Assembly (NCBI RefSeq): GCF_024500045.1
Contig: NZ_JTEO01000006.1
Location: 1-64,000, forward strand
Source of the DNA: Methanolobus chelungpuianus
GTDB taxonomy: Archaea; Halobacteriota; Methanosarcinia; Methanosarcinales; Methanosarcinaceae
Reading direction: 5' to 3'
Length of the DNA: 64,000 nt
The stretch's first letter is position 1; each line of letters opens with the position of its first letter. The notes under the pieces were generated by a model. That model was given only the letters and a program-made list of their open reading frames with translations, was not told the origin of the DNA and did not search any database. Below, one piece after another: positions 1 through 64,000 of this stretch. A program made the translations under genes and the position numbers.

Positions 1-114
1 TATTTCGGAATCGATTATGAAATTGTGTGGGATGTTGTTGGCAATCGGCTGATTGGTTTAAGGGATTCTATCCAGGTAATTCTGATTGAGATATATGAGC
101 AGGAAAAAACATAA
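1..114 (+). CDS. HepT-like HEPN (DUF86) toxin, C-terminal end only
   Basis: The window opens inside this gene; 37 codons precede the TAA stop. The visible tail contains YFGIDYEIVWDVV followed by LIGLRDSIQVIL, the pattern that closes DUF86/HepT HEPN ribonuclease toxins (typically a YF.VD.E.VW..V....P.L...I..IL tail). In the known family HepT is inactivated by an MntA nucleotidyltransferase encoded next to it. The catalytic R-X4-6-H motif and any mntA lie outside the window, so activity and pairing cannot be judged. Confidence 0.6.
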   Translation, partial: YFGIDYEIVWDVVGNRLIGLRDSIQVILIEIYEQEKT

Positions 115-229
115 CCCATATCAATGGGAATTGAACGAATTATGTTTGCCTGATGGCAACATCTTAACAGAATCCTTCTTCCTTTGCGAAAAGAGTATAC
201 TATTCTGCAATGCACCATCTTAAAAAAAG

Positions 230-2406
230 TCACTGCTTCCTCTTCAGGAAGCAGGCAATCGATACTATCAGCAGTGTTACAGTGACCGAAAGACCGCGCA
301 GGCTGTTTTCTGCCTGAGCCTCATTTCCGACTGAGCTCTTACTTTCATCCGCAGTGAATGTAACATTGGATGTACTGCGCAATGCTGTTTCATCCAGATT
401 CACTCCTGTGATGGCGAATGGCGAAAAGCCGGGTGTTTCGGCTTGATAGAAGTAGTAGTTCGCATTATTTCCTGTCTGCGTGGTAGAAAGTGCGTTCCAC
501 TTGCCATCACTATATCTGTTAAGGACAACTGGGGCAGGGTTTATGCCCTTGTCGTTTATCCAGTTCCTGTCAACTTTGAACCCAATGACAGGATTTTCTA
601 TGTTCGTCTCTGTGGCATACCCTGTTTTACCCAGCCAGATGTTAATATGCCTGTAAATGACTCCCTCCGGGGAAGAGGCTGCAAAGGTGGACTTATCTTT
701 CAGTATTTCTACAGTTGCTGTTATCGTGCCTGAGTTCTTCAGGGAGGTGTACTCGATATACTGAATATCATTGTCAGCATCCTTGAAATCAAACTTGACA
801 GAGCCCTTTCCTACAAATATCGAACTGACATCCTTCAATGCAATGTTCTGGGTCTTCTCACCACTGGAACCGCTTCCTCCACTGCCACCACCGCCACCTC
901 CACTTTTGGAAGATGAGGTTCTGGCTGCAGTTACTGTGATATTGAGTGAATCTTTCACATTTGAGTTCGCCACAGATGTGACCCTTACAGTCACATTCCC
1001 TGCTGCTTTTCCTGTCAGCAGTCCGGTCTCGCTGATGACAGCATCCTCTGTAATAGTTTCAACGGACCATATAACATTCTTATTGGTAGCATTCTCCGGG
1101 TATATGGTTGCAATCATCTGTAGCGTCTTTCCAGTCTCGACAGTGGTTGTTGCCTCTAATAATGAAATACCTGTTACGGGTATTTCGATTACTGTAACTG
1201 CTGAGGAACTTTGTACCCCTGAACCATCCTTGGATGTTGCTTTGACGGTCACAGTCCCTGCCTTTGTTCCGGTCAGGAGCCCTGCCTGATTTACAGTTGC
1301 ATTACACGTACCAGCCACTACTGACCATGTTACATCTTTGTTAGTTGCATCCGCCGGTATTATTGTTGCAGTCATCTGCAGCGTTTTTCCATTCTCAACA
1401 GTGGTTGCTGCTCCCGTGACAGTAATAGATGTGACTGGAACATTCTCACCTGTACAGGTTACTGTTTTTACGGGATTGCCTATTAAGAGTCCAGTAATAA
1501 TGCCTGTTGTACAGTTGTTGATGGTACCAGCGTTGTTAATGAAAAAATCGCCCTCATAATCCTCCCGCTCAATACCTGAAAGTGTTCCGGCATTATTGAT
1601 AATACCTTCATTTTCATTATAAATATGTCCATAGTTACTGAAAACCATGCCGGAGTTATCGATTGTTCCAGAATTGGTAATAAAACACCAAAGGGCTAGT
1701 TCAAATCTACCTGAATTAGTAAGTGTTCCAGAATTGATAATCTCAACATCAGAAAGAGCATAAATACTGCCTGAATTATCAAAATTACCAAAGTTATTAA
1801 TATAAGTATTAAGAGAGTCCATACTCCCTGAATTGGAGAATTTACCAAAGTTATCAAGTATCCACTCATTAAAGAAATAGCCGGAATTGACCATAGTGCC
1901 TGTATTGTTAATAGGGTAATAATTGTGTATACTGCTAGAATTATTAATCGTACCTGAGTTCAAGGTGCGCCCAAAAATGAGATCGCCGGAGTTTTCGATA
2001 ATACCAGAGTTATCGATGCTGTTCTCACCTCAAATATTGCCAGTGTTGATGATGATGTCACTGTTATCACACTATTATGCAATGTACCAGAATTATTTAT
2101 ACGTCCGAAATTATTAATATGGACATATAAATCGCCGGAGTTTTTTATAAAGCCAGAGTTATCAATCTGGCCAGAACCATCTATGATACCACTATAATCA
2201 CCATCAATTAGAGGAGCATATTCAATAATAAGAGTACCACCGGCTTCTATTACGAGGGTTTCACCTTCTGGAATTGCAAAACCTTCTCTGACATGTACTG
2301 TAAATGTCTCTCCGGAGTGAATTACACTGGGACCCACTATTTCCATTGCATTGGCCATCCCACACAAAGAGAGAAGCACGGCTATTAGAATGATATATTT
2401 TTTCAT
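230..2406 (-). pseudogene. Secreted Ig-like/PGF-pre-PGF surface protein, frameshifted
   Basis: Two consecutive reading frames make one surface protein. The 5' part (2406 to about 2070) has a signal peptide ending near MANAME and begins an asparagine-rich 'NSG' repeat region. The 3' part (open below 2029) continues the same repeats, then two Big_2-type Ig-like domains (each with a VENGKTLQM or VETGKTLQM stretch), a Ser/Gly linker, a domain resembling archaeal PGF-pre-PGF (IALKDVSSIFVG to PGFSPFAITG) and a C-terminal membrane anchor ending FLKRKQ. Near 2066-2075 the NSG repeat leaves the frame, and 2030-2032 is an in-frame TGA. A frame change and a stop together suggest a decayed gene rather than one sequencing error. 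Role in the cell envelope is inferred. Confidence 0.7.
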
Positions 2407-3687
2407 TTATGTACCACCAAATAATTTTGCTGAGTCATAATGGCTTTAAGGTGCATATTAAAATTTCTAAACAATGTTTCTTTTAAGTAAAAGGATATGA
2501 TTTCTATCAACAAGAAAAGTTTTTCAGGGTATCAATAAAATGTGAAGAATGCATATCATTGTGGTATCTGTTGTATGGTTGTGCTTCAGCCTGTCACGTA
2601 GACAGGGCTCTTGTTGATAGGTTGATATTTTTTTATACCTGCTTGTTTTTGAACTCTCTATAATCGATTGTAAAAAGAGCAGTGCAGGATACATATATTT
2701 GTCAAATGCACATTTTTGAGATAACTGAGCATGGATTCTGCAAATACTTCAAAATAACTATTAGATCTAATTATTGCATGAATGTTGAGGATTTCTACAG
2801 AACCCTAAAAACAAAACTGGTATTTTGGAGCAGAGTTTCCCACCCGTGTGATAGAATTGCCTGTTTGAGTAAAGTCACATCATTTAACCACAACATTCTT
2901 GTTTAAATTACTAAGTTGTATACTGATTTTTATCACATCCTCTTATTTTAGATGGTGTAGATTTGCAGAGTATTTTCTCAGTCAAACATCATAAAAAAGA
3001 TTGACTAAAAAGTAGGGTATGCTTTTCTCAGTATTTTTTCGCATACAATCTGGGATGTCTGGCAAAAATGGCAAATTCCTATAAACTCTGGAATAAACGC
3101 GTGAACAAAAACATAGGCATAGAATAATTTTTAACTGTTTGTTGTATAGAGTTGAATTGACAAAAACTCAGTCTTCTACTACACGGGTGGAAACTCTGTG
3201 TCGAAAATTGAAAACGGAGAGGGGAACGCATCGATGAATTAAGATATGATTCGTGTGTAAACAAGTAAAATATCGCAAGGTTTGTGATAAATCTCAACTT
3301 GCTCTGGTAATCCTTGGGTATTATCAAATGATTAATGCTGGCTTTCTGGGAACAATACTGGAAAGTATTGACGATTATCTCTTTTTACTTGACGATTACT
3401 TTACGGTTAGCATTCGATTTTTGTGGAGTATACTGAAAATTAGAAGGGATTATCAGCTTTTTCAGTTAAGATATCAATATAGAAAGAGATGATGAATTGG
3501 AGGTTTGATCGTAACATGCGAGCAGGAAACTCCTTGTTATTTTGGTCAGCAGACAACTGACCATTTTCTTGCAATCTTCGGTCAGTGACGGAAAATGAGC
3601 TAACCGGTGACCTGAGAGGGCTTTACTCTATAGCATGTGGTCCAGATGGATTACCTGGTCCGGAGATCGAGAATTGCGTATCTTTAT
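2407..3687. other. Gene-poor AT-rich stretch with a MITE-like element
   Basis: Only short open frames without recognisable domains occur here. The recognisable structure is the inverted-repeat element at 2831-3200. A 79-codon plus-strand frame at 3253-3492 (YRKVCDKSQLALVILGYYQ...) has no convincing ribosome site or known motif; I treat it as possible relic coding sequence. Confidence 0.5.
2831..3200. mobile_element. MITE-like element with ~20 bp terminal inverted repeats
   Basis: The left end CAGAGTTTCCCACCCGTGTG (2831-2850) is matched in inverse orientation by the right end ACACGGGTGGAAACTCTGTG (3181-3200), giving a 370 bp element with no transposase. Its left 230 bp recur in inverted orientation at 44381-44612, including the segment around GTATGCTTTTCTCAGTATTT. 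That supports a mobile or formerly mobile element. No target-site duplication is obvious. Confidence 0.5.
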
Positions 3688-3692
3688 TCAGT

Positions 3693-3980
3693 TCAATCCA
3701 ACATCAATGCCGGATAAATGGCAGAGAACCAGAAGATCCATGCTATACTTGTGATTATTGCGATCATTATCATTTTTGCAGTATTCGGGTAGAATCGTCC
3801 ATATATTATTGCTGCAAGGATTCCTGGAGAGAGCATCACAAACGGGGGCCTTAGCAAATAGGGAAGGTACATGAAAAGAAAAGCTAGTGTGTTTGTAGAA
3901 ATCGTAAGAAAATGATATGTTGTTATTGTTCCTGTTATAGTAGCTAAAGCTATTATGATTTCTTTTATCGATTTTATCAT
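3693..3980 (-). CDS. Small integral membrane protein, unknown function
   Basis: Predicted 95-residue protein with about three hydrophobic segments (residues ~5-25, 27-55 and 65-90) and few charges. The ATG at 3980 is preceded by TTGGAG about five bases upstream, a good archaeal ribosome site, which favours this start over longer frames on the same strand. It lies downstream of the truncated C39-type peptidase gene on the same strand, separated by a hairpin terminator. No family recognised. Confidence 0.5.
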   Translation of the reverse strand: MIKSIKEIIIALATITGTITTYHFLTISTNTLAFLFMYLPYLLRPPFVMLSPGILAAIIYGRFYPNTAKMIMIAIITSIAWIFWFSAIYPALMLD

Positions 3981-4059
3981 ATTTTCTCCAATTGTAGCAA
4001 AAACTCTGTAAATATAAATAATTTATCATACAAAAACAAGATTTTCGTCTTAAATGAAA

Positions 4060-4086
4060 AGTGAACCTTTTTTTATTAGGTTCACT
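4060..4086 (-). terminator. Hairpin after the C39-type peptidase gene
   Basis: AGTGAACC (4060-4067) and GGTTCACT (4079-4086) form a perfect 8 bp stem with an A/T-only loop. It sits 17 bases past the stop of the minus-strand peptidase gene and is followed on that strand by a T-rich run. Confidence 0.5.
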
Positions 4087-4103
4087 CAATTTTCTATTTT
4101 ATC

Positions 4104-4814
4104 TTACCCTAGGAAGGAATACCCTGTTGAAGTGGTGTCACTTGAACAAACATATTGGTAGACATTTTCTTCGTAATTGAAGAGTGTATTATCTGTATTA
4201 TACCAGTACATAGTGTTTGTTCCGGACAAAGTGTTTGGATCGTTCAGTTTGAAGTATGGGTCGATAAGTGCATCGTAGTATCCTCTGAGGGCTACTGCGT
4301 GGCAGGCTCCCCATTGGCTTTCTTCTGTCAGGAAGAACGGTCTTCCTGAATCAATCATGTTCTTAATCTGGCCAATGGTGTAAGACACTGTTCCCGATCT
4401 TGTTCCTCTTTGTAGATAGACACCTTGGTCAGATAGGTAAGCCTGTGCCTCGGCTGCGTTCATGTTATCATATCCATTGTACATCCAGATTTCCCATATA
4501 TCAGGATAGTTTCCAGACCAATACTCTTCAAGCATTGCAGCACTGGTTTCTCCACATGCTCGACTTGCAGCATCATAACTATGGCCATCCCAATATAATT
4601 CCCATTGGCTTCTTTGAGGAACTGTCAAGAACTTGCTGGCTTTTATTTCAACTATTGGAGTTGCACTTTCATACATGCTCATTGAGTCGCCAAGGAGACC
4701 AATCAGGCATTCTTTTCCATCAATGAGTACAATACCAACAAAACCTCCATGTCCATCTTCATAGAATTCTCCGTGCAAATTATATTTGCCTGCTTTATCG
4801 GCTCTGTAGAAAAC
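4104..4814 (-). pseudogene. Papain-like C39-type peptidase, N-terminally truncated
   Basis: The C-terminal ~220 residues match peptidase C39-like domains: a Cys motif (RACGETSAAMLEEYW), a His motif (WGACHAVALRGYY) and a following DPN triplet. Aromatic and Asn/Gly-rich composition suggests an extracellular enzyme. There is no signal peptide. The frame is open upstream only to a TAG at 4815-4817 with a TAA seven codons beyond it, although VFYRADKAGKYNLHGEF still reads like protein, so the N-terminus has been lost. A transposase fragment begins about 50 bp further upstream, making insertion the likely cause. A TTG at 4778 could start a shortened product. Confidence 0.6.
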
Positions 4815-4865
4815 CTATTTCCTGCTGAAAATTACTTGTTACTTTAAAAATGATAAATCCCCAAA

Positions 4866-5360
4866 GTGTTACTTGCTACGGAAAACACAAAGGGGATGAT
4901 TAGTGTTTTGAGTAACAAGTACTTAAAGTTTGTTGATACAGCTAGCGCTATATCAGGAAACTCACATTTACAGATTTACAGTTGCAAGTATTCCAAGAGG
5001 ACTTATGTGCAGCATCAACTATTGATCTTGGTTTTGTTGAAAGAGCATATGAACACATACTACAGAAGTATCGCTGAACTTGTAGAACTGACGGATAAAG
5101 TAAGATCCAAAATCGGATTAAAACAAGTTCCACACTATATTATGCTTGATAAATTCATTAGAAAAATTAATTTTGTTTATTTGAATGGATGATAAAGTAA
5201 ACACTTAATTTCTTCTATTGCCATGGGGAAAGGATAGAAGCTAATGCTATTGATTCAAGTGGATTTACCAGTGTTCACTGTAGATATTATTATTTATTCA
5301 GAACAGGAAAGAAACGTAGATTATTCTTGAGAACAAGCTCTACAAAGCCGGGACTTTTAA
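4866..5360 (+). pseudogene. IS5/IS4-superfamily transposase fragment
   Basis: The frame from 4866 to 5192 contains KYSKRTYVQHQLLILVLLKE and VPHYIMLDKFIRKI, the N-terminal pattern of IS5/IS4-type transposases in methanogens. After a stop and frame change the sequence resumes at about 5229 with EANAIDSSGFTSVHCRYYY and RTGKK, the first DDE aspartate block. The remaining catalytic region is missing, so the copy is dead. A second scrap of the same block (SCHCRY, stop, YSLRTKKKRKS) lies at about 6388-6450. Confidence 0.65.
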
Positions 5361-5941
5361 ACTGCCGGAAATGAGGGATTTTACTCCGCCAAGGACACTT
5401 AGCGATAGCCTTAGTAAATCCATATAATTCGTTTGTGGGGCTTTTATACGTGTAGGTATGGGAATATCTGAGTACACTGAAGATCGACTCGCAGGAGAAT
5501 TATGTGGAATTAACAAAAACTCTAGCACACTGTTTACTTATCTTCTAAAACGATGAAACATGTAATGTCAGAAATCCTTTAAACATTGTCGACATTAAGT
5601 CTTTCATATCTACTTCTAATCCATCTGCAGCCTGTTACCAGAACAGATATAATGCAGCTGATATCTGATATTGTCAACTCTCGTGTAACCTGATGGAATG
5701 CCCACAATATCCATTGCATTCTGATTATCTTTTCTCACTTTTTTGTTAAACAGCTATTGATCCAACATCAATTATTACATCAGTGCGCCCTCACCTCCAT
5801 GCTTTATGTTCATTCGTCACCGTGACTGTGCCGAAGGCACAAACGCCTGACAATAAGCAATAGGAAAAACCTGCTATAGATTAGAGTGACTTTAGCAAAA
5901 AAGTAGTGTGATTAGACTATATGTCGAGAAAAGGTTTCACA

Positions 5942-6088
5942 TTAATCCTGTTTAAGCCACTTGCAGATAAATTCCTCTCTCACCTGTTCGGAAAATACTA
6001 CTCTCTTTCTTCCGCCAATAGGTTGTAGTGGCATATATGGTTTAATCAACCTCCACTGTTCATGAGAGAGCTCTCGAATTCCTTTCAC
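5942..6088 (-). pseudogene. IS5-family transposase N-terminal fragment
   Basis: Read on the minus strand, the codons give ELSHEQWRLIKPYMP followed by GGRKR, the hallmark 'LSDEQW.LI.P.LP...GGRPR' start of IS5-family (IS427-like) transposases. It stops at TAA after WLKQD. Only about 48 residues remain, and it is unrelated to the other transposase fragment at 4866. Confidence 0.6.
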
Positions 6089-6257
6089 ATCCCCATAATA
6101 CCAGTATGGAAAATATTATTTATTGCATGACGTGAGCTCGATTACTGTTAAGCTTAAACAGAATTCAATCTGCAGCTATAAGATACTTGGATTAACGTTA
6201 ACTGTTTTATCACTTTGTATCTAGTTGATTGTAAAATAAATAATATCTTAAGGTGAT

Positions 6258-6388
6258 TTAGAACCTTTTCTCTTCATTCATTTTCTCCATCCATTTGTAA
6301 TCATCCATATTCCAGCCGCCATCTTTGAAATACTCCTCCTCATCTTCCTGTTGCGCCTTCAATTTCTTCTGTTTGGCTTTTACCAGTT
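6258..6388 (-). pseudogene. Orphan C-terminal coding fragment, unknown protein
   Basis: The minus strand reads about 42 codons of convincing sequence rich in Lys, Glu and Asp (LKAQQEDEEEYFKDGGWNM then DDYKWMEKMNEEKR) to a TAA at 6258. Upstream it runs directly into the duplicated transposase scrap, so it is the surviving tail of a gene cut by an insertion. The family is not recognised. Confidence 0.4.
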
Positions 6389-6645
6389 GTCATTGTAGAT
6401 ACTAGTATTCACTAAGAACAAAGAAAAAGCGTAAATCCTACCTAAAAAGAAGTAATCCTGTGTATTGCGACAAGAACATGTCCTTACACAAATTAATTGA
6501 TTGTAGCTAATTCTGGATATTCCTTAATTGAGATTTGAAGGGATTAATCCCCTCATTCAACTGATTCTTTCATTTCCTTAATAATTGCCTTCTAGTATTT
6601 TTGATACGCTAATAGACAGGTTTTCTGCATAACCTCTTTCTCACA

Positions 6646-7668
6646 TCAATATATCCACGCGTCCACAACCACGTGCCAGACGCCCGGAGAGTATTTCTTC
6701 ACTTTCCTGCATTCCCTGATATCCACCTGCCTGCCCTCGCGCAGCGCTGCTTCCGTTATCCTGGCTATCGGTCTGTCATAGATCAGTGGCTCCGGTGTGG
6801 TCTCATGATAATGCAGCATGCCTCCGGTGCTCTTGATCGCCCTTATCCCATATTCAAGATACTCATGGGTTGTGCCGACATATCCCATGAGCACCCTGTC
6901 GGCGATTCCCTGCGGCGTGAGCACTGCACAGTCCCCGTTCATTGCTTCCACGATGTGCCCGACCTTGTTCAGCCGGATGTTCTCCTGCAAGTATGTGAAG
7001 GACTCGGGGTTTATCTCTATTGCGTATATCTTTGCGGGTTTTGCATGGACCGCGATAGGTATGGTAAAATAGCCTATTCCTGCGAACATGTCCACGATGA
7101 ACTCCCCGGAGCCCACGGTGCTCATCAGCTTCTTTTCGTAGAGGTTGCCCTTTGAGAACATCACCTTTGTGACATCGAGCCTGAAAAGGCAGCCGTTCTC
7201 TTTATGGGTGGTCTCTGTGGATGTGCCCAGCAGTATCTCCCTTTGGGGCTGCCTGAACTGTCCCTCTATCCCGCGGTCCCGGATCACCGTATGGCACTGG
7301 GGATATATCCCAAGCAGTTTACTGGCTATGGACTGCCTATGTCCCTCGATGCGCTCATCGATACTGACAATGATTATTTTCCCCAGGACATGCCAGCCGG
7401 AAGGAACAAGGGCGAGGTCATTTTCCGGGATGGTACCCTTAAGGAGGTCTCTAAGGGAATGCTGCCTGATATAATACTCGGGGTCTGGCTGCTCAATGGT
7501 TTCCATGCAGGCGATCTCTCCGGTCACAGGGATCTCCAGAAATTCCTCTCCAAGGGTGCTGCTGACCTTTATCTTCCTGCTATGGTCCAGCATTCCCTTG
7601 CCCAGGAGTTCACTCCTCAGGGCCTCTGCCTGTGAAACCGGGACAATGACAGCTTTCCTGTGATTCAT
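6646..7668 (-). CDS. taw2: tRNA-Phe wyosine-pathway aminocarboxypropyltransferase (Taw2/TYW2-like)
   Basis: This 340-residue protein has the Trm5/TYW2 layout: an N-terminal domain followed by a class I SAM-binding domain with VDMFAGIGYFTIPIA (residues ~195-209), the acidic AIEINP strand end, and a C-terminal MGYVGTTHEYL...GGMLHYHE block typical of archaeal Taw2 rather than Trm5, which carries an NLP-type motif there. Taw2 transfers the aminocarboxypropyl group of SAM to the wyosine base next to the anticodon of tRNA-Phe. The start at 7668 (MNHRKAVIVPVSQAE) matches the family N-terminus. It is a single gene, divergent from the MsvR-like regulator. Confidence 0.8.
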   Translation of the reverse strand: MNHRKAVIVPVSQAEALRSELLGKGMLDHSRKIKVSSTLGEEFLEIPVTGEIACMETIEQPDPEYYIRQHSLRDLLKGTIPENDLALVPSGWHVLGKIIIVSIDERIEGHRQSIASKLLGIYPQCHTVIRDRGIEGQFRQPQREILLGTSTETTHKENGCLFRLDVTKVMFSKGNLYEKKLMSTVGSGEFIVDMFAGIGYFTIPIAVHAKPAKIYAIEINPESFTYLQENIRLNKVGHIVEAMNGDCAVLTPQGIADRVLMGYVGTTHEYLEYGIRAIKSTGGMLHYHETTPEPLIYDRPIARITEAALREGRQVDIRECRKVKKYSPGVWHVVVDAWIY

Positions 7669-7724
7669 ATCTTACCTGTGCAACTGGGATTCCGGCTCAA
7701 ATAGTTTACGATGCCTCATTTTTA

Positions 7725-7750
7725 TTCGTTCATCAGCGAACATTTATATA
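7725..7750 (+). promoter_or_regulatory. MsvR-type operator and TATA box
   Basis: TTCG (7725-7728), eight bases, CGAA (7737-7740) forms an inverted repeat of the kind reported for MsvR boxes. It abuts a TATA box (TTTATATA, 7743-7750) about 25 bp upstream of the ATG at 7775, so the transcript has little or no leader. An operator touching the TATA box fits autorepression. Confidence 0.55.
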
Positions 7751-7774
7751 GATTGTTTATTAATTAGGTACTAC

Positions 7775-8509
7775 ATGAATAATGGAGACAGTACTGCTAT
7801 TTTTTCCACAGAAGCTGGTTTCATTGCATTGAACGGTTCTGTCAAAATAAAGATACTGGATTTCTTAAAAACGGGCTCCAGGTCTTTCGATGAGATTGTC
7901 GCCCATACCGGGAAGGCAAAAGCAACCATATCCGTCCATCTCAAAGACTTAAAATCGTGTAATCTTCTTGAGGAGCAGATAGACCCCGATGACAGGCGTA
8001 AGAAGATCTATTCATTGAAATGTCATTACCTGGCATGTTCTCAGGAACCTGGTGTAAGATACTACAGCGACATGCTGGATATCATCGCCTCCAGTGATAT
8101 TGAAAGGTATGGCAGCCTCAAATGCGTTTTCTATGCCGTACAATATGGTTTTCTCGCTCACGGTATCAATTGCAACCCCATAATGCGGGACATTGGCAGG
8201 GATGTGGGAAGGAGCCTTTCCAATAACCTCATTTCCAATCATCCTGACGACCTGTTCGAGGAAATGATGCTGTTCTGGGAAAAGAACAACATAGGGAGGT
8301 TTGCAGTTATCGAGAAGGATCCGCTTAAGATAGCTGTCTATGATTTTTTTGATTGCAGGTCACTACCTATAAAAGCCAAAGTGCTCTGTTCTTTTGTGCA
8401 GGGTGTTTTTGAAGGGGTTTTAAGTGACAAGTTCGAGGTGGAATGCACCATGGAAGTTGTCTCTGACTGTACCCAGGGCTGTGAAGCATGCTTTTTTGTC
8501 AGGCGCTGA
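7775..8509 (+). CDS. msvR: MsvR-like redox regulator (winged helix plus V4R domain)
   Basis: The 244-residue protein starts with an ArsR-type winged helix (residues ~10-85, with the recognition helix around KAKATISVHLKDLKS) and ends in a V4R domain (~95-244) with GRDVGRSL and a Cys-rich tail (SDCTQGCEACFF). Methanogen MsvR proteins have this architecture and regulate their own and oxidative-stress genes through cysteine redox state. Nine or more cysteines are present here, including the final C-x2-C-x2-C cluster. The gene is monocistronic, with the operator described just upstream, and its end nearly abuts the convergent DUF2110 gene. Confidence 0.75.
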   Translation: MNNGDSTAIFSTEAGFIALNGSVKIKILDFLKTGSRSFDEIVAHTGKAKATISVHLKDLKSCNLLEEQIDPDDRRKKIYSLKCHYLACSQEPGVRYYSDMLDIIASSDIERYGSLKCVFYAVQYGFLAHGINCNPIMRDIGRDVGRSLSNNLISNHPDDLFEEMMLFWEKNNIGRFAVIEKDPLKIAVYDFFDCRSLPIKAKVLCSFVQGVFEGVLSDKFEVECTMEVVSDCTQGCEACFFVRR

Positions 8510-8510
8510 A

Positions 8511-9197
8511 TCAGGCCGCCCTGATCACGCCCAGTTCCCCTTTTACATGCCTGCCAATAGCTGCAACAATGCCGGGGCCGTCTGTCCCCTGGCGGCACGT
8601 TATCAGGTGCTCCATTAAGCCAAGGCGCTCGATACCAAATATGTCTCTTGCGTGACCCGTCTTCTTGATGGCTGCCTTTAGCTCTGACCTTGTTACGGAA
8701 TTGGCTGTCACGTGGTCGTAGCCTGACTTCTTCCATCCCCAGAGGGTATCAAGCTGCCTCTTGGACAGGCGGCCTGTAGACTTCTGCGGGTCCTCTATTT
8801 CTATCTCCATGGGCAGGTGGGTTATGATCCCAAAGCGGGAGGCTACCTGTTTCGCTTCTCCTGTACCCAGTGATGCAAGGCTGGCCTGCATGACGGCAAC
8901 AGGTACTCCTACATCAATAATGATGCGATCGCTCTCAATGGAACTTACAACGCCTTTACAGAGCTCGCCTTTTTTCAGTTCCTTTAATGGGGAACCATGC
9001 TTGCCGGCAAGGAAGTTGGCGGCGAACTCTTCATCCTCTCCGCTTATCTCCAGTGTGAGCCAGCCATCTTCCGATGCCAGAAAAGTGACTTCTGCATCAA
9101 GTTCCTTGAGGTCGTTATCCAGCAGGATCTGCGCAGCATGGATGGCACGCTCCCTGGTGCCATAGATCTTTATCAATAATCGGGTCTTTGTCATCAT
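8511..9197 (-). CDS. DUF2110 family archaeal protein
   Basis: A 228-residue protein beginning KTRLLIKIYGTRERAIHAAQILLDND and containing an S1/OB-like central stretch (ELCKGVVSSIESDRIIIDVGVP), as in the DUF2110 family conserved across euryarchaea. Its biochemical function is not established. The ATG overlaps the stop of the upstream HTH gene (TAATG), so the two are translationally coupled. The C-terminal part (RLGLMEHLITCRQGTDGPGIV) is conserved-looking and may bind RNA; that is inference from the OB-like segment only. Confidence 0.7.
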   Translation of the reverse strand: MMTKTRLLIKIYGTRERAIHAAQILLDNDLKELDAEVTFLASEDGWLTLEISGEDEEFAANFLAGKHGSPLKELKKGELCKGVVSSIESDRIIIDVGVPVAVMQASLASLGTGEAKQVASRFGIITHLPMEIEIEDPQKSTGRLSKRQLDTLWGWKKSGYDHVTANSVTRSELKAAIKKTGHARDIFGIERLGLMEHLITCRQGTDGPGIVAAIGRHVKGELGVIRAA

Positions 9198-9778
9198 TAC
9201 CCGGATTCCACTTTCTGCTTCATAACAGTATCGAATATGTCCTGTATCCGGGACAGCCTGTCCAGTGATGCGTCGTCAAGCTCATCCTGGTACTGCTCGA
9301 TACTATTGATAAGAAGCTGGATGTCCCTGCTGAAAGGACCGATCTTCCTCCTCACGGAATCAGGGTCTGCACCGTTGTATTTTGTCTCCTCGAACACAGA
9401 ACTTATGTTATCGTGCAGTCTTGATATCCTGTCCTCGAGGGAGCCGGGATTGAAAGCAGGCGCAGCTTTCTGCTCTTCCATTTCCTCCTCGAGGCTTTCA
9501 GCCATCTCTCCTTCAAGGGCTATTATAAGGTCCTTCAGCGCATCCACCACCTTGTAGCCGTGCTCTGTCAGCTCCACATATTTAACCCGTCCCTCAATGG
9601 AGAATCTTACCAGATCGTGCTCCTCCATCTTTGAGAGTATCTTGGTGGTATGGGCAAATGTCGAATTGATCTCTTTGGTTATTACCGACGCATAGGTCTT
9701 CTGGAAAGACCAGATAGCAAGAAGTGCAAGTACGGGTTTCTCCTGTAAAAAAAGTTGTTCTGCATATTCCTTTGTCAT
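9197..9778 (-). CDS. MarR-like winged-helix regulator with coiled-coil tail
   Basis: About 193 residues. The N-terminal winged helix (residues ~8-85) includes FAHTTKILSKMEEHDLVRF as recognition helix and EGRVKYVELTEHG as wing; the C-terminal half is Glu-rich with helical heptads. The ATG at 9778 is preferred over the TTG at 9799 because CAGGGG lies about seven bases before it. It overlaps the start of the DUF2110 gene by one base. Very AT-rich TATA-like sequence lies at 9830-9890. Confidence 0.65.
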   Translation of the reverse strand: MTKEYAEQLFLQEKPVLALLAIWSFQKTYASVITKEINSTFAHTTKILSKMEEHDLVRFSIEGRVKYVELTEHGYKVVDALKDLIIALEGEMAESLEEEMEEQKAAPAFNPGSLEDRISRLHDNISSVFEETKYNGADPDSVRRKIGPFSRDIQLLINSIEQYQDELDDASLDRLSRIQDIFDTVMKQKVESG

Positions 9779-9887
9779 CAATATCCCCTGCAAGCCCAAG
9801 ATAGGAGCCTATGAATATAATGCCTATTATTAGGTCATATATTATATATTAATGTATATATCATTACTGGGAAAATAGTATATATGC

Positions 9888-11051
9888 TTATCGGAGTGAG
9901 AACAATATATCCTCTATCTTACCGATGTCTGCGTCTGTCTTAAACGAGGTCCCGCTGAAATGTGTCCTTGATGCGGCGAATCCCCTGTCTCTCAACGCGG
10001 TAAGAAAGCCTTCGATCTCAGAAGGTGAGACTCCTATCCTTTTACAGATGATGTGCTGGTCGTAGAACATCGGGACATCAAGCTCGTCCCTGCACAGCTC
10101 TATCAGCTTCCTTGCCTGCTCCTTTGTGCCCAGGTTACGGTTCTCTATCTCATTCAGGACCATGTTGCAGAATTCAGGCTGGTGCAGGCTCCCAAGCCAC
10201 AGAGGCCCTGCAAGGATCCTTTCCGAAGAACAGCGCGTGCACTCCTTCGGAATGAACAGGGCTATCCCTGAAAAGGCCTGCCTCGAACCGCAGGACGGGC
10301 AATGGGCAATGTATCCCAGCTGCTCCAGCATGCTGTCAGTTCTCTTTGCCCCCTTGTCTATCTTAAGATAGGTACGCACATAGTGGCGTGTTGCATGTGA
10401 CAGCAGAGGGCTCATGGCCCTGTCATTGACAGAGAGCTCCCTGGTTATCTTTCCCAGCAGGATGCGTACTCCCATCTCGCTATGATATTCGTTGTTGAAG
10501 GGGACAGCAGAGTACTTGCGAATGCCTGAGTGCAGGTGTGCGCCACACAAAGGGGCGGTATCCGTGGCAGTGACCTCAAGCAGGTGTACTGCAGAACGTG
10601 CTGCAGCAGCCAGGAAGGGTGCAGGTGTCCCGAACGGGTCAATGTCAACAATGTTGTACCTGTTCTCATGCAGCAGTACATTGGCATTCCTGCGGGTCGC
10701 CTCGACCCTGTCTTCAAGGCCAAGGTGTCCTATGTTCTGCCTTATAAGCTGGTAAGCGTCCTCACTCCAGTCGTTCAGGGTTGCGTGGATGCCAGTCTCG
10801 TTAGCGATTCTCAGTCCTCGTATACCTGAGGCTGAAAGCGCATCGACGTAGGTTATATCGGAAAGCGCCATATTACGGCGTGCAGAGAGCTCCTTCACGA
10901 AAGCAGCCGTAGCAGCCACGGAAATGTCCCGGTTGAGTTCCATGGCGGGATTGTAAAAAACAGGAGCCTGGGAGGGTGGAAAAGAGACATCTTCCAAATG
11001 AACTGGAACGAGTACTTCAGTTTCACCCTCTCTGACAGCCCTTATATTCAT
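9888..11051 (-). CDS. trm1: tRNA (guanine26-N2/N2)-dimethyltransferase Trm1
   Basis: A 387-residue protein with full Trm1 architecture: N-terminal [19 protein letters not shown]-dependent methyltransferase core with [17 protein letters not shown] and the [15 protein letters not shown] catalytic motif, and a C-terminal domain with a CPSCGS...CTRCSS zinc site. It dimethylates G26 of tRNAs. It lies upstream of the HTH/DUF2110 pair on the same strand, separated by about 110 AT-rich bases that probably contain their promoter. Confidence 0.9.
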
Positions 11052-11073
11052 CCGGTACCCAGAAGATACTTTG

Positions 11074-11583
11074 TTATATAACGTTAATGGTTCCCTTCAT
11101 CCTTTCTTCAAAGCCCTGGATCTTATAAGTGTAGGTCCCGGTCTCGTTGAAAGTGTATACATGTCTTCCCCTGTATCCGATCGTCTGATCTTCCCATAGG
11201 TCCTCGTTGCTTATGAGCACGAAGTTCCTTGTGGGACTGTTCCTGTTGAACCACACGACCGTATCTCCTTCGTTGATAGTCAGGTTCGCGGGAAGTGCGA
11301 GGAAGTTCTCAAGATTCACGGTATACGTACTTGGTCCGGTGGACGGAATAACGGTAACTCCTCCGCTGCTTCCGTTTGTCGGGGATTCGTTGTCAACTGC
11401 AGGAGTTTCCTCATCCGTTACCGGTGTTTCATTTCCATCGGCCGGAGTACCTTCATCTACAGTTTCATTTTGTTCTCCCTCGGAAATGTTCTCGTCCGTA
11501 TCGTCCTGACCATTATCTGACGTACAGCCTGCAACAAGAAGGGAGAATAATATCAGAAATACAGCAATGATTTTCAGATTCAT
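11074..11583 (-). CDS. Lipoprotein with cupredoxin-like domain lacking copper ligands
   Basis: 169 residues. A signal peptide ends in a lipobox-like LLVAGC, followed by an acidic, Thr/Glu-rich linker (~25-75) and a cupredoxin-type domain (~85-169: [17 protein letters not shown]...[15 protein letters not shown]...MKGTINV). In copper-binding members the ligands are two His, one Cys and one Met; here both His and the Cys are replaced ([16 protein letters not shown]) and only the Met remains. A structural role or a partner-binding role is therefore more likely than electron transfer. GAGGT lies a few bases before the ATG. Confidence 0.65.
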
Positions 11584-11631
11584 GACATTACCTCAGTTAT
11601 AATATGTTTTTTGGGGTATAATAGTTTCCTG

Positions 11632-12291
11632 TCAGGCTTTTATGAGCCTGATATCTATCCTTGGTCTCTCTTCGGCGTGGAGAAGGTTTTCTATGTCGAT
11701 CAGGGCTGCATATCCGGATGCTGCCATCCCGGGGTTGATAACTATGGTCCCGTTCTGTTCCCTGATCCCTCTTGCCTCGTGGATGTGCCCGCATACTATC
11801 AGGCTGACCCTGCCCAGGTATCTGGCCAGCGACCTGCAGCCTACATGGTTCTCGCCAACGGTATCAAGGACCCCGTAAGGAGGGGCGTGGGTAAGGAGCA
11901 CGACAGGCTGCTGCATTCTCAGTGCGTCATGCATGAGCTGATCAAGCCGTTCTCCGATATCGCACTCCTCTATCTCAAAGGGTGTGCAGAAGGGTGTTGG
12001 GTTCGACCCGCCGAACCCTGCAAAAGTGATGCCTTTGAAGTTTTCCACTTTATCATGGAGGCTGGCACAGGAACTATCAAGGAACTGTGCCATCGACAGG
12101 GGATCACAGTTCCCGGGTACGGCCATTATTTTCTGGCTGAACATCCCGATAAGTTCCGAAGCTTTCTCCGGAGGTCCAAAATTGGTGATATCTCCTGCGA
12201 TAAGCACTGCATCTATGATCCCTGCCTTTTCAAGCAGGGGCAGGATGGCGGAATAGTTACCATGCGGGTCTGCGATTGCGAATAATCTCAT
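11632..12291 (-). CDS. Calcineurin-like metallophosphoesterase
   Basis: A 219-residue protein with every metal motif of this superfamily: ADPHGN (residues 7-12), GDITNFG (~33-39), VPGNCD (~58-63), LTHAPPYG (~133-140) and CGHIHEARG (~166-174), with bound Mn/Fe expected. It resembles the small archaeal YfcE-like phosphodiesterase group; the substrate cannot be read from sequence. It stands alone between the lipoprotein and the AIM24-family gene, all on the minus strand. Confidence 0.85.
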   Translation of the reverse strand: MRLFAIADPHGNYSAILPLLEKAGIIDAVLIAGDITNFGPPEKASELIGMFSQKIMAVPGNCDPLSMAQFLDSSCASLHDKVENFKGITFAGFGGSNPTPFCTPFEIEECDIGERLDQLMHDALRMQQPVVLLTHAPPYGVLDTVGENHVGCRSLARYLGRVSLIVCGHIHEARGIREQNGTIVINPGMAASGYAALIDIENLLHAEERPRIDIRLIKA

Positions 12292-12329
12292 AAGCCAGCC
12301 TCTGTCCTTTCAATAGAAGAAGTTTATCT

Positions 12330-13082
12330 TCAGAAGGAATTGTCTCCTCCGATCAGCCCGCCCAGGCCTCCCCTGGACTCGTCCCTGCGCTGGAAGTTTG
12401 CTGCGGCCACTATCCTGTCTGCAAGACGCGAGAACGGAAGGCTCTGCAGGTAAACTGTTCCAGGACCTTTCAGGGTCGCAAGCACCAGCCCTTCTCCTCC
12501 GAAGAGGGCATTCTTGAATCCGCCGACCAGCTGGATGTTATAGTCCACATGTTCGTCGAATGCTACTATACATCCCGTATCGACCCTGATGATCTCGCCC
12601 GCCTTAAGTTCTTTCTTGATGATGGTCCCGCCGGCGTGCACAAAGGCGAGCCCGTCACCTGTGAGCCTCTGGAGTATGAATCCCTCGCCTCCGAAAAGGC
12701 CGGCTCCTATCTTCTTGGTCAGCGCCACTTCTATATCCACACCCTTTGCAGCGCACAGGAAGGAGTCTTTCTGGCACAGGAAGCGCCCTCCAAGGGCCTT
12801 CAGGTCAAGGGGTATTATCTTTCCCGGGTATGGTGCTCCGAAAGCAACATATCCTTTTCCTGATCCCTCGTGCACGTAGCTTGTAATGAAGAAACTCTCG
12901 CCTGACAGTGCTCTTTTCAATCCTTTGAAAAGTCCTCCTCCTGTGGAAGTCTCCATTTTTATGCCAGGCCCCATGTACATCATAGCACCGGCCTCTGCCC
13001 TTACGGATTCTCCTGGGTCGAGCTCTATCTCTACAAGCTGCATATCATTTCCGATTATATTGTAATCAATCTCATCTGCCAT
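12330..13082 (-). CDS. TIGR00266/AIM24 family protein
   Basis: A 250-residue beta-rich protein with repeated short motifs (VEIELDPGESVRAEAGAMMYM, GEGFILQRLTGDGLAFVHAGG, GEGLVLATLKGPGTVYLQSLP) and a glycine-rich C-terminus, typical of TIGR00266 (AIM24-like) proteins, which are widespread and of unknown biochemical function. The ATG is preceded by GAGGAAC. It is divergent from the cobalamin operon. Confidence 0.85.
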   Translation of the reverse strand: MADEIDYNIIGNDMQLVEIELDPGESVRAEAGAMMYMGPGIKMETSTGGGLFKGLKRALSGESFFITSYVHEGSGKGYVAFGAPYPGKIIPLDLKALGGRFLCQKDSFLCAAKGVDIEVALTKKIGAGLFGGEGFILQRLTGDGLAFVHAGGTIIKKELKAGEIIRVDTGCIVAFDEHVDYNIQLVGGFKNALFGGEGLVLATLKGPGTVYLQSLPFSRLADRIVAAANFQRRDESRGGLGGLIGGDNSF

Positions 13083-13259
13083 TTTTGTTCCTCTTCCGTA
13101 TAAAGTACCTTTTATTGCATGTCCCTATAGCAGGCACTTTTAGCTTGGTGAGCTGGCTTTATTAATTTATCTATAGTGAGAATAATTTCTTCCCGGCAAG
13201 CCATCCTCTCAAATCAAGGCAATTCATGCCATTTGGTTAAGTGCACAACTGAACTTGAA

Positions 13260-13272
13260 TACCTTAATATAT
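13260..13272 (+). promoter_or_regulatory. TATA box of the cobalamin operon
   Basis: TACCTTAATATAT lies about 25-30 bp upstream of the TTG at 13293 and the GTG at 13302. This spacing places the transcription start at or next to the start codon and argues against the longer frame that opens at 13176. Confidence 0.45.
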
Positions 13273-13292
13273 GTCCTGTGCGTAAACAGTTG

Positions 13293-14795
13293 TTGATTAT
13301 TGTGTCTGAAGATGAAAACCGGTTTCCTTTTAAACACTATCTACTGGATTTATCTCCCTGTATGCGCGGAGGGCAGGCTGGTCAGCTTACCGGAGGTGAG
13401 GAAATCCCGGAATCAGATATTCTTGATTTCAGTGTGAGCCTGAATCCCCTGGGAAGCCCCTTCAGGTATGAGAGAAGCGGCCTTGATATGGTTGCTATCC
13501 TGGAAAAAGCAGTGAGGAAGCTGGAACAATACCCGGACAACAGGTATCTCGAACTAAGGTCTGCAGCCTCCAGTTTTATCGGAAGCGGTGCCGGACCGGA
13601 CAATATAGTGCCCGGCAACGGTTCATGCGAATTGTTCAGGCTCGTACTTGAATCTGTCGCTGAGGAGGGGGACATGGTCATAGTCCCGATGCCCTGTGCT
13701 GCCGAATACTACCGTACCTGTGAGGCCCTCGGTGCCGTGCCTCATAAGATCCGGCTGCATGAGATGCTCCATCTGCCAAAGAGGACGCTTGAGAAGGCGA
13801 AAGTGATCTTTTTCTCCAATCCCAATAATCCCACAGGTGAACTGGTATCAAGGGACAGGATCCGTGAATTTGCCCTAAGGTGTGCAGAACAGGGAACGCT
13901 GCTTGTGGTTGACGAGTCATTCATAGAGCTGTCGGATCCCTCGCAGAGCGTTGCAGACCTTGCTGCGAACAACGATCATCTATTAGTGACCCGTTCCATA
14001 GTGAACGCTTTCTCCCTCCCGGGTATCAGGTTCTCCTATGCTGTTACATCCGTTCCCATGGCTTCACGACTGAACGCTGCAAGGCTTTCCTGGAATATCG
14101 GAGCGGTCACTGAAGAGATTGCCGGGGCTGTTCTTGGCATGGAGGGCGGTGCGAACAGCGACTACCTTGTCAGGTCGCGTAATTTTATCCGGGAGGAGCG
14201 CCAGTATATCAGTGATCGCCTTTCATCCCTGTACGGCTTTAATCCTCTCAAAAGCAGTGCCAACTTCATCCTGGTGAACATGGAAGAGCATTTCATGGAT
14301 TCGGAACGCTTCACAAAGTGTTTTGCATCCCGCGGGATCCTTGTCAGGGAATGCAGCGATTTCTTTGAAGGGCAAAAGCACTTTATACGGATATCGGTAC
14401 GCTCAAGGGATGATTTCGAGAAACTGATCTCCAGGCTGGACGAGGTCTACGCTGAGTCAAGCCGTGAAGAGGCCAGGGAAAAGCTTGAGGAGACCCTTGA
14501 ACAAGGTCCTGAGAGGATCGCTGCGACCAGAGGAACATGCGGATACTATCCCTGCCATTTCCTTGGTCAGGACTGTACCTTTTGCTTCTGTCCCTTCTAT
14601 GCATGCAATGACGAGAGGACAGGCGGGAAATGGATAGACAGTGCAACCGGCGGCAAAGTATGGAGCTGTGAGCATTGCACACTGCTTCACCAGCCACAGG
14701 TGGCGGAGAAGATACTGGATGTCCTCATGGAGGACGGAGATACGGATGAGAATATCCGCAAAGCATGGGCAGAGGTGGTCATGCCCCTTCTTTAA
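13293..14795 (+). CDS. CobD paralogue lacking the PLP lysine, with Cys-rich domain
   Basis: About 500 residues, colinear with the intact CobD that follows. The N-terminal ~375 residues have the fold-type I aminotransferase motifs ([40 protein letters not shown], and HFIRISVR with the substrate Arg). At the Schiff-base position the sequence is [13 protein letters not shown], with Asn (codon 14004-14006, residue 238) where the neighbour has Lys. The C-terminal ~90 residues form the Cys-rich metal domain ([20 protein letters not shown] ... CEHC). As I recall, M. mazei CobD was described as a bifunctional threonine kinase/threonine-phosphate decarboxylase with metal centres in this domain. This copy cannot decarboxylate conventionally and may be kinase-only or a partner subunit (inference). 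Start chosen by alignment to the next gene and the TATA spacing; GTG 13302 is an alternative. Confidence 0.75.
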
Positions 14796-14876
14796 ATTGC
14801 GGGGAGATCACCGAATTGCGATTATGAAGGTTTATAAAAAACAATGAGTTAAAATCAGGTTCATATAGTAGGGTTT

Positions 14877-16379
14877 GTGATCGTTGTGACAGAAAATACG
14901 CCATCTCTTCCGGTAAAAGAGCATCTGTTAAAGTTCGAGCCCAGTGCTCACGGTGGACTTATAAGAAAAAACTCCCAGAAATACGCAATTCCGGAGAGTG
15001 AGATCCTTGATGCCAGTGCAAGCCTGAACCCCTTCGGTACTCCCTTCGAGTACCCTTATACAGGCCTTGTACTCCGGAACCTGCTGGATAAAGGCCTTGA
15101 GAAAATGGAACAGTATCCTGATAACCGCTATCTTGAGTTCAAGGAGGCTGCAGCAAGGTTCACAGGCCTGGGCACAAGGCCTGAGAACATAATCCCGGGC
15201 AACGGCTCTACGGAGATTATCCGGCTTGTTGCGGAATGTGTCATCGGGAAGGGGGATGTCGTACTTATACCGCAGCCCACTTTCAGCGAATATGAGGTCC
15301 AGTGCAAGGTGCTTGGTGCGACGATCAGGTACATCCGGCAGGAAGATCTGCTGCAGCTTGACGGCAGTGTGCTTGATGAAGCAAAGATGATATTTGTCTG
15401 CAATCCCAATAATCCAACCGGGCGGCTCCTCAACCGGGAGCAGGTGAAAGCCATTGCTGATAAGTGCGCCCGCCATAGGACCATCCTTTTCCTTGACGAG
15501 GCTTTCATAGAGCTCGCTGATCCCTCCCAGAGCGTGGCAGACATGGTCGAGGGCAATGAGTATTTATTCATACAGCGCTCCCTCACCAAAGCTTTCGCGA
15601 TTCCCGGGATCAGGATGGGTTTCGGAATCGCAGGCACCAGGCTTGCAAAGGTGCTTGACAATGCAAGGCTCTCGTGGAACCTTGGCTGCATAGCCGACAC
15701 GGTGGCAACCGCCCTTCTCAATATGGAAGGTGGCGTGAACAGTAAATACCTGAAGGATTCCAGGGATTTCATCAGGGGAGAACGGGACTACCTGATGCAG
15801 AAGCTTAACCGCCGGGGCTTCAAGCCGATCGAGAGCACTGTGAACTACATTTATGTGGATATCTCCGGTTTCTCAATGGATTCCACGGAACTGACCGAGC
15901 GCCTGGCCGCCCATGGTGTGCTCATCCGCGACTGCAGTTCTTTCCAGGAGTCCGGGAAGGACCATATCAGGGTAGCTGTCAGGACCAGGGAGGAGAACAA
16001 GCGCATAGTTGATACTATCCGGCTGGTGGTCTCGGAATGGGGCAGCGATAAGGCTGATTCCACGCTCCATGATAATCTGGCAAAGGCCGCAGAATCCGGA
16101 AGGCTTGGCAGCAACCTCAGCTGCGATTACTATCCCTGCCACTTCGAAGGTCAGGACTGCACTTTCTGTTTCTGTCCCTTCTACCCATGCAAGGACGAGC
16201 GCACAGGCGGCCAGTGGGTAGAGAGCTCGGCCGGCGGGAAGGTATGGAGCTGCCTGTACTGTGAGATGGTCCACAGGCCGGAGATAGTTGACGATATGCT
16301 CTCTGTGCTCACAGAGAAGGGCATCAGTGAGGAAAGCGTGAAGGAAGCCTGGAAGAAAGCCATGGGGAGCCGTTTATGA
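14877..16379 (+). CDS. cobD: L-threonine-phosphate decarboxylase CobD with Cys-rich domain
   Basis: 500 residues. The fold-type I PLP domain is complete: IPGNGSTEIIRLV, VCNPNNPTGRLL, FLDEAFIELADPSQS and RSLTKAFAIPGIR with Schiff-base Lys238. The C-terminal domain carries [20 protein letters not shown] and CLYC, a metal-binding extension seen in methanosarcinal CobD. The product, (R)-1-amino-2-propanol phosphate, links the corrin ring to the nucleotide loop. A TATA box (TTTATAAAAA at 14831) indicates its own promoter, and GTAGGG precedes the GTG start. Its last codons overlap cbiB (ATGA). Confidence 0.88.
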   Translation: MIVVTENTPSLPVKEHLLKFEPSAHGGLIRKNSQKYAIPESEILDASASLNPFGTPFEYPYTGLVLRNLLDKGLEKMEQYPDNRYLEFKEAAARFTGLGTRPENIIPGNGSTEIIRLVAECVIGKGDVVLIPQPTFSEYEVQCKVLGATIRYIRQEDLLQLDGSVLDEAKMIFVCNPNNPTGRLLNREQVKAIADKCARHRTILFLDEAFIELADPSQSVADMVEGNEYLFIQRSLTKAFAIPGIRMGFGIAGTRLAKVLDNARLSWNLGCIADTVATALLNMEGGVNSKYLKDSRDFIRGERDYLMQKLNRRGFKPIESTVNYIYVDISGFSMDSTELTERLAAHGVLIRDCSSFQESGKDHIRVAVRTREENKRIVDTIRLVVSEWGSDKADSTLHDNLAKAAESGRLGSNLSCDYYPCHFEGQDCTFCFCPFYPCKDERTGGQWVESSAGGKVWSCLYCEMVHRPEIVDDMLSVLTEKGISEESVKEAWKKAMGSRL

Positions 16380-17362
16380 TAGTGCCGGTGATGCCGGGGG
16401 CAGAGGATCTCATAATCATCCTGCTCATGGCCTTTGCCTATGACCTCCTGCTCAACGAGCCTCCCTCTGCCATTCATCCCGTGGTCTGGATGGGAAGGAT
16501 CATCCACAGGCTGAAGGAGGCGGCTCCTGCAAGCAACAGGAGGCTGTACGGCATATTCCTCGCGCTGTTCACGATCGGCTTTGCATCCGCCCTGGCCTAC
16601 GCAGTGCTACTTGTCCTTAGCGTGGAATCAGTGCCAAGGATACTGCGCCTCCTGGTGGCTGCATACTTCCTCAAGGCGACTTTCGCGGTCAGGTGCCTGT
16701 TCGAGGCCGGGCGCAAGGTGAGCAGCAGACTTGATGCAGGCAAGCTGGATGAAGCACGCAGGGAAGTATCCATGTACGTGAGCAGGGATACCTCGAAGCT
16801 GGATGAGAACCATGTATCTTCCGCTATCATCGAGACGACATCCGAGAACTATGTGGACGGCATACTTAGTCCCCTGATGTTCTACGCCTTCTTCGGACCC
16901 TTCGGGCTGATCGCTGCCTATGTTTTCAAGGCTGCGAGCACCCTGGATTCAATGGTGGGCTACAAGAACGAAAAGTACCTGAAGCTCGGCTGGTTCTCGG
17001 CAAGGACGGATGACGTTTTCAACTGGCTGCCTGCACGCATATCTCCTATCTTTATCTCCGTTTCAGCGCTAATCGTCAATATCTTTTCAGGGGACCGGAA
17101 AAAACTGAGTGCTTCGGATGCATTCAGGCTTGGGCTGGCAGAGGGACTGATGACCCCATCGCCAAATTCCGGATATCCCATGGCGTCCACTGCGGGCGCC
17201 CTGAGAGTAAGGCTTGAGAAACCCAATACATATCGCCTGGGTGAAAGATATACGGATTACCCGGTGGCAGAGGACATCTGGCTGGCTTCGCGGCTTATCC
17301 TGACCGCTTCATTTATGGCAGTTGGTGCTTCAGCATTGGTAATCTATCTGATCTACATCTGA
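16376..17362 (+). CDS. cbiB: Adenosylcobinamide-phosphate synthase CbiB
   Basis: A 328-residue polytopic membrane protein. Family signatures include LLNEPPSAIHPVVWMG near the N-terminus, SRDTSKLDENHVSSAIIETTSENYVDG in the middle, a YKNEKY segment, and PSPNSGYPMASTAGAL near the C-terminus. It joins aminopropanol phosphate (the CobD product) to adenosylcobyric acid. Its ATG overlaps the cobD stop by four bases, so the two are coupled. Length and topology match the family. Confidence 0.92.
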   Translation: MIVPVMPGAEDLIIILLMAFAYDLLLNEPPSAIHPVVWMGRIIHRLKEAAPASNRRLYGIFLALFTIGFASALAYAVLLVLSVESVPRILRLLVAAYFLKATFAVRCLFEAGRKVSSRLDAGKLDEARREVSMYVSRDTSKLDENHVSSAIIETTSENYVDGILSPLMFYAFFGPFGLIAAYVFKAASTLDSMVGYKNEKYLKLGWFSARTDDVFNWLPARISPIFISVSALIVNIFSGDRKKLSASDAFRLGLAEGLMTPSPNSGYPMASTAGALRVRLEKPNTYRLGERYTDYPVAEDIWLASRLILTASFMAVGASALVIYLIYI

Positions 17363-17407
17363 TCCTTGGTTAAATTGATTACAGGATTATTTAAATAACT
17401 ATAAGTG

Positions 17408-18010
17408 ATGGCAATGAAATTATCGGACATACAATCTAAAAACCTCAAGGAAGGACAGCCTGAGGAGCTGGAGGGTGATATCACCCATGATATCATTGAT
17501 ATCCTGAATGATGAAGGTATCACCGTGGAGATGCTTGTCGATACTGCACTGGCCTTATATGCTCCGCATCCGGGTATCGAGACAAGGGAACTTGCCGAGG
17601 AAAGGTTCCTGGAAGAACTGCACATAGCCCTTTCCGATCCCAATCTCTGCATGCTTGTCTATGCGGGCGTGCTGCTTGAGAGGGAGGGTGAGGCAGGCAC
17701 TCTTCCAAATATAAGCAAGAGCTCCTATGAGAAGGACCTGACCTTCCTGATAGTGGATGAGGTCCTGGGTATGAGCATTGCCAAGTACATAAGTGGTGAT
17801 AAGGGCATATTCGAGTTCGTGCGCTTCGACAAGCAGAAGCCGGGCATTCTTGCCGAGCTTGGTCCTTTCATGGACGATGTGATAGGAGGGCTTATAGGCG
17901 GCGTGTCTGCCAGCATGTATACAAGGAGCATGGCAGAGGCTGCCAGGAAGGATATGGCCGGCAAGAAAAAGAGGCATGACGGCGGCCTGGGCGGTGTGAT
18001 CGCAGGATGA
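17408..18010 (+). CDS. cobZ: Alpha-ribazole-5'-phosphate phosphatase CobZ
   Basis: About 200 residues, of the PgpA-like phosphatase family to which M. mazei CobZ belongs: ITVEMLVDTALALYAPHPGIETRELAEERF near the N-terminus, LVYAGVLLEREGE centrally, and a C-terminal DDVIGGLIGGVSASMY helix. It removes the phosphate from alpha-ribazole phosphate (or from adenosylcobalamin phosphate), the archaeal substitute for CobC. It is embedded between cbiB and cobS as in M. mazei and shares four bases with cobS. The start could be ATG 17408 or 17414; TTTAAATA upstream may be a TATA box. Confidence 0.85.
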   Translation: MAMKLSDIQSKNLKEGQPEELEGDITHDIIDILNDEGITVEMLVDTALALYAPHPGIETRELAEERFLEELHIALSDPNLCMLVYAGVLLEREGEAGTLPNISKSSYEKDLTFLIVDEVLGMSIAKYISGDKGIFEFVRFDKQKPGILAELGPFMDDVIGGLIGGVSASMYTRSMAEAARKDMAGKKKRHDGGLGGVIAG

Positions 18011-18819
18011 ACGACTTCTTGCTGGCCCTGCGCTCCAGTTTCGGTTTCCTTTCCACCATCCCTGTGGGGATCACCATGGAAGGTCTTGATGAGTTCTTCA
18101 AGCGGACCTACCTTCACATAGTGGTTGGGATAGTGCTCGGCCTCCTGATAGGGGCTGCGGCAGTTATCCTCCATTCCTTCCTTTCCCCCCAGCTTACTGC
18201 GGTTTTCATTATTGTGTTCGTTTATTACATGACCGGACTGAACCACCTGGACGGCATTGCCGATATGGGGGACGGCCTGACCGCCCATGGCTCCCGTGAG
18301 AAGAAGCTCAAGGCGCTCAAGGATATGTCCCTGGGGATTGGCGGTGTCTCCTATGCGGCCCTGACCCTGCTGGCATTCTATGCAGCCCTTATATCGCTTC
18401 TTACCAGTGAGTTCACGCTTCCTGAGGGTGTAAGCATAGCAACTGTCATTTTCCTCGCGCTCTTCGTTGCTGAGGTCGGCGCCATGCAGTCCATGCTTAC
18501 GATCGCTGCATTCGGGAAGTCCATACATGAAGGCCTTGGCTCTATTCTTGTGAAGAACACCACCCTTCCGAAATACCTGCTGGGTTTCGCCATGGGAGTT
18601 GTGGCCTGCACCCTGGCTTTCTGGTATATCGGCCTGCCCCTGGTGGGCGCCCTGGCATTTGTAGCAGCCATAGTGTCGGCACTGGTGGTCATTAACATAA
18701 GCAACAGACACTTTGGCGGTGTCAACGGTGATATAATAGGCGCATCCAATGAGACTGGCAGGGTCATTGCACTGGTGGCTGTGTTCCTTGCCCTGAAGTA
18801 CGGCCTGGGAGGTATCTGA
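18007..18819 (+). CDS. cobS: Adenosylcobinamide-GDP ribazoletransferase CobS
   Basis: A 270-residue membrane protein with the CobS motif GLNHLDGIADMGDGLTAHGSREKK (residues ~78-101) preceding six or more hydrophobic segments, and the C-terminal NRHFGGVNGDIIGASNETGR motif. It condenses adenosylcobinamide-GDP with alpha-ribazole (phosphate), completing cobalamin assembly at the membrane. Its ATG overlaps the cobZ stop and it ends one base before cobY, so tight coupling is expected. Confidence 0.92.
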   Translation: MNDFLLALRSSFGFLSTIPVGITMEGLDEFFKRTYLHIVVGIVLGLLIGAAAVILHSFLSPQLTAVFIIVFVYYMTGLNHLDGIADMGDGLTAHGSREKKLKALKDMSLGIGGVSYAALTLLAFYAALISLLTSEFTLPEGVSIATVIFLALFVAEVGAMQSMLTIAAFGKSIHEGLGSILVKNTTLPKYLLGFAMGVVACTLAFWYIGLPLVGALAFVAAIVSALVVINISNRHFGGVNGDIIGASNETGRVIALVAVFLALKYGLGGI

Positions 18820-18820
18820 G

Positions 18821-19444
18821 ATGGATGTGATAATCATGGCCGGTGGCTTTGGCAGCAGGCTCGGGATGGGCGAGAAGCCCACTGTGGAACTCCTTGGAAA
18901 TCCCCTCATCTCCTATGTGATCGACGCCCTTGAGAAGACTCCCGAAGTGGGGAAGATACATGTTGCTGTCTCCCCCGCAACGCCCGCCACGGGCGGTGTT
19001 GTCCTCAGCCGCTATGACGGCCGGGTGGGAGTGATAAATACCGGCGGAGGCAATTACGTTGCAGACATGGTCCAGGCAGTGAAGGATGCGGGCATAAACG
19101 AACCGGTGCTCATCATGATGTCTGACATACCCCTGCTGAACCCGGGGATAATAGGGAGCATCATTGAGAAATATGAAACCTGCGGGACTCCCGCAATGTC
19201 CGTGTTCTCTCCGATATGGGTGTGCAAAGGCCTTGGTATCAGGCCTGATACGGTCTTCAACTGGGAAGGTAAGCTCATAGTTCCTGCAGGGGTCAATATC
19301 CTGGACGGGAAGGATGTGGAAAAGGAGCAGGCCTACGTCAGCCTCATACTGGAGGATGTCGAGCTTGCATTGAATGTGAATACTGCGGCCGACCTTGAGA
19401 AATGCAAGGAGATGCTGATGGAAAGATCTGCCGGGAAGGAATAA
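18821..19444 (+). CDS. cobY: GTP:adenosylcobinamide-phosphate guanylyltransferase CobY
   Basis: A 207-residue nucleotidyltransferase with the MobA-like signature MAGGFGSRLGMGEKPTVEL at residues 6-24, SDIPLL (the metal-binding Asp) near 103 and ALNVNTAADLEKCKE at the end. CobY is the archaeal, non-orthologous replacement of CobU and activates adenosylcobinamide phosphate with GTP. It is the last gene of the cobalamin operon, one base after cobS. Confidence 0.9.
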   Translation: MDVIIMAGGFGSRLGMGEKPTVELLGNPLISYVIDALEKTPEVGKIHVAVSPATPATGGVVLSRYDGRVGVINTGGGNYVADMVQAVKDAGINEPVLIMMSDIPLLNPGIIGSIIEKYETCGTPAMSVFSPIWVCKGLGIRPDTVFNWEGKLIVPAGVNILDGKDVEKEQAYVSLILEDVELALNVNTAADLEKCKEMLMERSAGKE

Positions 19445-19520
19445 GGGCTGACAGGTTCTTTATCCTTTCCTGTGCTATACTCATAAAGGATGTGTTCGAA
19501 TAGACCGTCATATAGTGATC

Positions 19521-19865
19521 ATGGACCGGAGATATTCTCTGGAAGCCCTCATGCTGATAACCGGTAAATTGAATCCTGAAAGTTCGGTAGAGCTTATCCC
19601 GGAAGAGTCACTCATGCTGTGTGAAGTGATAGAGCAGCCTCAGAAACTGCCTTTTTACATCGAGGCTTTCTATAACATGGATATCACAGATCCGGATGCC
19701 TTCCGTCTTTCATTGATCAGGATCCAGATAGATTCCGACCTGCGGATGAACGAGGACATCCAGAAGTACCAGCATCGGAGATATGTTGCGCGTACCATTG
19801 AGAAGCTGCTGTATTCCGATATCCTGCTTGAGCACGTTCAGGGTGTCGTTCTCGAAGGCGAGTGA
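19521..19865 (+). CDS. Conserved-looking hypothetical protein
   Basis: Predicted 114-residue soluble, acidic protein (MDRRYSLEALMLITGKLNPESS start) without recognisable motif or membrane segment; its middle (DPDAFRLSLIRIQIDSDLRMNEDIQKYQHRRYV) is rich in charged helix. ATG 19521 is preferred to GTG 19515 only because it is the stronger codon. It follows cobY by about 75 bp and could be co-transcribed with it. I do not recognise the family. Confidence 0.6.
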   Translation: MDRRYSLEALMLITGKLNPESSVELIPEESLMLCEVIEQPQKLPFYIEAFYNMDITDPDAFRLSLIRIQIDSDLRMNEDIQKYQHRRYVARTIEKLLYSDILLEHVQGVVLEGE

Positions 19866-20054
19866 TATCCGGGCTTTCTGCTGCAAAGGGCATGGCCCTG
19901 TAAGCAGATCTTAAATACCGGCTATATTTTACGGATTTTTGTTCCAATCGGCTTATACCTTTTCCGTGCCAAACTTGTTTTATCATACCTGTATCCAGAC
20001 TAATTTTCCTAACGGATACCTGCATAAGTACAGGATTTATGGGTTGTGGTAGAA

Positions 20055-20633
20055 ATGGTCGATCAGCTGGTCAGTAAGGTACGCACAGGCAAAAGGCAAT
20101 CTTTGAAGGCCTCAAGGCTGGCTTTTGGCAGCCTGATGACCAAAAAATGGAGAACTTCCACGGATCCTGACATAACCAGAATAAACAGTGACGTGATGGC
20201 TGGCGTCCTGAGACTCTATCACGAGAACTTCACCGAGATAAACGACAGGATGTTCACTATGTACTGCCGCTTTTTCAGCGAGACATGCTATGCATTCCTT
20301 GACCGGGGCAAAGTTGTTGGATATTGCGTCTTTTTCGTGAAACCTGTATTCTCCTATTCGCACATCTACAAAACCGCCACACTTTATTCCCTGGCAGTTG
20401 ACAGCGAGTACAGAGGACACGGTATTGGTGAAAGGCTGCTTCGGAAGGGCATCCGCGAGATGAAGCTGAATTCCGTCAGTTGCATCTCTCTCTATGTGTC
20501 CACGGAAAATATGCCAGCCATCCGCCTCTACAGGAATCTGGGTTTCCGTATTCTCAGGGAGCTCGATGATGTCTGCGGCCCGGGACTCAAATGCTACGAG
20601 ATGGATATGAAGCCGGGGCAGAATCCTGTTTGA
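20055..20633 (+). CDS. GNAT-family N-acetyltransferase
   Basis: About 192 residues. The acetyl-CoA motif A is clear: LYSLAVDSEYRGHGIGERLLRKGI (residues ~118-141), followed by motif B (LYVSTENMPAIRLYRNLGFRIL), the RimI-like pattern. The N-terminal ~55 residues are basic and specific to this protein. The substrate is unknown; N-terminal acetylation of a protein is possible. ATG 20055 is used rather than the GTG three codons upstream. It is a single gene with a long upstream spacer. Confidence 0.8.
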   Translation: MVDQLVSKVRTGKRQSLKASRLAFGSLMTKKWRTSTDPDITRINSDVMAGVLRLYHENFTEINDRMFTMYCRFFSETCYAFLDRGKVVGYCVFFVKPVFSYSHIYKTATLYSLAVDSEYRGHGIGERLLRKGIREMKLNSVSCISLYVSTENMPAIRLYRNLGFRILRELDDVCGPGLKCYEMDMKPGQNPV

Positions 20634-20783
20634 GTGTTCTCTTCTGAAAACAACTTAAAACTGACTCCCTTATATCATTTGACATCCAGCAGCTCATGAG
20701 AGCATGCCGGATACGCGGTATCGAATCCTAGAAGGTCTGCAAGCATATCGCAATGGGTAATCTGCAGAACCATACTATTGATC

Positions 20784-21425
20784 TCAGGTTTTTTCCTTGG
20801 ATTTTTTTAGTATACTCCATATTGTTGTGGGTATTGCAATCCCGAAAAACAAAGGAAGCAGCCATTCAGAAAAGTTCCGGGAGATGCTTCCGAAATAAGC
20901 ATAATAAGCCGAAACAGGAATTATTCCTAATAAGCTTAAGGCAATGAATCTTTTCCCGGAGATTTTTGTAAGGCCTGCAAAACATGCCATAGTCTCTGAG
21001 ACAATAGGGACCGTTTTTGAAAGGATCAGTATTCCTTCCCCCCATTTTACGAACCATTCATCCATGGCCCGCTCTTCTGTTCTGTCGAGAAAGAGTTTTG
21101 TTTTTCCCAGTTTTCTTGTTATTGCGAACCCTGTCAGTGAAGCAAGAAGAGATCCTGTGATGTTTATCAGCGTCCCTGAGTAAAATCCATAAAAAGCTCC
21201 GGAAAGAGTCATTAATACTGTGGAAGGCATTGGGAGAATAAGGTCAACAATCAGGAAGAATATTATTATGGCTGCTGCAAAAGCACCTGATCCCATAACA
21301 AAATATCTTATCTTCTCAAGAGTTATCACGCCTGAAACTTCAAATACTATGAATAAAAAAAGGAACATCGAGGCAAGTATTACAGGAATGTGCTTCCAGT
21401 TTAAGGCTTTTCTGTCTCTTTCCAT
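20784..21425 (-). CDS. VTT-domain (DedA/SNARE-associated-like) membrane protein
   Basis: A 213-residue membrane protein with about five or six hydrophobic segments. The VTT core shows LPMPSTVLMTLSGAFYGFYSGTLINITGSLLAS followed by the re-entrant ...ILILSKTVPIVSETMACFAGLTKIS, the pattern of the DedA/TVP38 family. Family members act in membrane homeostasis, lipid scrambling or polyprenyl-phosphate recycling; the role here is unknown. It is monocistronic and convergent with the GNAT gene. Confidence 0.75.
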   Translation of the reverse strand: MERDRKALNWKHIPVILASMFLFLFIVFEVSGVITLEKIRYFVMGSGAFAAAIIIFFLIVDLILPMPSTVLMTLSGAFYGFYSGTLINITGSLLASLTGFAITRKLGKTKLFLDRTEERAMDEWFVKWGEGILILSKTVPIVSETMACFAGLTKISGKRFIALSLLGIIPVSAYYAYFGSISRNFSEWLLPLFFGIAIPTTIWSILKKSKEKT

Positions 21426-21503
21426 ATATCCATCCTCTCCCCTGTATGAACATTCTCCGTAAACGGCTTATTAGCTTCGGTATTCCTACGGCAGACTGAA
21501 CGA

Positions 21504-22352
21504 CTATAGAAAGCAACTCCAGATCGATTCCTTTGCATCATTTACATCCCGCGATAAGAGCCACAACATTTTGTCATGGTTTCTGATCTCTTCATCGGTG
21601 GCTTTAGGTTTCCATTTTTCCCAGCCGTGGATAGTATGGCCCCCGCAGATGAGGAAGAGGGTACCTGTGCCTGCAGATCCCACTATCCGGCCGATGCTGG
21701 TGTCTGTGTTCCTTACAGCCTCCTTAAGCTCCCTGCCGTGCAAGGAAGAATGGGCATGCCTGTCAATGGAGCGCAGGTGCACGGCCAGCAGGTCGGGATC
21801 CTGACCAAGGGCGCCGATCGCACTTGTGGTGGCACTGCTATCGTAATCGTCTATGTCAAGTGTGTCGGGGATGCCGTGCAGTTCTTTTACCCGGCCCCTG
21901 AAGGTTTGCGCACCCTCCGATTCGATGACAACGGCTGCTTTAAGGCCTGCATCATCAGCCCATTCAAGTATCGTTTTGATCCTGGGACGGGCAGGATCCT
22001 TTGCACGTACCCTGTAAATGTCCTGAGTGCTGTGGACATGGTGGCGCTCTGGCGGGTAGCCTGTCAGTATGGATGCTATGCAGGGCGAGGTATGCCTCCC
22101 GACGGATGAACATTCCAGCAACAGCCCATGCCTGGCAAGGCTGCTTGCAGCAGGCATGATATCCTCAAATCTCCGGTACAATGCAAAACCAAGGCTATCT
22201 GCAATGATAAGCACGACCCTCTTACAATCGTGTTCTATCGCATAGTCCCCAATCTCACTGATCACATTCCCGTCCGGCACTACCATGGGTATCGACAGGA
22301 TCCTTGAGATCGTAGGCGCAATGTCTGCAAGGCTGTACAGTGGATCATTCAT
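21504..22352 (-). CDS. Alkaline phosphatase-superfamily hydrolase, cytoplasmic
   Basis: About 282 residues with AlkP-fold metal motifs: VVLIIADSLGF (first metal Asp, residues ~34-44), a putative nucleophile Thr/Ser in GRHTSPCIASILTGYPPERH, LLAVHLRSIDRHAH (Asp and His) and CGGHTIHG near the C-terminus, where the usual DHG/DHG-like motif is replaced by GGH. It resembles nucleotide pyrophosphatase/phosphodiesterase-like members without a signal peptide. The ATG at 22352 starts the conserved-looking part; the frame is open to 22421. Confidence 0.65.
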   Translation of the reverse strand: MNDPLYSLADIAPTISRILSIPMVVPDGNVISEIGDYAIEHDCKRVVLIIADSLGFALYRRFEDIMPAASSLARHGLLLECSSVGRHTSPCIASILTGYPPERHHVHSTQDIYRVRAKDPARPRIKTILEWADDAGLKAAVVIESEGAQTFRGRVKELHGIPDTLDIDDYDSSATTSAIGALGQDPDLLAVHLRSIDRHAHSSLHGRELKEAVRNTDTSIGRIVGSAGTGTLFLICGGHTIHGWEKWKPKATDEEIRNHDKMLWLLSRDVNDAKESIWSCFL

Positions 22353-22751
22353 ACAGTCAGATTGATGGTTGCACTTAAATGGATTTCTCACTCTGCTTTC
22401 ATTTTTTCTGGTTTTCATCATTGTGAGATAAGACCGGTTCCAAAGTCCGGTTAAAGGGAGACGTGATAGTCATTTTGTGCAATGATGCTGTGCAAAATCT
22501 ACTCTGAGGCCGGACAACAATTTACGTGTATTTTATACGTATTAATACATAGAAAAGACATCTGTAGCCAGAGAAGGTTCGTCCTCATAAAATCGGTATC
22601 AATTTTGTTCCAGCCCACAGAGAACACATTATCATGCGTCGGAAGCAGAACATAGAGCGTCACCTTCCGCAGGACCGCATCCGTTACTAAATTCAGTACT
22701 TCGCTAATTTCAACTACTTAAGTTCATCTAAGCCTTCAGATAGATTTATAT

Positions 22752-22767
22752 GCGGCGGGAACGCCGC
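22752..22767 (+). promoter_or_regulatory. Perfect hairpin just upstream of the transposase ATG
   Basis: GCGGCG-GGAA-CGCCGC forms a 6 bp all-GC stem with a GGAA loop. It sits three bases before ATG 22771 and immediately downstream of a TTTATAT TATA-like box. In an otherwise AT-rich element this could restrict ribosome access to the transposase start. Confidence 0.5.
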
Positions 22768-22770
22768 CAT

Positions 22771-23924
22771 ATGTCATTTCTAGCATTCAATTCAAGCACC
22801 CATTCTAAAGTCGAGTTAAGACCAAACCAATGTATTGATGCTGTTCTTAAACCTCTAACTAACAATATCGCCATTAATATCAATGGTTCACTTACATGTA
22901 AATACCTGTTTTATGCTGCTATATGTATGGCTGTAGAGAACAGTTCAGTTCATTCCATGTCAAAACACTATCAAGATCTTCCTTGTGAAACATCTACAAG
23001 ATATCATCGCCAGAAATTGGACCTTGAAGAACTAATCAGGTTAAATGCAAAGATCCGACTTCAAGGTCCTATTAGTACTCTAAAGACTGAGAAAAAGTAT
23101 GAGTTTGCTATTGACTTTAGAAATGACCCTTATTATGGGGGAACTAATCCATCCAATGAAAACTACGTAATACGTGGACAAGCAAAAAAGTCTACAAACT
23201 CTTTCTATTCATATATTTCATTGTCCATTATAAACAAGAATGAGAGGTTCACTATATCTGTTATTCCAGTAGAAAGAAGTGAAACAAAGACCAATTACAT
23301 CGCTTATTTCATTGATCTGATAAGGAACCTTGATCTTAAGATTAAGGTTCTTTGTTTGGACAGAGAGTTTAGTTTTGTTGATATCTTTGAGTTCTTACAG
23401 AACAAAAATATTCCCCATATTACTCCTGCAGTTAGAAAAGGAAACGAGATCAAACGACTACTTATTGGCAGAAAGGCAAGGGATTCACAATATGTTATGA
23501 GGAATCCTCAGAAGAAAGAGGTTCAGCTAAATATCTTATTGATGTCAAGTACATGAAAGGTAAAAGGAATAAAAAAGGATGTGAGAGCCTTGGTTTTGTT
23601 GTTTATGGGCATAACTGGAAGCCCCGAAAAGTTAGCACGGTCTATAGAAGAAGGTTTGCGATAGAATCGTCTTACAGGATGAGGAACATAGTTAAACCCA
23701 GAACATCTACAAGAAACGTAACTTTCAGGTATTTCTTTGCATTGATATCGTTCCTGCTTAGAAATACATGGCTCTATATTCAGAAAAAGCATTTTACGAT
23801 TGTAAAACAAGGTCCTCAAACAATTGATGAGGATAGGTTCAGGTTTGACAGATTTATCCTGTTTGTTGAGGAAAGGATTAGAAGAAAGTTAAGAGTTCAA
23901 TTGGTTGTGCGGTGTTTGAGGTAG
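22771..23924 (+). pseudogene. ISH3-type DDE transposase, frameshifted
   Basis: The first frame carries a helical N-terminus and the first catalytic block (FAIDFRNDPYYGG, then VIRGQAKKSTNSFYSYISL) and the second Asp block (VLCLDREFSFVDI). Near 23475 the frame breaks within AGAAAGGCAAGG: one extra base would restore RKGKGFTICYEESSEE and join the second frame, which holds KYMKGKRNKKG and the catalytic Glu block RRRFAIESSYRMRNIVKP. All three DDE blocks survive, so the lesion looks recent. Programmed frameshifting is less likely because the break is not at a typical slippery heptamer. Confidence 0.7.
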
Positions 23925-23982
23925 ATAGATAGCGGTAAGGAGAAAAAGGATGGAAAATTAGTAAAGTACTGAAGTACTGACT

Positions 23983-24294
23983 TTATATTTCCAATAACAT
24001 GTCTAAATTAATCATTGCTATTATTAATCCAGACATTAATAAAGCCCACAGTATGACCCACAAAATGTTAGCCAGAACCTTAAATCTTTTATTATTCACT
24101 TTTTCACAAACAAATGCTATAATAGTCAGCAAAATGCAACTTAATACATATACAAGAGTACTATTATTAGGACTAGGCCTCATTATAATGCTTATTGATT
24201 GCATTTGTAAAATAGCAAACACAATTATCAATATCGCCACTGATATACCAGCAACTATTGTTATTTTTTTTTGTCTCCAAGTTGGTAGGTTCAT
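23983..24294 (-). CDS. Three-segment membrane protein, unknown
   Basis: About 103 residues with hydrophobic segments at ~10-30, 40-62 and 75-95. GAGGAAACT directly before ATG 24294 fixes the start; the longer frame to 24360 would run through the hairpin between this gene and its upstream neighbour. It is the second gene of a two-gene unit with the secreted protein at 24345-24959, and both sit between two copies of the same IS. Confidence 0.5.
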   Translation of the reverse strand: MNLPTWRQKKITIVAGISVAILIIVFAILQMQSISIIMRPSPNNSTLVYVLSCILLTIIAFVCEKVNNKRFKVLANILWVILWALLMSGLIIAMINLDMLLEI

Positions 24295-24319
24295 AGTTTC
24301 CTCAAAATAAAAAAAGGGA

Positions 24320-24337
24320 ATATGCTTTAGTGCATAT
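24320..24337 (-). terminator. Intercistronic hairpin
   Basis: ATATGC (24320-24325) pairs with GCATAT (24332-24337). On the minus strand it is followed by CCC and a run of seven T residues, a plausible partial terminator between the secreted-protein gene and the membrane-protein gene. Confidence 0.45.
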
Positions 24338-24344
24338 TTTCTTT

Positions 24345-24959
24345 TTATAAAGTTTTCCATCCAGTTGATGAGGACTGAAGAACTATTGTTGGAGTATAAG
24401 GGGCTGGAATAAGTGCCTGATGGACACCATCAACTTTATAGGTTCCAGGTGAATAATTCTTATATTCTGATACTTCTATTGTTTTAGTTGATGTAGCTGT
24501 TTTTGCAGCAAATCCAATTAACTCACTATTAGAATCATACAATCCGGAGTATACATATTGCTCTGTTGGAGTTACTCCATAAAAAGTTGACTTTGTTGAA
24601 AACTTAATCTTTGTTGACTCTTTTATAATAGATGATGTACCTATCATAAAACCAGCTGGTATATCTCTTGTAGACGGTTCAGTATCAATTGATTGATCAA
24701 TTACATCAGATGAATTAAACCATACTTTTTCTTGTTGATAATATATACTAGTGGCTTTGCTTGGGTTTTCATCATATAACTCCGGCAATGCTATTTTAAT
24801 AAATCCTCCATTTGTTATATTTGTACCTTCTAATTGAGCAATTAATTCTAATCGCTCTTCATCATCTATTATTACTGATTTTTCATCAGATGCACTCGCA
24901 AATCCTGCCATCAAGATCAACGAAGCTAAAAATACAATACTTATTCGTTTCAGATCCAT
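24345..24959 (-). CDS. Secreted protein of unknown function
   Basis: 204 residues. A clear signal peptide (KRISIVFLASLILMAGFASAS) is followed by a Ser/Thr/Tyr-rich mature region with no cysteine and no recognised domain; PAGFMIGTSSII and YVYSGLYDSNSELIGFAAKT suggest beta structure. Low-GC codon use differs from the core genes on either side of the island. It lies between the two IS copies and may have been brought in with them. No function can be assigned. Confidence 0.6.
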   Translation of the reverse strand: MDLKRISIVFLASLILMAGFASASDEKSVIIDDEERLELIAQLEGTNITNGGFIKIALPELYDENPSKATSIYYQQEKVWFNSSDVIDQSIDTEPSTRDIPAGFMIGTSSIIKESTKIKFSTKSTFYGVTPTEQYVYSGLYDSNSELIGFAAKTATSTKTIEVSEYKNYSPGTYKVDGVHQALIPAPYTPTIVLQSSSTGWKTL

Positions 24960-25104
24960 TATTTTTGCTCCTTGTTTATTTTACATTGCGCGATAATGAA
25001 TTTAATTACATGATATTTCATTATCTTCACAATGTGTAACTTCTTAATGATATTTATCATATATAGATATATGTATTAACAGTGTAATTAGGTCGCTTGA
25101 TTGG

Positions 25105-25392
25105 GGTTCTTTGTTTGGGCAGAGAGTTTAGCTCTGTTGCTTATGGGCTTAACTGGAAGTCTCGGAAAGTTAGCACGTTCTATAGAAGAAGTCTTCATTC
25201 AGAAAAAGCATTTTATGATTGTAAAACAAAGTCCTCAAACAATTGATGGGGATAGGTTCAGGTTTGACAGATTTATCCTGTTTGTTGAGGAATGGATCAG
25301 AAGAAATTTAAGGGTTTAATTGGTAGTGCGGTGTTTGAGGTAGATAGATAGCGGCAAGGAAAAAAAGGAGGGAAAATTAGTGAAGTACTGAA
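25105..25392 (+). mobile_element. Internally deleted copy of the ISH3-like element
   Basis: Three blocks of the 22.7 kb element are joined directly: the second-Asp region (CTTTGTTTGG-CAGAGAGTTTAG), a segment around GTTAGCACG-TTCTATAGAAGAAG, and the last ~200 bp to the right terminus GTGAAGTACTGAA. The catalytic first and third blocks are missing. It is in direct orientation relative to the longer copy, and the 1.1 kb between them could be lost by recombination. Confidence 0.65.
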
Positions 25393-25420
25393 ATATCAAT
25401 CAAAGACAGCCGACAGAGCT

Positions 25421-26725
25421 TCAGCTCAGCAGCCACTTCCAGACAGGCCTCACAATAATTTTTTTGTCACCCACCTCTATTTCATCTTCGGTGTCGTCGG
25501 TGAGTATGAGCCCCTCTTTCAGGCAAAAGGTTTCCATAGCTGCCACGAGGCTTTCAACCTCTCTTTTTCTTGTACCTTCACTGCTCATGTCCCAGCAGAC
25601 CTGTATTGCATGGGTCACCTTGTTCTTCTCGCTGATAATGAAATCGACTTCTTTCTGGACATCATTTTTCCAGTAGTAGATACCCTGATATTCTCTTCGC
25701 AGATGCATGAACACTATGTTTTCAACTAGCCTGCCATGATCCTCCGAGAAGGCGAAGGAAACTGTGTTTCTAAGACCGGTGTCCAGGGAATACACTTTCC
25801 TGGGATTGAGCACCTGCTCTTTCAGAGAATAAGAGAACTTTTTTATAAAAAACAGCATGTAGGTGCTTTCAAGGTACGAAGAGTAACGTTCCACCGTATC
25901 AAGGCTTGTGCCAAGGATATTCTTAATCCGGTTGTACGAGTTCGGAGAGGATATGTTCGTCATATAGTATTTTGCGAGCTCTTCGAGTTTCTGTATGTCC
26001 TTTATGTTGTACCTTACCGTGACGTCCTTTATCAGGATGTCTCTGTAATACGTGTATAGCAGCTCTTTTTTGTTCCTTTCCTCCTTCTCGAGTACGACCT
26101 TTGGAAAGCCTCCGGTGCCGATATATTCCGTTAGCTCTTTTTTTATCGTGTGGCGCTCTGCCATCATGTCAAGGGACGTCTTTATATTCAGTTCCCGGAA
26201 CTTCAGGTACTCTCTAAAATCGAGGGGAAACACTTCCGTATACAGATGACGGCCTGCCAGGACCGTCGCATACTCCGAGCTTAAAAGCTTTGAACTCGAA
26301 CCTGTCACCAATACATTTATCCGGCGGTTCTCCTGCAGATATCGTGCGAATTTCTCCCAGCCGTCTATCACCTGCACTTCATCAAGGACCACGTACTGTT
26401 CTCCGGAAGTTGTTTCTACTTCTGTTAGGTATATCTCATATATACGGTTCAGCAGCTCAAGGTCCAGACCCCTGAAGCGGGGATCTTCAAAATTCACTAT
26501 GAGGATATTCTCCTTCGCTATTCCCGCATCTATTTTGTCCTTCAGGTACTGGAGAATGATCGTTGATTTGCCTGTCCTTCTAGCACCGGTTATCACCATT
26601 ATCTCTCTGGTCCCGGATTTCCTTTCGATCTCTTCCAGCAGTTCTTCCCTTCGCGTGCCGGTGAATTGCTCCCTGGTCCAGAAGTTCCAGTCTATAAGAA
26701 GTTCCAGTATCTCTTTTTTGTCCAT
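25421..26725 (-). CDS. AAA_14/DUF4143 family ATPase
   Basis: A 434-residue protein with the two-part architecture of this family: an N-terminal AAA_14 ATPase (Walker A GARRTGKST at residues ~44-52, Walker B YVVLDEVQ at ~111-118, LVTGSSSKLLSSE sensor region) and a C-terminal DUF4143 nuclease-like domain (RLVENIVFMHLRREYQGIYYWKNDVQKEVDFII, which carries a PD-(D/E)XK-like E...D..V signature). Such proteins are common in archaeal accessory regions; function is unknown. The promoter side (26730-26800) is AT-rich with AGTTTA-type repeats. Confidence 0.8.
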   Translation of the reverse strand: MDKKEILELLIDWNFWTREQFTGTRREELLEEIERKSGTREIMVITGARRTGKSTIILQYLKDKIDAGIAKENILIVNFEDPRFRGLDLELLNRIYEIYLTEVETTSGEQYVVLDEVQVIDGWEKFARYLQENRRINVLVTGSSSKLLSSEYATVLAGRHLYTEVFPLDFREYLKFRELNIKTSLDMMAERHTIKKELTEYIGTGGFPKVVLEKEERNKKELLYTYYRDILIKDVTVRYNIKDIQKLEELAKYYMTNISSPNSYNRIKNILGTSLDTVERYSSYLESTYMLFFIKKFSYSLKEQVLNPRKVYSLDTGLRNTVSFAFSEDHGRLVENIVFMHLRREYQGIYYWKNDVQKEVDFIISEKNKVTHAIQVCWDMSSEGTRKREVESLVAAMETFCLKEGLILTDDTEDEIEVGDKKIIVRPVWKWLLS

Positions 26726-26825
26726 GATATTAATGATATGACCTGTTTATATAAAGTTTACTTTTGCATCGGTAAGTTTAGATCAATAGTTAACTTTTCA
26801 ATCGGTAAGTTTTTGGATCTGTTGA

Positions 26826-27146
26826 AATCCCCATCACCCGGAACATAAGTTTGAGGGTGATACCGGGATTCTGGAAAGGAGGCATGTTTATGCAGATAGT
26901 ATCCTTTACATTGGTAAAGAAGCCAACAATATTGATGAAGAATAATTAGAGTTTCAGAGAACTCATACTTTTATTAATGAGGAATCTATCAAGCAGAAAA
27001 TATTAGACCTAACTCCTGAAGCAGCTAGGAAGGTTGGCATTGCCTACAGAGGCACTCTGAAGAGGCTACAGGAAAAGATAAAGCAGACAGGGGATATCAA
27101 CCTTAATGCTAAGTTCATGAGGGAACTTGCGGATAAGCTCATGTGA
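26826..27146 (+). pseudogene. Gene relic, possibly C-terminus of a Cas1-type integrase
   Basis: One frame of 106 codons runs from 26826 to TGA 27144-27146, interrupted by TAA at 26943, with no start. It reads GDTGILERRHVYADSILYIG before the stop and QKILDLTPEAARKVGIAYRG then TLKRLQEKIK after it. The latter matches the helix-turn-helix tail of Cas1/casposase proteins (R.KIL.L....RKLGI..STL.YLKK). The resemblance is by pattern only; no Cas1 catalytic residues remain. It faces the convergent GIY-YIG genes. Confidence 0.4.
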
Positions 27147-27166
27147 GAGCTTATTCCTCTTTTTCT

Positions 27167-27631
27167 TTATTTTTTGCTTAATTTATCTGATTTTTCTTTA
27201 TCGTTAAATTCAGGTAGGCAGTTAAACTTTTCAACATAGGTTGCAAAGCATTCATATTCAAATTTTGCTACCTCTCCCATTATCCTTAAATCTCTAGGCT
27301 TATTTGATTTAACATCACAATTGAATGGACTAACAGAAACAAATAGTCTGTTTTGAAGATCTTGTAGGTCCTGATATTTATACATAAATCTATCAGCTCC
27401 ACCATGTCTTGTTTTTCCATTAATGGTACTGTTAAACTGTTTTAAACGGCCTTTTAGTCCAGCCCGTGAGTTAGTCATACCTACATATATGATTTCACGA
27501 ATCCATGTAAAATCTTGTCCAGACAAATCCGATTTATAGAGAGCTATGCAATAAATTCCCGGATATTCAATATCCGCCAAATTGTCTCTGCTCACCCATT
27601 TTTCCCATTTAGTAAAGTCATTCCCTGCCAT
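27167..27631 (-). CDS. Small GIY-YIG domain protein
   Basis: 154 residues. YPGIYCIALY (GIY strand) and EIIYVGMTNSRAGLKGRLKQF (YIG-type strand plus the catalytic Arg region) identify a GIY-YIG nuclease fold; the remaining residues are Lys/Glu-rich. It overlaps the upstream GIY-YIG/DUF4357 gene by 14 bases, so the two are translationally coupled. The third GIY-YIG residue is V-G-M rather than I-G, so activity is uncertain. Confidence 0.65.
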   Translation of the reverse strand: MAGNDFTKWEKWVSRDNLADIEYPGIYCIALYKSDLSGQDFTWIREIIYVGMTNSRAGLKGRLKQFNSTINGKTRHGGADRFMYKYQDLQDLQNRLFVSVSPFNCDVKSNKPRDLRIMGEVAKFEYECFATYVEKFNCLPEFNDKEKSDKLSKK

Positions 27632-28478
27632 CTTGTTTTTTCCTTATAACATCATCAAGTGTTTTGATATTTCCGCCATCTTGAATTCTCCATTCCGCCC
27701 ATCCATTAGCAGTTCTGGCTAGTACAACGGAAGCAGCCATAGAAGGTGAAGAAAAGGTGAAGTCTTCCTGAAAAACATAAACACCATTTTCTTCTTTAAG
27801 TATACCTTTGTCTACAAGGTTAGCTCTAAAGGTTTTGATACTTTGTTGAATAGAGGGAGTCTCTTTTACATTTGACTTTGATCCTTTATTGACAATGAAT
27901 CCTTCTTCTGTATATTCACCCACTGCATCAGCATCCTTGCTTTTGCAAAAGTACATGTTTCTCTTGCTACGTTTTACCTGCTCGAAAATAGGATAACCAA
28001 GAGTAGCCATTATAATCTTCAATTCATCAAAGAAACGTAAAACAAAGTCTCTGTCTTGATCTGTTAAAGAAGATCTGGTAGGGGTATTACAGTTTTCCAG
28101 AGCACATTTATTGATTAATTTAGCTTGCTCACATGCGTGATTTTCAAGATACTTAATATGTGCTTTGTTCAGATTATTCTTTTCTGAGACAAAACATATG
28201 GCCTGATTCCAGAAATCTTTCTCCTTGTTGTGCTTGTTAAGCCTAGTTAACAGTACTTCAGATTCGCCAATATACACCTGAGGCTTGCCAACTTCATCTT
28301 TCTCACCTATCAAGAAGTAAACTCCTGGCTGTTCAAGCTCAGATCTGTTTGAAGCATCATCTAATTTGGCTCTAGGAATGGAAACAGCTTTGACAATAGA
28401 ATCAAAGAACTCACATATTTTAACTCCTTGCGGGTTGGCATCTGGCAGGTAAATTGAAATTGTTCTTCCTATTGTCAT
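27618..28478 (-). CDS. GIY-YIG nuclease with C-terminal DUF4357
   Basis: 286 residues. The N-terminal domain has QPGVYFLIGE (~51-60) and PQVYIGESEVLLTRLNKHNKEKDFW with the family Arg and Glu region; the C-terminus (~190-280: SPSMAASVVLARTANGWAEWR) is DUF4357, a domain often fused to nuclease or restriction-related modules. It shares its promoter region with the divergent zinc-ribbon gene at 28607 and is followed by a second GIY-YIG gene. A DNA-directed, defence-related role is inferred from domain and context. Confidence 0.75.
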   Translation of the reverse strand: MTIGRTISIYLPDANPQGVKICEFFDSIVKAVSIPRAKLDDASNRSELEQPGVYFLIGEKDEVGKPQVYIGESEVLLTRLNKHNKEKDFWNQAICFVSEKNNLNKAHIKYLENHACEQAKLINKCALENCNTPTRSSLTDQDRDFVLRFFDELKIIMATLGYPIFEQVKRSKRNMYFCKSKDADAVGEYTEEGFIVNKGSKSNVKETPSIQQSIKTFRANLVDKGILKEENGVYVFQEDFTFSSPSMAASVVLARTANGWAEWRIQDGGNIKTLDDVIRKKQDGRE

Positions 28479-28528
28479 GAATCGATCCTCATAATAAGTA
28501 TTTTACTGTTAAACTTCAAAACATATTC

Positions 28529-28546
28529 TATTTATAGCTATAAATA
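28529..28546. promoter_or_regulatory. Palindromic bidirectional TATA element
   Basis: TATTTATAGCTATAAATA is an 18 bp perfect palindrome nearly centred between the divergent starts at 28478 (51 bp away) and 28607 (61 bp away). It offers an identical TATA-like half to each strand, so one site can drive or repress both operons. Confidence 0.5.
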
Positions 28547-28606
28547 AGTTAATAATATATTAATGTGTGATTTTTTTTGAATCAGGATAGATAGAAGGAG
28601 AGAAAA

Positions 28607-29425
28607 ATGAATAATCAAAGATACGTTGAATTCTATCGCATAGCACAAGCTGTACTTGGTGATAAGCTTGTAAAGCCTATTGAACATGATAACGAAATAA
28701 TATCAGAATGGGTATCAAAAGAAGGTTGGTTAATGTTACCATTGCCCTCAGAATCATGCATGAGTGATGCAAAAAACCGTAGGGGGCCAAATATTTATGT
28801 TTCTGCTAGTGATGAAGAGATTATAATTGGGATTGCAGTAAATACTTTAGAGTCCGTATACCAGTTAAAAAACATTCTTCATGAATTCCACAATAAGGAA
28901 AAAAGCGATTTACTTCATGAAATTACCCGATTGGATGACTCTTTTTTAACAAAAGTAGAACGTAAAATAAAGGAGAAACATTTTAATCAAGCGCCTGAAT
29001 ATCAGAATGAAATTAAGATACAATCAAATAAGTTGGATAATGAGTCAATCAATGAGATTTTTTTCATCGTGGATACGATTCGAGAAGATGGATTGAATTT
29101 AAAGAAATCCCGAGGTACATCTCATCCTATTGAAACTCCTAGAATAGAACTTACAGGTACATCATTTGAAAACGATGATGAGATATTCAGACAAAAACTC
29201 ATTTCTATTAAACCTATTTTTGAGACATGTATTAATATTAAAACTATAACTGAATTGAAGAAAATAGGTAAAGAGAAAATTGTAGCTATTTGTGCAAAAT
29301 GCAAAGAAATTATTCCTGAAAGTCAGTATCCTCCAGGAACATTTTGTCAAAAATGTGGTTCGCTTTTAAAAAGAACTAAAATGAAGAAGATTGACGAATC
29401 ATACCATTTAAGGGATGAAAATTGA
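28607..29425 (+). CDS. Zinc-ribbon protein of the divergent module, unknown
   Basis: 272 residues, AT-rich codon use. No domain recognised in the first ~220 residues (alpha/beta start with YRIAQAVLGDKLVKP; long helical middle). The C-terminus has a CAKCKEII...CQKCGSLL zinc ribbon (residues ~228-255). A strong AGGAGA site precedes the ATG. It is the first gene of a rightward pair with the methyltransferase-like gene 50 bp downstream, and is divergent from the GIY-YIG pair. Confidence 0.65.
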   Translation: MNNQRYVEFYRIAQAVLGDKLVKPIEHDNEIISEWVSKEGWLMLPLPSESCMSDAKNRRGPNIYVSASDEEIIIGIAVNTLESVYQLKNILHEFHNKEKSDLLHEITRLDDSFLTKVERKIKEKHFNQAPEYQNEIKIQSNKLDNESINEIFFIVDTIREDGLNLKKSRGTSHPIETPRIELTGTSFENDDEIFRQKLISIKPIFETCINIKTITELKKIGKEKIVAICAKCKEIIPESQYPPGTFCQKCGSLLKRTKMKKIDESYHLRDEN

Positions 29426-29476
29426 ATAATATGACCAATTTTTAACTCATACACTTTTGTAAAGGGGAAACAAAAC

Positions 29477-30247
29477 ATGCAAGATAACTATGTGGGAGAT
29501 ATTGGGGATTTTGGTAAATATGGAATGCTTAATGAGATATACAACCAGTCGAATGGCAGTATTACATTAGGAATTAATTGGTATAAAAATACAAAAGAAG
29601 AAGACAACAATGATGGGAAGCATATTGATTATTTAGAAGCTACTTTTAAAGATAGAGCTTCTTACATCCAATGTTTTCCAGAACTATATGCTAAATTAAA
29701 ACATATAATCCAGAATGATAGAAGATGCTTAGAGGAAATAGAAAAGAATCAAATCTTGCCTGAAAATACTATTTTTTATTCCAAACCAATACCCTATTTA
29801 GCACCTTACTATGAAACGAGGGAAATTGAACGAATTGACTGGTTTCAAAACTTATTAACCCATTTAATGAATGCGGATATAATTTTTGTAGATCCGGATA
29901 ACGGAATTGAGTGTGCTTCTATTAAAAAGACGAAAATAAAAGCAATTAAATATGTTTTTAAAGATGAAATCAAAGAATATTATCTAAATGGAAAATCAGT
30001 TGTCATTTATAATCACAAAAATAGGAAATCAAATCAAGAATATAATAAAAAAATATTAGGTTTGAAAAGTCTTTTCCAAAATGAGTGCTTGATTAGAGTT
30101 CTTAGAACCCGTAAAAAATCTACAAGAGATTATATCTTTTTGATTCAACCTTCTCATGAAAATATCATCAACTCAACTATAGATTCACTTCAAAAAGAAC
30201 CTTGTAACTTTATGTTTGAAAAGTATGACTTAATGTATTATGATTAA
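29477..30247 (+). CDS. Methyltransferase-like protein of unknown specificity
   Basis: 256 residues. The N-terminus (DNYVGDIGDFGKYGMLNEIY) is a distinctive, conserved-looking start seen in an uncharacterised family; the centre has NADIIFVDPDNGIEC, which resembles the catalytic D-P-P/D-P motif IV strand of Rossmann methyltransferases, and VVIYNHKNRK. No clear SAM glycine-rich motif I is visible, so the assignment is tentative. AT-rich, second gene of the rightward half of the module; the operon ends at the core ileS region. Confidence 0.6.
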   Translation: MQDNYVGDIGDFGKYGMLNEIYNQSNGSITLGINWYKNTKEEDNNDGKHIDYLEATFKDRASYIQCFPELYAKLKHIIQNDRRCLEEIEKNQILPENTIFYSKPIPYLAPYYETREIERIDWFQNLLTHLMNADIIFVDPDNGIECASIKKTKIKAIKYVFKDEIKEYYLNGKSVVIYNHKNRKSNQEYNKKILGLKSLFQNECLIRVLRTRKKSTRDYIFLIQPSHENIINSTIDSLQKEPCNFMFEKYDLMYYD

Positions 30248-30551
30248 CTGTTAACAAAATCATTACTCTCTAAAATTCTGAGTATCTATTTTTCAGGATA
30301 CCTATTACCCCTCACGGCACTCGAAGGGTGGGATTTGAACTCACTTACTATTTACCACCATCTCCCCTACAACCTTCCTCAAACCACAGCAACCCGTAAC
30401 TTTTCCCCCAAACTACCTTCCCTCTCCCTCCCCTCCCCACTCCTCACTTCCCCAACAAAATTTAACTATAACCTGTGAGTTTCATCCATAATTATTAAAT
30501 CGAATATTGCAGTAGGAATATCCATATCGAACAGAGCATGGAGACCCTTTG
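30248..30551. other. Spacer between accessory module and ileS
   Basis: No coding sequence is evident. The left part has a T-arm-like remnant at 30328-30344; the middle (30360-30470) is an unusually pyrimidine-rich C/T/A tract without open frames; the right end carries the ileS promoter and ribosome site. Confidence 0.5.
30314..30345 (-). other. Possible tRNA 3'-end remnant
   Basis: On the minus strand GTGAG-TTCAAAT-CCCAC has the length and the TTCAAAT loop of a tRNA T-arm (four of five stem pairs). The rest of a tRNA is absent. Such 3' halves mark integration sites, and this one lies at the border of the accessory module and core genes. Confidence 0.3.
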
Positions 30552-33500
30552 ATGTTAGAGGAGATTACCAGTCAGTACAGCCCGGAGAAACTGGAGAGGA
30601 AGATCCAGGACTTCTGGGAAAAATCGGATGCGTACTCTAAGGTACGCGAGCACAGAAGAGGCGGGAAGAGGTTCTTTTTCGTGGACGGACCGCCATATAC
30701 CACAGGGCACATACACTTGGGCACTGCATGGAACAAGATCATCAAGGACTCCATCCTGCGCTACCGCTCCATGAACGGCTGCGACATACTTGACCGTGCG
30801 GGCTGGGATATGCATGGCCTACCCATCGAGGTCAAGGTGGAGGGCGTGCTCGGCTTCACATCCAAGAAGGATATCGAGAAATACGGCGTCGGCAACTTCA
30901 TCGAGAAGTGCAAGGAATTCGCGCTCAGCCAGAAGGACGACATGACCGGACAGTTCCGCATGCTTGGCGCATGGCTGGACTGGAAGGACCCCTACATGAC
31001 CCTGCGTGACGAGTACATCGAAGCCGCATGGTGGACCCTCAAGCGCGCCCAGGAGAAGAACCTGCTGGAGCAGGGCAAGCGCGTCGTCAACTGGTGCCCC
31101 AGGTGTGAGACCGCCATCGCCGACTCCGAGGTGGAGTACAGCGACAGGGACGATCCTTCTATATTCGTCAAGTTCAGGCTCAAGGGCGAGGAGAACGCCT
31201 ATGTGGTGATATGGACCACCACCCCGTGGACCATCCCTTCCAACATTGCAGTGGCAGTGCATCCATCTTTTGAATATTCAAGGGTAAAGGCAAAGACCTC
31301 TGACGGCAGGGAAGAGATACTGATCATAGCTTCACAGCTGGTAGAGCCGGTCCTTAAGAAGGGACGCTATGCCGGTTATGAGATACTCGGCACGATGCTT
31401 GGCGAGGACCTCACTGCACTGTCCTACGAGCACCCCCTGGCAGACAAGGTGCCAAGGCAGGCGGCTATGGGTCATGGCATCTACCTTGCCGATTTCGTGA
31501 CAGCCGAGAACACAGGATGCGTGCACATCGCGCCGGGGCACGGTATGGACGATTTCGAGGTGGGCCTGAGGAACAGCCTGCCCATATTCTGTCCCGTCGG
31601 CTCTGACGGCAGGTACACAGAAGCAGCCGGCGACTACACAGGCATGCACATCCGTGATGCCAACGTTACCGTCATCGAGGATCTCAGACAGCGCGGCCTG
31701 CTCCTTGCCCAAGGTAAGATCACCCACAGGTACGGGCACTGCTGGCGCTGCAAGACCCCGATCATCTACCTTGCCACTGAGCAGTGGTTCATCAAGATAT
31801 CCGACCTGAAGGAGCAGATGCTCTCCGAGATACAGCAGGTCAACTGGTATCCTTCCTGGGCGGGTTCTGCAAGGTTTAAGGACTGGATCGAAGGTGCCCG
31901 CGACTGGTGTGTTTCCAGGCAGAGGTACTGGGGCATCCCCATACCTGTATGGAAGTGCCGGACATGTGACAGCATGCACGTTGTCGGTACCAAGAATGAG
32001 CTCATGGAGATGTCAGGCCTCTCCGGCGATATCGAGCTGCACAGGCCATACGTTGATGCAGTCACTATTGACTGCCCCTGCGGCGGTAAGATGAAGCGCG
32101 TGGAAGACGTGTTCGATGTCTGGTTCGATTCGGCGGTGGCCTCCTGGGCAACGCTCAGGTTCCCGCAGAAGGCGGAGGACTTTGAAAAATGGTGGCCAGC
32201 AGACTTCATCACCGAAGGGCATGACCAGACCCGCGGCTGGTTCTACTCACAGCTTGGCGCAAGCATGGTGGCTTTCGGCAAGGCTCCCTATAAGAGTGTG
32301 CTCATGCACGGTTTCACCCTCGACGGGGAGGGCAAGAAGATGTCAAAGAGCCTTGGCAATGTCATAGAGCCCAAGGACGTCATCTCAAAATACGGTGCCG
32401 ATACCCTAAGGTCCTTCGTGCTCTCGGCCAGTGCGCCATGGGACGACCTCAAGTTCAACAGTGAGGAACTGGGAACCATCAACAGGACGCTGAACATTCT
32501 CTGGAACGTCTATCGCTTCCCCTTACCCTACATGGTGCTGGACAACTTCGACCCATCAAAGGTGTCCCTGGAATCTGTCAGGGAGCACATGAGGGAGGAA
32601 GACCGGTGGATACTCTCCAGGGCACAGTCGCTCATCAACGATGTCAACAAGTCCATGGACCAGTACACCCTGCACAGGGCATTACGTTCCATCAATGAGT
32701 TCGTCCTGGAAGATCTTTCCAGATGGTATGTCCAGCTCATCAGGCCAAGGACATGGGTCGAGGCCGATGACCCGGACAAGCTGGCTGTCTACAGGGTGCT
32801 GTACGAGGTATTCGTTATAACCACCAAGGTCATCGCGCCGTTCATGCCGCATCTTGCGGAGGAAATGTACCAGAACCTTGTCAGGAACGTTTACCCGGAT
32901 GCACCCGAATCCGTGCACATGAACGACTGGCCGGTTGCCGACGAATCCCTTGTGGATAAAGAGCTTGAGACCCACATGGATATGATAAGGTCCATGGTGG
33001 AGGCATCCTCCAATGCCCGTCAGAAGGCAGGCAGGAAGCTCAGGTGGCCCGTGTCGAGGATAGTGGTCGCCCCGTCCAACGAACAGGTAGCACAGGCCGT
33101 AGCAAACCTAAAATCCGTGCTCATGGACCAGACCAACTCAAAGGACATCGTGCTTACCGGCGTAGGGGAGCCCTGGGATGAGCTTGGCTATGAGGCTATC
33201 CCGAACCCCAGCACCATCGGCCCCGTGTTCAAGGGCGATGCTGGCAAGGTGCTGGCTGCAATAAAGAAAGCCGATGTGATGTCCCTTAAGAAGTCCCTGG
33301 CTTTGAACGGGCAGGCAGAAGTGGATATTCCCGGAGGCAAGGCAACTGTCACGCCGGAAATGGTCAAGTTCGAGGAGAAGATGCCGGAGGCTGTGGCAAG
33401 CGCGGAGTTCAATGCAGGCAGCGTATATGTTGACGCGAAACTGACCCGCGAACTGGAGTCCGAAGGTTTTGCAAGGGAGGTTATCCGCAGGGTTCAGGAC

Positions 33501-33725
33501 ATGCGCAAGGAGCTTGACCTGGCGGTTGATGAGGGCATCAGGGCCCACATAAAGATCACCGACCAGAGGATCCTTGACCTCGTGCTTGACCTGGAGCAGC
33601 ACATTGCAAAGGAGATCAGGGCGGAAGTGCAGGTAATAGGCCTTGACGTGGATGCAAACGGGACTCTCAGCAAGGACTGGGATGTGGAGGGCGTATCCAT
33701 GAGCATAGGCATATCGCCGGCCTGA
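30552..33725 (+). CDS. ileS: Isoleucyl-tRNA synthetase
   Basis: A 1057-residue class I synthetase. The HIGH motif appears as [16 protein letters not shown] (residues ~46-61) and KMSKS as [12 protein letters not shown] (~590-601); the CP1 editing domain ([18 protein letters not shown]), the [17 protein letters not shown] editing site, and the anticodon-binding and C-terminal regions are present at full archaeal length. GGAG lies about seven bases before ATG 30552, which is preferred to the TTG one codon earlier. It starts a core cluster with mptE. Confidence 0.95.
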
Positions 33726-33754
33726 GACCGGAACACCAGGGAAACCGGGAAAAT

Positions 33755-34387
33755 ATGGATTTCAACAAATGGGAGCCTGTGTATTCAGATATACTGGAGG
33801 ACATGGGCTTCAGCAGGGAAGAGGATGAGCGTGCTGCTCTCCTTCTCTCCCGCATGCTCGATCCTGCAAAGACTGCAGATGTATCTGTCCTGCATGAGCT
33901 CATTGAGGGCAGGGACGTGCTTGTATGCGGCAATGCTCCCGGTCTCAGGGATGGGCTCCTGTCCGTTGACGTTAAGAGATACGTGGTCATAGCTGCTGAT
34001 GGAGCCGCAGCTGTTGTGCTTGATTCAGGGACTGTGCCTGATATAATAGTTACTGACCTTGACGGTAATGTCGAAAGGGAGATAGACGCCAGCCGCAAAG
34101 GTTCTGTCATGGTAGTGCATGCCCATGGGGATAACACCGATAAACTGGAAAGATATGTCCCTTTTCTGAATAAGGTGATAGGAAGTACCCAATCGGTCCC
34201 TCTTTGTAATGTTTACAATTTCGGCGGCTTCAGCGATGGTGACAGATGCGTTTTCCTTGCAAGGGAATTTGGTGCGGCCGGTATCACTCTAGTGGGTTTT
34301 GACTTTGATGATGAGAACGTGACCCCTATCAAGAAGAAGAAACTGCGCTGGGCCAGGAGACTGATAGGTGAACTGCTCAGTGAGTAA
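33755..34387 (+). CDS. mptE: 6-hydroxymethyl-7,8-dihydropterin pyrophosphokinase MptE
   Basis: 210 residues of the DUF115/MptE family: DVLVCGNAPGLRDGL near residue 50, YVVIAADGAAAVVLDSGTVPDIIVTDLDG (~76-104; pterin and metal binding) and VVHAHGDNTDKLERYVP with the ITLVGFDFDD end motif. It activates hydroxymethyl-dihydropterin for tetrahydromethanopterin synthesis, the C1 carrier of methanogenesis. It follows ileS by 29 bp and is probably co-transcribed. Confidence 0.85.
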   Translation: MDFNKWEPVYSDILEDMGFSREEDERAALLLSRMLDPAKTADVSVLHELIEGRDVLVCGNAPGLRDGLLSVDVKRYVVIAADGAAAVVLDSGTVPDIIVTDLDGNVEREIDASRKGSVMVVHAHGDNTDKLERYVPFLNKVIGSTQSVPLCNVYNFGGFSDGDRCVFLAREFGAAGITLVGFDFDDENVTPIKKKKLRWARRLIGELLSE

Positions 34388-34489
34388 CAGGTATTGTCGT
34401 GTCTCACTTTTTATCATTGATCTGTCATCATTGTAATGATTTTATGAGAATCTATTTATATTTCCGTATCAATTAGCAAGTGGAGTTAT

Positions 34490-35614
34490 ATGGAAACATT
34501 GATCCTCTGTATAGACAGGGATGATGACCTCGGCGTAAAGGCCAATGTAAGGGGACCTGTCATTGGAAGGGAGGCTAACGTTGAAGCCGCTGTAAGGCTT
34601 GCCACAGCGGATCCCGAGGACTCGGATGCCAACACCATCTTCGGTGGTATCAAGGTACTGGATGACCTGGCTGCAAAGGGTGTTGATGCGGAACTGGTCA
34701 CCCTTGCGGGAGACAAGAACATAGGCATCATCTCGGACCAGAAGATAGCGAACCAGCTTGATGCCCTTCTTAAGAATATCCGGTTCGAATCCGCTATATT
34801 CATTTCTGACGGGGCCGAGGACGAGACCCTGCTCCCCATCGTGCAGTCCAGGATAAAGATAAACTCTGTCAAGCGTATTGTAGTCATGCAGAGTGCCAAC
34901 CTTGAAAGCACCTATTACATCATAAAGCACGCTTTTAATGACCCCAAGATATCCCAGACCTTCTTCGTGCCACTGGGACTGGCTTCACTTATCTATGCAT
35001 TTTTCCTTATGATCGATTATCCACAGGGCGCGATCATAGGCATACTTGCCGCAGTGGGCCTCTACATGCTCTACAGGGGATTCGGTGATCCCATATCTGT
35101 TTATGGAGAGCGTATCAAGGATTCCTTCCACTCCGGGAGGATGACTTTCCTTACATATCTCGCCGCGTTCCTGATACTGGTACTTGCAACTGTGCTGGGC
35201 CTTGCCAGGGTATGGGAGCTTTACACGCGCGAAGGTATCTGGTACTATGGGGTTGTGCCGCTGGCCACAGTGTTCATAAACACCACTGTATGGCTCTACG
35301 TAAGCGCATTCCTGATAGCGGATGTAGGGAAGATCATCGACTGCTACAGGAGCCGCGTGTCCACTTTCAGGTACATCATACCCGCCTTCTTCGTGATATC
35401 CATGGGCCTGCTCTTCTGGGGAGCAAGCACATACCTCATGTCCATAAGTACCGTCATTGGCGGCAGTAGTATCGACCCTGCAGTGGGAGTACAGTATTTC
35501 GTCTATTCCATAGTGGCAGCTATTGTCATTGCCCTTGTCGGGATAAAGGTCTCCACCAGCGTGAGGATGGAAGAGAATCAGACCTTAAAGGGTAGCAACA
35601 ATGCGGATACGTAG
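34490..35614 (+). CDS. DUF373 family membrane protein
   Basis: 374 residues. The N-terminal soluble domain (LILCIDRDDDLGVKANVRGPVIGREAN) and FISDGAEDETLLPIVQSRIKI are diagnostic of the archaeal DUF373 family; residues ~160-360 contain six or seven membrane segments. Function unknown. The last 14 bases overlap the following phosphorylase gene. GTGGAG lies a few bases before the ATG, and TTTATATTT (34455) is a plausible TATA box. Confidence 0.8.
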   Translation: METLILCIDRDDDLGVKANVRGPVIGREANVEAAVRLATADPEDSDANTIFGGIKVLDDLAAKGVDAELVTLAGDKNIGIISDQKIANQLDALLKNIRFESAIFISDGAEDETLLPIVQSRIKINSVKRIVVMQSANLESTYYIIKHAFNDPKISQTFFVPLGLASLIYAFFLMIDYPQGAIIGILAAVGLYMLYRGFGDPISVYGERIKDSFHSGRMTFLTYLAAFLILVLATVLGLARVWELYTREGIWYYGVVPLATVFINTTVWLYVSAFLIADVGKIIDCYRSRVSTFRYIIPAFFVISMGLLFWGASTYLMSISTVIGGSSIDPAVGVQYFVYSIVAAIVIALVGIKVSTSVRMEENQTLKGSNNADT

Positions 35615-36404
35615 GGCAGAAGAGGTCCAGGGTTCCTGCTTTGATATCGCATTAATCGGCGGTGTGAACTTTTCCCTGCCTGGAGTTACCGGAAGCATCG
35701 TTGTGGAAACGCCTTTTGGTGTGGTCCGGGCCTATCCGTTCGATGTCCATGGCAGGAGAGGTGTTATGATACCCAGGCACGCTGACGGGCAGAAGCACCT
35801 GCCACCGCACATGATCAACTACCGGGCTATTATATGGGCAGTTACGGAACTTGGAATTGAGAGAGTCATATCCGTGAACTCTGTAGGCACAATGCGTGGC
35901 CATCCGATTGGCAGTTTTGTACTGCCGGACGATATTCTGGATATGACAAGAAGCCGGAAATCCACTTTTCATGATGATATGACAGTGCATGTTGACATGA
36001 CAGATCCTTACTGCCCCCAGCTCAGGAATGGTCTAATGAATGCGCTGGTCGGAAGGGAACTTGGGTTCTCAGATGGCGGCGTATATGTCTGCACCGAAGG
36101 CCCGAGGTTTGAGAGCAGGGCAGAGATACGTATGATGAGCACGTTCGGGGATGTCGTTGGCATGACGGGCATGCCTGAGCTCGTACTGGCCAGGGAGCTC
36201 AATCTTTGCTATGCTTCCATCTGCACAGTGACCAATAATGCATGCGGCCTGGGTGATGGGAAGATCACGGCTTCAGAGGTCGTCAGGACGCTCCGGGAAA
36301 AACAGGAGAACCTGCTTGAAGTGCTGCTCAGTGTCGTACGGAGTCTTCCTGAGAAGCGTGAGTGCAACTGCATGCATGCCACGGACATCGATGCATGTCT
36401 CTAA
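35601..36404 (+). CDS. mtnP: Purine nucleoside phosphorylase-family enzyme (MTA/MTI phosphorylase-like)
   Basis: 267 residues. Motifs of the PNP/MTAP class: VMIPRHADGQKHLPPHMINYRAIIWA (phosphate and substrate site), VNSVGTMRG, YVCTEGPRFESRAEIRMM and VGMTGMPELVLARELNLCYASICTVTNNACG. Methanogen homologues salvage methylthioinosine or methylthioadenosine; which one is used here cannot be read. The C-terminal CNCMHATDIDACL is Cys-rich. The start overlaps DUF373, implying coupled translation. Confidence 0.8.
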   Translation: MRIRRAEEVQGSCFDIALIGGVNFSLPGVTGSIVVETPFGVVRAYPFDVHGRRGVMIPRHADGQKHLPPHMINYRAIIWAVTELGIERVISVNSVGTMRGHPIGSFVLPDDILDMTRSRKSTFHDDMTVHVDMTDPYCPQLRNGLMNALVGRELGFSDGGVYVCTEGPRFESRAEIRMMSTFGDVVGMTGMPELVLARELNLCYASICTVTNNACGLGDGKITASEVVRTLREKQENLLEVLLSVVRSLPEKRECNCMHATDIDACL

Positions 36405-36459
36405 GTGCATTTATTCTTCTAACTGGAATGCGATAGAACTTGGTGACGAACAGGCCTTT

Positions 36460-37311
36460 TCAGGCGATGTCCCTGGAGGTATCGATCTGCACTCCTTCGC
36501 CGATCTTGAACTTGATGATATCTGCACTTGGCACCATTCCTCTTATCTTGGGTATGGCGAGCTTGCTGACCAGTTTATCGGACCCTGTCTCAAGGCTGGA
36601 CTCGAATATCACGTCGACCGTGGCAAAGACCTCATTGTCTATCCTTTCAGGGGTAGTGCCCTTGTGACCGTAAAGGTATGTAAGGCATTGCATCTCCTTT
36701 GTAACCTCATAGATAACGTTGGTCAGCTGGCGGATGAGGCCCGGATTGATGTGAAGGTTCATAAAGAAAGAGAATGAATCGATCACGAGGTTCACTTCTT
36801 CACCGTCCGAGTCATTGGCTATGTTGCGCAGGTTGTATTCAGTGAACTCGATGATCTTGGAGTCGATGTACTCGTTGCCTACGTTCTCGGACAGTTCGCC
36901 GCATGAGTTGAAGTAGTATTCACTGTACACGTCCACAAAGATGATGTTGGAAGGGTCAAAGCCAAGATTGATGATGTCCCTGAGGACGAACTTGGGCCTG
37001 CGACCGGTGGTAAAATAGAAGGTCCTGCGGGATTGAGTGAACTGGTAGAGGAACACCTCAGACATGGAACGCGGGTCGGCCGAAAAATAGGATACTGAGC
37101 CCGCCGGCAGTCCACCTCCAAGATTCCTGTCAAGGACGGATATACCTGTAGAAAGCAGCACAGGCTCGTCCAGGTATGTCACACTCGAAGCCTGTTTCTT
37201 AAGGCTGTCGTAAAGTAGGACATCTTCCTGTTCCCCGGCTGGGCCTTCCTGCATAACGGAGTTTGCTGCATAGGATTTGCTTGTTAACATTCTTCTGCCC
37301 CTTGTAAGCAA
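36460..37311 (-). CDS. RecA-superfamily (RAD55-like) protein with degenerate P-loop
   Basis: 283 residues. The fold is recognisable from LLSTGISVLDRNLGGGLPAGSVSYFS, a KaiC/RAD55-type start, and from the Walker B strand VNLVIDSFSFF. Where a Walker A GPPGTGKT should stand it reads SADPRSMSEVF, with no GKT/S. It is therefore unlikely to hydrolyse ATP normally. Archaeal paralogues of this kind are common in methanogens; function is unknown. Divergent from the DUF5814-type helicase gene. Confidence 0.7.
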   Translation of the reverse strand: MLTRGRRMLTSKSYAANSVMQEGPAGEQEDVLLYDSLKKQASSVTYLDEPVLLSTGISVLDRNLGGGLPAGSVSYFSADPRSMSEVFLYQFTQSRRTFYFTTGRRPKFVLRDIINLGFDPSNIIFVDVYSEYYFNSCGELSENVGNEYIDSKIIEFTEYNLRNIANDSDGEEVNLVIDSFSFFMNLHINPGLIRQLTNVIYEVTKEMQCLTYLYGHKGTTPERIDNEVFATVDVIFESSLETGSDKLVSKLAIPKIRGMVPSADIIKFKIGEGVQIDTSRDIA

Positions 37312-37398
37312 GGAATAATATATTGCTTTTTATATTTTTACTTATGCTTTCCCTAAAGCCAATACTTTTTATAGTCACTGTACTATCTGAGTGCGCAG

Positions 37399-39876
37399 AT
37401 GACTCTCTGGATTTTAATAATAGCCGAAAGGGCAAAGATAACTGTGCTGCCGATTCGGGATAAAAAGAAAAAGCCTCTTTTTGTGGGTGAACTGGTCATG
37501 CAGACCACTGCCACAGGACCCAGGCCTCATAAGTTCAAGGTGATTCTCAATAACAAGGAAGAGTTCCATCCACCTTCTGAGCTGACAGAGTTGTTGAGGA
37601 CAGCCGATCGCATCATGATAGGAAGGGACGGGGACCCTCAGCAGACGGCCACCGTCATCTCAATGTTACAGGGCTTCCAGCTAAGCGCCGATGTTGTGGA
37701 TGTATGCAGGTTCTGTCTTCTGAAAAACATGTTCAATTTCCTCAACCGAAGGTCAGTGCGCTACCATCGGGAGAAGATATGCCTGGACTGCGCAAGAGAT
37801 GAACTTACCAGAGTGCTTTCAAGCTCCCAGGTGACATATGGGGAGGAAGTTTGCGACAGGCTGGAAGAAGTGCTGCTTGGCACAAGGGACCTTGACAGGA
37901 CATTGCTGATGCTTAATCCCGAGGAGCTTGATCACGAGCTCACACGTTTTGATGCAATAGCGGCGAGCACTGAAGTCTCGACTTCCAGGATTAAGGAACT
38001 GCCCATACACAGGAAGTTTAGGGAGCTTCTGCTACAGAAGTCTGATGTATTGCTGCCGGTGCAGTCCATCTCGGTGAAGAATGGCCTGCTCAAGGGACAG
38101 AGCCAGCTGGTGACCTCGGTGACGGCAACAGGCAAAACGCTCATCGGAGAGCTTGCCGGTATCGAGAACATACTGCGCAAAAAGGGAAAGCTGCTCTATC
38201 TTGTGCCTCTGGTTGCTCTGGCGAACCAGAAGTACGACCAGTTCACGGAGCGCTACTCCGGTCTTGGGATACAGACATCCATCAGGGTGGGAAGCGCACG
38301 CATCAAGGTGTCCAAGACGGACTCAATGCGCAGGTCCCTTGACTCTGACATCATTGTGGGCACCTACGAGGGCATTGACTATATTCTCAGGACCGGCGCC
38401 GCCGATATGCTGGGCTATATCGGTACTGTTGTGGTGGACGAAGTGCACACCATCGAGGACCAGGAACGCGGCCACAGGCTTGACGGGGTGATCGCGAGGC
38501 TCAAGTACAGCGCCCCGGACGCGCAGTTCATCTACCTGTCAGCCACCGTGGCAAAGCCTGAGATAATGGCAAAACATCTCAATGCAAAGCTTATCGAATA
38601 CGAGTACAGGCCGGTTCCCATTGAAAGGCACCTGGTGCTCTGCCCGGAGCATTCGAAGATAAAGATAATGACCAAGCTTGCCAGGGACGAATATGGCAAA
38701 GTGTCATCCAAGGGGCACAGGGGGCAGACCATCATCTTCACGAACTCAAGGCGTAACTGTCACCGTATCTCCGAGGCCCTTTCGATCCCCTCAGCTCCGT
38801 ACCACGCAGGCCTGACCAGCCAGGAGCGCAAGAAAGTGGAAGTGAGCTTTGCAAAGGGCAGGCTCCCGGTTGTAGTGACCACTGCAGCTCTTGCTGCAGG
38901 TGTCGATTTTCCGGCCTCGCAGGTAATGTTCGAATCCCTTGCAATGGGTATCGAATGGCTGAACATGCAGGAGTTCCTGCAGATGCTGGGGCGTGCAGGC
39001 AGGCCTGACTACCACGACAGGGGCGAGGTGGTGCTGCTTGCAAGCCCTGGCAAGAGATACACCGGCGATCAGGGTGACACAGAGGATACCGTGGCCCTGA
39101 AGCTGCTCAAGGGTGAGATGCTGCACACTAGGGTGGATTACGGGGAAGAGGAGAAGCTCGAGGAGATATTAGCGACAGCAGCAGTCACCTCCTCGGAAAA
39201 GGACCTGCGCAGGATCCATGGGAACATGCTTGCTGACTACAATGTGGACGTGCTTCTTCGCAGGCTTGAAAAGCAGAAATTCCTGCAAAGGAACAAAGGC
39301 AGTGTCGAGCTCACGAGGTTTGGCAAGATTGCCGCAGGCCATTTCCTTTCCGTTTCCAGGGCATTCCTGATCAGGGATGCGGTATTGCTTGACCAGGGCC
39401 CACTGAACATTGTAACCAACCTTGAGTTCTTCGATGGGGTATATTTCAAGTACGCTTCCAGGATATCAGCCACCCTTAACGTCAACCTTCCTTCAAGGGT
39501 CTTTCAGGGAGCGTCCCTGGATATCCTCTTTGAGGGGGAGAACATGGGCAAGCTTGATATTGCATTGAGGGAGCAGCTATTCGATTTCGCCTCTGAGTTC
39601 CTCACATGCACCTGCAAGGATTCCCCATACTGCGGCTGTGCGGAGCGCAAGTTCTCGGAGAAGATCATCACGATAAGGACTGAAGGCTATGACCCTGCAG
39701 GCATTGTCCGGAAAATAGAGAACCTGTACGGCGTAACGGCCTATCCGGGTGACGTGCTGGGATATCTTGACAGCGCCGTGCGTAATCTTGATGCGGTTGA
39801 GATGATAGCCAAGGCATACTCCAAAAAGGAGATCGCATTGGAGGCCCATCGCCTGAAAAAGGAAATTGAGGGTTGA
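37399..39876 (+). CDS. Archaeal DEAD/DEAH helicase (DUF5814 type)
   Basis: 825 residues. N-terminal ~230 residues include a zinc ribbon (CRFC at 103-106, CLDC at 128-131), then the SF2 core: motif I TATGKTLIGE (~242), II VVDEVHTIED (~346), III LSATV (~381), V/VI AALAAGVDFPASQV and LQMLGRAGRPDY (~495-535); a C-terminal CTCKDSPYCGCAERKF cluster ends the family. The layout matches the archaeal Hel308-related DUF5814 helicases. A TATA box (TTTTTATAG) lies at about 37363. Role in DNA repair or RNA metabolism is not proven. Confidence 0.82.
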   Translation: MTLWILIIAERAKITVLPIRDKKKKPLFVGELVMQTTATGPRPHKFKVILNNKEEFHPPSELTELLRTADRIMIGRDGDPQQTATVISMLQGFQLSADVVDVCRFCLLKNMFNFLNRRSVRYHREKICLDCARDELTRVLSSSQVTYGEEVCDRLEEVLLGTRDLDRTLLMLNPEELDHELTRFDAIAASTEVSTSRIKELPIHRKFRELLLQKSDVLLPVQSISVKNGLLKGQSQLVTSVTATGKTLIGELAGIENILRKKGKLLYLVPLVALANQKYDQFTERYSGLGIQTSIRVGSARIKVSKTDSMRRSLDSDIIVGTYEGIDYILRTGAADMLGYIGTVVVDEVHTIEDQERGHRLDGVIARLKYSAPDAQFIYLSATVAKPEIMAKHLNAKLIEYEYRPVPIERHLVLCPEHSKIKIMTKLARDEYGKVSSKGHRGQTIIFTNSRRNCHRISEALSIPSAPYHAGLTSQERKKVEVSFAKGRLPVVVTTAALAAGVDFPASQVMFESLAMGIEWLNMQEFLQMLGRAGRPDYHDRGEVVLLASPGKRYTGDQGDTEDTVALKLLKGEMLHTRVDYGEEEKLEEILATAAVTSSEKDLRRIHGNMLADYNVDVLLRRLEKQKFLQRNKGSVELTRFGKIAAGHFLSVSRAFLIRDAVLLDQGPLNIVTNLEFFDGVYFKYASRISATLNVNLPSRVFQGASLDILFEGENMGKLDIALREQLFDFASEFLTCTCKDSPYCGCAERKFSEKIITIRTEGYDPAGIVRKIENLYGVTAYPGDVLGYLDSAVRNLDAVEMIAKAYSKKEIALEAHRLKKEIEG

Positions 39877-39994
39877 GACTATGCCTGCGATGCCCCGGCT
39901 CATCATAATCTTTTAGAATAATGCCAACAGATATTGCATACCTGGCAGATGATCCCTGCCTGACAGGTACCATCCTTTGAAAGGAAACGTTAAT

Positions 39995-40366
39995 ATGAGT
40001 GAAAAATCAGAAGAGATAAAGGCAAAAAGAAAGGTAAGGATAGAGATGTTCAAGCCTGCTGACTTCAAACAGGTTTACTCTATAGGAGCTGTGGGGGGGC
40101 ACAGCCCGTATGATTTCAGGATAGGCTTCTATAACGACACTCCTCTGCCGACTGACAAGTCCTCGGATGAGCAGGTAGTTCAGAGAAGACTTGAAACGGA
40201 GGTCATCCTTTCCCCGCTGGCCGCCGCGGAACTTGCCAGGTGGCTCAACCAGCATATCCAGGATTACGAGGCAGTGTTCGGCCCCATAAGAAGGCCGCAT
40301 GAGCATGTTAAAAAGAAAAGTGATGCTGAAACTCAGGCTACCACTGAGATACAGGGTTATATGTAA
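39995..40366 (+). CDS. DUF3467 family protein
   Basis: About 123 residues. The core DFRIGFYND...VILSPLAAAELARWLNQHIQDYEAVFG is the DUF3467 pattern (small, widespread, uncharacterised). ATG 39995 is preceded by AGGAAAC; the longer TTG start at 39977 includes the ribosome site and is rejected. A C-terminal Lys/Thr-rich tail follows the domain. Confidence 0.7.
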   Translation: MSEKSEEIKAKRKVRIEMFKPADFKQVYSIGAVGGHSPYDFRIGFYNDTPLPTDKSSDEQVVQRRLETEVILSPLAAAELARWLNQHIQDYEAVFGPIRRPHEHVKKKSDAETQATTEIQGYM

Positions 40367-40547
40367 TGTCTTCCAGGACCCTGGCATTATATCCAAATAT
40401 GCTGCGTACAGCCGGTATAGTGAAAATTCTGTCTTACGATAGGGTTAAATCGCCAGTAATAAATATTAGATTGTAATATTGTATAAGCCTATAATGGAAT
40501 GGCTTCAGTGAGTTTACGATCGTTCAAAACTGATGTGAGGATTTATT

Positions 40548-40772
40548 TTGTTCCCGAATAAGAAAGTCCAGAAATTGATTGGATCAAAAGTCCAGGTTGA
40601 GATGAAAGGTGACCTTCACCTGCTTGAAGGAACCCTTAGCAGTGCAGATGATTACATGAACCTCCATCTTGTCGATACCGTTGAGATAGCAAACGGCGAG
40701 CGTTTGAGGTCCCTTGGTTCCGTCGTCCTTCGTGGAAACAATATCATTCTTGTCATTCCAGTGGAAGGTTAA
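40548..40772 (+). CDS. Archaeal Sm-like protein (SmAP1/LSm)
   Basis: 74 residues with the Sm1 motif (GSKVQVEMKGDLHLLEGTLSSADDYMNLHL) and the Sm2 motif (LGSVVLRGNNIILVIP). It forms heptameric rings that bind U-rich RNA. The start codon is TTG at 40548, with GTGAGGATT about seven bases upstream; no ATG is available near the domain start. Confidence 0.9.
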   Translation: MFPNKKVQKLIGSKVQVEMKGDLHLLEGTLSSADDYMNLHLVDTVEIANGERLRSLGSVVLRGNNIILVIPVEG

Positions 40773-40805
40773 CTGCTAAAGTAGTTAATAATATGGAAAA
40801 TTGAT

Positions 40806-41156
40806 ATGAGTATTGAAGAAACAGCTCTCGATGTCATTCGCGCTCAGCAGGAAGGTGTCTTCCAGAATCAGCTGTGGAAGATGCTGGATATAGATAGCCG
40901 TAAGTGCTCCAGGGTTATTTCCAAGCTGCTGGAGGACGGGCTCATTATCCGTGAGCAGGCCGTGTCCAACGGTGCCAGGACCTACCTGCTGAAAGTGAAA
41001 GAAGAGAAGAAGCCGTCCTTTGAGTTACTCATGGCCGGGGAGGTATTCTCCCCCTGCGCAGGCTGCAGGGATGCATGCCAGCCTGAAAGCTGTGAAAAGC
41101 TCACATTCTGGGTAATGAATCTTGAAAAAGATCAGGAACAGGGTGAAATATACTGA
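40806..41156 (+). CDS. Winged-helix regulator with Cys4 tail
   Basis: 116 residues. The first ~65 form a winged helix (QLWKMLDIDSRKCSRVISKLLEDGLIIREQ) and the C-terminus has CAGCRDACQPESC (C-x2-C-x3-C-x4-C), able to hold zinc or an iron-sulfur cluster. A redox- or metal-sensing regulator is inferred. It follows the Sm-like gene by about 35 bases and precedes tRNA-Glu. Confidence 0.65.
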   Translation: MSIEETALDVIRAQQEGVFQNQLWKMLDIDSRKCSRVISKLLEDGLIIREQAVSNGARTYLLKVKEEKKPSFELLMAGEVFSPCAGCRDACQPESCEKLTFWVMNLEKDQEQGEIY

Positions 41157-41222
41157 TCTGGGCGAAAGCTTTAATACTGATATGTACTATGTTGGAGTCG
41201 CTCATTTGAGCGAAATCAACGT

Positions 41223-41300
41223 GCTCCGGTAGTGTAGTCCGGCCAATCATTCCGGCCTTTCGAGCCGAAGACTCGGGTTCGAATCCCGACCGGAGCACCA
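41223..41300 (+). tRNA. tRNA-Glu (anticodon TTC), CCA encoded
   Basis: GCTCCGG (41223-41229) pairs with CCGGAGC (41290-41296); the T-arm has GTTCGAA; the anticodon loop reads CTTTCGA, giving TTC. Discriminator A at 41297 is followed by genomic CCA. AGCTTTAATA about 50 bp upstream is a TATA-like promoter. Confidence 0.93.
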
Positions 41301-41624
41301 ACCTCTACTCCTCTCAAAACCACAACTTGTTGCAGGTATCTGCTTTTGATATGATCCAATCATTGAAATGATTGTCATCTTACTTAGGTATATATACTTT
41401 TCTACGATCTCCATATCCTTACAGGGTTTTAACTGTACTTTGAATAAAAATAGTAGTGCAATCCAAACTGCAATCACAGGTCGCTGCTTTATATGGCAAA
41501 CCATTTAAATCCTACAGGGAGATTTTATATCAGGTCATGATTTGCATTTGAGATGCTTCTCCGGTCCGGGGTACGATCTCTTTTGGTCATCTGTATTGTT
41601 TAAAAATGAAAAAGTTGAGATAAA
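41301..41624. other. Spacer downstream of tRNA-Glu
   Basis: No coding sequence or clear secondary structure beyond a pyrimidine-rich stretch directly after the tRNA. A TATA-like AGGTATATATAC lies at about 41386-41397 and could start a transcript toward the small ORF at 41625. Confidence 0.4.
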
Positions 41625-41759
41625 ATGAAAGTTAACGGCGTTAAGGGTAAAGTACGACCAATCACATGCAGTTCCCATCCAGTTCGTTTGCAGCAAGATC
41701 ACCAGAAAGCTCTGCTTTTGTATAATCGCTACGAAACAGGACTCAAGAGGTTAGAATGA
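41625..41759 (+). CDS. Possible 44-residue upstream ORF, coupled to the FilR1-type regulator
   Basis: ATG 41625 opens 44 codons beginning MKVNGVKGKVRPITCSSHP and ending ETGLKRLE; its TGA overlaps the ATG of the next gene (ATGA), so it would be translationally coupled. GAGATAAA precedes the start. It is Lys/Arg-rich without a known motif. It could be a regulatory leader peptide or a chance frame; the overlap is the best argument for it. Confidence 0.4.
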   Translation: MKVNGVKGKVRPITCSSHPVRLQQDHQKALLLYNRYETGLKRLE

Positions 41760-42538
41760 AAACAGAACTGATAAGTACAGTGTTCCTATCGGAAAAAAGA
41801 AAGAACACTCTCCTTATGTTAATGGAGCAGCCTGCTACCATAGATGATATAAAGGAATCCCTTACAGGCACCACCAGTGCTATTATGGCGCAGATGAAGA
41901 TCCTTCTTGAGCAGGGCCTCATTGAACAGACCTCTGACGAATACAGACTGACCTATATAGGGAAGATAATCCTAAGGAAGATAAAGCCCCTGATGGAAGC
42001 ACTCAGCGTGCTTGAGGAAAACAAGGAGTACTGGGAAAGCAGGGACATGAGTGCTATCCCCGATCCTCTTCTGGACAGGATCGGTGACCTGGGGCAGATA
42101 ATGGTATACCAGCCGGATCTCAATCATCTTTTCGAGCCTCCTAAACAGCTATGTCTCAGTCTCAAACAATCAACTAAGGTATCGACATTCTATTCATATT
42201 TCTGCCCCAGTTGTCCCATGAATTACTCGGAACTTGCCAAAAAAGAAATAAACTTTGATCTTATATTGACCAGGTCTGTATACAATCGTCTAAAGGAAGA
42301 ATATACAGAGCAATATGATGCAATGATCAATTCTTCAAGTTCAAATATATTCATATGTGAGGACAGTAGCATTCGTCTGGGTGCTCTCTCGATAACAGAT
42401 GATCTTCTGTTGATAGCGTTCTTTAATAAGCAGGGTATATTCGACCACAAAAAAGTGATTAGCTTTGAGGAGAGTGCACGTCAGTGGGGAATGGACCTCT
42501 TCGGCAAGTACAGACAGATGGCTGAAAAGGTTAAGTGA
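41756..42538 (+). CDS. Winged-helix regulator with FilR1/DUF1724 domain (Msr-like)
   Basis: 260 residues. The N-terminal winged helix (FLSEKRKNTLLMLMEQPATIDDIKESL...LLEQGLIEQ) is followed by a C-terminal FilR1/DUF1724 domain (~110-255; QLCLSLKQSTKVSTFYSYFCPSCP and KVISFEESARQWGMDLF). In Methanosarcina such proteins (the Msr group) control methyltransferase genes for methylotrophic growth. It sits 44 bp upstream of a RamA-like gene on the same strand, so regulation of methyl-transfer proteins is a reasonable inference. Confidence 0.8.
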   Translation: MKTELISTVFLSEKRKNTLLMLMEQPATIDDIKESLTGTTSAIMAQMKILLEQGLIEQTSDEYRLTYIGKIILRKIKPLMEALSVLEENKEYWESRDMSAIPDPLLDRIGDLGQIMVYQPDLNHLFEPPKQLCLSLKQSTKVSTFYSYFCPSCPMNYSELAKKEINFDLILTRSVYNRLKEEYTEQYDAMINSSSSNIFICEDSSIRLGALSITDDLLLIAFFNKQGIFDHKKVISFEESARQWGMDLFGKYRQMAEKVK

Positions 42539-42582
42539 CTATCTCCTGTTGCCCGGTCAACTAACCAGCCATTCCCGGAAAA

Positions 42583-44109
42583 ATGATCAAAGACCAGGCA
42601 GATCAGGGATATATCGATAGGTCCACGTCTTTCCCAAAAGCAAATGAGATAATGACAGATGCAGTGTGCAAACTGATAAAAAGCCTCACCGGCGACACTC
42701 TACATATAAGTAAGATCGCAGTGTGCGGGAATCCGATACAGCTTTCCCTGTTCCAGAACTCCGAGATAAGGGACCTTGCCTATGCAGGCAGGAACATGCA
42801 GAAAAGGCTGGGTGTTGAAAATGTGGAGCGACAGGCAAGGATTTTCCCCGCAGCCGATATTTTCAAAGACAGGCTTGATCTTGGGAAGTGTGATGTCATA
42901 GTACCTCCGGCGGTCCGGCATGAGATTGGTGCAGATGCGCTTGCGATGATGCTGGAAACAGATTTCCTGGGCCAGTCGGCTTCCACCCTGGTTACGGACT
43001 ATGGCACTAATGCTGAAATGGCTATTAAGGTGGGAAACAGGATCATAACAGGAAGTGCTGCTGCAGGTCCGGCTATCGAGGGACAGGGAATAAGCTGCGG
43101 TATGCTTGCAGGTCCGGGTGCGATATCCGATGTCAACAGCGAAGGCAAATACTGGAGGCTCACAGTACTCGATGAGGATATGGCAGCCAGGCCTTCCCAT
43201 CTGGTTGACCCCTGTACTGGTGATATTATAGAAGAGACAGGCCTTCGACCTGCAGGGATAACAGGCACCGGCCTCATTGCCTGCCTGGCACTTGCGATGC
43301 AAACAGGACTAATTGAAAGGCCCCCGAGACTCAAATACGGCAAGCTCATGCTTGGAGAAGGGATACGTATCTCCGAGAGTGATATAAAGGAAGCAGGCAA
43401 GGCCATAGGTGCGATAAGGGCTGCACAGCTGACACTCATAATAGAAGCCGGGCTTGCTTATGAAGAACTTGTGAACACCTATATGACAGGTGCATCCGGT
43501 ACTTATGTTGATCCCTGGAAGGCTATGTATACGGGCTCCTGCCCCAAGTATACCAGCAGGATAGTCCAGTTCGGGAATACTTCCCTCTCCCTAGCCAGAA
43601 GGATACTGACTGAAGAATCAAAGCTTGCTGAGGTCATCGATCTTGCAGGCAGGATAAAGGTCGATCATCTGATGATGGCCACAAGCGCTACCTTTAAGAA
43701 TTTCTATACCTGCGAGCTATCTTTCTGGACAGAAGGCATGGACATGGAATTGTACAACCGTTTCCTGAAGATATATAAGCTTCCGGTCCTGCCTGCGGTC
43801 TTTAACGAACCCCGGATGGAAAAGAGCGCCCGGAAAGATATTGCAGAAGCAGGATTCGAAAGCATAAGGCTTGTTGATGACATTGGTGTTACTCTTGAGG
43901 AGATTGCCCCTGGCTGTATAATGTGCCACCAGTGTGAAGATGAATGTCCCGAAAAGGCAATCTCAAGTATTGATAATGATGGTGCTCCCGTGGTGAGATA
44001 CAGCACGCAGAGATGTCTCGGGACTGCCTGTAAAAGATGCGTGAAAGTCTGTCCGGTAAAAGCTATTGGATACAGGGAGATCAGGGTAGTATCTGACGGC
44101 AGTTATTGA
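42583..44109 (+). CDS. RamA-like corrinoid-protein activase, N-terminally short
   Basis: 508 residues. From residue ~45 on it matches methylamine corrinoid activase RamA: ISKIAVCGNPIQLSLFQNSEIRDLAYAG, LVTDYGTNAEMAI, ITGSAAAGPAIEGQGISCGM, GDIIEETGLRPAGITGTGLIA, and two C-terminal ferredoxin motifs (CIMCHQCEDECP and CLGTACKRCVKVCP). RamA reduces Co(II) corrinoid with ATP. The usual ASKHA opening, ALDLGTSGFR-type phosphate-1 loop, is absent: the first 40 residues (MIKDQADQGYIDRST...) do not contain it, nor does any frame just upstream. It is thus a paralogue that may not bind ATP like RamA, or whose start has been lost. Confidence 0.8.
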   Translation: MIKDQADQGYIDRSTSFPKANEIMTDAVCKLIKSLTGDTLHISKIAVCGNPIQLSLFQNSEIRDLAYAGRNMQKRLGVENVERQARIFPAADIFKDRLDLGKCDVIVPPAVRHEIGADALAMMLETDFLGQSASTLVTDYGTNAEMAIKVGNRIITGSAAAGPAIEGQGISCGMLAGPGAISDVNSEGKYWRLTVLDEDMAARPSHLVDPCTGDIIEETGLRPAGITGTGLIACLALAMQTGLIERPPRLKYGKLMLGEGIRISESDIKEAGKAIGAIRAAQLTLIIEAGLAYEELVNTYMTGASGTYVDPWKAMYTGSCPKYTSRIVQFGNTSLSLARRILTEESKLAEVIDLAGRIKVDHLMMATSATFKNFYTCELSFWTEGMDMELYNRFLKIYKLPVLPAVFNEPRMEKSARKDIAEAGFESIRLVDDIGVTLEEIAPGCIMCHQCEDECPEKAISSIDNDGAPVVRYSTQRCLGTACKRCVKVCPVKAIGYREIRVVSDGSY

Positions 44110-44130
44110 GAACAGGAGCATGATAGATTC

Positions 44131-44226
44131 ATGATAGATTCCAGGGACATTGATGTTGCATTCTCTTTAATACTGAAGGAATTTGACAGCGGGTTTGAAG
44201 AATATTGTTCCCGATATACGTTGTGA
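44131..44226 (+). CDS. Possible 31-residue ORF after the ramA-like gene
   Basis: ATG 44131 to TGA 44224 encodes 31 residues (MIDSRDIDVAFSLILKEFDS then GFEEYCSRYTL) with good amphipathic helix composition. GGAG lies about a dozen bases upstream, ahead of a duplicated ATGATAGATTC. It may be a small protein or a gene fragment; no family recognised. Confidence 0.3.
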   Translation: MIDSRDIDVAFSLILKEFDSGFEEYCSRYTL

Positions 44227-44380
44227 TGGCAAATATGATTTGACAAATTTCCGTTGCTCACCAGAGAGTCTTTTGAATTCTATTTTTTTAACGGCTTAGT
44301 AAAAACTCATATGCTTATCAGGATTAATCAAAAGACATTGATTTTAGATATTCAAGAGACTATGCAAAAGGTGTGTTCTT

Positions 44381-44612
44381 GGCCGACATCCCTCTGATTG
44401 TACACAAAAAAATACTGAGAAAAGCATACCCTACTTTTTAGATAATCTTTTTTATGATGTTTGACCGAGAAACACTCTGTAAATTTACACCATCTAAAAT
44501 AAGAAGATGTAAATAAAAATCAGTATGCAACTTGCTAATTTAAAGATGGATGTTATGAATAAGTGATGCTGACTTGACTCAAACAGGCAATTCTATCACG
44601 CGGGTGGGAAAC
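44381..44612 (-). mobile_element. Partial inverted copy of the 2.8 kb MITE-like element
   Basis: Read on the minus strand, 44612 to 44381 aligns with 2835-3063: GTTTCCCACCCGCGTGATAG, then CATCATAAAAAAGATT and GTATGCTTTTCTCAGTATTT in the same order. The right half and right terminus are missing. It adjoins the decayed 3' end of a gene paralogous to 47506-48243. Confidence 0.5.
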
Positions 44613-44694
44613 CCCACATGTTGAGATCAGGACTGAACGTTTGGTATGTGCCATCTCCGGTAGCAAGTTCACCATTTACTATTACCCAAGTTTT
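44596..44694 (-). pseudogene. C-terminal remnant of a paralogue of the 47.5 kb membrane protein
   Basis: The minus strand reads TWVIVNGELATGDGTYQTFS to a TGA at 44596. The intact gene at 47506-48243 ends GWVIVNGGLVTGEGTYLNE. Homology continues into the 3' flank (GATGGGAAACCC versus GGTGGGAAACCC), showing that a segment including this gene end was duplicated within the 44.4-49.7 kb patch. Confidence 0.55.
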
Positions 44695-44860
44695 CAGTTG
44701 GATGAAAGGGCCATAACTGCTTTATACATTGCTAATATTTTTTCTATTACTACATAAAGAAATGTAGCCGAAATCCAGACAGTATTATGAAGATATCGTC
44801 CTGGATTCCGGAACTGCCCTGAGGCAAGGTTATAGTTGACTTTTATGATGTTTAAAGTTT
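44694..44860 (+). repeat. Duplicated leader cassette, copy 1 (before S1 protease)
   Basis: About 165 bp, roughly 85-90% identical by eye to the inverted copy at 49549-49716. It contains a shared TATA-like CTTTATACAT and a long hairpin: CCGAAATCCAG (44768-44778) with CTGGATTCCGG (44801-44811). It lies about 50 bp upstream of the protease ATG in the same relative orientation as copy 2 before the phospholipase-like gene. Confidence 0.65.
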
Positions 44861-44909
44861 ACGCAATCTTGCCTTTGGTACATTGTGAAAATAAAACAAA
44901 GGTGGATTA

Positions 44910-46082
44910 ATGAAACAATACCTAATAATTGGTTTTGCTGCAATGCTTTGTATGCTCTTGCTTGTAAGTACTGTAGCTGGAGAAGTATCTTCTGAAATAT
45001 CAACGGTGGCTGAAGACGAAAATTTAGAAGAATTTATCCTTAACATCCCAGCAATTAGCAACAAGACATTAGATAATTTAAAGGAGAACAGCAATATATT
45101 GAAAGTTCAAGGGGAAATTCCTGAACTAGAAAGTGGAAAAGAAGTATATGAATGGACAAACCACGTTGACAAAATCAGAGTCAATATACGAGAGGATAAA
45201 TCTTTAGACAACTACTATTACCCATCTGGACCACTTCTTGCTTATGGAACAGATGCTAAAGGTTACTTCGTGGTCATGCTTTACGATAAAGCAGAAATAA
45301 AAGATGAAGATATTGATTCTATTGCTGAGATTATAACAAAATATGCAACTAAATCAAGCATAAAAAATGTTCCTATCGTTTTTACTACAGATGAATTAAT
45401 AAGGCCTGTTAGTTCTTCTGTAAGTGCAACTAGTGCTGCTGCTATAAGAACCAATCCTTATCTTATCAGATATCGTCCAATAACAGCTGGGATTGCTCAT
45501 TCTGTTTATTTCCCATTATTAGGACAAGCTCAACTTGGAACAATTGGATTTACTGCAAAGAGAACTAGTGACAACACACTAGGATACGTGATTGCTGGAC
45601 ACGTTGCAGGATGGCAAACGGGTCTTAGTTCATATCAGCCTATATATAATGCAACTAATTATAATGCAGCTGTCTCTGTACTAGGAGCAAATACCGATGC
45701 AGCCTTTGTTCCATATAGCAATGTAGTGGATGACCTGCATATAGGAGGAGGGACTTTTGTAGATGTATATGGAACTTATTCTGGAGGAATATCTGGCATG
45801 CAACTTACAAAATCCAGCACTGTTAGCGGTTCTGTCACTGGAACTTATCTCGCAGTCTTAACTGGACAAAATGTTTTAGGACACTTTATGGATAAGATTG
45901 AAGTAATGAGCACAGGCTGTCAGGGTGGAGATAGCGGTGGTCCAGTATATTATACAAGCAGTGGAAGATATAGAATAGTAGGAATAATATCTGCAAATGG
46001 AACATATAACGGAGCGCCTGCTACAATATACATCCCATATGGAGAAGTAGCATCCAAACTTGGAGTAGAAGCTCTTAAGTAA
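44910..46082 (+). CDS. Secreted chymotrypsin-like (S1) serine protease with prodomain
   Basis: 390 residues. Signal peptide (residues 1-~25), a ~165-residue propeptide, and a compact S1 domain. The triad is visible as His231 (YVIAGHVAG), Asp263 (NTDAAFVPY) and Ser342 (GCQGGDSGGPVYY), as in alpha-lytic/streptogrisin-type enzymes whose propeptides assist folding and inhibit the mature enzyme. The window gives no membrane anchor, so release from the cell is expected. Low-GC codons and flanking relics suggest acquisition. It ends in a strong terminator and is followed by a stand-alone prodomain homologue. Confidence 0.8.
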   Translation: MKQYLIIGFAAMLCMLLLVSTVAGEVSSEISTVAEDENLEEFILNIPAISNKTLDNLKENSNILKVQGEIPELESGKEVYEWTNHVDKIRVNIREDKSLDNYYYPSGPLLAYGTDAKGYFVVMLYDKAEIKDEDIDSIAEIITKYATKSSIKNVPIVFTTDELIRPVSSSVSATSAAAIRTNPYLIRYRPITAGIAHSVYFPLLGQAQLGTIGFTAKRTSDNTLGYVIAGHVAGWQTGLSSYQPIYNATNYNAAVSVLGANTDAAFVPYSNVVDDLHIGGGTFVDVYGTYSGGISGMQLTKSSTVSGSVTGTYLAVLTGQNVLGHFMDKIEVMSTGCQGGDSGGPVYYTSSGRYRIVGIISANGTYNGAPATIYIPYGEVASKLGVEALK

Positions 46083-46113
46083 ACCTCAATAAGAGGTTTA
46101 CTTTTTACTTTTT
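46080..46113 (+). terminator. Hairpin/T-run terminator of the protease gene
   Basis: TAAACCTC-AATAA-GAGGTTTA forms a perfect 8 bp stem that includes the stop codon and is followed by CTTTTTACTTTTT. Confidence 0.7.
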
Positions 46114-46137
46114 AAAACGGGAAGGGAGTATTAATCT

Positions 46138-46821
46138 ATGAATAAAAAAAACATCCTCGTCCTTATAAGTGCACTTTTGATAATAGGAATTACACAAGCA
46201 AGTGCGTTCAATGTCACCTATAGTAGTACTGATAATGAGATATTTGAAAGAATTACTACTTTGTCACAAAATGGGGTTAAAAACTGCACTAATCCTGAAA
46301 GTCCCATATATGACTCATCGGTTGTGAAAGCATATGGAAATGTTCCTTTTATTAATAATGCAAGCCAGCTAAATGAATTTACAGACAAATTAAGACACGT
46401 CAGAGAAAACTCATGGAAAGAAATTGATTTTTATCCTAATGGGTCCATTGTTAGATATGGTTCAGACCCGTCAAGAGGTTATTTTCTAATAGAATTATAT
46501 GATAATGGGGAGGGAAATTATTCTGAAGAAGATACCAGAGAGATTTACGATATCGTAGAAAAATACGCAATAAAAAATGGAGTTGAAGATATTCCTGTTG
46601 TTTTTACACTAACAAAAGAAACAGATTTCATAGGTTTTGTGGAGTATCCTGTTTATAGATATGATATTGATAATAAGACTGTAGGAATCTCAGGTATAAA
46701 CAATTCCATGAATAGTACAAATAACACAAGCCTTCATAATAGTCAAAATATACCTTTCTCAGGAATTCTAATCAGTCTTCTTATTATTGCAGTTGCATAT
46801 ACAATAATTAAAAAGGAATAG
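46138..46821 (+). CDS. Membrane-anchored homologue of the protease prodomain
   Basis: 227 residues: signal peptide (~1-23), a ~150-residue extracellular region, an Asn/Ser-rich linker and a C-terminal transmembrane helix (GILISLLIIAVAYTII). The extracellular region follows the protease propeptide motif by motif: KAYGNVPFINNASQLNEFTDKLRHVR against KVQGEIPELESGKEVYEWTNHVDKIR, then RYGSDPSRGYFLIELYDN against AYGTDAKGYFVVMLYDK, and VEKYAIKNGVEDIPVVFT against ITKYATKSSIKNVPIVFT. There is no protease domain. It may inhibit or chaperone the protease at the cell surface (inference). GGGAGT precedes the ATG. Confidence 0.7.
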   Translation: MNKKNILVLISALLIIGITQASAFNVTYSSTDNEIFERITTLSQNGVKNCTNPESPIYDSSVVKAYGNVPFINNASQLNEFTDKLRHVRENSWKEIDFYPNGSIVRYGSDPSRGYFLIELYDNGEGNYSEEDTREIYDIVEKYAIKNGVEDIPVVFTLTKETDFIGFVEYPVYRYDIDNKTVGISGINNSMNSTNNTSLHNSQNIPFSGILISLLIIAVAYTIIKKE

Positions 46822-46850
46822 GATGCATTATAAGTAGACTTCTACCATCT

Positions 46851-47211
46851 AACGTAAGATGGAAACAATATCTTTGCTGATAGATAGTATCCTCTGATCA
46901 TAAACAACAGCTCCACGTGGTTGAATCGATGGAATGTCTTTTTATCGACTTTGTAACTCTCAGCTACTTTTCCAAATCTCTGACAGCTAATTGAGAAGAC
47001 AACACGAATTTTTCTCTGATCTCATAATAAAGGTGTTTTTGCAATTGATATTTACTGAAAACCGGTTATTGTATGCAAAATCTGAAATGTGATCGCATGC
47101 TTTATTAAAAGATTCCATTGTTCTCAGTAACTGGTCATGTTGTTGCTGAGTGGTTACTAATTTACTTTTAATGGTTAGGAGCATGCTATCACATAAAAGA
47201 TATGGATACAT
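46851..47211 (-). pseudogene. TnpB (IS200/IS605) N-terminal relic
   Basis: The minus strand starts MYPYLLCDSMLLTIKSKLV and continues QQQHDQLLRTMESFNKACDHI, the N-terminus of TnpB. After frame changes it reads LYYEIREKFVLSSQLAVR, AESYKVDKKTF and QPRGAVVYDQRILSISKDIV, all in TnpB order. The catalytic region is missing and at least two frameshifts are present. Confidence 0.6.
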
Positions 47212-47297
47212 ATGATTTTAAAGTACAGTAAGTAGACTGAAAGTATTCGGGTTCAGATTTAAAAGAAAGGCTAATCGTTGTAGTTAACGGAATTCCT

Positions 47298-47317
47298 CCC
47301 ATAACTGAAGTTATGGG
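47298..47317 (-). repeat. Hairpin at the probable left end of the IS200/IS605 relic
   Basis: CCCATAAC-TGAA-GTTATGGG is a perfect 8 bp stem with a four-base loop, located about 90 bp upstream of the tnpB relic start. IS200/IS605 ends carry such subterminal hairpins, which the TnpA transposase recognises. Confidence 0.5.
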
Positions 47318-47336
47318 TATCCTTCCTCAATTCATC

Positions 47337-47465
47337 GTGAACAGTCCCATCGGCGTCTCTGAATACCAGCTGATGCAGTCACGACCGGAAAATTAGAGAT
47401 CAAGCCCTCCTTCTATTGAAGAGATTGAAGAGGAACTTATGAAGGGAGAGGAAAAAAGAGGATAA
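47337..47465 (+). pseudogene. C-terminal fragment of a YhcG/DUF1016-type nuclease
   Basis: The frame reads VNSPIGVSEYQLMQSRPEN, TAG at 47394-47396, then PPSIEEIEEELMK and a TAA. 'NPIGVS.Y.L...LPE.L...LPT.EE...EL' is the closing pattern of DUF1016 (YhcG-like PD-(D/E)XK) proteins. The remainder of the gene is absent. Confidence 0.5.
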
Positions 47466-47505
47466 TATGCAGATGGGAAACCCTACAATTTCCCCAAGTC
47501 ACAGC

Positions 47506-48243
47506 TTACTCATTCAGATATGTGCCCTCTCCTGTGACAAGCCCACCATTTACTATTACCCATCCATCCTGAGGTCCGGAGAAATCAGTTATAATTAATT
47601 CTCTATAACTGTTAGACTGCGCTCCTCCAATCCACCATTCGTTCTGTGCTTCCAGCTGAATGTAAATCTGGACGTTTGCATCGGGCGAGGCTTCGTAGTG
47701 AGCGTAAATACGGCTGTCATAGCTATAGGAGATTGCATTCCTATAATTGGTGATCGTACCCAGGTTGGTGCTATTGTATCTAGGCATAAGAACTTCTGCA
47801 TTGCCTACTGGGTTCCTTGTATCGATCGTGTCATTTGAAAAAACTATAATAGCAAAGTCCACAGCTCGTGGATATGTATCTGGTCCATCTCCCCTCAAAG
47901 CAAATTTAGGCTCTATCTTCTCAGTTCTCATCGAAAGCATAGGTCCGTGTTCTGTTTCTACAAAGGTGGTTTCCCATTTAACCCTCTGATTGTCATAAGT
48001 GGAATTTATGATATTCTGTCCTACAGAAGAAGTATTGTTCAGCATAGGCAGTGGCATATAAAAAGTGACATTGCTCAGGGGCGAGTCGGTTGTGATTTGA
48101 ATAAGGTAGTAATAGCTTTCCTTGGATGTACTATTGTACACTTCCAGCTTTTTCTCTTCCCACCAGAGAGACAGCAGACCAGCTGAAACGACTAATATCA
48201 AGATAAAGACAATCCAGATCTTGAGCAGAGTTTTCATTCTCAT
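47506..48243 (-). CDS. Membrane-anchored extracellular protein, unknown
   Basis: About 245 residues: an N-terminal transmembrane helix (TLLKIWIVFILILVVSAGLLSLWW) followed by an extracellular beta-rich region with several N-glycosylation-type sequons (NST, NVT, NTS, NDT). ATG 48243 is chosen because AGGTGGCG lies just upstream; the open frame extends to 48369 without conserved-looking sequence. A paralogous C-terminal remnant lies at 44596-44694. No family recognised. Confidence 0.6.
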   Translation of the reverse strand: MRMKTLLKIWIVFILILVVSAGLLSLWWEEKKLEVYNSTSKESYYYLIQITTDSPLSNVTFYMPLPMLNNTSSVGQNIINSTYDNQRVKWETTFVETEHGPMLSMRTEKIEPKFALRGDGPDTYPRAVDFAIIVFSNDTIDTRNPVGNAEVLMPRYNSTNLGTITNYRNAISYSYDSRIYAHYEASPDANVQIYIQLEAQNEWWIGGAQSNSYRELIITDFSGPQDGWVIVNGGLVTGEGTYLNE

Positions 48244-48345
48244 TTTTCGCCACCTGATATAATTGTGAGATGTTTTATAAGGCATATAATTGTTTTCAGA
48301 AACTAACTCTAAGATGCTATCACCAAAGCACATCAACAAAGAAAG

Positions 48346-48367
48346 GAGATGCTCCCAGGGGCATCTC
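48346..48367 (-). terminator. Hairpin after the phospholipase-like gene
   Basis: GAGATGC (48346-48352) pairs with GCATCTC (48361-48367) around an eight-base loop. It lies 24 bases beyond the minus-strand stop at 48391 and is followed on that strand by CTTTCTTTG. Confidence 0.5.
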
Positions 48368-48390
48368 ATTATGCAGGAATCTCAATTTTA

Positions 48391-49523
48391 TCACAACATT
48401 ATATAATCATATAATCCGTGATTGTATCTTGCTGTCTTCTGAACGCACTGCGCAGTATAGTAATTCAAGGTTATATCTGTCCTCCAGGTAGAGCTGGTTG
48501 TCATTTTGTTTTTGATATAATCGTAATACTGAGCACTATAATCAGCATTATCTTCAACTGCCTGTTCTGGATTCGTGACTGTGATTTTCTGAGTATTTCC
48601 TGAAACATATGATTTGAAATTATATCCAGTACTCCAATTACTGCTTACGTGGCTTTCATATGTATTGTGGATAGCAGCATTGAACAAAGCATCTACGAAT
48701 CCACCAAGGTAGTCTGTGGCCCCTTTACTATGGAACGGAAGACCTACATCCGATAAATAGTGGCTTGAGTATCCAAATCTCTGATGAGCTGTGGCATAAT
48801 ACCCATTATTTATTGCAAATATTGCAGAATCCGCGAATTCATCACATCTGCTTGGTGCGCCTCCAATTCCCCAAAAAGCATCTTCGTAATGATTGTAGTA
48901 CCTATATGCATAAGGATCAAAACCACTCGCATCTGGGTCGTCAGCAGCATCACGAGCATAACTTCTATAGGATGAACCATCACAAGAGTAGTTAGCAAAA
49001 TCTTTATGTGGGGTACTATACCATTTAATTTCGATGGACTCGCTTTTTTCCTTTATAAAACGTTCTTCCATTATCTTGCTTACATTGCTCAATGCAAGAT
49101 TATCCTCAGCTGTAAACTTCTCCGGGTATCTGTTCCAGATATCCTGCAAATCAGCTTTTAGTTTTCTTTGTCTTCCTTCCCGAGATTAGATTCATCAACT
49201 GCAGCCATATAAGCAGCTTGACTTTCTTTATCAGTTGCTGCAAAGGCAATCCAGCTGTAAGGAGATGCTTTCACAACATCCGGTAAAGAGGCCTGTAGAT
49301 TCAAATAATCTTCAACCTTTTTCATTCCTTCTTCGCCCAACTCAGCTTCCAAAGCTTCCATTTGTAATTGAGAAGCATCTTTGATATGAGAAGCATCATT
49401 GATTGAGGTTGCCACTTTTTTTTCTTTGGTCGCAGCCATTGCTGATGGTGTAAGACAGAGACACAACAGCAAAGCAATACATAGCAATGCACTGTATTTT
49501 CGATTCATTTCTTTAAACCTCAT
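48391..49523 (-). pseudogene. Secreted zinc-dependent phospholipase C/S1-P1-like protein, frameshifted
   Basis: The first frame (49523-49158) encodes a signal peptide (LLCIALLLCLCLTPSAMA) and a helical start; the second (49149-48391, 252 residues) holds the catalytic-type segment HYEDAFWG, then RFGYSSHYLSDVGLPFHSKG and HNTYESHV, resembling the His/Asp zinc ligands of the phospholipase C/P1 nuclease fold. The frames join near the A-rich 49160-49175: shifting one base turns ...KEDKEN into a frame reading LKADLQDIWNRYPEKF. Either one base has been lost or two products are made. GGAGAAGGAAA precedes the ATG. Leader copy 2 lies directly upstream. Confidence 0.55.
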
Positions 49524-49548
49524 TTTCCTTCTCCTGAGGCAAGAAACG

Positions 49549-49716
49549 CAAAGCTTAAACTAAATAAAAGCTAACATTACCATGCCTCAGGGCAATTCAG
49601 GAATCCAGGACGATATCTCCATAATACTGTCTGGATTTCGGCTATATTTCTTTATGTAGTAATAGAAAAATAGTAGCAATGTATAAAGCAGTTATGGCCT
49701 TTTCATCCAACTCAAA
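49549..49716 (-). repeat. Duplicated leader cassette, copy 2 (before phospholipase-like gene)
   Basis: The minus strand repeats the 44694-44860 sequence: GTTGGATGAAAAGGCCATAA, CTTTATACATTGCT, CTATTACTACATAAAGAAAT, CCGAAATCCAG with CTGGATTC, and the ending GCCCTGAGGCA. It stops about 26 bp before the ATG of the frameshifted hydrolase. Confidence 0.65.
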
Positions 49717-49808
49717 TTTGTGCTAACAATCAGCCTATCAAGTTAAGCAGGAGAGACGAACCACTCTGTGGAATGAAGTAGGAAACCATTAGTTATAACG
49801 AGTGTAAT

Positions 49809-50090
49809 TTACCAATTATAGGCATCATCGTGGTGAGAGAAATGTACAAGCGAAACTGTCCTCTGTTTCATATCCACTGCCAAGATAAGCACAAAGCTAG
49901 TCATAATGTGTACCCTATAATAGCCAGCAAGCTCGTTACGTAGGGGTTTAAATCGAGTTGGATTTTCGAGAATTTCGCTAATCTTCTTTTCAAGCACATT
50001 CTGCAAATGAGGATTTTTCTTCGTAAGCCTCTTGATATCCTTCTGACACTCTGGCAAGATGTAAAGGGAATAACTCACATCAATCACCAA
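49809..50090 (-). CDS. RelE/ParE-superfamily toxin
   Basis: 93 residues: YSLYILPECQKDIKRLTKKNPHLQNVLEKKI, then RFKPLRNELAGYYRVHI...FVLILAVD and LVHFSHHDDAY at the C-terminus. This is the RelE/YafQ-like mRNA interferase layout. It lies five bases downstream of its antitoxin gene. A homologous toxin with a different partner lies at 62470-62733. Confidence 0.78.
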   Translation of the reverse strand: MVIDVSYSLYILPECQKDIKRLTKKNPHLQNVLEKKISEILENPTRFKPLRNELAGYYRVHIMTSFVLILAVDMKQRTVSLVHFSHHDDAYNW

Positions 50091-50095
50091 AAAAG

Positions 50096-50383
50096 TTATT
50101 TGAATATGTCAGATATGTCTTTGACAGGTACAGCCGTGTTCTTATCTGATCTCAGGATCCTTTCGATCACTTCTTCCTTTATTGGCAGTTCATCAGCAGG
50201 ATGCCAATCTATCATCTCACAAAACTCAGCATCCTCCTCTGAAATGCTCTTATCCCGGATATAGACTTCAAGTATCTTTCGTTTCTGTATTCCATCCTGT
50301 GCGACCTTAGACCACTTTACCCATGAAAGTGCCTGAATCTTATCGTAAAGTTCGTCATCAATTGGAATAGTTAATGTAGCCAT
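50096..50383 (-). CDS. Antitoxin with RHH-type N-terminus
   Basis: 95 residues. The N-terminus (LTIPIDDELYDKIQALSWVKWSKVAQDGIQKR) has the beta-strand/helix/helix rhythm of VapB/RHH DNA-binding antitoxins; the acidic C-terminal half (EEDAEFCEMIDWHPADELPI) would cover the toxin. Its ATG overlaps the stop of the small upstream gene (TAATG), and it ends five bases before the toxin. Confidence 0.7.
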   Translation of the reverse strand: MATLTIPIDDELYDKIQALSWVKWSKVAQDGIQKRKILEVYIRDKSISEEDAEFCEMIDWHPADELPIKEEVIERILRSDKNTAVPVKDISDIFK

Positions 50384-50538
50384 TAATTATCACAGTTCCT
50401 TTGAAAACGTTCAAATTCATCAAGCATCTCAATCTTCTTCTGAATGCTTTCTTTTGCGACCTGAACCCAGTTAATATCCGGCAACGAGTCCATCTCGTTC
50501 TTGAGCTCTTCTGGAATGGCTATGGTAAACCTTTTCAT
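50383..50538 (-). CDS. 51-residue RHH antitoxin-like protein
   Basis: MKRFTIAIPEELKNEMDSLP followed by INWVQVAKESIQKKIEML aligns with the DNA-binding N-terminus of the next gene (IPIDDEL...WSKVAQDGIQKR). It has only a short tail, so it could bind the operator without neutralising the toxin. The start codon is ATG 50538. First gene of the three-gene toxin-antitoxin unit. Confidence 0.6.
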   Translation of the reverse strand: MKRFTIAIPEELKNEMDSLPDINWVQVAKESIQKKIEMLDEFERFQRNCDN

Positions 50539-50825
50539 GAATAACACCAATTGCATAGGATTATGCATTTGCACATATATTTAGTTAATGCGTAGGGGGG
50601 ACGACAATTGAAGGGAACACGAATCTACAGAAAAGACGGCTTTTTCTCCCGGTAAATGCAAAAAAGAAGGGCTATTAAAGCTGTATTATGTTACGAAATG
50701 ACTTTTTTGAGCAATATCTTATATTGTGCCTCTGATTTGTAATAGAAGGGTGATTCCTCGAGTTAATTGACAAATGAAGGACAATTAATACTTTCTCACT
50801 CATGCTATCAATATAGAAAGATATT
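50539..50825. other. Spacer between toxin-antitoxin locus and viperin
   Basis: No coding sequence. It contains promoter space for both directions and an inverted repeat TTAATTG-N13-CAATTAA at about 50764-50790, which may be an operator or a weak terminator. Confidence 0.4.
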
Positions 50826-50861
50826 TTGATATCAAGATGTCTATGCAATTTGATATCAAGA
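50826..50861 (+). promoter_or_regulatory. Two palindromic repeats upstream of viperin
   Basis: TTGATATCAAGA occurs at 50826-50837 and again at 50850-50861, 24 bp apart (about two helical turns). Each core (TTGATATCAA) is a perfect palindrome. They end about 55 bp upstream of the TATA-like AGTATATTTAAT (50915), an arrangement suited to a dimeric regulator. Confidence 0.5.
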
Positions 50862-50949
50862 AATGGCTGTTATAACAGAACCAGCTCAGTGCCAGTAAAA
50901 TTATACAAAACAGAAGTATATTTAATGTATGTATAATATATTGGCAAAC

Positions 50950-51741
50950 ATGAGGATAAGATCAGCAAACTGGCATCTGACCATGGCCTGCAATTATAGC
51001 TGCAGGTTCTGCTTCTACAAAAACATGAAAGGAGAGTTTAAGGGCTGCGAAAGAGCCAGACATATCCTTGAGGTCCTGAAAGCCAGGGGGATCGAGAAGA
51101 TCAACTTTGCCGGTGGAGAGCCGCTTCTGCACAAGGACCTGAACTGCTTCCTGAAGCTGGCAAAAGAGATGGGGTTTGTGGTCAGCATTGTCACGAATGG
51201 TTCGTTGCTAAATGAGAATAATCTCAGGGAAATGAGCGAGTATGTTGACTGGGTAGGCATCTCGGTGGATTCTGCAGAAGAGAAAATAGAAAAACAGCTG
51301 GGAAGAGGTTATGGGAACCATGTGGAACATGTACGGAGAATGTGCAGGCTTGTTCATGATAATGGGATGGGGCTTAAGATCAATACAACTGTCACCAGAC
51401 TGAACTATTCTGAAGATATGAGGCCTTTCATATCCTCGCTGGCTCCTGCCAGGTGGAAGATCTTCCAGATGCTTTCCATGAAAGGCCAGAACAGCGATGC
51501 TTTGGATCCGCTCCTGACCTGTGATGAGTTTGAGATGTTCAGGGACATCAACAAAGGATTGGTATTGAGTAATGGAGCTGCTCCGACATTTGAGTCCACT
51601 GACGATATGCTGGAGTCTTATCTGATCATCGGCTTTGACGGGAACATTCTCCTGAGCAGGGGCAACCAGCGTTCGACAATTCCTTTGGAGGAACTGAACT
51701 GTCTGGAATTAGCAGACCTGGTGGACAGTTGCGAATACTAA
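50950..51741 (+). CDS. Prokaryotic viperin (radical-SAM ddhNTP synthase)
   Basis: 263 residues from ATG 50950. The radical-SAM cluster site is CNYSCRFCF (Cys14, Cys18, Cys21). Viperin-specific blocks follow: KINFAGGEPLLH, VSIVTNGSLL, WVGISVDSAEEKIEKQLGRG, GNHVEHV, LKINTTVTRLNYSEDM and ARWKIFQML, colinear with animal viperin. Viperins convert nucleotide triphosphates to 3'-deoxy-3',4'-didehydro forms that terminate viral RNA synthesis, and pVip proteins are antiviral in bacteria and archaea. ATG 50950 fits leaderless transcription from the TATA at 50915 better than ATG 50929. It is monocistronic; no nucleotide kinase gene accompanies it. The N-terminal amphipathic helix of animal viperin is absent, as in other prokaryotic members. 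Confidence 0.88.
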   Translation: MRIRSANWHLTMACNYSCRFCFYKNMKGEFKGCERARHILEVLKARGIEKINFAGGEPLLHKDLNCFLKLAKEMGFVVSIVTNGSLLNENNLREMSEYVDWVGISVDSAEEKIEKQLGRGYGNHVEHVRRMCRLVHDNGMGLKINTTVTRLNYSEDMRPFISSLAPARWKIFQMLSMKGQNSDALDPLLTCDEFEMFRDINKGLVLSNGAAPTFESTDDMLESYLIIGFDGNILLSRGNQRSTIPLEELNCLELADLVDSCEY

Positions 51742-52095
51742 GAGAAACCTAACATCTTTTTTTCAGTTCGAGAAAGCGGCCATAAACCCTTGATAATATA
51801 AAATGCTACAACTTTTTAGAATATAATGGTTGGATAGAAGATGAAAATAGATAGCTTTACAGAAGTATATATGGCTGTGGAGGAAGCATCTCTCTATGCA
51901 TTAGGATTTGGTAAGATTTCAGAAAGGTTCAGATTACATATTTGACCGCATATCTGAAAAGAAACTCTGCACCAATTTTGCAGAAGGCAGCATTAAGTCT
52001 CTTGAATTCAATTATTGCTGCTGAGACTCGGTGACGTCTTAAGTTTTGTGTTCTGAACAAAAAGCACTCAATAAATAGAAATATATAAAGTATTT
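51742..52095. other. Spacer between viperin and tRNA-Gln
   Basis: Contains one small open frame (51841-51945) and otherwise no recognisable element. The right end carries AT-rich sequence downstream of the minus-strand tRNA. Confidence 0.4.
51841..51945 (+). CDS. Possible 34-residue ORF
   Basis: ATG 51841 to TGA 51943 gives MKIDSFTEVYMAVEEASLYA then LGFGKISERFRLHI. GGATAGAAG directly precedes the ATG. The composition is protein-like, but there is no recognised family; it may be the start of a decayed gene. Confidence 0.3.
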   Translation: MKIDSFTEVYMAVEEASLYALGFGKISERFRLHI

Positions 52096-52171
52096 TGGTA
52101 GCCCGGCACGGATTCGAACCGAGGTTGCGGGATCCAGAGTCCTGCATGATTGACCACTACACTACCGGGCT
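52096..52171 (-). tRNA. tRNA-Gln (anticodon CTG), CCA encoded
   Basis: On the minus strand AGCCCGG (52171-52165) pairs with CCGGGCT (52106-52100), discriminator A at 52099, then CCA at 52098-52096. The anticodon loop is CTCTGGA, giving CTG. The T-loop is TTCGAAT. Confidence 0.92.
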
Positions 52172-52238
52172 GCTACGAAAGTATTCCTTACATTGCAATA
52201 GTAAGATATTAAGATATCGGTCGATGGTTCATGGGTTT

Positions 52239-52640
52239 TTAAAGGTTTTCCGGATTCTCGTTCAGGACAGCTGTCCACCACCATCTGGCCATATCAAGAA
52301 GATCCTTGCTGAACTGGCCTGAAAGGCGATACTCACCGTTACGATTCGATATCAGACCCGCACCTAGCAGCTTGTTGCGCATGGCGTAGAATGAGGCACG
52401 CCCGATATCAAGCTCCTCGAGCATTTTTTCCCACTCGCTGGTCTTGATAGGGTTGCCACTCTTCTGGCGCTCTTCAACCATGATAAGGAATTTCTGGCCG
52501 CGCACGGCAGTGGCTTCTTCCTGGAAGAGCCGTCTCATCAGGTTATAATAGGGGTCCCTGGAGTGAGTTATGCGCGCATTTGCATCGGAACGTATAACGA
52601 TGGTAGTAGACGTGCGTGGCGCATTCTTGACTATAGACAT
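52239..52640 (-). CDS. Winged-helix protein, unknown regulon
   Basis: 133 residues. A basic N-terminal arm (~1-30) precedes a helical segment ([28 protein letters not shown]) and a winged-helix-like region ([40 protein letters not shown]). It ends in [16 protein letters not shown]. It lies 11 bp downstream of the DUF2551 gene on the same strand, suggesting one operon. No family name recognised. Confidence 0.6.
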
Positions 52641-52651
52641 GACCCGTTACC

Positions 52652-52984
52652 TTAAACGGCCAGCTGCTGAGTGCTGCCGGATTCAAGCGCACTTCTGATC
52701 AGGTCCGCATATTCTTCTTTGAGTGAATACACAATAGGTGTCTTATAGGACTCCTTGTGGGACCTCAGTATCCCGATCTTGGAGTATATGTATCCGACCA
52801 TTGACGCAACAGCGCTGCGTGAGATCTCATACTTTTCAGTGATAGATGCATGTAATTCATCTACGGTGGTTTCCTTTACGCTGAGGAACTTTGATAATAT
52901 GTGGCTGCGAAGACCATTGACATCAAGTTCGATAAAGCGTTGTAGTCTCCGTTTTATTTTTGATCGAATTGATTCTATAGTCAC
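52652..52984 (-). CDS. DUF2551 family protein
   Basis: 110 residues matching the methanogen DUF2551 family: RLQRFIELDVNGLRSHILSKFLSVKETTVDELH, then a helix-turn-helix-like EKYEISRSAVASMVGYIYSKIGILRSHKESYKTPIVYSLKEEYADLI. A DNA-binding regulator is likely from the winged-helix pattern. First gene of a two-gene unit, divergent from the zinc-ribbon gene at 53135. Confidence 0.75.
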   Translation of the reverse strand: MTIESIRSKIKRRLQRFIELDVNGLRSHILSKFLSVKETTVDELHASITEKYEISRSAVASMVGYIYSKIGILRSHKESYKTPIVYSLKEEYADLIRSALESGSTQQLAV

Positions 52985-53134
52985 ACCTCTTACTATATTG
53001 ATATAGCAGTTTTTATATGAATTTCTATCTATAAATAGGTTTTTAAAGTTTCAGATCATGAGATGCTAAAGGCATACTGGAGTTCTGCACAGGTATCATA
53101 TGCCTCTGCCTATCTCTCAGTTTCCGAGGTGGCC

Positions 53135-53635
53135 ATGTCCTATACTTACGACCTGCAAAACAACACATTGAAAGCCGACGACATTGAACTTCCTCTTGAT
53201 AATCTTGAGCAGAATCTGGTTGGTACCTGCAGCAAGTGTAATGCCGATGTCGTCAGTATAAGTTATCATCTGCTTGACAGGCGGACAGTTGTTGCTTCTC
53301 GATGCTCTGCATGCGGTCGGATGTATGCTATCCTTTATGATGAGTACTGGATATGGCTTGGAGAGCATCCTCTCCTCAGCGTGGCTGATCCTCCCAAACA
53401 GGCCAGCCTGGATAACCTGGATGCAGAGATAAAGGAAATAGCAGAACCTTCTGAAGAGCTGCTGGCTTTACAGGCAATCCCTCTTAAAAAACTGGAAACC
53501 GTGTTCACCCAGGCAGAGATCAAGACCCTGTTTGCAAGGGCAAGCGGCAAGAAATATGTCCGTCAGTATCTTTATCGCGCCCGCAAAAAATATCCCGAGT
53601 TTGGAGAGCTATTTGATATCTACCTGAATATCTGA
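53135..53635 (+). CDS. Zinc-ribbon protein, unknown function
   Basis: 166 residues from ATG 53135, which GAGGTGG closely precedes; the frame is open to 53063 but that extension contains the ribosome site. CSKC (~31-34) and CSAC (~58-61) flank a beta hairpin, followed by YAILYDEYWIWLGEHP. The C-terminal ~60 residues (LETVFTQAEIKTLFARASGKKYVRQYLYRARKKYPEFGELFDIYL) are helical and basic. Possibly a nucleic-acid-binding regulator. Confidence 0.6.
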   Translation: MSYTYDLQNNTLKADDIELPLDNLEQNLVGTCSKCNADVVSISYHLLDRRTVVASRCSACGRMYAILYDEYWIWLGEHPLLSVADPPKQASLDNLDAEIKEIAEPSEELLALQAIPLKKLETVFTQAEIKTLFARASGKKYVRQYLYRARKKYPEFGELFDIYLNI

Positions 53636-53943
53636 AAAGATTATAATTTTGCCAGCAGTTGCATCATGGATCGCAGTTTGGATAAAGTTGGAGATGTAAA
53701 TTTGTTCTAAAGAGCTCTTATTCAGTCCCGCATATACTTTAAAGTGTATATTTAAAAGTAACAGAAAAGTGTTATATTAAATAGAAGCAAATATATATTA
53801 TTAATTTTATTTAGTTTATATTATTTTAGTTTAATTATAAAAATAGAAAATATATCCAGTTTTGTTCGTAGCAATGCGGCCATATTTTGCCTGGAAGGCT
53901 CTACAAATAAGTGAGAGTTATTGTAATAATGAGGAGGATTTTA

Positions 53944-54012
53944 ATGCAAGTAGGTTATTTAAAAGGTTTTCTTAAGTTTTTCTCGTTTAAAATATGCGTA
54001 TTTTTATATTAA
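53944..54012 (+). CDS. Possible 22-residue hydrophobic peptide
   Basis: GAGGAGG lies seven bases before ATG 53944, the best ribosome-binding site in this region. The product (MQVGYLKGFLKFFSFKICVF plus LY) is hydrophobic and basic, and could insert into a membrane. No family known. Confidence 0.4.
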   Translation: MQVGYLKGFLKFFSFKICVFLY

Positions 54013-54127
54013 TATAATTGGCCTCTTGAGGGTACACTCAGCATATCAAAAAAGTCCTAATAAATATAGGGTGCAAACAGAATACTGTGCATGAAAAATT
54101 AGATAAGTTATCCATTATTTAGCTCAG

Positions 54128-54259
54128 TTGCCTTATATTAATTGTCCTGTATGCAGCAATTATTTCTTCCAGAAAGTTCCTCCTTCAATTAAACGAGGTG
54201 AATTGGCTATTGTCTCAGAAAGCCGCCGCCGCTTCCTGTTACATATAGTATGTGAATGA
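54128..54259 (+). CDS. Possible 43-residue Cys-containing small protein
   Basis: The frame opened by TTG 54128 reads PYINCPVCSNYFFQKVPPSI then KRGELAIVSESRRRFLLHIV and CE to TGA 54257. CPVC and a distant H-x2-C could bind zinc. The composition is protein-like although the surroundings are noncoding; there is no ATG or clear ribosome site. A remnant of a longer gene is equally possible. Confidence 0.35.
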   Translation: MPYINCPVCSNYFFQKVPPSIKRGELAIVSESRRRFLLHIVCE

Positions 54260-55170
54260 AGAGTTTATGGAATAAGGATATGTGAATTTCCTATCTTTTT
54301 TTGCAGATCATCATAGGGTTGAAGGTGGAGAACCCTCCATTCATATAGTCTATGAAACATCCGAGTTGAGAAAAGTATAGGGTTTGAAAAATCGGCAAAA
54401 TCCGTTCTTATAGTTTATAGCAATATCTAGCATTGTAAATTTTTTGCGCTTTTCGTTATGCAGCAATATAACTAAAAGTTATTTTAATAAATTGCATTAT
54501 TATGGATTTGAAAATTTGCTGACTCTTATAGAACTACATTACTTAAAGTTATAATTGAGGCTTATTTTATTACAAAAGTAACCCTTTTATCAAATCAGGA
54601 CCAATACTAGAACTATATACAGAAAGTGGAATTGAATTTTTATTAAGCTATTTTTATATTAACTTTTTTAATGCGGAGAGTCTATCATAAACAAGCCTAA
54701 AAGGTTAATATAAAAATATCATTAATAAATTATTAATGCTCATATTTGTACACCGACTGTATTTAAAAATAAAGTTTTGTTTATAAATTTTTACTCTAGT
54801 AAATAAATTAGTAGGTAATCGTTCGTAACTAGACTAACGGGGAAGCATTATACACTAAACTATATGCAAAACAAGTAGTTTAAAATGTAACTTATTATAG
54901 TTACACATAGTTACAAATTAAAATTATAGAGATCTTCCATAGTTCTCATAGTTTCCTTCACCTCAGCAACCCGGCCTATTTTGGACCAGGCCACTAGCAT
55001 TGAGCAAAAGACTTGCTCCTGTCGTTAGCATCAAGATAATAGAATTACGCTCCTTTGCTTTCCTCTCCTGTAGCAAAGCAGTACACAACTACAGAACCAG
55101 TTAAAAGTGGGGATCGATATATATCCAGATGCCATCTAACCAGAAAACGGTTTTAAGCCCAATTAAATTA

Positions 55171-55235
55171 ACTGTGTGCGGGCACCGCGAACTGAGCGGT
55201 GCCCTCGGTTGGTGCTTATTGGTTATGTTTTTATG
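55171..55235 (+). ncRNA. Candidate small RNA with 9 bp hairpin
   Basis: AATTAAATTA (55161-55170) is a TATA-like box about 20 bp before GGGCACCGC (55180-55188), which pairs perfectly with GCGGTGCCC (55196-55204) around GAACTGA. A T-rich tract (ATGTTTTTATG) follows at about 55225. The hairpin top is related in sequence to the one at 55454-55479. Confidence 0.4.
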
Positions 55236-55372
55236 TGGCATATTAGTTTCTGGCATTAAGGAATATACTCTTGTTGAAACTGACTTTTTAATATAAGTGC
55301 CGGAGTTTAATTATATTAAAGAAAGAGCAGCACATCTTTAGCGCGTTCTTACATAGATTCTTACTCTTTAAC

Positions 55373-55511
55373 TGGTTCAGGTTAATCCCACATTCAGATT
55401 TGTGAGAATACTTTCAGGAAACATATAAGAAACATATAATGACTTGGAGGAACGGGCACCGTCGCATACTACAGTGCCCTTATAATGACGTGGGGCCTGT
55501 TTCCTGAACCA
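55373..55511 (+). ncRNA. Candidate structured RNA closed by a 9 bp stem
   Basis: TGGTTCAGG (55373-55381) pairs with CCTGAACCA (55503-55511). Inside, GGGCAC (55454-55459) pairs with GTGCCC (55474-55479), and this hairpin is bracketed by direct repeats TATAATGACTTGG (55435-55447) and TATAATGACGTGG (55481-55493). No coding frame crosses the segment. Confidence 0.4.
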
Positions 55512-56455
55512 CTTGGCACTATCTTGTAGCATATTATATACGGGTAATGAAACACTATTTCATATCAAAAATATGGCCACAAAAGAGAGGGCGTCGAAAC
55601 TTGTCGCTACCTCGGTTGCTTATTTAAATTCTTTCATTTGCGCATAATGATTATTGAATAAGATATTTATCTTTATTGAAAGTTTCCTACTTTAAAAAGG
55701 AAGATAGTACTCTCTTTTAAGTGAATACTGATGTTCAAGAATGAAAAACACCTTCCATGCATCACTTTCTGTGCTTCCGGAGCCATTCTTCATACGGTCT
55801 GATGAAATGCCTTGCATTGCTTCTTGATCCGCTGCAAACCAGGGAGGAAATGTGACATATTTCAAAGCAGTTTCAAAACAATTTCAAAGTTTCTCCACTA
55901 TTAACCTGTAAAGTTTTAATATTAGGATTGTATCGAACTAATTAAGACCAGAGGATAGAGGAATTTGTAAAGCTGACTCTCATTTTTTGGAAAGGTAGTA
56001 TGCACAGTTTGAACATACATATTATAGGGTTAATTTATTTTTAAAAGCGGATTTAATATAAGGATATTTTTATAATTAACTTCCGCTTTTGTCGACTATA
56101 GAGGCTGTGATCAGAAAGTATAATTATACATATAGCATTATAATTAATATGAAAAGCCAAGAATTTTTTTAGTTAACATCATTATCTTTATATATTATAT
56201 TAAATTTTTATATTTGCATTTACCATATAACTTGTGGTATATGCTATAATCATAATAAAATGGCATAGATCAACATCATTAAAATTTATGCAGGCCGTGT
56301 ATCCTATGATGTACTCACGGTATCTTACATGAGCTTGAACATTTGCTTTTTGTAAAAGGCATATCTTCTTGAATCTGAAAAAGTGAGAGTTGGATGAGGA
56401 TTTACAATAAAGGATATTAAGTTCCACATCAATCTGGAATGGTGACAAAAGGAGT

Positions 56456-57622
56456 ATGGATAAAAACCGATTGCTGCTCTATATGACAGTATTCCTGATA
56501 ATGGGGCTGTCAAACTCGGTCATTCCGGTATTACCGGAAATGGCAGCCTTGTGGCAGGGAAACGGCGGAGTGCTTGCATCGAGCCTGCTGTTCTCAGGGT
56601 ATTTTATCGGAGCTTTGCTTACAATGCTGCCTTTCGGGATGCTCTCTGACAGGTATGAAAAGCGGAGCCTCATACTCATAGCAATCACACTGACGCTCGT
56701 TTCCGGCGTGGTGCTCCTGAGAAGCGGTAATCTCTATATGCTTGTACTTGCGAGGCTGGTAGAAGGAGTAGCCTGCGGGGCCTTTTTTCCGGTAGCCTAC
56801 GCAGTGCTCTCGGAATATCCTCAAAGGAACCGGTACATCGGGGAGTTCAACTTCCTGCTGAATGCCGGACTGGCAGTCGGGGTTGCGCTGGCAGGTTACC
56901 TGGCGGAGTGGAGTATCAGGGGCGGTATCCTTGTCTTCACCCTGATGGCAATGGTCGTACTGGCAGCCGGGATCTCTGCTCTCAGGCGGGAAGATACAGG
57001 AACGGGCAGGACTCAAATCAAGCCAAAAAAAGTGAGAGTTGACAGGCGGCAAGACAAAATGCCTTCCCCCGGTAAGATCGCGGGTCACTTTGCAGATAGA
57101 GATTTCTATCGCATATGGATCATATCTTTCCTCCTTTTTGGAATAAGCGGTGTCCTGACGGCATTCTATCCGGAGTACAGCCAGGACATGCTGAGTAAAG
57201 CGGCACTTGGCCTGTCTATCGCAGCAATGTATGTCAGCGCCATGGCAGCAAACATAGTTGTAGGAAGGATGGACATACATTACAATGTTCTTATCAGGGG
57301 CGGAGTGGTGATCGCAGTAGGCGGCGCTCTCTTAGCTATAATTTATCCATTGCCCGGATTTGCACTGATAGGTACAGGCTCCGGCGCAGCCATGATAGGT
57401 TTACCGGTGGCGGTCGCCCATATGAGGATCCCAAGAGGGCTTGCAATGGGCATCTTCAACACATACACTTACGCAGGAATGGGACTGATGCCTGTAATTG
57501 CAGGTATTTTACTGGCATTCTCCGGGTTTGAGATCGTCTTTGCAGTTTGCGCGATCGTATTACTATTGTCGCTGTTTCTCAGGGACAGGCTGGAAAGTGA
57601 GAGCCGAGAACTGAATAACTGA
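56456..57622 (+). CDS. Major facilitator superfamily transporter
   Basis: 388 residues with about twelve hydrophobic segments in two halves separated by a basic loop (residues ~180-200). MFS signatures are visible: GMLSDRYEKRSLILIA after TM2 (loop 2-3 motif), RLVEGVACGAFFPVAYAVLSEYPQRNRY, and LGLSIAAMYVSAMAANIVVGRMD in the second half. Substrate unknown; similarity to drug-efflux members is only by motif. GGAG lies unusually close to ATG 56456, so a start a few codons downstream is possible. Confidence 0.8.
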   Translation: MDKNRLLLYMTVFLIMGLSNSVIPVLPEMAALWQGNGGVLASSLLFSGYFIGALLTMLPFGMLSDRYEKRSLILIAITLTLVSGVVLLRSGNLYMLVLARLVEGVACGAFFPVAYAVLSEYPQRNRYIGEFNFLLNAGLAVGVALAGYLAEWSIRGGILVFTLMAMVVLAAGISALRREDTGTGRTQIKPKKVRVDRRQDKMPSPGKIAGHFADRDFYRIWIISFLLFGISGVLTAFYPEYSQDMLSKAALGLSIAAMYVSAMAANIVVGRMDIHYNVLIRGGVVIAVGGALLAIIYPLPGFALIGTGSGAAMIGLPVAVAHMRIPRGLAMGIFNTYTYAGMGLMPVIAGILLAFSGFEIVFAVCAIVLLLSLFLRDRLESESRELNN

Positions 57623-57709
57623 GAGTTCCTTTCATCTGATTATAGCTCTTTTTATAAATATAGGATCTGAATAGAAACTTTATTATAGGGATTCTTCCTC
57701 ACAGGAAAC

Positions 57710-59170
57710 ATGCAAAAAAATGAGAGAGAACTTACATCCCTTACATCCTTATACTTCAGGCTTCTGATGGCAATTGTCTTCCTGCCGTTCTTTTTCCAGC
57801 TGGCGGCAGCTGCAACAGACATCCTTGAAGTGAGTTCAGTGGACGTCCCGCAAGGGGCAGTCATCCTGATAGTTGACGGCCTTAGTTCATCATATCTCTA
57901 TCCCGAGCTGGTCCCCTACTCGCTGGATGGCAGAGTGCTTCCGAAAGTCAAGTCAGACAATCTCTCGTTTATCATGGAGCAGAGCTGCAGGGTGCTCGAT
58001 GTGCGGGCTCCCCAGACATATACAGAAGCGGGTCATTCGGTCCTTGTCACAGGGTACACAAAAGCACTTTCAGACTCGGTTAGCGGTTCCGGCACTACCA
58101 TATATGATATAGCCCACGAATACGGATACTACACGTTTGCTGTCATGCAGAAAGGCGATTCTTCGGCTATCTGCTCCAAGCAGGACGTGATCATACACGA
58201 TGCCACCAATTCTATAAACGAGCCTGAGATGCTGGTCATTACAAATATCCGCGACTCGGGGCAGAAACAGATCCCACTGAAAGTTGCCGCTCTCATGCAG
58301 GACAGCCTGCCGTCGCTTAATGAGCATCTGAGTGGATTTCCTGAAGGATCACAGCAGCGTTATGACATATATGATAACTGGGCGATCGACACTGCAATGG
58401 ATGTGATGGACCATATGCAGGCCAATTATCCAGAGCAGCATTATCTGTTGACTGTAAATGTAGGAGGAGTCGATTCTGCGGGTCACTACAAAAAAGATAA
58501 GGGATACATAGATTCTATCGAAGGCATTGATGCCGCATGTATGGACCTGTACCGGAAGTGCGAAGAGAATAATCTTGCCTTCATCTTCGTATCCGATCAT
58601 GGGATGGCTTTCCCGAGCCCGGATTCGCGGGGCGGGCATCAGGCTGCCAAGTATTCAGGCACCAATGAAGCACAGAAGGTGCCCTTTGTGATCTCTGCAA
58701 GTGGTATTAAAGACGGCGTTATTGAAGGCAGCTATGGGCAGGAGGATATTGCGCCGACAATACTTGAAGTGCTCTACCTGCCGGATGAGCTCCGCCTTTC
58801 TGACGGGAAGGCTATTCCTTTCAGGGACCACACGGTGCTGAAAGTATCCGTGCCCCAGAAAGGGAGGCTGGAACTGATCAGCAACGGAGAGACTGCTTAT
58901 GAGACCATGGCCAACGACGATATATTGCTAAGAGGAGTCGCAACAGGTTCCAGTTATATCATACGCTATACTTCAGAGGATGGCGCCATTAAGTATCTGG
59001 AAAAAGAGTTCTTCCTTGAAGGGAGCCAGCACATCGATCTAAGGACCCCTCAGGATGCTTCCAAAAGCGATTTATTTCTTCGCAACCCACGTTACATTAT
59101 AGGCAGCCTCCTGATAATAGCTGTCAATATTACAGGCTTGCTGCTGATCAGGAAGATAATGAAAGAATAG
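57710..59170 (+). CDS. Membrane-anchored AlkP-superfamily ectoenzyme
   Basis: 486 residues. Signal peptide or anchor (~18-38), then an AlkP/phosphoglycerate-mutase-like domain: AVILIVDGLSSSYLYPE (metal Asp), TYTEAGHSVLVTGY (nucleophile region), NVGGVDSAGHYKKDKGYIDSI, FIFVSDHGMAFPSPDSRGGHQAAKYSGTN and YGQEDIAPTILEVLYLP; a beta-rich C-terminal region (PEGA-like) and a final transmembrane helix (IIGSLLIIAVNITGLLLI). Both ends in the membrane place the active site outside. It follows the MFS gene by ~90 bp. Substrate unknown, probably a phosphate or sulfate ester. Confidence 0.75.
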   Translation: MQKNERELTSLTSLYFRLLMAIVFLPFFFQLAAAATDILEVSSVDVPQGAVILIVDGLSSSYLYPELVPYSLDGRVLPKVKSDNLSFIMEQSCRVLDVRAPQTYTEAGHSVLVTGYTKALSDSVSGSGTTIYDIAHEYGYYTFAVMQKGDSSAICSKQDVIIHDATNSINEPEMLVITNIRDSGQKQIPLKVAALMQDSLPSLNEHLSGFPEGSQQRYDIYDNWAIDTAMDVMDHMQANYPEQHYLLTVNVGGVDSAGHYKKDKGYIDSIEGIDAACMDLYRKCEENNLAFIFVSDHGMAFPSPDSRGGHQAAKYSGTNEAQKVPFVISASGIKDGVIEGSYGQEDIAPTILEVLYLPDELRLSDGKAIPFRDHTVLKVSVPQKGRLELISNGETAYETMANDDILLRGVATGSSYIIRYTSEDGAIKYLEKEFFLEGSQHIDLRTPQDASKSDLFLRNPRYIIGSLLIIAVNITGLLLIRKIMKE

Positions 59171-59172
59171 TT

Positions 59173-59190
59173 TTGCCTGTGGGCAGGCAA
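59173..59190 (+). terminator. Hairpin after the AlkP-type gene
   Basis: TTGCCTG-TGGG-CAGGCAA is a perfect 7 bp stem starting three bases after the TAG stop. No T-run follows, so termination efficiency is doubtful. Confidence 0.4.
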
Positions 59191-59426
59191 GGTTTCCGCG
59201 ATGACCGGAGAACACAGCACATCCGAAAGCAGCCGTAAATAAGGTTTCACAGGGCTGCATTTGCTGGTTTGTGCTTCCGGAGAGTGGAGTGCTACAACGT
59301 CTCCTGGCTGCACGGTTAAATAGTGTAAAGAATATAGTAATAGATATCAGTGATATTTACTGTGTATCTGCCTGCTCAGGAAGACGCCCATCAGGGTAAA
59401 AAATATATTATTGCAGGTAGTAGTAG

Positions 59427-59445
59427 GAGTTAACGGCGTTAACTC
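59427..59445 (+). promoter_or_regulatory. 19 bp palindrome upstream of the sulfur-relay operon
   Basis: GAGTTAACGGCGTTAACTC is a perfect inverted repeat of 8 bp arms with a 3 bp centre, about 40 bp before the TusA start. The core GTTAACGGCGTTAA recurs at 41631-41644 near the FilR1-type regulator. An operator is the natural reading. Confidence 0.5.
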
Positions 59446-59485
59446 GCTGTTGAGTCATACTAATTGGATCGTAGGGGACCAGAAT

Positions 59486-59707
59486 ATGGCAAAGGTGGAA
59501 ATCGACGTAAGGGGTCAGACATGTCCTGTCCCGCTTGTAGAGTGTCGAAAAGCACTCAGAAAGGCATCGCCAGGTGATGAGGTAGTAGTCATGGGGACAC
59601 ATCCGGCTTCCAAGAAAGAGATACCGATGGCCTGCCAGGCCATGGGACTTGAGGTTCTTGATATAGAGGAAAAAGACAACGAATGGAAGATCCGGATAAA
59701 AAGGTAG
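59486..59707 (+). CDS. TusA-family sulfur carrier/sulfurtransferase
   Basis: 73 residues. VDVRGQTCPVPLVECRKALRKA carries the CPxP motif with the persulfide-forming Cys, and the C-terminal half fits SirA/TusA. ATG 59486 is preceded by AGGGGACC; the longer frame to 59411 would run through the palindrome and is rejected. First gene of a unit with DsrE-like, NifS-like and IscU-DUF59 genes, which suggests sulfur delivery to Fe-S assembly. Confidence 0.85.
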   Translation: MAKVEIDVRGQTCPVPLVECRKALRKASPGDEVVVMGTHPASKKEIPMACQAMGLEVLDIEEKDNEWKIRIKR

Positions 59708-59719
59708 GCGGCGCCAAAA

Positions 59720-60139
59720 ATGACAGGAAAGGCAGTTATCGTGGTCCATAGTGGTGACCTGGACAAGATATACAGCGCACTAATCATCGGCAACGGAGCC
59801 CTGTCCATGGGGATGGAGGCTTCCCTTTACTTTACTTTCTGGGGACTGCAGCGTCTTAAGAAAGGCGGTCTGGACAAAGGACCCCTATCTAAGATGCACA
59901 TGCTGGGGCTTGGCAGGTGGATGGTTGGCAAAAGGATGAAAAAAGCCAATGTAGCACCGCTTGAGAAGCTCATGGAGGATTACAAGGAGCTCGGTGGCAG
60001 GATTATCGCCTGCGAGATGACGATGGAAATAATGGGTATCAAACCCGATGAGCTGCGCAGGGACTGGATAGATGAGTACGGAGCCGTGGGTACTTACATC
60101 CACGAGGCAAAAGATGCCAGTATCACACTTTTCATTTAA
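59720..60139 (+). CDS. DsrE/DrsE-like protein
   Basis: 139 residues with a Rossmann-like start KAVIVVHSGDLDKIYSALIIGNGALSMGMEASLYFTFWGLQRLKK and the C-terminal CEMTMEIMGIKPDEL stretch, the pattern of DsrE/DrsH-like proteins that partner TusA in sulfur relay. The Cys in IIACEMTMEIMG is a candidate persulfide site. It starts 12 bases after the TusA gene and precedes nifS by about 35 bases. Confidence 0.75.
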   Translation: MTGKAVIVVHSGDLDKIYSALIIGNGALSMGMEASLYFTFWGLQRLKKGGLDKGPLSKMHMLGLGRWMVGKRMKKANVAPLEKLMEDYKELGGRIIACEMTMEIMGIKPDELRRDWIDEYGAVGTYIHEAKDASITLFI

Positions 60140-60174
60140 AGTTCTCATTAAATTCTATCAGATATGGAGGTTAA

Positions 60175-61347
60175 ATGTTAGATAAGACAGTTTATCTTGA
60201 TAATGCTGCCAGTACACGCCTTGATGAAAGGGTGCTGGAAGCCATGAAGCCATACTACTTTGATACGTATGCTGTGGCTACTTCCGAATTTGGGTATTCC
60301 ATGGGTATCGATGCCAAGGAAGGGCTTGAGAATGCACGTGCAGGTATTGCTTCATCACTGGGCGCATCCCCTGAGGAGATCGTGTTCACTTCCGGTGAAA
60401 CGGAATCAAGCAACATGGCCATAAAGGGCGTTGTTTCTGCGCTCATGAAGAAGAAAGGCAACCACATAATAGTCTCGAAGATCGAGGATTTCCCGGTGCT
60501 CAACACCGCGAGAGCCCTGGAAAAACAGGGCTGCAGGGCTGACTACATCAGTGTGAGCCCTGAAGGTATCCTCAATCTTGAGGAGCTGGAGAATGCCATT
60601 ACCGGGAATACGGCGCTGGTTTCCATCCAGCACGCCAACCAGGAGATAGGAACACTTCAGGATATTAAGGCAATTGCGGAGATATGTAAAGAAAAGGATG
60701 TGCTTCTTCACACAGACGCCACGCACAGTTTCACCAGGGTGCCTCTGGATGTGAGCAAGATACCTGTAGACCTTGTGACAATGTCCGCACACACCATCCA
60801 TGGGCCAAGGGGTGTCGGTGCTCTATATATCCGGGAGGGCACGCCGATAAACAAGTGGATGGATGGCGGCTTCCAGGAATCCAACCGTCGTGCCGGGCTT
60901 GAGAACATCCCCGGAGCAGTCGGATTTGCAAAGGCCGTGGAACTGGTAACCCCGGAGGAGAACAGGTTCCTTGCATCGCTGAGGGACCACACGATCAGGA
61001 GAGCTGAGGAAGAGGTGCCGCATGTGACCCTCAACGGCAGCAGGACCCAGCGTGTTCCCCAGAATGCTAATATAACCTTCCATTATGTGGAGGGCGAGTC
61101 CATGACCCTTCACCTGGACATGAGAGGCTTTGCGGTGAGCACAGGCTCGGCCTGCTTCAGCCGCTCCCTTGAGGCAAGCCATGTGATCATGGGAATAGGA
61201 GGAGACCATGAGAGGGCACACGGTTCCCTGCGTTTCAGCTTTGGCAGGTACAACAGTATGGAAGACGTGGACGGGATAATCGATGCCGTCAAGGAGATTG
61301 TGTCACAGCTGAGGGCCATAAGCCCGCTTTATGATAAGAATAAGTGA
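60175..61347 (+). CDS. NifS/IscS-like protein lacking the PLP lysine
   Basis: 390 residues of the cysteine-desulfurase class: YLDNAASTRLDERV (N-terminus), FTSGETESSNMAIKG, IQHANQEIGTLQDI, HTDATHSF, and STGSACFSRSLEASHVIM with mobile Cys327. At the Schiff-base position, where the family has SAHKIHGP(K/R)G, it reads MSAHTIHGPRG: Thr207 (codon 60793-60795) replaces Lys. A. fulgidus IscS also lacks this lysine, as I recall, and does not bind PLP in the usual way. The enzyme may scaffold Fe-S assembly with external sulfide or TusA persulfide. GGAGG precedes the ATG. Confidence 0.8.
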   Translation: MLDKTVYLDNAASTRLDERVLEAMKPYYFDTYAVATSEFGYSMGIDAKEGLENARAGIASSLGASPEEIVFTSGETESSNMAIKGVVSALMKKKGNHIIVSKIEDFPVLNTARALEKQGCRADYISVSPEGILNLEELENAITGNTALVSIQHANQEIGTLQDIKAIAEICKEKDVLLHTDATHSFTRVPLDVSKIPVDLVTMSAHTIHGPRGVGALYIREGTPINKWMDGGFQESNRRAGLENIPGAVGFAKAVELVTPEENRFLASLRDHTIRRAEEEVPHVTLNGSRTQRVPQNANITFHYVEGESMTLHLDMRGFAVSTGSACFSRSLEASHVIMGIGGDHERAHGSLRFSFGRYNSMEDVDGIIDAVKEIVSQLRAISPLYDKNK

Positions 61348-61406
61348 GTAACGTATCTGTTAAAGGAAGCACTAAAAGAATATCAGATCAATATCGAGGT
61401 GACAGA

Positions 61407-62042
61407 ATGAAATTCCCGTACAGTGAGAAGGTTCTTGAACATTTCCGCAATCCCAGGAATGTAGGAAAAATGGAGAATCCGGACGGCAAGGGCATGGAAG
61501 GCAGCCCGGCCTGTGGAGACATGGTTGCCGTTTACCTGCAGGTAAATCCGGATACGAAGGTCATAGAAGATGTCAAGTTCGAATCCTACGGATGCGCATC
61601 CAACATTGCCACAGCTTCTATAATAACCGAGCTGGCCAAAGGCAAGACTATAGATGAGGCAAAAAAGATCACCTGGAAAGAAGCAACCGAAGAGCTCGGA
61701 GGCCTCCCACCGGTGAAAGCCCACTGTTCTGTACTGGCTGTTGAGGGCCTGAGGTCGGCAATACGTGACTACGAAGAAAAGCACGGACTTGTGAGCGCAC
61801 AGGAGCCCACCACCGAGGCTGTGGTCAGGAGCCGTCTCAAGCATGTCATGAATCCTATGGCAGGGCTGGATATCGTGAGGACTGAACTGGTGACGAAAAT
61901 AGATGTTAATGACGGAAATGTCAGGATACTGCTTGACCTGCCATCCAATCACCAGTTCGCAGCAGCTATCAGGGAGGATATACTTGAAAAGATAGAATCC
62001 CTCTGGGATGTCAAGGAAGTAAAGGTTGTCTTTACTGAATAA
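61407..62042 (+). CDS. iscU: IscU-type Fe-S scaffold fused to a DUF59/MIP18-like domain
   Basis: 211 residues. The N-terminal IscU domain has all three scaffold cysteines (GSPACGDMVAVYL, YGCASNIATAS, KAHCSVLAVEGLR) and the adjacent Asp. The C-terminal ~75 residues (LKHVMNPMAGLDIVRTELVTKIDV...ILEKIESLWDVKEVKVVF) form a FeS_assembly_P/DUF59 domain. ATG 61407 has GAGGTG five bases upstream; the frame extends to 61344 with no conserved sequence. Last gene of the sulfur operon, next to the lysine-less NifS-like gene. Confidence 0.85.
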   Translation: MKFPYSEKVLEHFRNPRNVGKMENPDGKGMEGSPACGDMVAVYLQVNPDTKVIEDVKFESYGCASNIATASIITELAKGKTIDEAKKITWKEATEELGGLPPVKAHCSVLAVEGLRSAIRDYEEKHGLVSAQEPTTEAVVRSRLKHVMNPMAGLDIVRTELVTKIDVNDGNVRILLDLPSNHQFAAAIREDILEKIESLWDVKEVKVVFTE

Positions 62043-62143
62043 AGGCACCTTTCAAAGCGGGAATGGTCAGAGATACATGACCACTCCTATTTTTGAAATG
62101 TTGAAATTGAGAGCCATATTCCGATCACGGTCATTTTCATTAT

Positions 62144-62180
62144 GTTTCAATCCTTGTTATAGTGGATCTTGCTTTGGAAT
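62144..62180 (+). CRISPR. Solitary CRISPR repeat
   Basis: 37 bp beginning GTTTCAATCCTTGTTATAGT and ending GGATCTTGCTTTGGAAT. This matches, with a few differences, the Methanosarcina repeat that I remember (GTTTCAATCCTTGTTTTA..., ending GGATCTTGCTC..GAAT). No second repeat occurs within 150 bp on either side and no cas genes are nearby, so it is a relic or an isolated unit. Confidence 0.6.
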
Positions 62181-62275
62181 ACAGGCTTCAGGATCACCGA
62201 CTCCGGCAGGCTTGCGGTTATTTGAAATTACTCAGTTTCAGAACTCTTATATACTTATAATTCAAAGTGTCAATT

Positions 62276-62473
62276 ATGAGGAGCGTCCATACTTCAATCC
62301 GCAGGCTTGGTAATAAAAAGATAGCTGGAGCCAATAAAGAGTCCTATCCTCCAGAAGAATGTTTCGATCAGGAGTTCATCAAAGAAGTAGAGCGAAGTAT
62401 ACAAGACGTTAAAGGCGGAAAAGGCACCAAGTACGATTCACTTGAAGACTTGTTTGCCAGCTACGAAAAATGA
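62276..62473 (+). CDS. Antitoxin of the RelE-type pair
   Basis: 65 residues from ATG 62276 (RSVHTSIRRLGNKKIAG... then FDQEFIKEVERSIQDVKGGK and YDSLEDLFASYEK). The helical C-terminus with the 'SLEDLFASYEK' end is typical of RelB-like partners. A TATA box (CTTATATAC) about 25 bp upstream indicates a leaderless transcript. Its stop overlaps the toxin ATG by four bases. Unlike the 50 kb antitoxin it has no RHH start. Confidence 0.65.
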   Translation: MRSVHTSIRRLGNKKIAGANKESYPPEECFDQEFIKEVERSIQDVKGGKGTKYDSLEDLFASYEK

Positions 62474-62733
62474 CGTATCGGATAGTCACATCACCTAATT
62501 TTGAGAAAGAAACAAAGATCCTCTTCAAGAAGGATCCTGCTCTTTTCAACCGTTTTAAGAAAGCTGCTACAAGTATCCGTGAGAACCCCGAGTGCGGGAA
62601 ACCTTTACGTAATGTTCTCAAAGGATATCGCAGGGTTCATGTTGGCCATTTCGTTCTGATCTATGAGATAGATGACGCCAACAGCATAATAACTCTTGTA
62701 AGCTTTAATCATCATGATAAAGCGTACGAGTGA
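62470..62733 (+). CDS. RelE/ParE-superfamily toxin
   Basis: 87 residues: YRIVTSPNFEKETKILFKKDPALFNRFKKAATSI, CGKPLRNVLKGYRRVHVGHFVLIYEID and SFNHHDKAYE at the end. This is the RelE/YafQ-type mRNA interferase. It overlaps its antitoxin (ATGA). The toxin at 49809 shares KPLRN.L.GY.RVH...FVLI..D and the HHD.AY tail, so the two are homologous. Confidence 0.8.
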   Translation: MTYRIVTSPNFEKETKILFKKDPALFNRFKKAATSIRENPECGKPLRNVLKGYRRVHVGHFVLIYEIDDANSIITLVSFNHHDKAYE

Positions 62734-62955
62734 GTTAAGTTCATCCTGCTAGCTTTCTGAGAACATCCACCCTCTCACCTTAAGGGCAATACCTGATAAT
62801 GATGCATAGACATCATGCTGTCATGTCCCTGACGCAGGCACGCTACATGCAGATAAGATCCTGAAGGCGCTCTGCAAAAAGTATTCAGCAGGAGACCTTT
62901 TCAAAAACCGGAAGAAACGCCAAAAAAGTAATGCAGGGGTTGCCCCCTCCATATA

Positions 62956-64000
62956 TCACGCCGGGACTTCCATCTTCTTCTCACGGTCCCAGTGCCGGTG
63001 CTGTGCTATGGCTTCGATGAAGACCTTATTGAACTTACCGTTACTTCCTGGGTTGCGCACCGTCACAACGCCCTTATCTGATACGATCTCTGTGCCGTCC
63101 TTCGCAAGATTCACTTCCTTGATACTGGAAGATATGAGCAGGTCCACACCTTCAGCAGTGGCCCCTATGGGCTTGCAGTGCCTGAAAGCCTCGTTGATGA
63201 AGTGAATGGCATCACCGTGCATCTTCAGGGTGTCGACGCTCTCGTGTCCTCCGGGGACATAGACAGCGTCGTACACAACGGACGTTGCAACTTCGTAGTT
63301 CTTGTCAACCTCCATCTCCTTTCCATCGGAACTTTTCAGCATCCCTCTGAACTTGGAGATGACATCCGCCTGGGCACCGGCACCCACCAGCACCTTCCTG
63401 AGGCTCTCCACTTCCTGATGACTGTATCCATCAGCCGCGAGAATAGCGACCTTCCTGCTGACAATGGAATCCTTGCGTGTGTGCTCGCTCAGCTCCTGGC
63501 TGAGGTTCCTGGATTTTCTGGTCACCGGGGAACCGCCCTTCCTCTTTGGCGCGTCAGCACCCGCACCTTTTGCTATCTCGATGGCAAGGTCACCGTCCAC
63601 ATTATTGAAAAGGTCCACCACGGCCTGCCTGATGGCGGGATCCTTGACTTTGCCAACCTCGAAGTGGAAGGCTTTTATGATATGCATCTTCTCGGGCTCT
63701 GTCATGCTGTTCCAGAACAGTTTCGCCTGGCTGAAGAAATCCCTGAATTTCTCGCTCCTGGCACGGATCTTGCGGCCATCAACCTTCTCCGTGTAATGCA
63801 CGTAAGCTCCCTCTTCAGCAGAAGCAGGTCTTGGCAGTCCATCAGCCACAGTATTGGGGAAATAGCTTCCTTTGCCTTTGTTGATGGTCATACGGTGATA
63901 GCCTTCACGCTGGTAGTTACTGATGGGTGCAAGCGGCCGGTTGATGGGTATCTCATGGAAGTTCGGACCTCCCAGGCGTATCATCTGCGTGTCCAGGTAG
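62956..64000 (-). CDS. katE: Large-subunit (HPII-type) catalase, C-terminal part
   Basis: About 345 residues of the 3' part; the 5' part lies beyond the window. It begins in TYLDTQMIRLGGPNFHEIPINRP (end of the catalase core), continues through the catalase-related helical domain (KFRDFFSQAKLFWNSMTEPEKMHIIKAF) and ends in a DJ-1/PfpI-like domain (VAILAADGYSHQEVESLR ... YDAVYVPGGHESVDTLK). This C-terminal flavodoxin-like domain marks clade 2 large catalases such as E. coli HPII. It would protect against peroxide. The heme residues are off the edge and cannot be checked. Confidence 0.85.
   Translation of the reverse strand, partial: YLDTQMIRLGGPNFHEIPINRPLAPISNYQREGYHRMTINKGKGSYFPNTVADGLPRPASAEEGAYVHYTEKVDGRKIRARSEKFRDFFSQAKLFWNSMTEPEKMHIIKAFHFEVGKVKDPAIRQAVVDLFNNVDGDLAIEIAKGAGADAPKRKGGSPVTRKSRNLSQELSEHTRKDSIVSRKVAILAADGYSHQEVESLRKVLVGAGAQADVISKFRGMLKSSDGKEMEVDKNYEVATSVVYDAVYVPGGHESVDTLKMHGDAIHFINEAFRHCKPIGATAEGVDLLISSSIKEVNLAKDGTEIVSDKGVVTVRNPGSNGKFNKVFIEAIAQHRHWDREKKMEVPA

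Follow-up and report, generated by a model that had tools for sequence, protein, structure and literature searches.

A CobD paralogue without the PLP lysine, retained beside a canonical CobD in the cobamide cluster of Methanolobus chelungpuianus

The 64,000-nucleotide stretch of Methanolobus chelungpuianus DNA analysed here (the window) carries two tandem genes for CobD-like proteins, the first of which (copy 1) is, as we strongly infer from its sequence, a CobD paralogue that gave up PLP chemistry. Selection and synteny argue strongly that copy 1 has been kept functional in the aminopropanol-phosphate branch of cobamide synthesis, and because its catalytic residues were repeatedly lost while the Cys-rich tail stayed intact, it probably has another role in the same B12 assembly step. 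The reading that we favour, at a probability of roughly 0.45, is that copy 1 would be a non-decarboxylating CobD partner in the supply of aminopropanol phosphate to CbiB. The making of L-Thr-P in archaea and the handover of aminopropanol phosphate to CbiB are an open part of B12 synthesis, and a natural series of CobD proteins that have no PLP site and keep the metal domain separates the two functions, thus making the kinase, decarboxylase and docking roles directly testable.

Tandem CobD genes in a cobamide cluster

The two open reading frames and their diagnostic positions, with columns mapped by alignment to Salmonella CobD and E. coli HisC, are the following:

13293..14795, + strand: copy 1, CobD-like protein of 500 aa in which the PLP lysine is missing (Pfam Aminotran_1_2 plus zf-like)
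13695..13700, + strand: Cys135-Ala136 instead of Thr-Phe in copy 1 (PTF to PCA)
13917..13919, + strand: Ser209 instead of Ala in copy 1 (DEAF to DESF), at the other face of the PLP ring
14004..14006, + strand: Asn238 (AAC) at the position of the PLP Schiff-base lysine in copy 1
14529..14735, + strand: Cys-rich C-terminal domain of copy 1 (PF04071, zf-like), ten Cys/His invariant
14877..16379, + strand: copy 2, canonical lysine-bearing (Lys+) CobD (L-Thr-P decarboxylase of the M. mazei MM2060 type; TIGR01140)
15588..15590, + strand: Lys238 (AAA), the PLP lysine of copy 2, within RSLTKAFAIPGIR
16107..16316, + strand: Cys-rich domain of copy 2 (PF04071)

The start codon of copy 1 is uncertain, as TTG at 13293, GTG at 13302 and an upstream in-frame GTG at 13176 all fit. 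The two proteins are 45% identical and share the Pfam domains Aminotran_1_2 and Cys-rich zf-like PF04071; these are the only Pfam domains found in copy 1, from which a GHMP kinase domain of the PduX type is absent. Against the cut-off of 290.55 bits for the NCBIfam CobD model TIGR01140, copy 1 scores 236.7 bits (under) and copy 2 296.2 bits (over). In an AF2 model of copy 1 the fold-type I domain is intact, at a pLDDT of ~90 over most of its length (82 for the whole model), and HisC and Salmonella CobD are the closest PDB structures; the model is homologue-driven and silent on cofactor binding, and the Cys-rich region is poorly predicted in it.

Copy 1 is preceded by a promoter-like element, and copy 2 is followed by further cobamide genes:

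13255..13271, + strand: TATA-like element TTGAATACCTTAATATA, ~30 nt upstream of copy 1, conserved in the Methanolobus loci compared
16376..17362, + strand: cbiB, AdoCbi-P synthase, which consumes aminopropanol phosphate
17408..18010, + strand: cobZ, alpha-ribazole phosphatase (TIGR03161, over cut-off)
18007..18819, + strand: cobS, AdoCbi-GDP ribazoletransferase
18821..19444, + strand: cobY-like AdoCbi-P guanylyltransferase, assigned by position in the conserved cluster (TIGR00454 and NF045495 both under cut-off)

The order copy 1 - copy 2 - cbiB - cobZ - cobS - cobY is common to the window and to Methanolobus and Methanomethylovorans relatives. In Methanohalophilus, the gene without the lysine (Lys-less) itself lies directly 5' of cbiB-cobZ-cobS-cobY, and the Lys+ gene is elsewhere, about 20-26 kb off where both are on one contig. 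Together with the gene order of the window, this implies that the Lys-less protein remains in the cobamide cluster after PLP chemistry has been lost. A shared promoter regulon was rejected, since the TATA-like motif shows no excess elsewhere in the genome; a PADLOC search gave no match.

Loss of the PLP pocket beyond the lysine

Residue roles follow those in the Salmonella CobD and HisC structures: we take Phe136, which aligns with Tyr110 of HisC, to be the residue that stacks on the PLP ring, Ala209 to be the one that cradles its other face, and Asp207 to be the partner of PLP N1. Lys238 and Phe136 are each found in 0/41 Lys-less proteins versus 108/108 Lys+ ones, and Ala209 in 0/41 (Ser in 41/41) versus 106/108; Ser209 is convergent across all Lys-less clades. 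Thr237 persists in 4, Asn179 in 29 and Asp207 in 39 of the 41 Lys-less proteins, and the Lys+ sequences keep Lys238, Phe136, Ala209, Thr237, Asn179 and Asp207 in 106-108 of 108. The initial annotation was right about the codons for residue 238 (AAC at 14004-14006, AAA at 15588-15590 in the adjoining paralogue) and about the C-terminal cysteines of copy 1, all ten Cys/His of that domain being present and invariant in 41/41 Lys-less proteins. Its further statement that the other PLP-pocket motifs are kept has to be withdrawn, given the PTF-to-PCA and DEAF-to-DESF changes and the absence of Phe136 and Ala209 from every Lys-less protein.

Though the cis ring contacts are gone, the Lys-less first copies of Methanolobus and Methanomethylovorans (clade B, see below) keep the trans-subunit residues Tyr80 and Trp267 (33/33 each), the substrate residues Arg366 (33/33), Arg352 (29/33) and His25 (30/32), and also Asp207 and Ser235 (33/33 each). 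By alignment, Tyr80 corresponds to Salmonella Tyr56*, Arg352 to Arg323, Arg366 to Arg337 and His25 to His8. Copy 1 of the window keeps Tyr80, Arg352 and Arg366; its residue 25 (13365-13367) is Arg, whereas all other aligned Methanolobus copies have His25. In the Lys-less proteins of Methanohalophilus (clade H), most substrate and trans residues are gone except Arg366 (8/8) and Arg352 (6/8), and 6 of the 8 copies lose Tyr80 (to Phe), Trp267, His25 and Arg246.

These patterns bear on the idea that copy 1 has kept decarboxylation, or a non-covalent use of PLP in a Lys-independent chemistry, which we regard as very improbable. Fold-type I enzymes with Lys mutated to Ala are able to bind PLP, and the constancy of Asp207 and Ser235 in clade B would suit such a chemistry, but no member retains Phe136 or Ala209, and position 238 is free of constraint (N, D, G, R, H, T, Y).

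Distribution and repeated loss of the lysine

At least two CobD copies are present in 27/27 Methanolobus genomes searched, and every first copy recovered from them is without the PLP lysine, as are the first copies of Methanomethylovorans; on these grounds a sequencing or assembly slip at position 238 was rejected. Methanosarcina almost always has one CobD copy, and two copies are found in Methanococcoides, Methanohalophilus, Methanohalobium and Methanomethylovorans. Alignment of homologues at residue 238, as the initial annotation had proposed, indicates more than chance variation: among 150 rows from the order, in which the window copy was entered twice, 108 have Lys and 42 do not (N 26, H 6, D 5, T 2 and one each of G, R and Y), the latter falling into separate, well-supported clades. 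Asn238 occurs in 24 of the 27 aligned Methanolobus copies. The residue that replaces Lys is thus free to vary, yet Lys itself is never found in the Lys-less clades.

In an IQ-TREE tree made without columns 136, 209, 237 and 238, clade B has support of 100/100 and clade H of 100/99, the latter grouping with a Lys+ second copy of Methanococcoides. A single origin of the loss, modelled by forcing all Lys-less sequences into one clade, was rejected (delta lnL 42.9, p-AU 0.0022); therefore, Lys was lost a second, independent time in Methanohalophilus. The tree has long branches, and attraction between them would join the Lys-less clades, not separate them.

A third, more degenerate Lys-less lineage, with nearly all pocket motifs gone and the Cys-rich domain intact, was observed in one Methanolobus (L185, 6657-8165, + strand) and one Methanomethylovorans (L186, 4945-6396, - strand). 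Its two proteins are 56% identical to each other and, in a quick tree, tentatively fall in neither Lys-less clade. The L186 gene lies near a CbiZ gene.

Selection on the two domains

Both domains of copy 1 evolve under purifying selection. In the N-domain, the median of pairwise dN/dS (Nei-Gojobori, own script) is 0.114 in Methanolobus copy 1 and 0.049 in copy 2; Methanomethylovorans copy 1 reaches 0.134, and the main Lys-less group of Methanohalophilus 0.204. The corresponding C-domain medians are 0.052, 0.056, 0.031 and 0.122. The Lys-less copies are functional proteins with a relaxed N-domain, whose constraint in copy 1 is ~2.3-fold looser than in copy 2, and with a C-domain that is unrelaxed in Methanolobus. 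Losses in clade B amount to 29 of the 104 N-domain positions that single-copy CobDs conserve, against 6 in its Lys+ partner, and in the C-domain to 4 of 41 such positions, against 5 in the partner.

A decaying pseudogene, or an error of sequencing or assembly, would be in line with the relaxed N-domain and with the broken second copies of some relatives. This explanation is nevertheless hardly credible and was rejected, given that dN/dS is far under 1, that the ORFs are intact in essentially all Methanolobus genomes, and that Asn238 is conserved among most Methanolobus copies and the C-domain in full.

The Cys-rich module outside CobD

PF04071 is present in 116/147 genomes across the phylum. 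In Methanosarcinales it is fused to CobD; in one family (f10) it has a gene of its own, which abuts or overlaps cbiB in 12/14 loci; and it is fused to CbiZ in 5/5 proteins tested. CbiB joins aminopropanol phosphate, which comes from CobD, to cobyric acid, which is regenerated by CbiZ. Because one module is common to both suppliers and adjoins the gene of the consumer, its distribution suggests that it serves in docking or handover at CbiB. Moreover, its fusion to CbiZ and its stand-alone position beside cbiB argue against a threonine-kinase domain and suggest instead that the module works at the CbiB step. The initial annotation had M. mazei CobD phosphorylating threonine with its metal domain, a premise left unsupported by the occurrence of the same domain on CbiZ and beside cbiB. 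The isolated C-terminal domain of MM2060 is reportedly inactive and not essential for the kinase, which likewise makes the metal domain an unsound basis for that activity. The title of the 2019 paper on MM2060 calls the metallocentres 'needed for optimal activity' only (Tavares et al., 2019). A docking role would fit the proposed membrane complex anchored by CbiB/CobS (PMC8092220), and in P. denitrificans the orthologues of CobD and CbiB (there named CobC and CobD, respectively) make up a single component (PMC6249242). The tie of the module to cbiB and cbiZ gives the domain a specific, testable role.

In two Methanothrix-type genomes (L241:3708-6188; L242:3739-6043), PF04071 is a separate ORF of ~95 aa that overlaps both cobD and cbiB. 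The stand-alone genes of one archaeal family (L244, L248-L260) lie directly 5' of cbiB with no cobD alongside, and the CbiZ-PF04071 fusions occur in other archaeal families of the phylum (L211, L214, L217, L224, L236). The fold predicted for the Cys-rich domain is of low confidence and has no PDB match.

Possible functions of copy 1

If copy 1 is a non-decarboxylating partner of CobD, its fold-type I domain would pair with a Lys+ CobD or with itself, still supplying trans-subunit and substrate-binding residues, and its Cys-rich, probably Fe-binding tail would serve the CbiB step, for instance by letting CobD dock on CbiB, a membrane enzyme, and pass aminopropanol phosphate to it. Both the pairing and the docking are inferred. 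In favour of such a partner are the extent of the PLP loss, which exceeds the lysine, the retention of Tyr80 and Trp267 throughout clade B, purifying selection, the invariant Cys/His, synteny with cbiB and the contexts of PF04071. Loss of catalytic residues in a fold under purifying selection, the mark of a pseudoenzyme partner, is what copy 1 displays. On the other hand, Tyr80 and Trp267 are lost in 6/8 Methanohalophilus copies, where the Lys+ gene is not adjoining, so trans-complementation cannot be the general function; the third lineage keeps almost no pocket; the kept substrate arginines are equally well accounted for by a kinase; and the Cys-rich fold prediction is weak.

Copy 1 could instead be a dedicated L-Thr kinase, a serious though less probable alternative: from a bifunctional ancestor, as in M. 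mazei, one copy would have lost decarboxylation after duplication, kept ATP-dependent phosphorylation of L-Thr and now feed L-Thr-P to copy 2. M. mazei CobD (MM2060) is presented in its published reports as a bifunctional L-Thr kinase/L-Thr-P decarboxylase (Tavares et al., 2018, 2019). A kinase would also agree with the retention of Arg352, Arg366 and His25 in clade B, with the place of the gene in the cobamide cluster, and with GHMP kinase counts of 4 in two-copy genomes versus 5 in Methanosarcina, with no obvious extra PduX; an additional GHMP (PduX-like) kinase was looked for in the two-copy genomes and none was found. However, no kinase motif or ATP site was identified in copy 1, and six Methanohalophilus copies lose His25, Tyr80, Trp267 and Arg246. 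In the Lys+ partner, a search for putative kinase residues lost reciprocally turned up only positions 46 and 232 of the N-domain and 413, 471, 478 and 498 of the linker and C-domain, and hence there is no clean sign of one activity moving wholly to copy 1. A broader proposal makes the Lys-less paralogue a fold-type I L-threonine kinase that works without PLP and has evolved from bifunctional CobD on at least two occasions. It seems unlikely; if true, ATP-dependent phosphorylation can take place on a fold-type I scaffold that has given up its cofactor. A kinase and a partner of copy 2, the two roles put forward in the initial annotation, remain the leading readings, although the retained pocket with which they were introduced does not.

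A PLP-free binding protein or sensor, which would regulate flux by binding L-Thr, L-Thr-P or aminopropanol phosphate in the former active-site pocket while the Cys-rich domain senses iron or redox state, is quite improbable. The phosphate- and carboxylate-binding residues kept without PLP ring contacts, the invariant metal ligands and the separate conserved TATA-like element 5' of copy 1 are consistent with it, but the ligand pocket is largely lost in Methanohalophilus and the third lineage, and copy 1 is without a regulatory domain.

Comparison with known systems

Similar to MM2060, copy 1 combines a fold-type I domain with a Cys-rich PF04071 domain whose ligands are intact, in the same gene cluster; it differs in having no PLP Lys, ring-stacking Phe or ring-cradling Ala, and it is copy 2 that resembles an orthologue. 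Single-copy CobDs of Methanosarcina can be aligned from end to end. With Salmonella enterica CobD (PDB 1lc5/1lc7/1lc8/1lkc), copy 1 shares the modelled fold (TM 0.86 on target), the phosphate/carboxylate arginines and the Tyr56* equivalent, but not the Schiff-base Lys; the Salmonella protein, in turn, has no Cys-rich tail, and PduX serves there as the kinase. The stand-alone PF04071 proteins beside cbiB and the CbiZ-PF04071 fusions contain the same module in the same cobamide context, with no fold-type I domain attached, unlike copy 1. Returning to copy 1 as a CobD partner, a precedent is the deoxyhypusine synthase of trypanosomatids, which is activated by a dead paralogue (PMC3663545). Here too, duplication was followed by loss of catalysis in one copy and conservation of both, whereas fold and pathway differ and activation by copy 1 would be hypothetical.

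L-Thr kinase (EC 2.7.1.177) still counts among the pathway gaps of haloarchaea, and a Haloferax cobD2 is mentioned in the same source (PMC8305020). No haloarchaeal Lys-less CobD was found: Lys is present in each of four short CobDs taken from other families in the phylum, and no second CobD copy was detected in the fetched regions.

Variants among relatives

One Methanolobus copy 1 (L031 / L051 / L187:5145-6581) has Asp238 and a 479-aa frame, the stretch that corresponds to the N-terminus being interrupted by in-frame stops. The second CobD copy appears frameshifted in one Methanococcoides and in one genome of another genus (G098:C1:216405-217873 and G077:C81:21257-22822). Additionally, Methanococcoides loci (L058 5953-9824, L060, L077) carry two CobD copies, both Lys+, separated by a second cobY-like gene.
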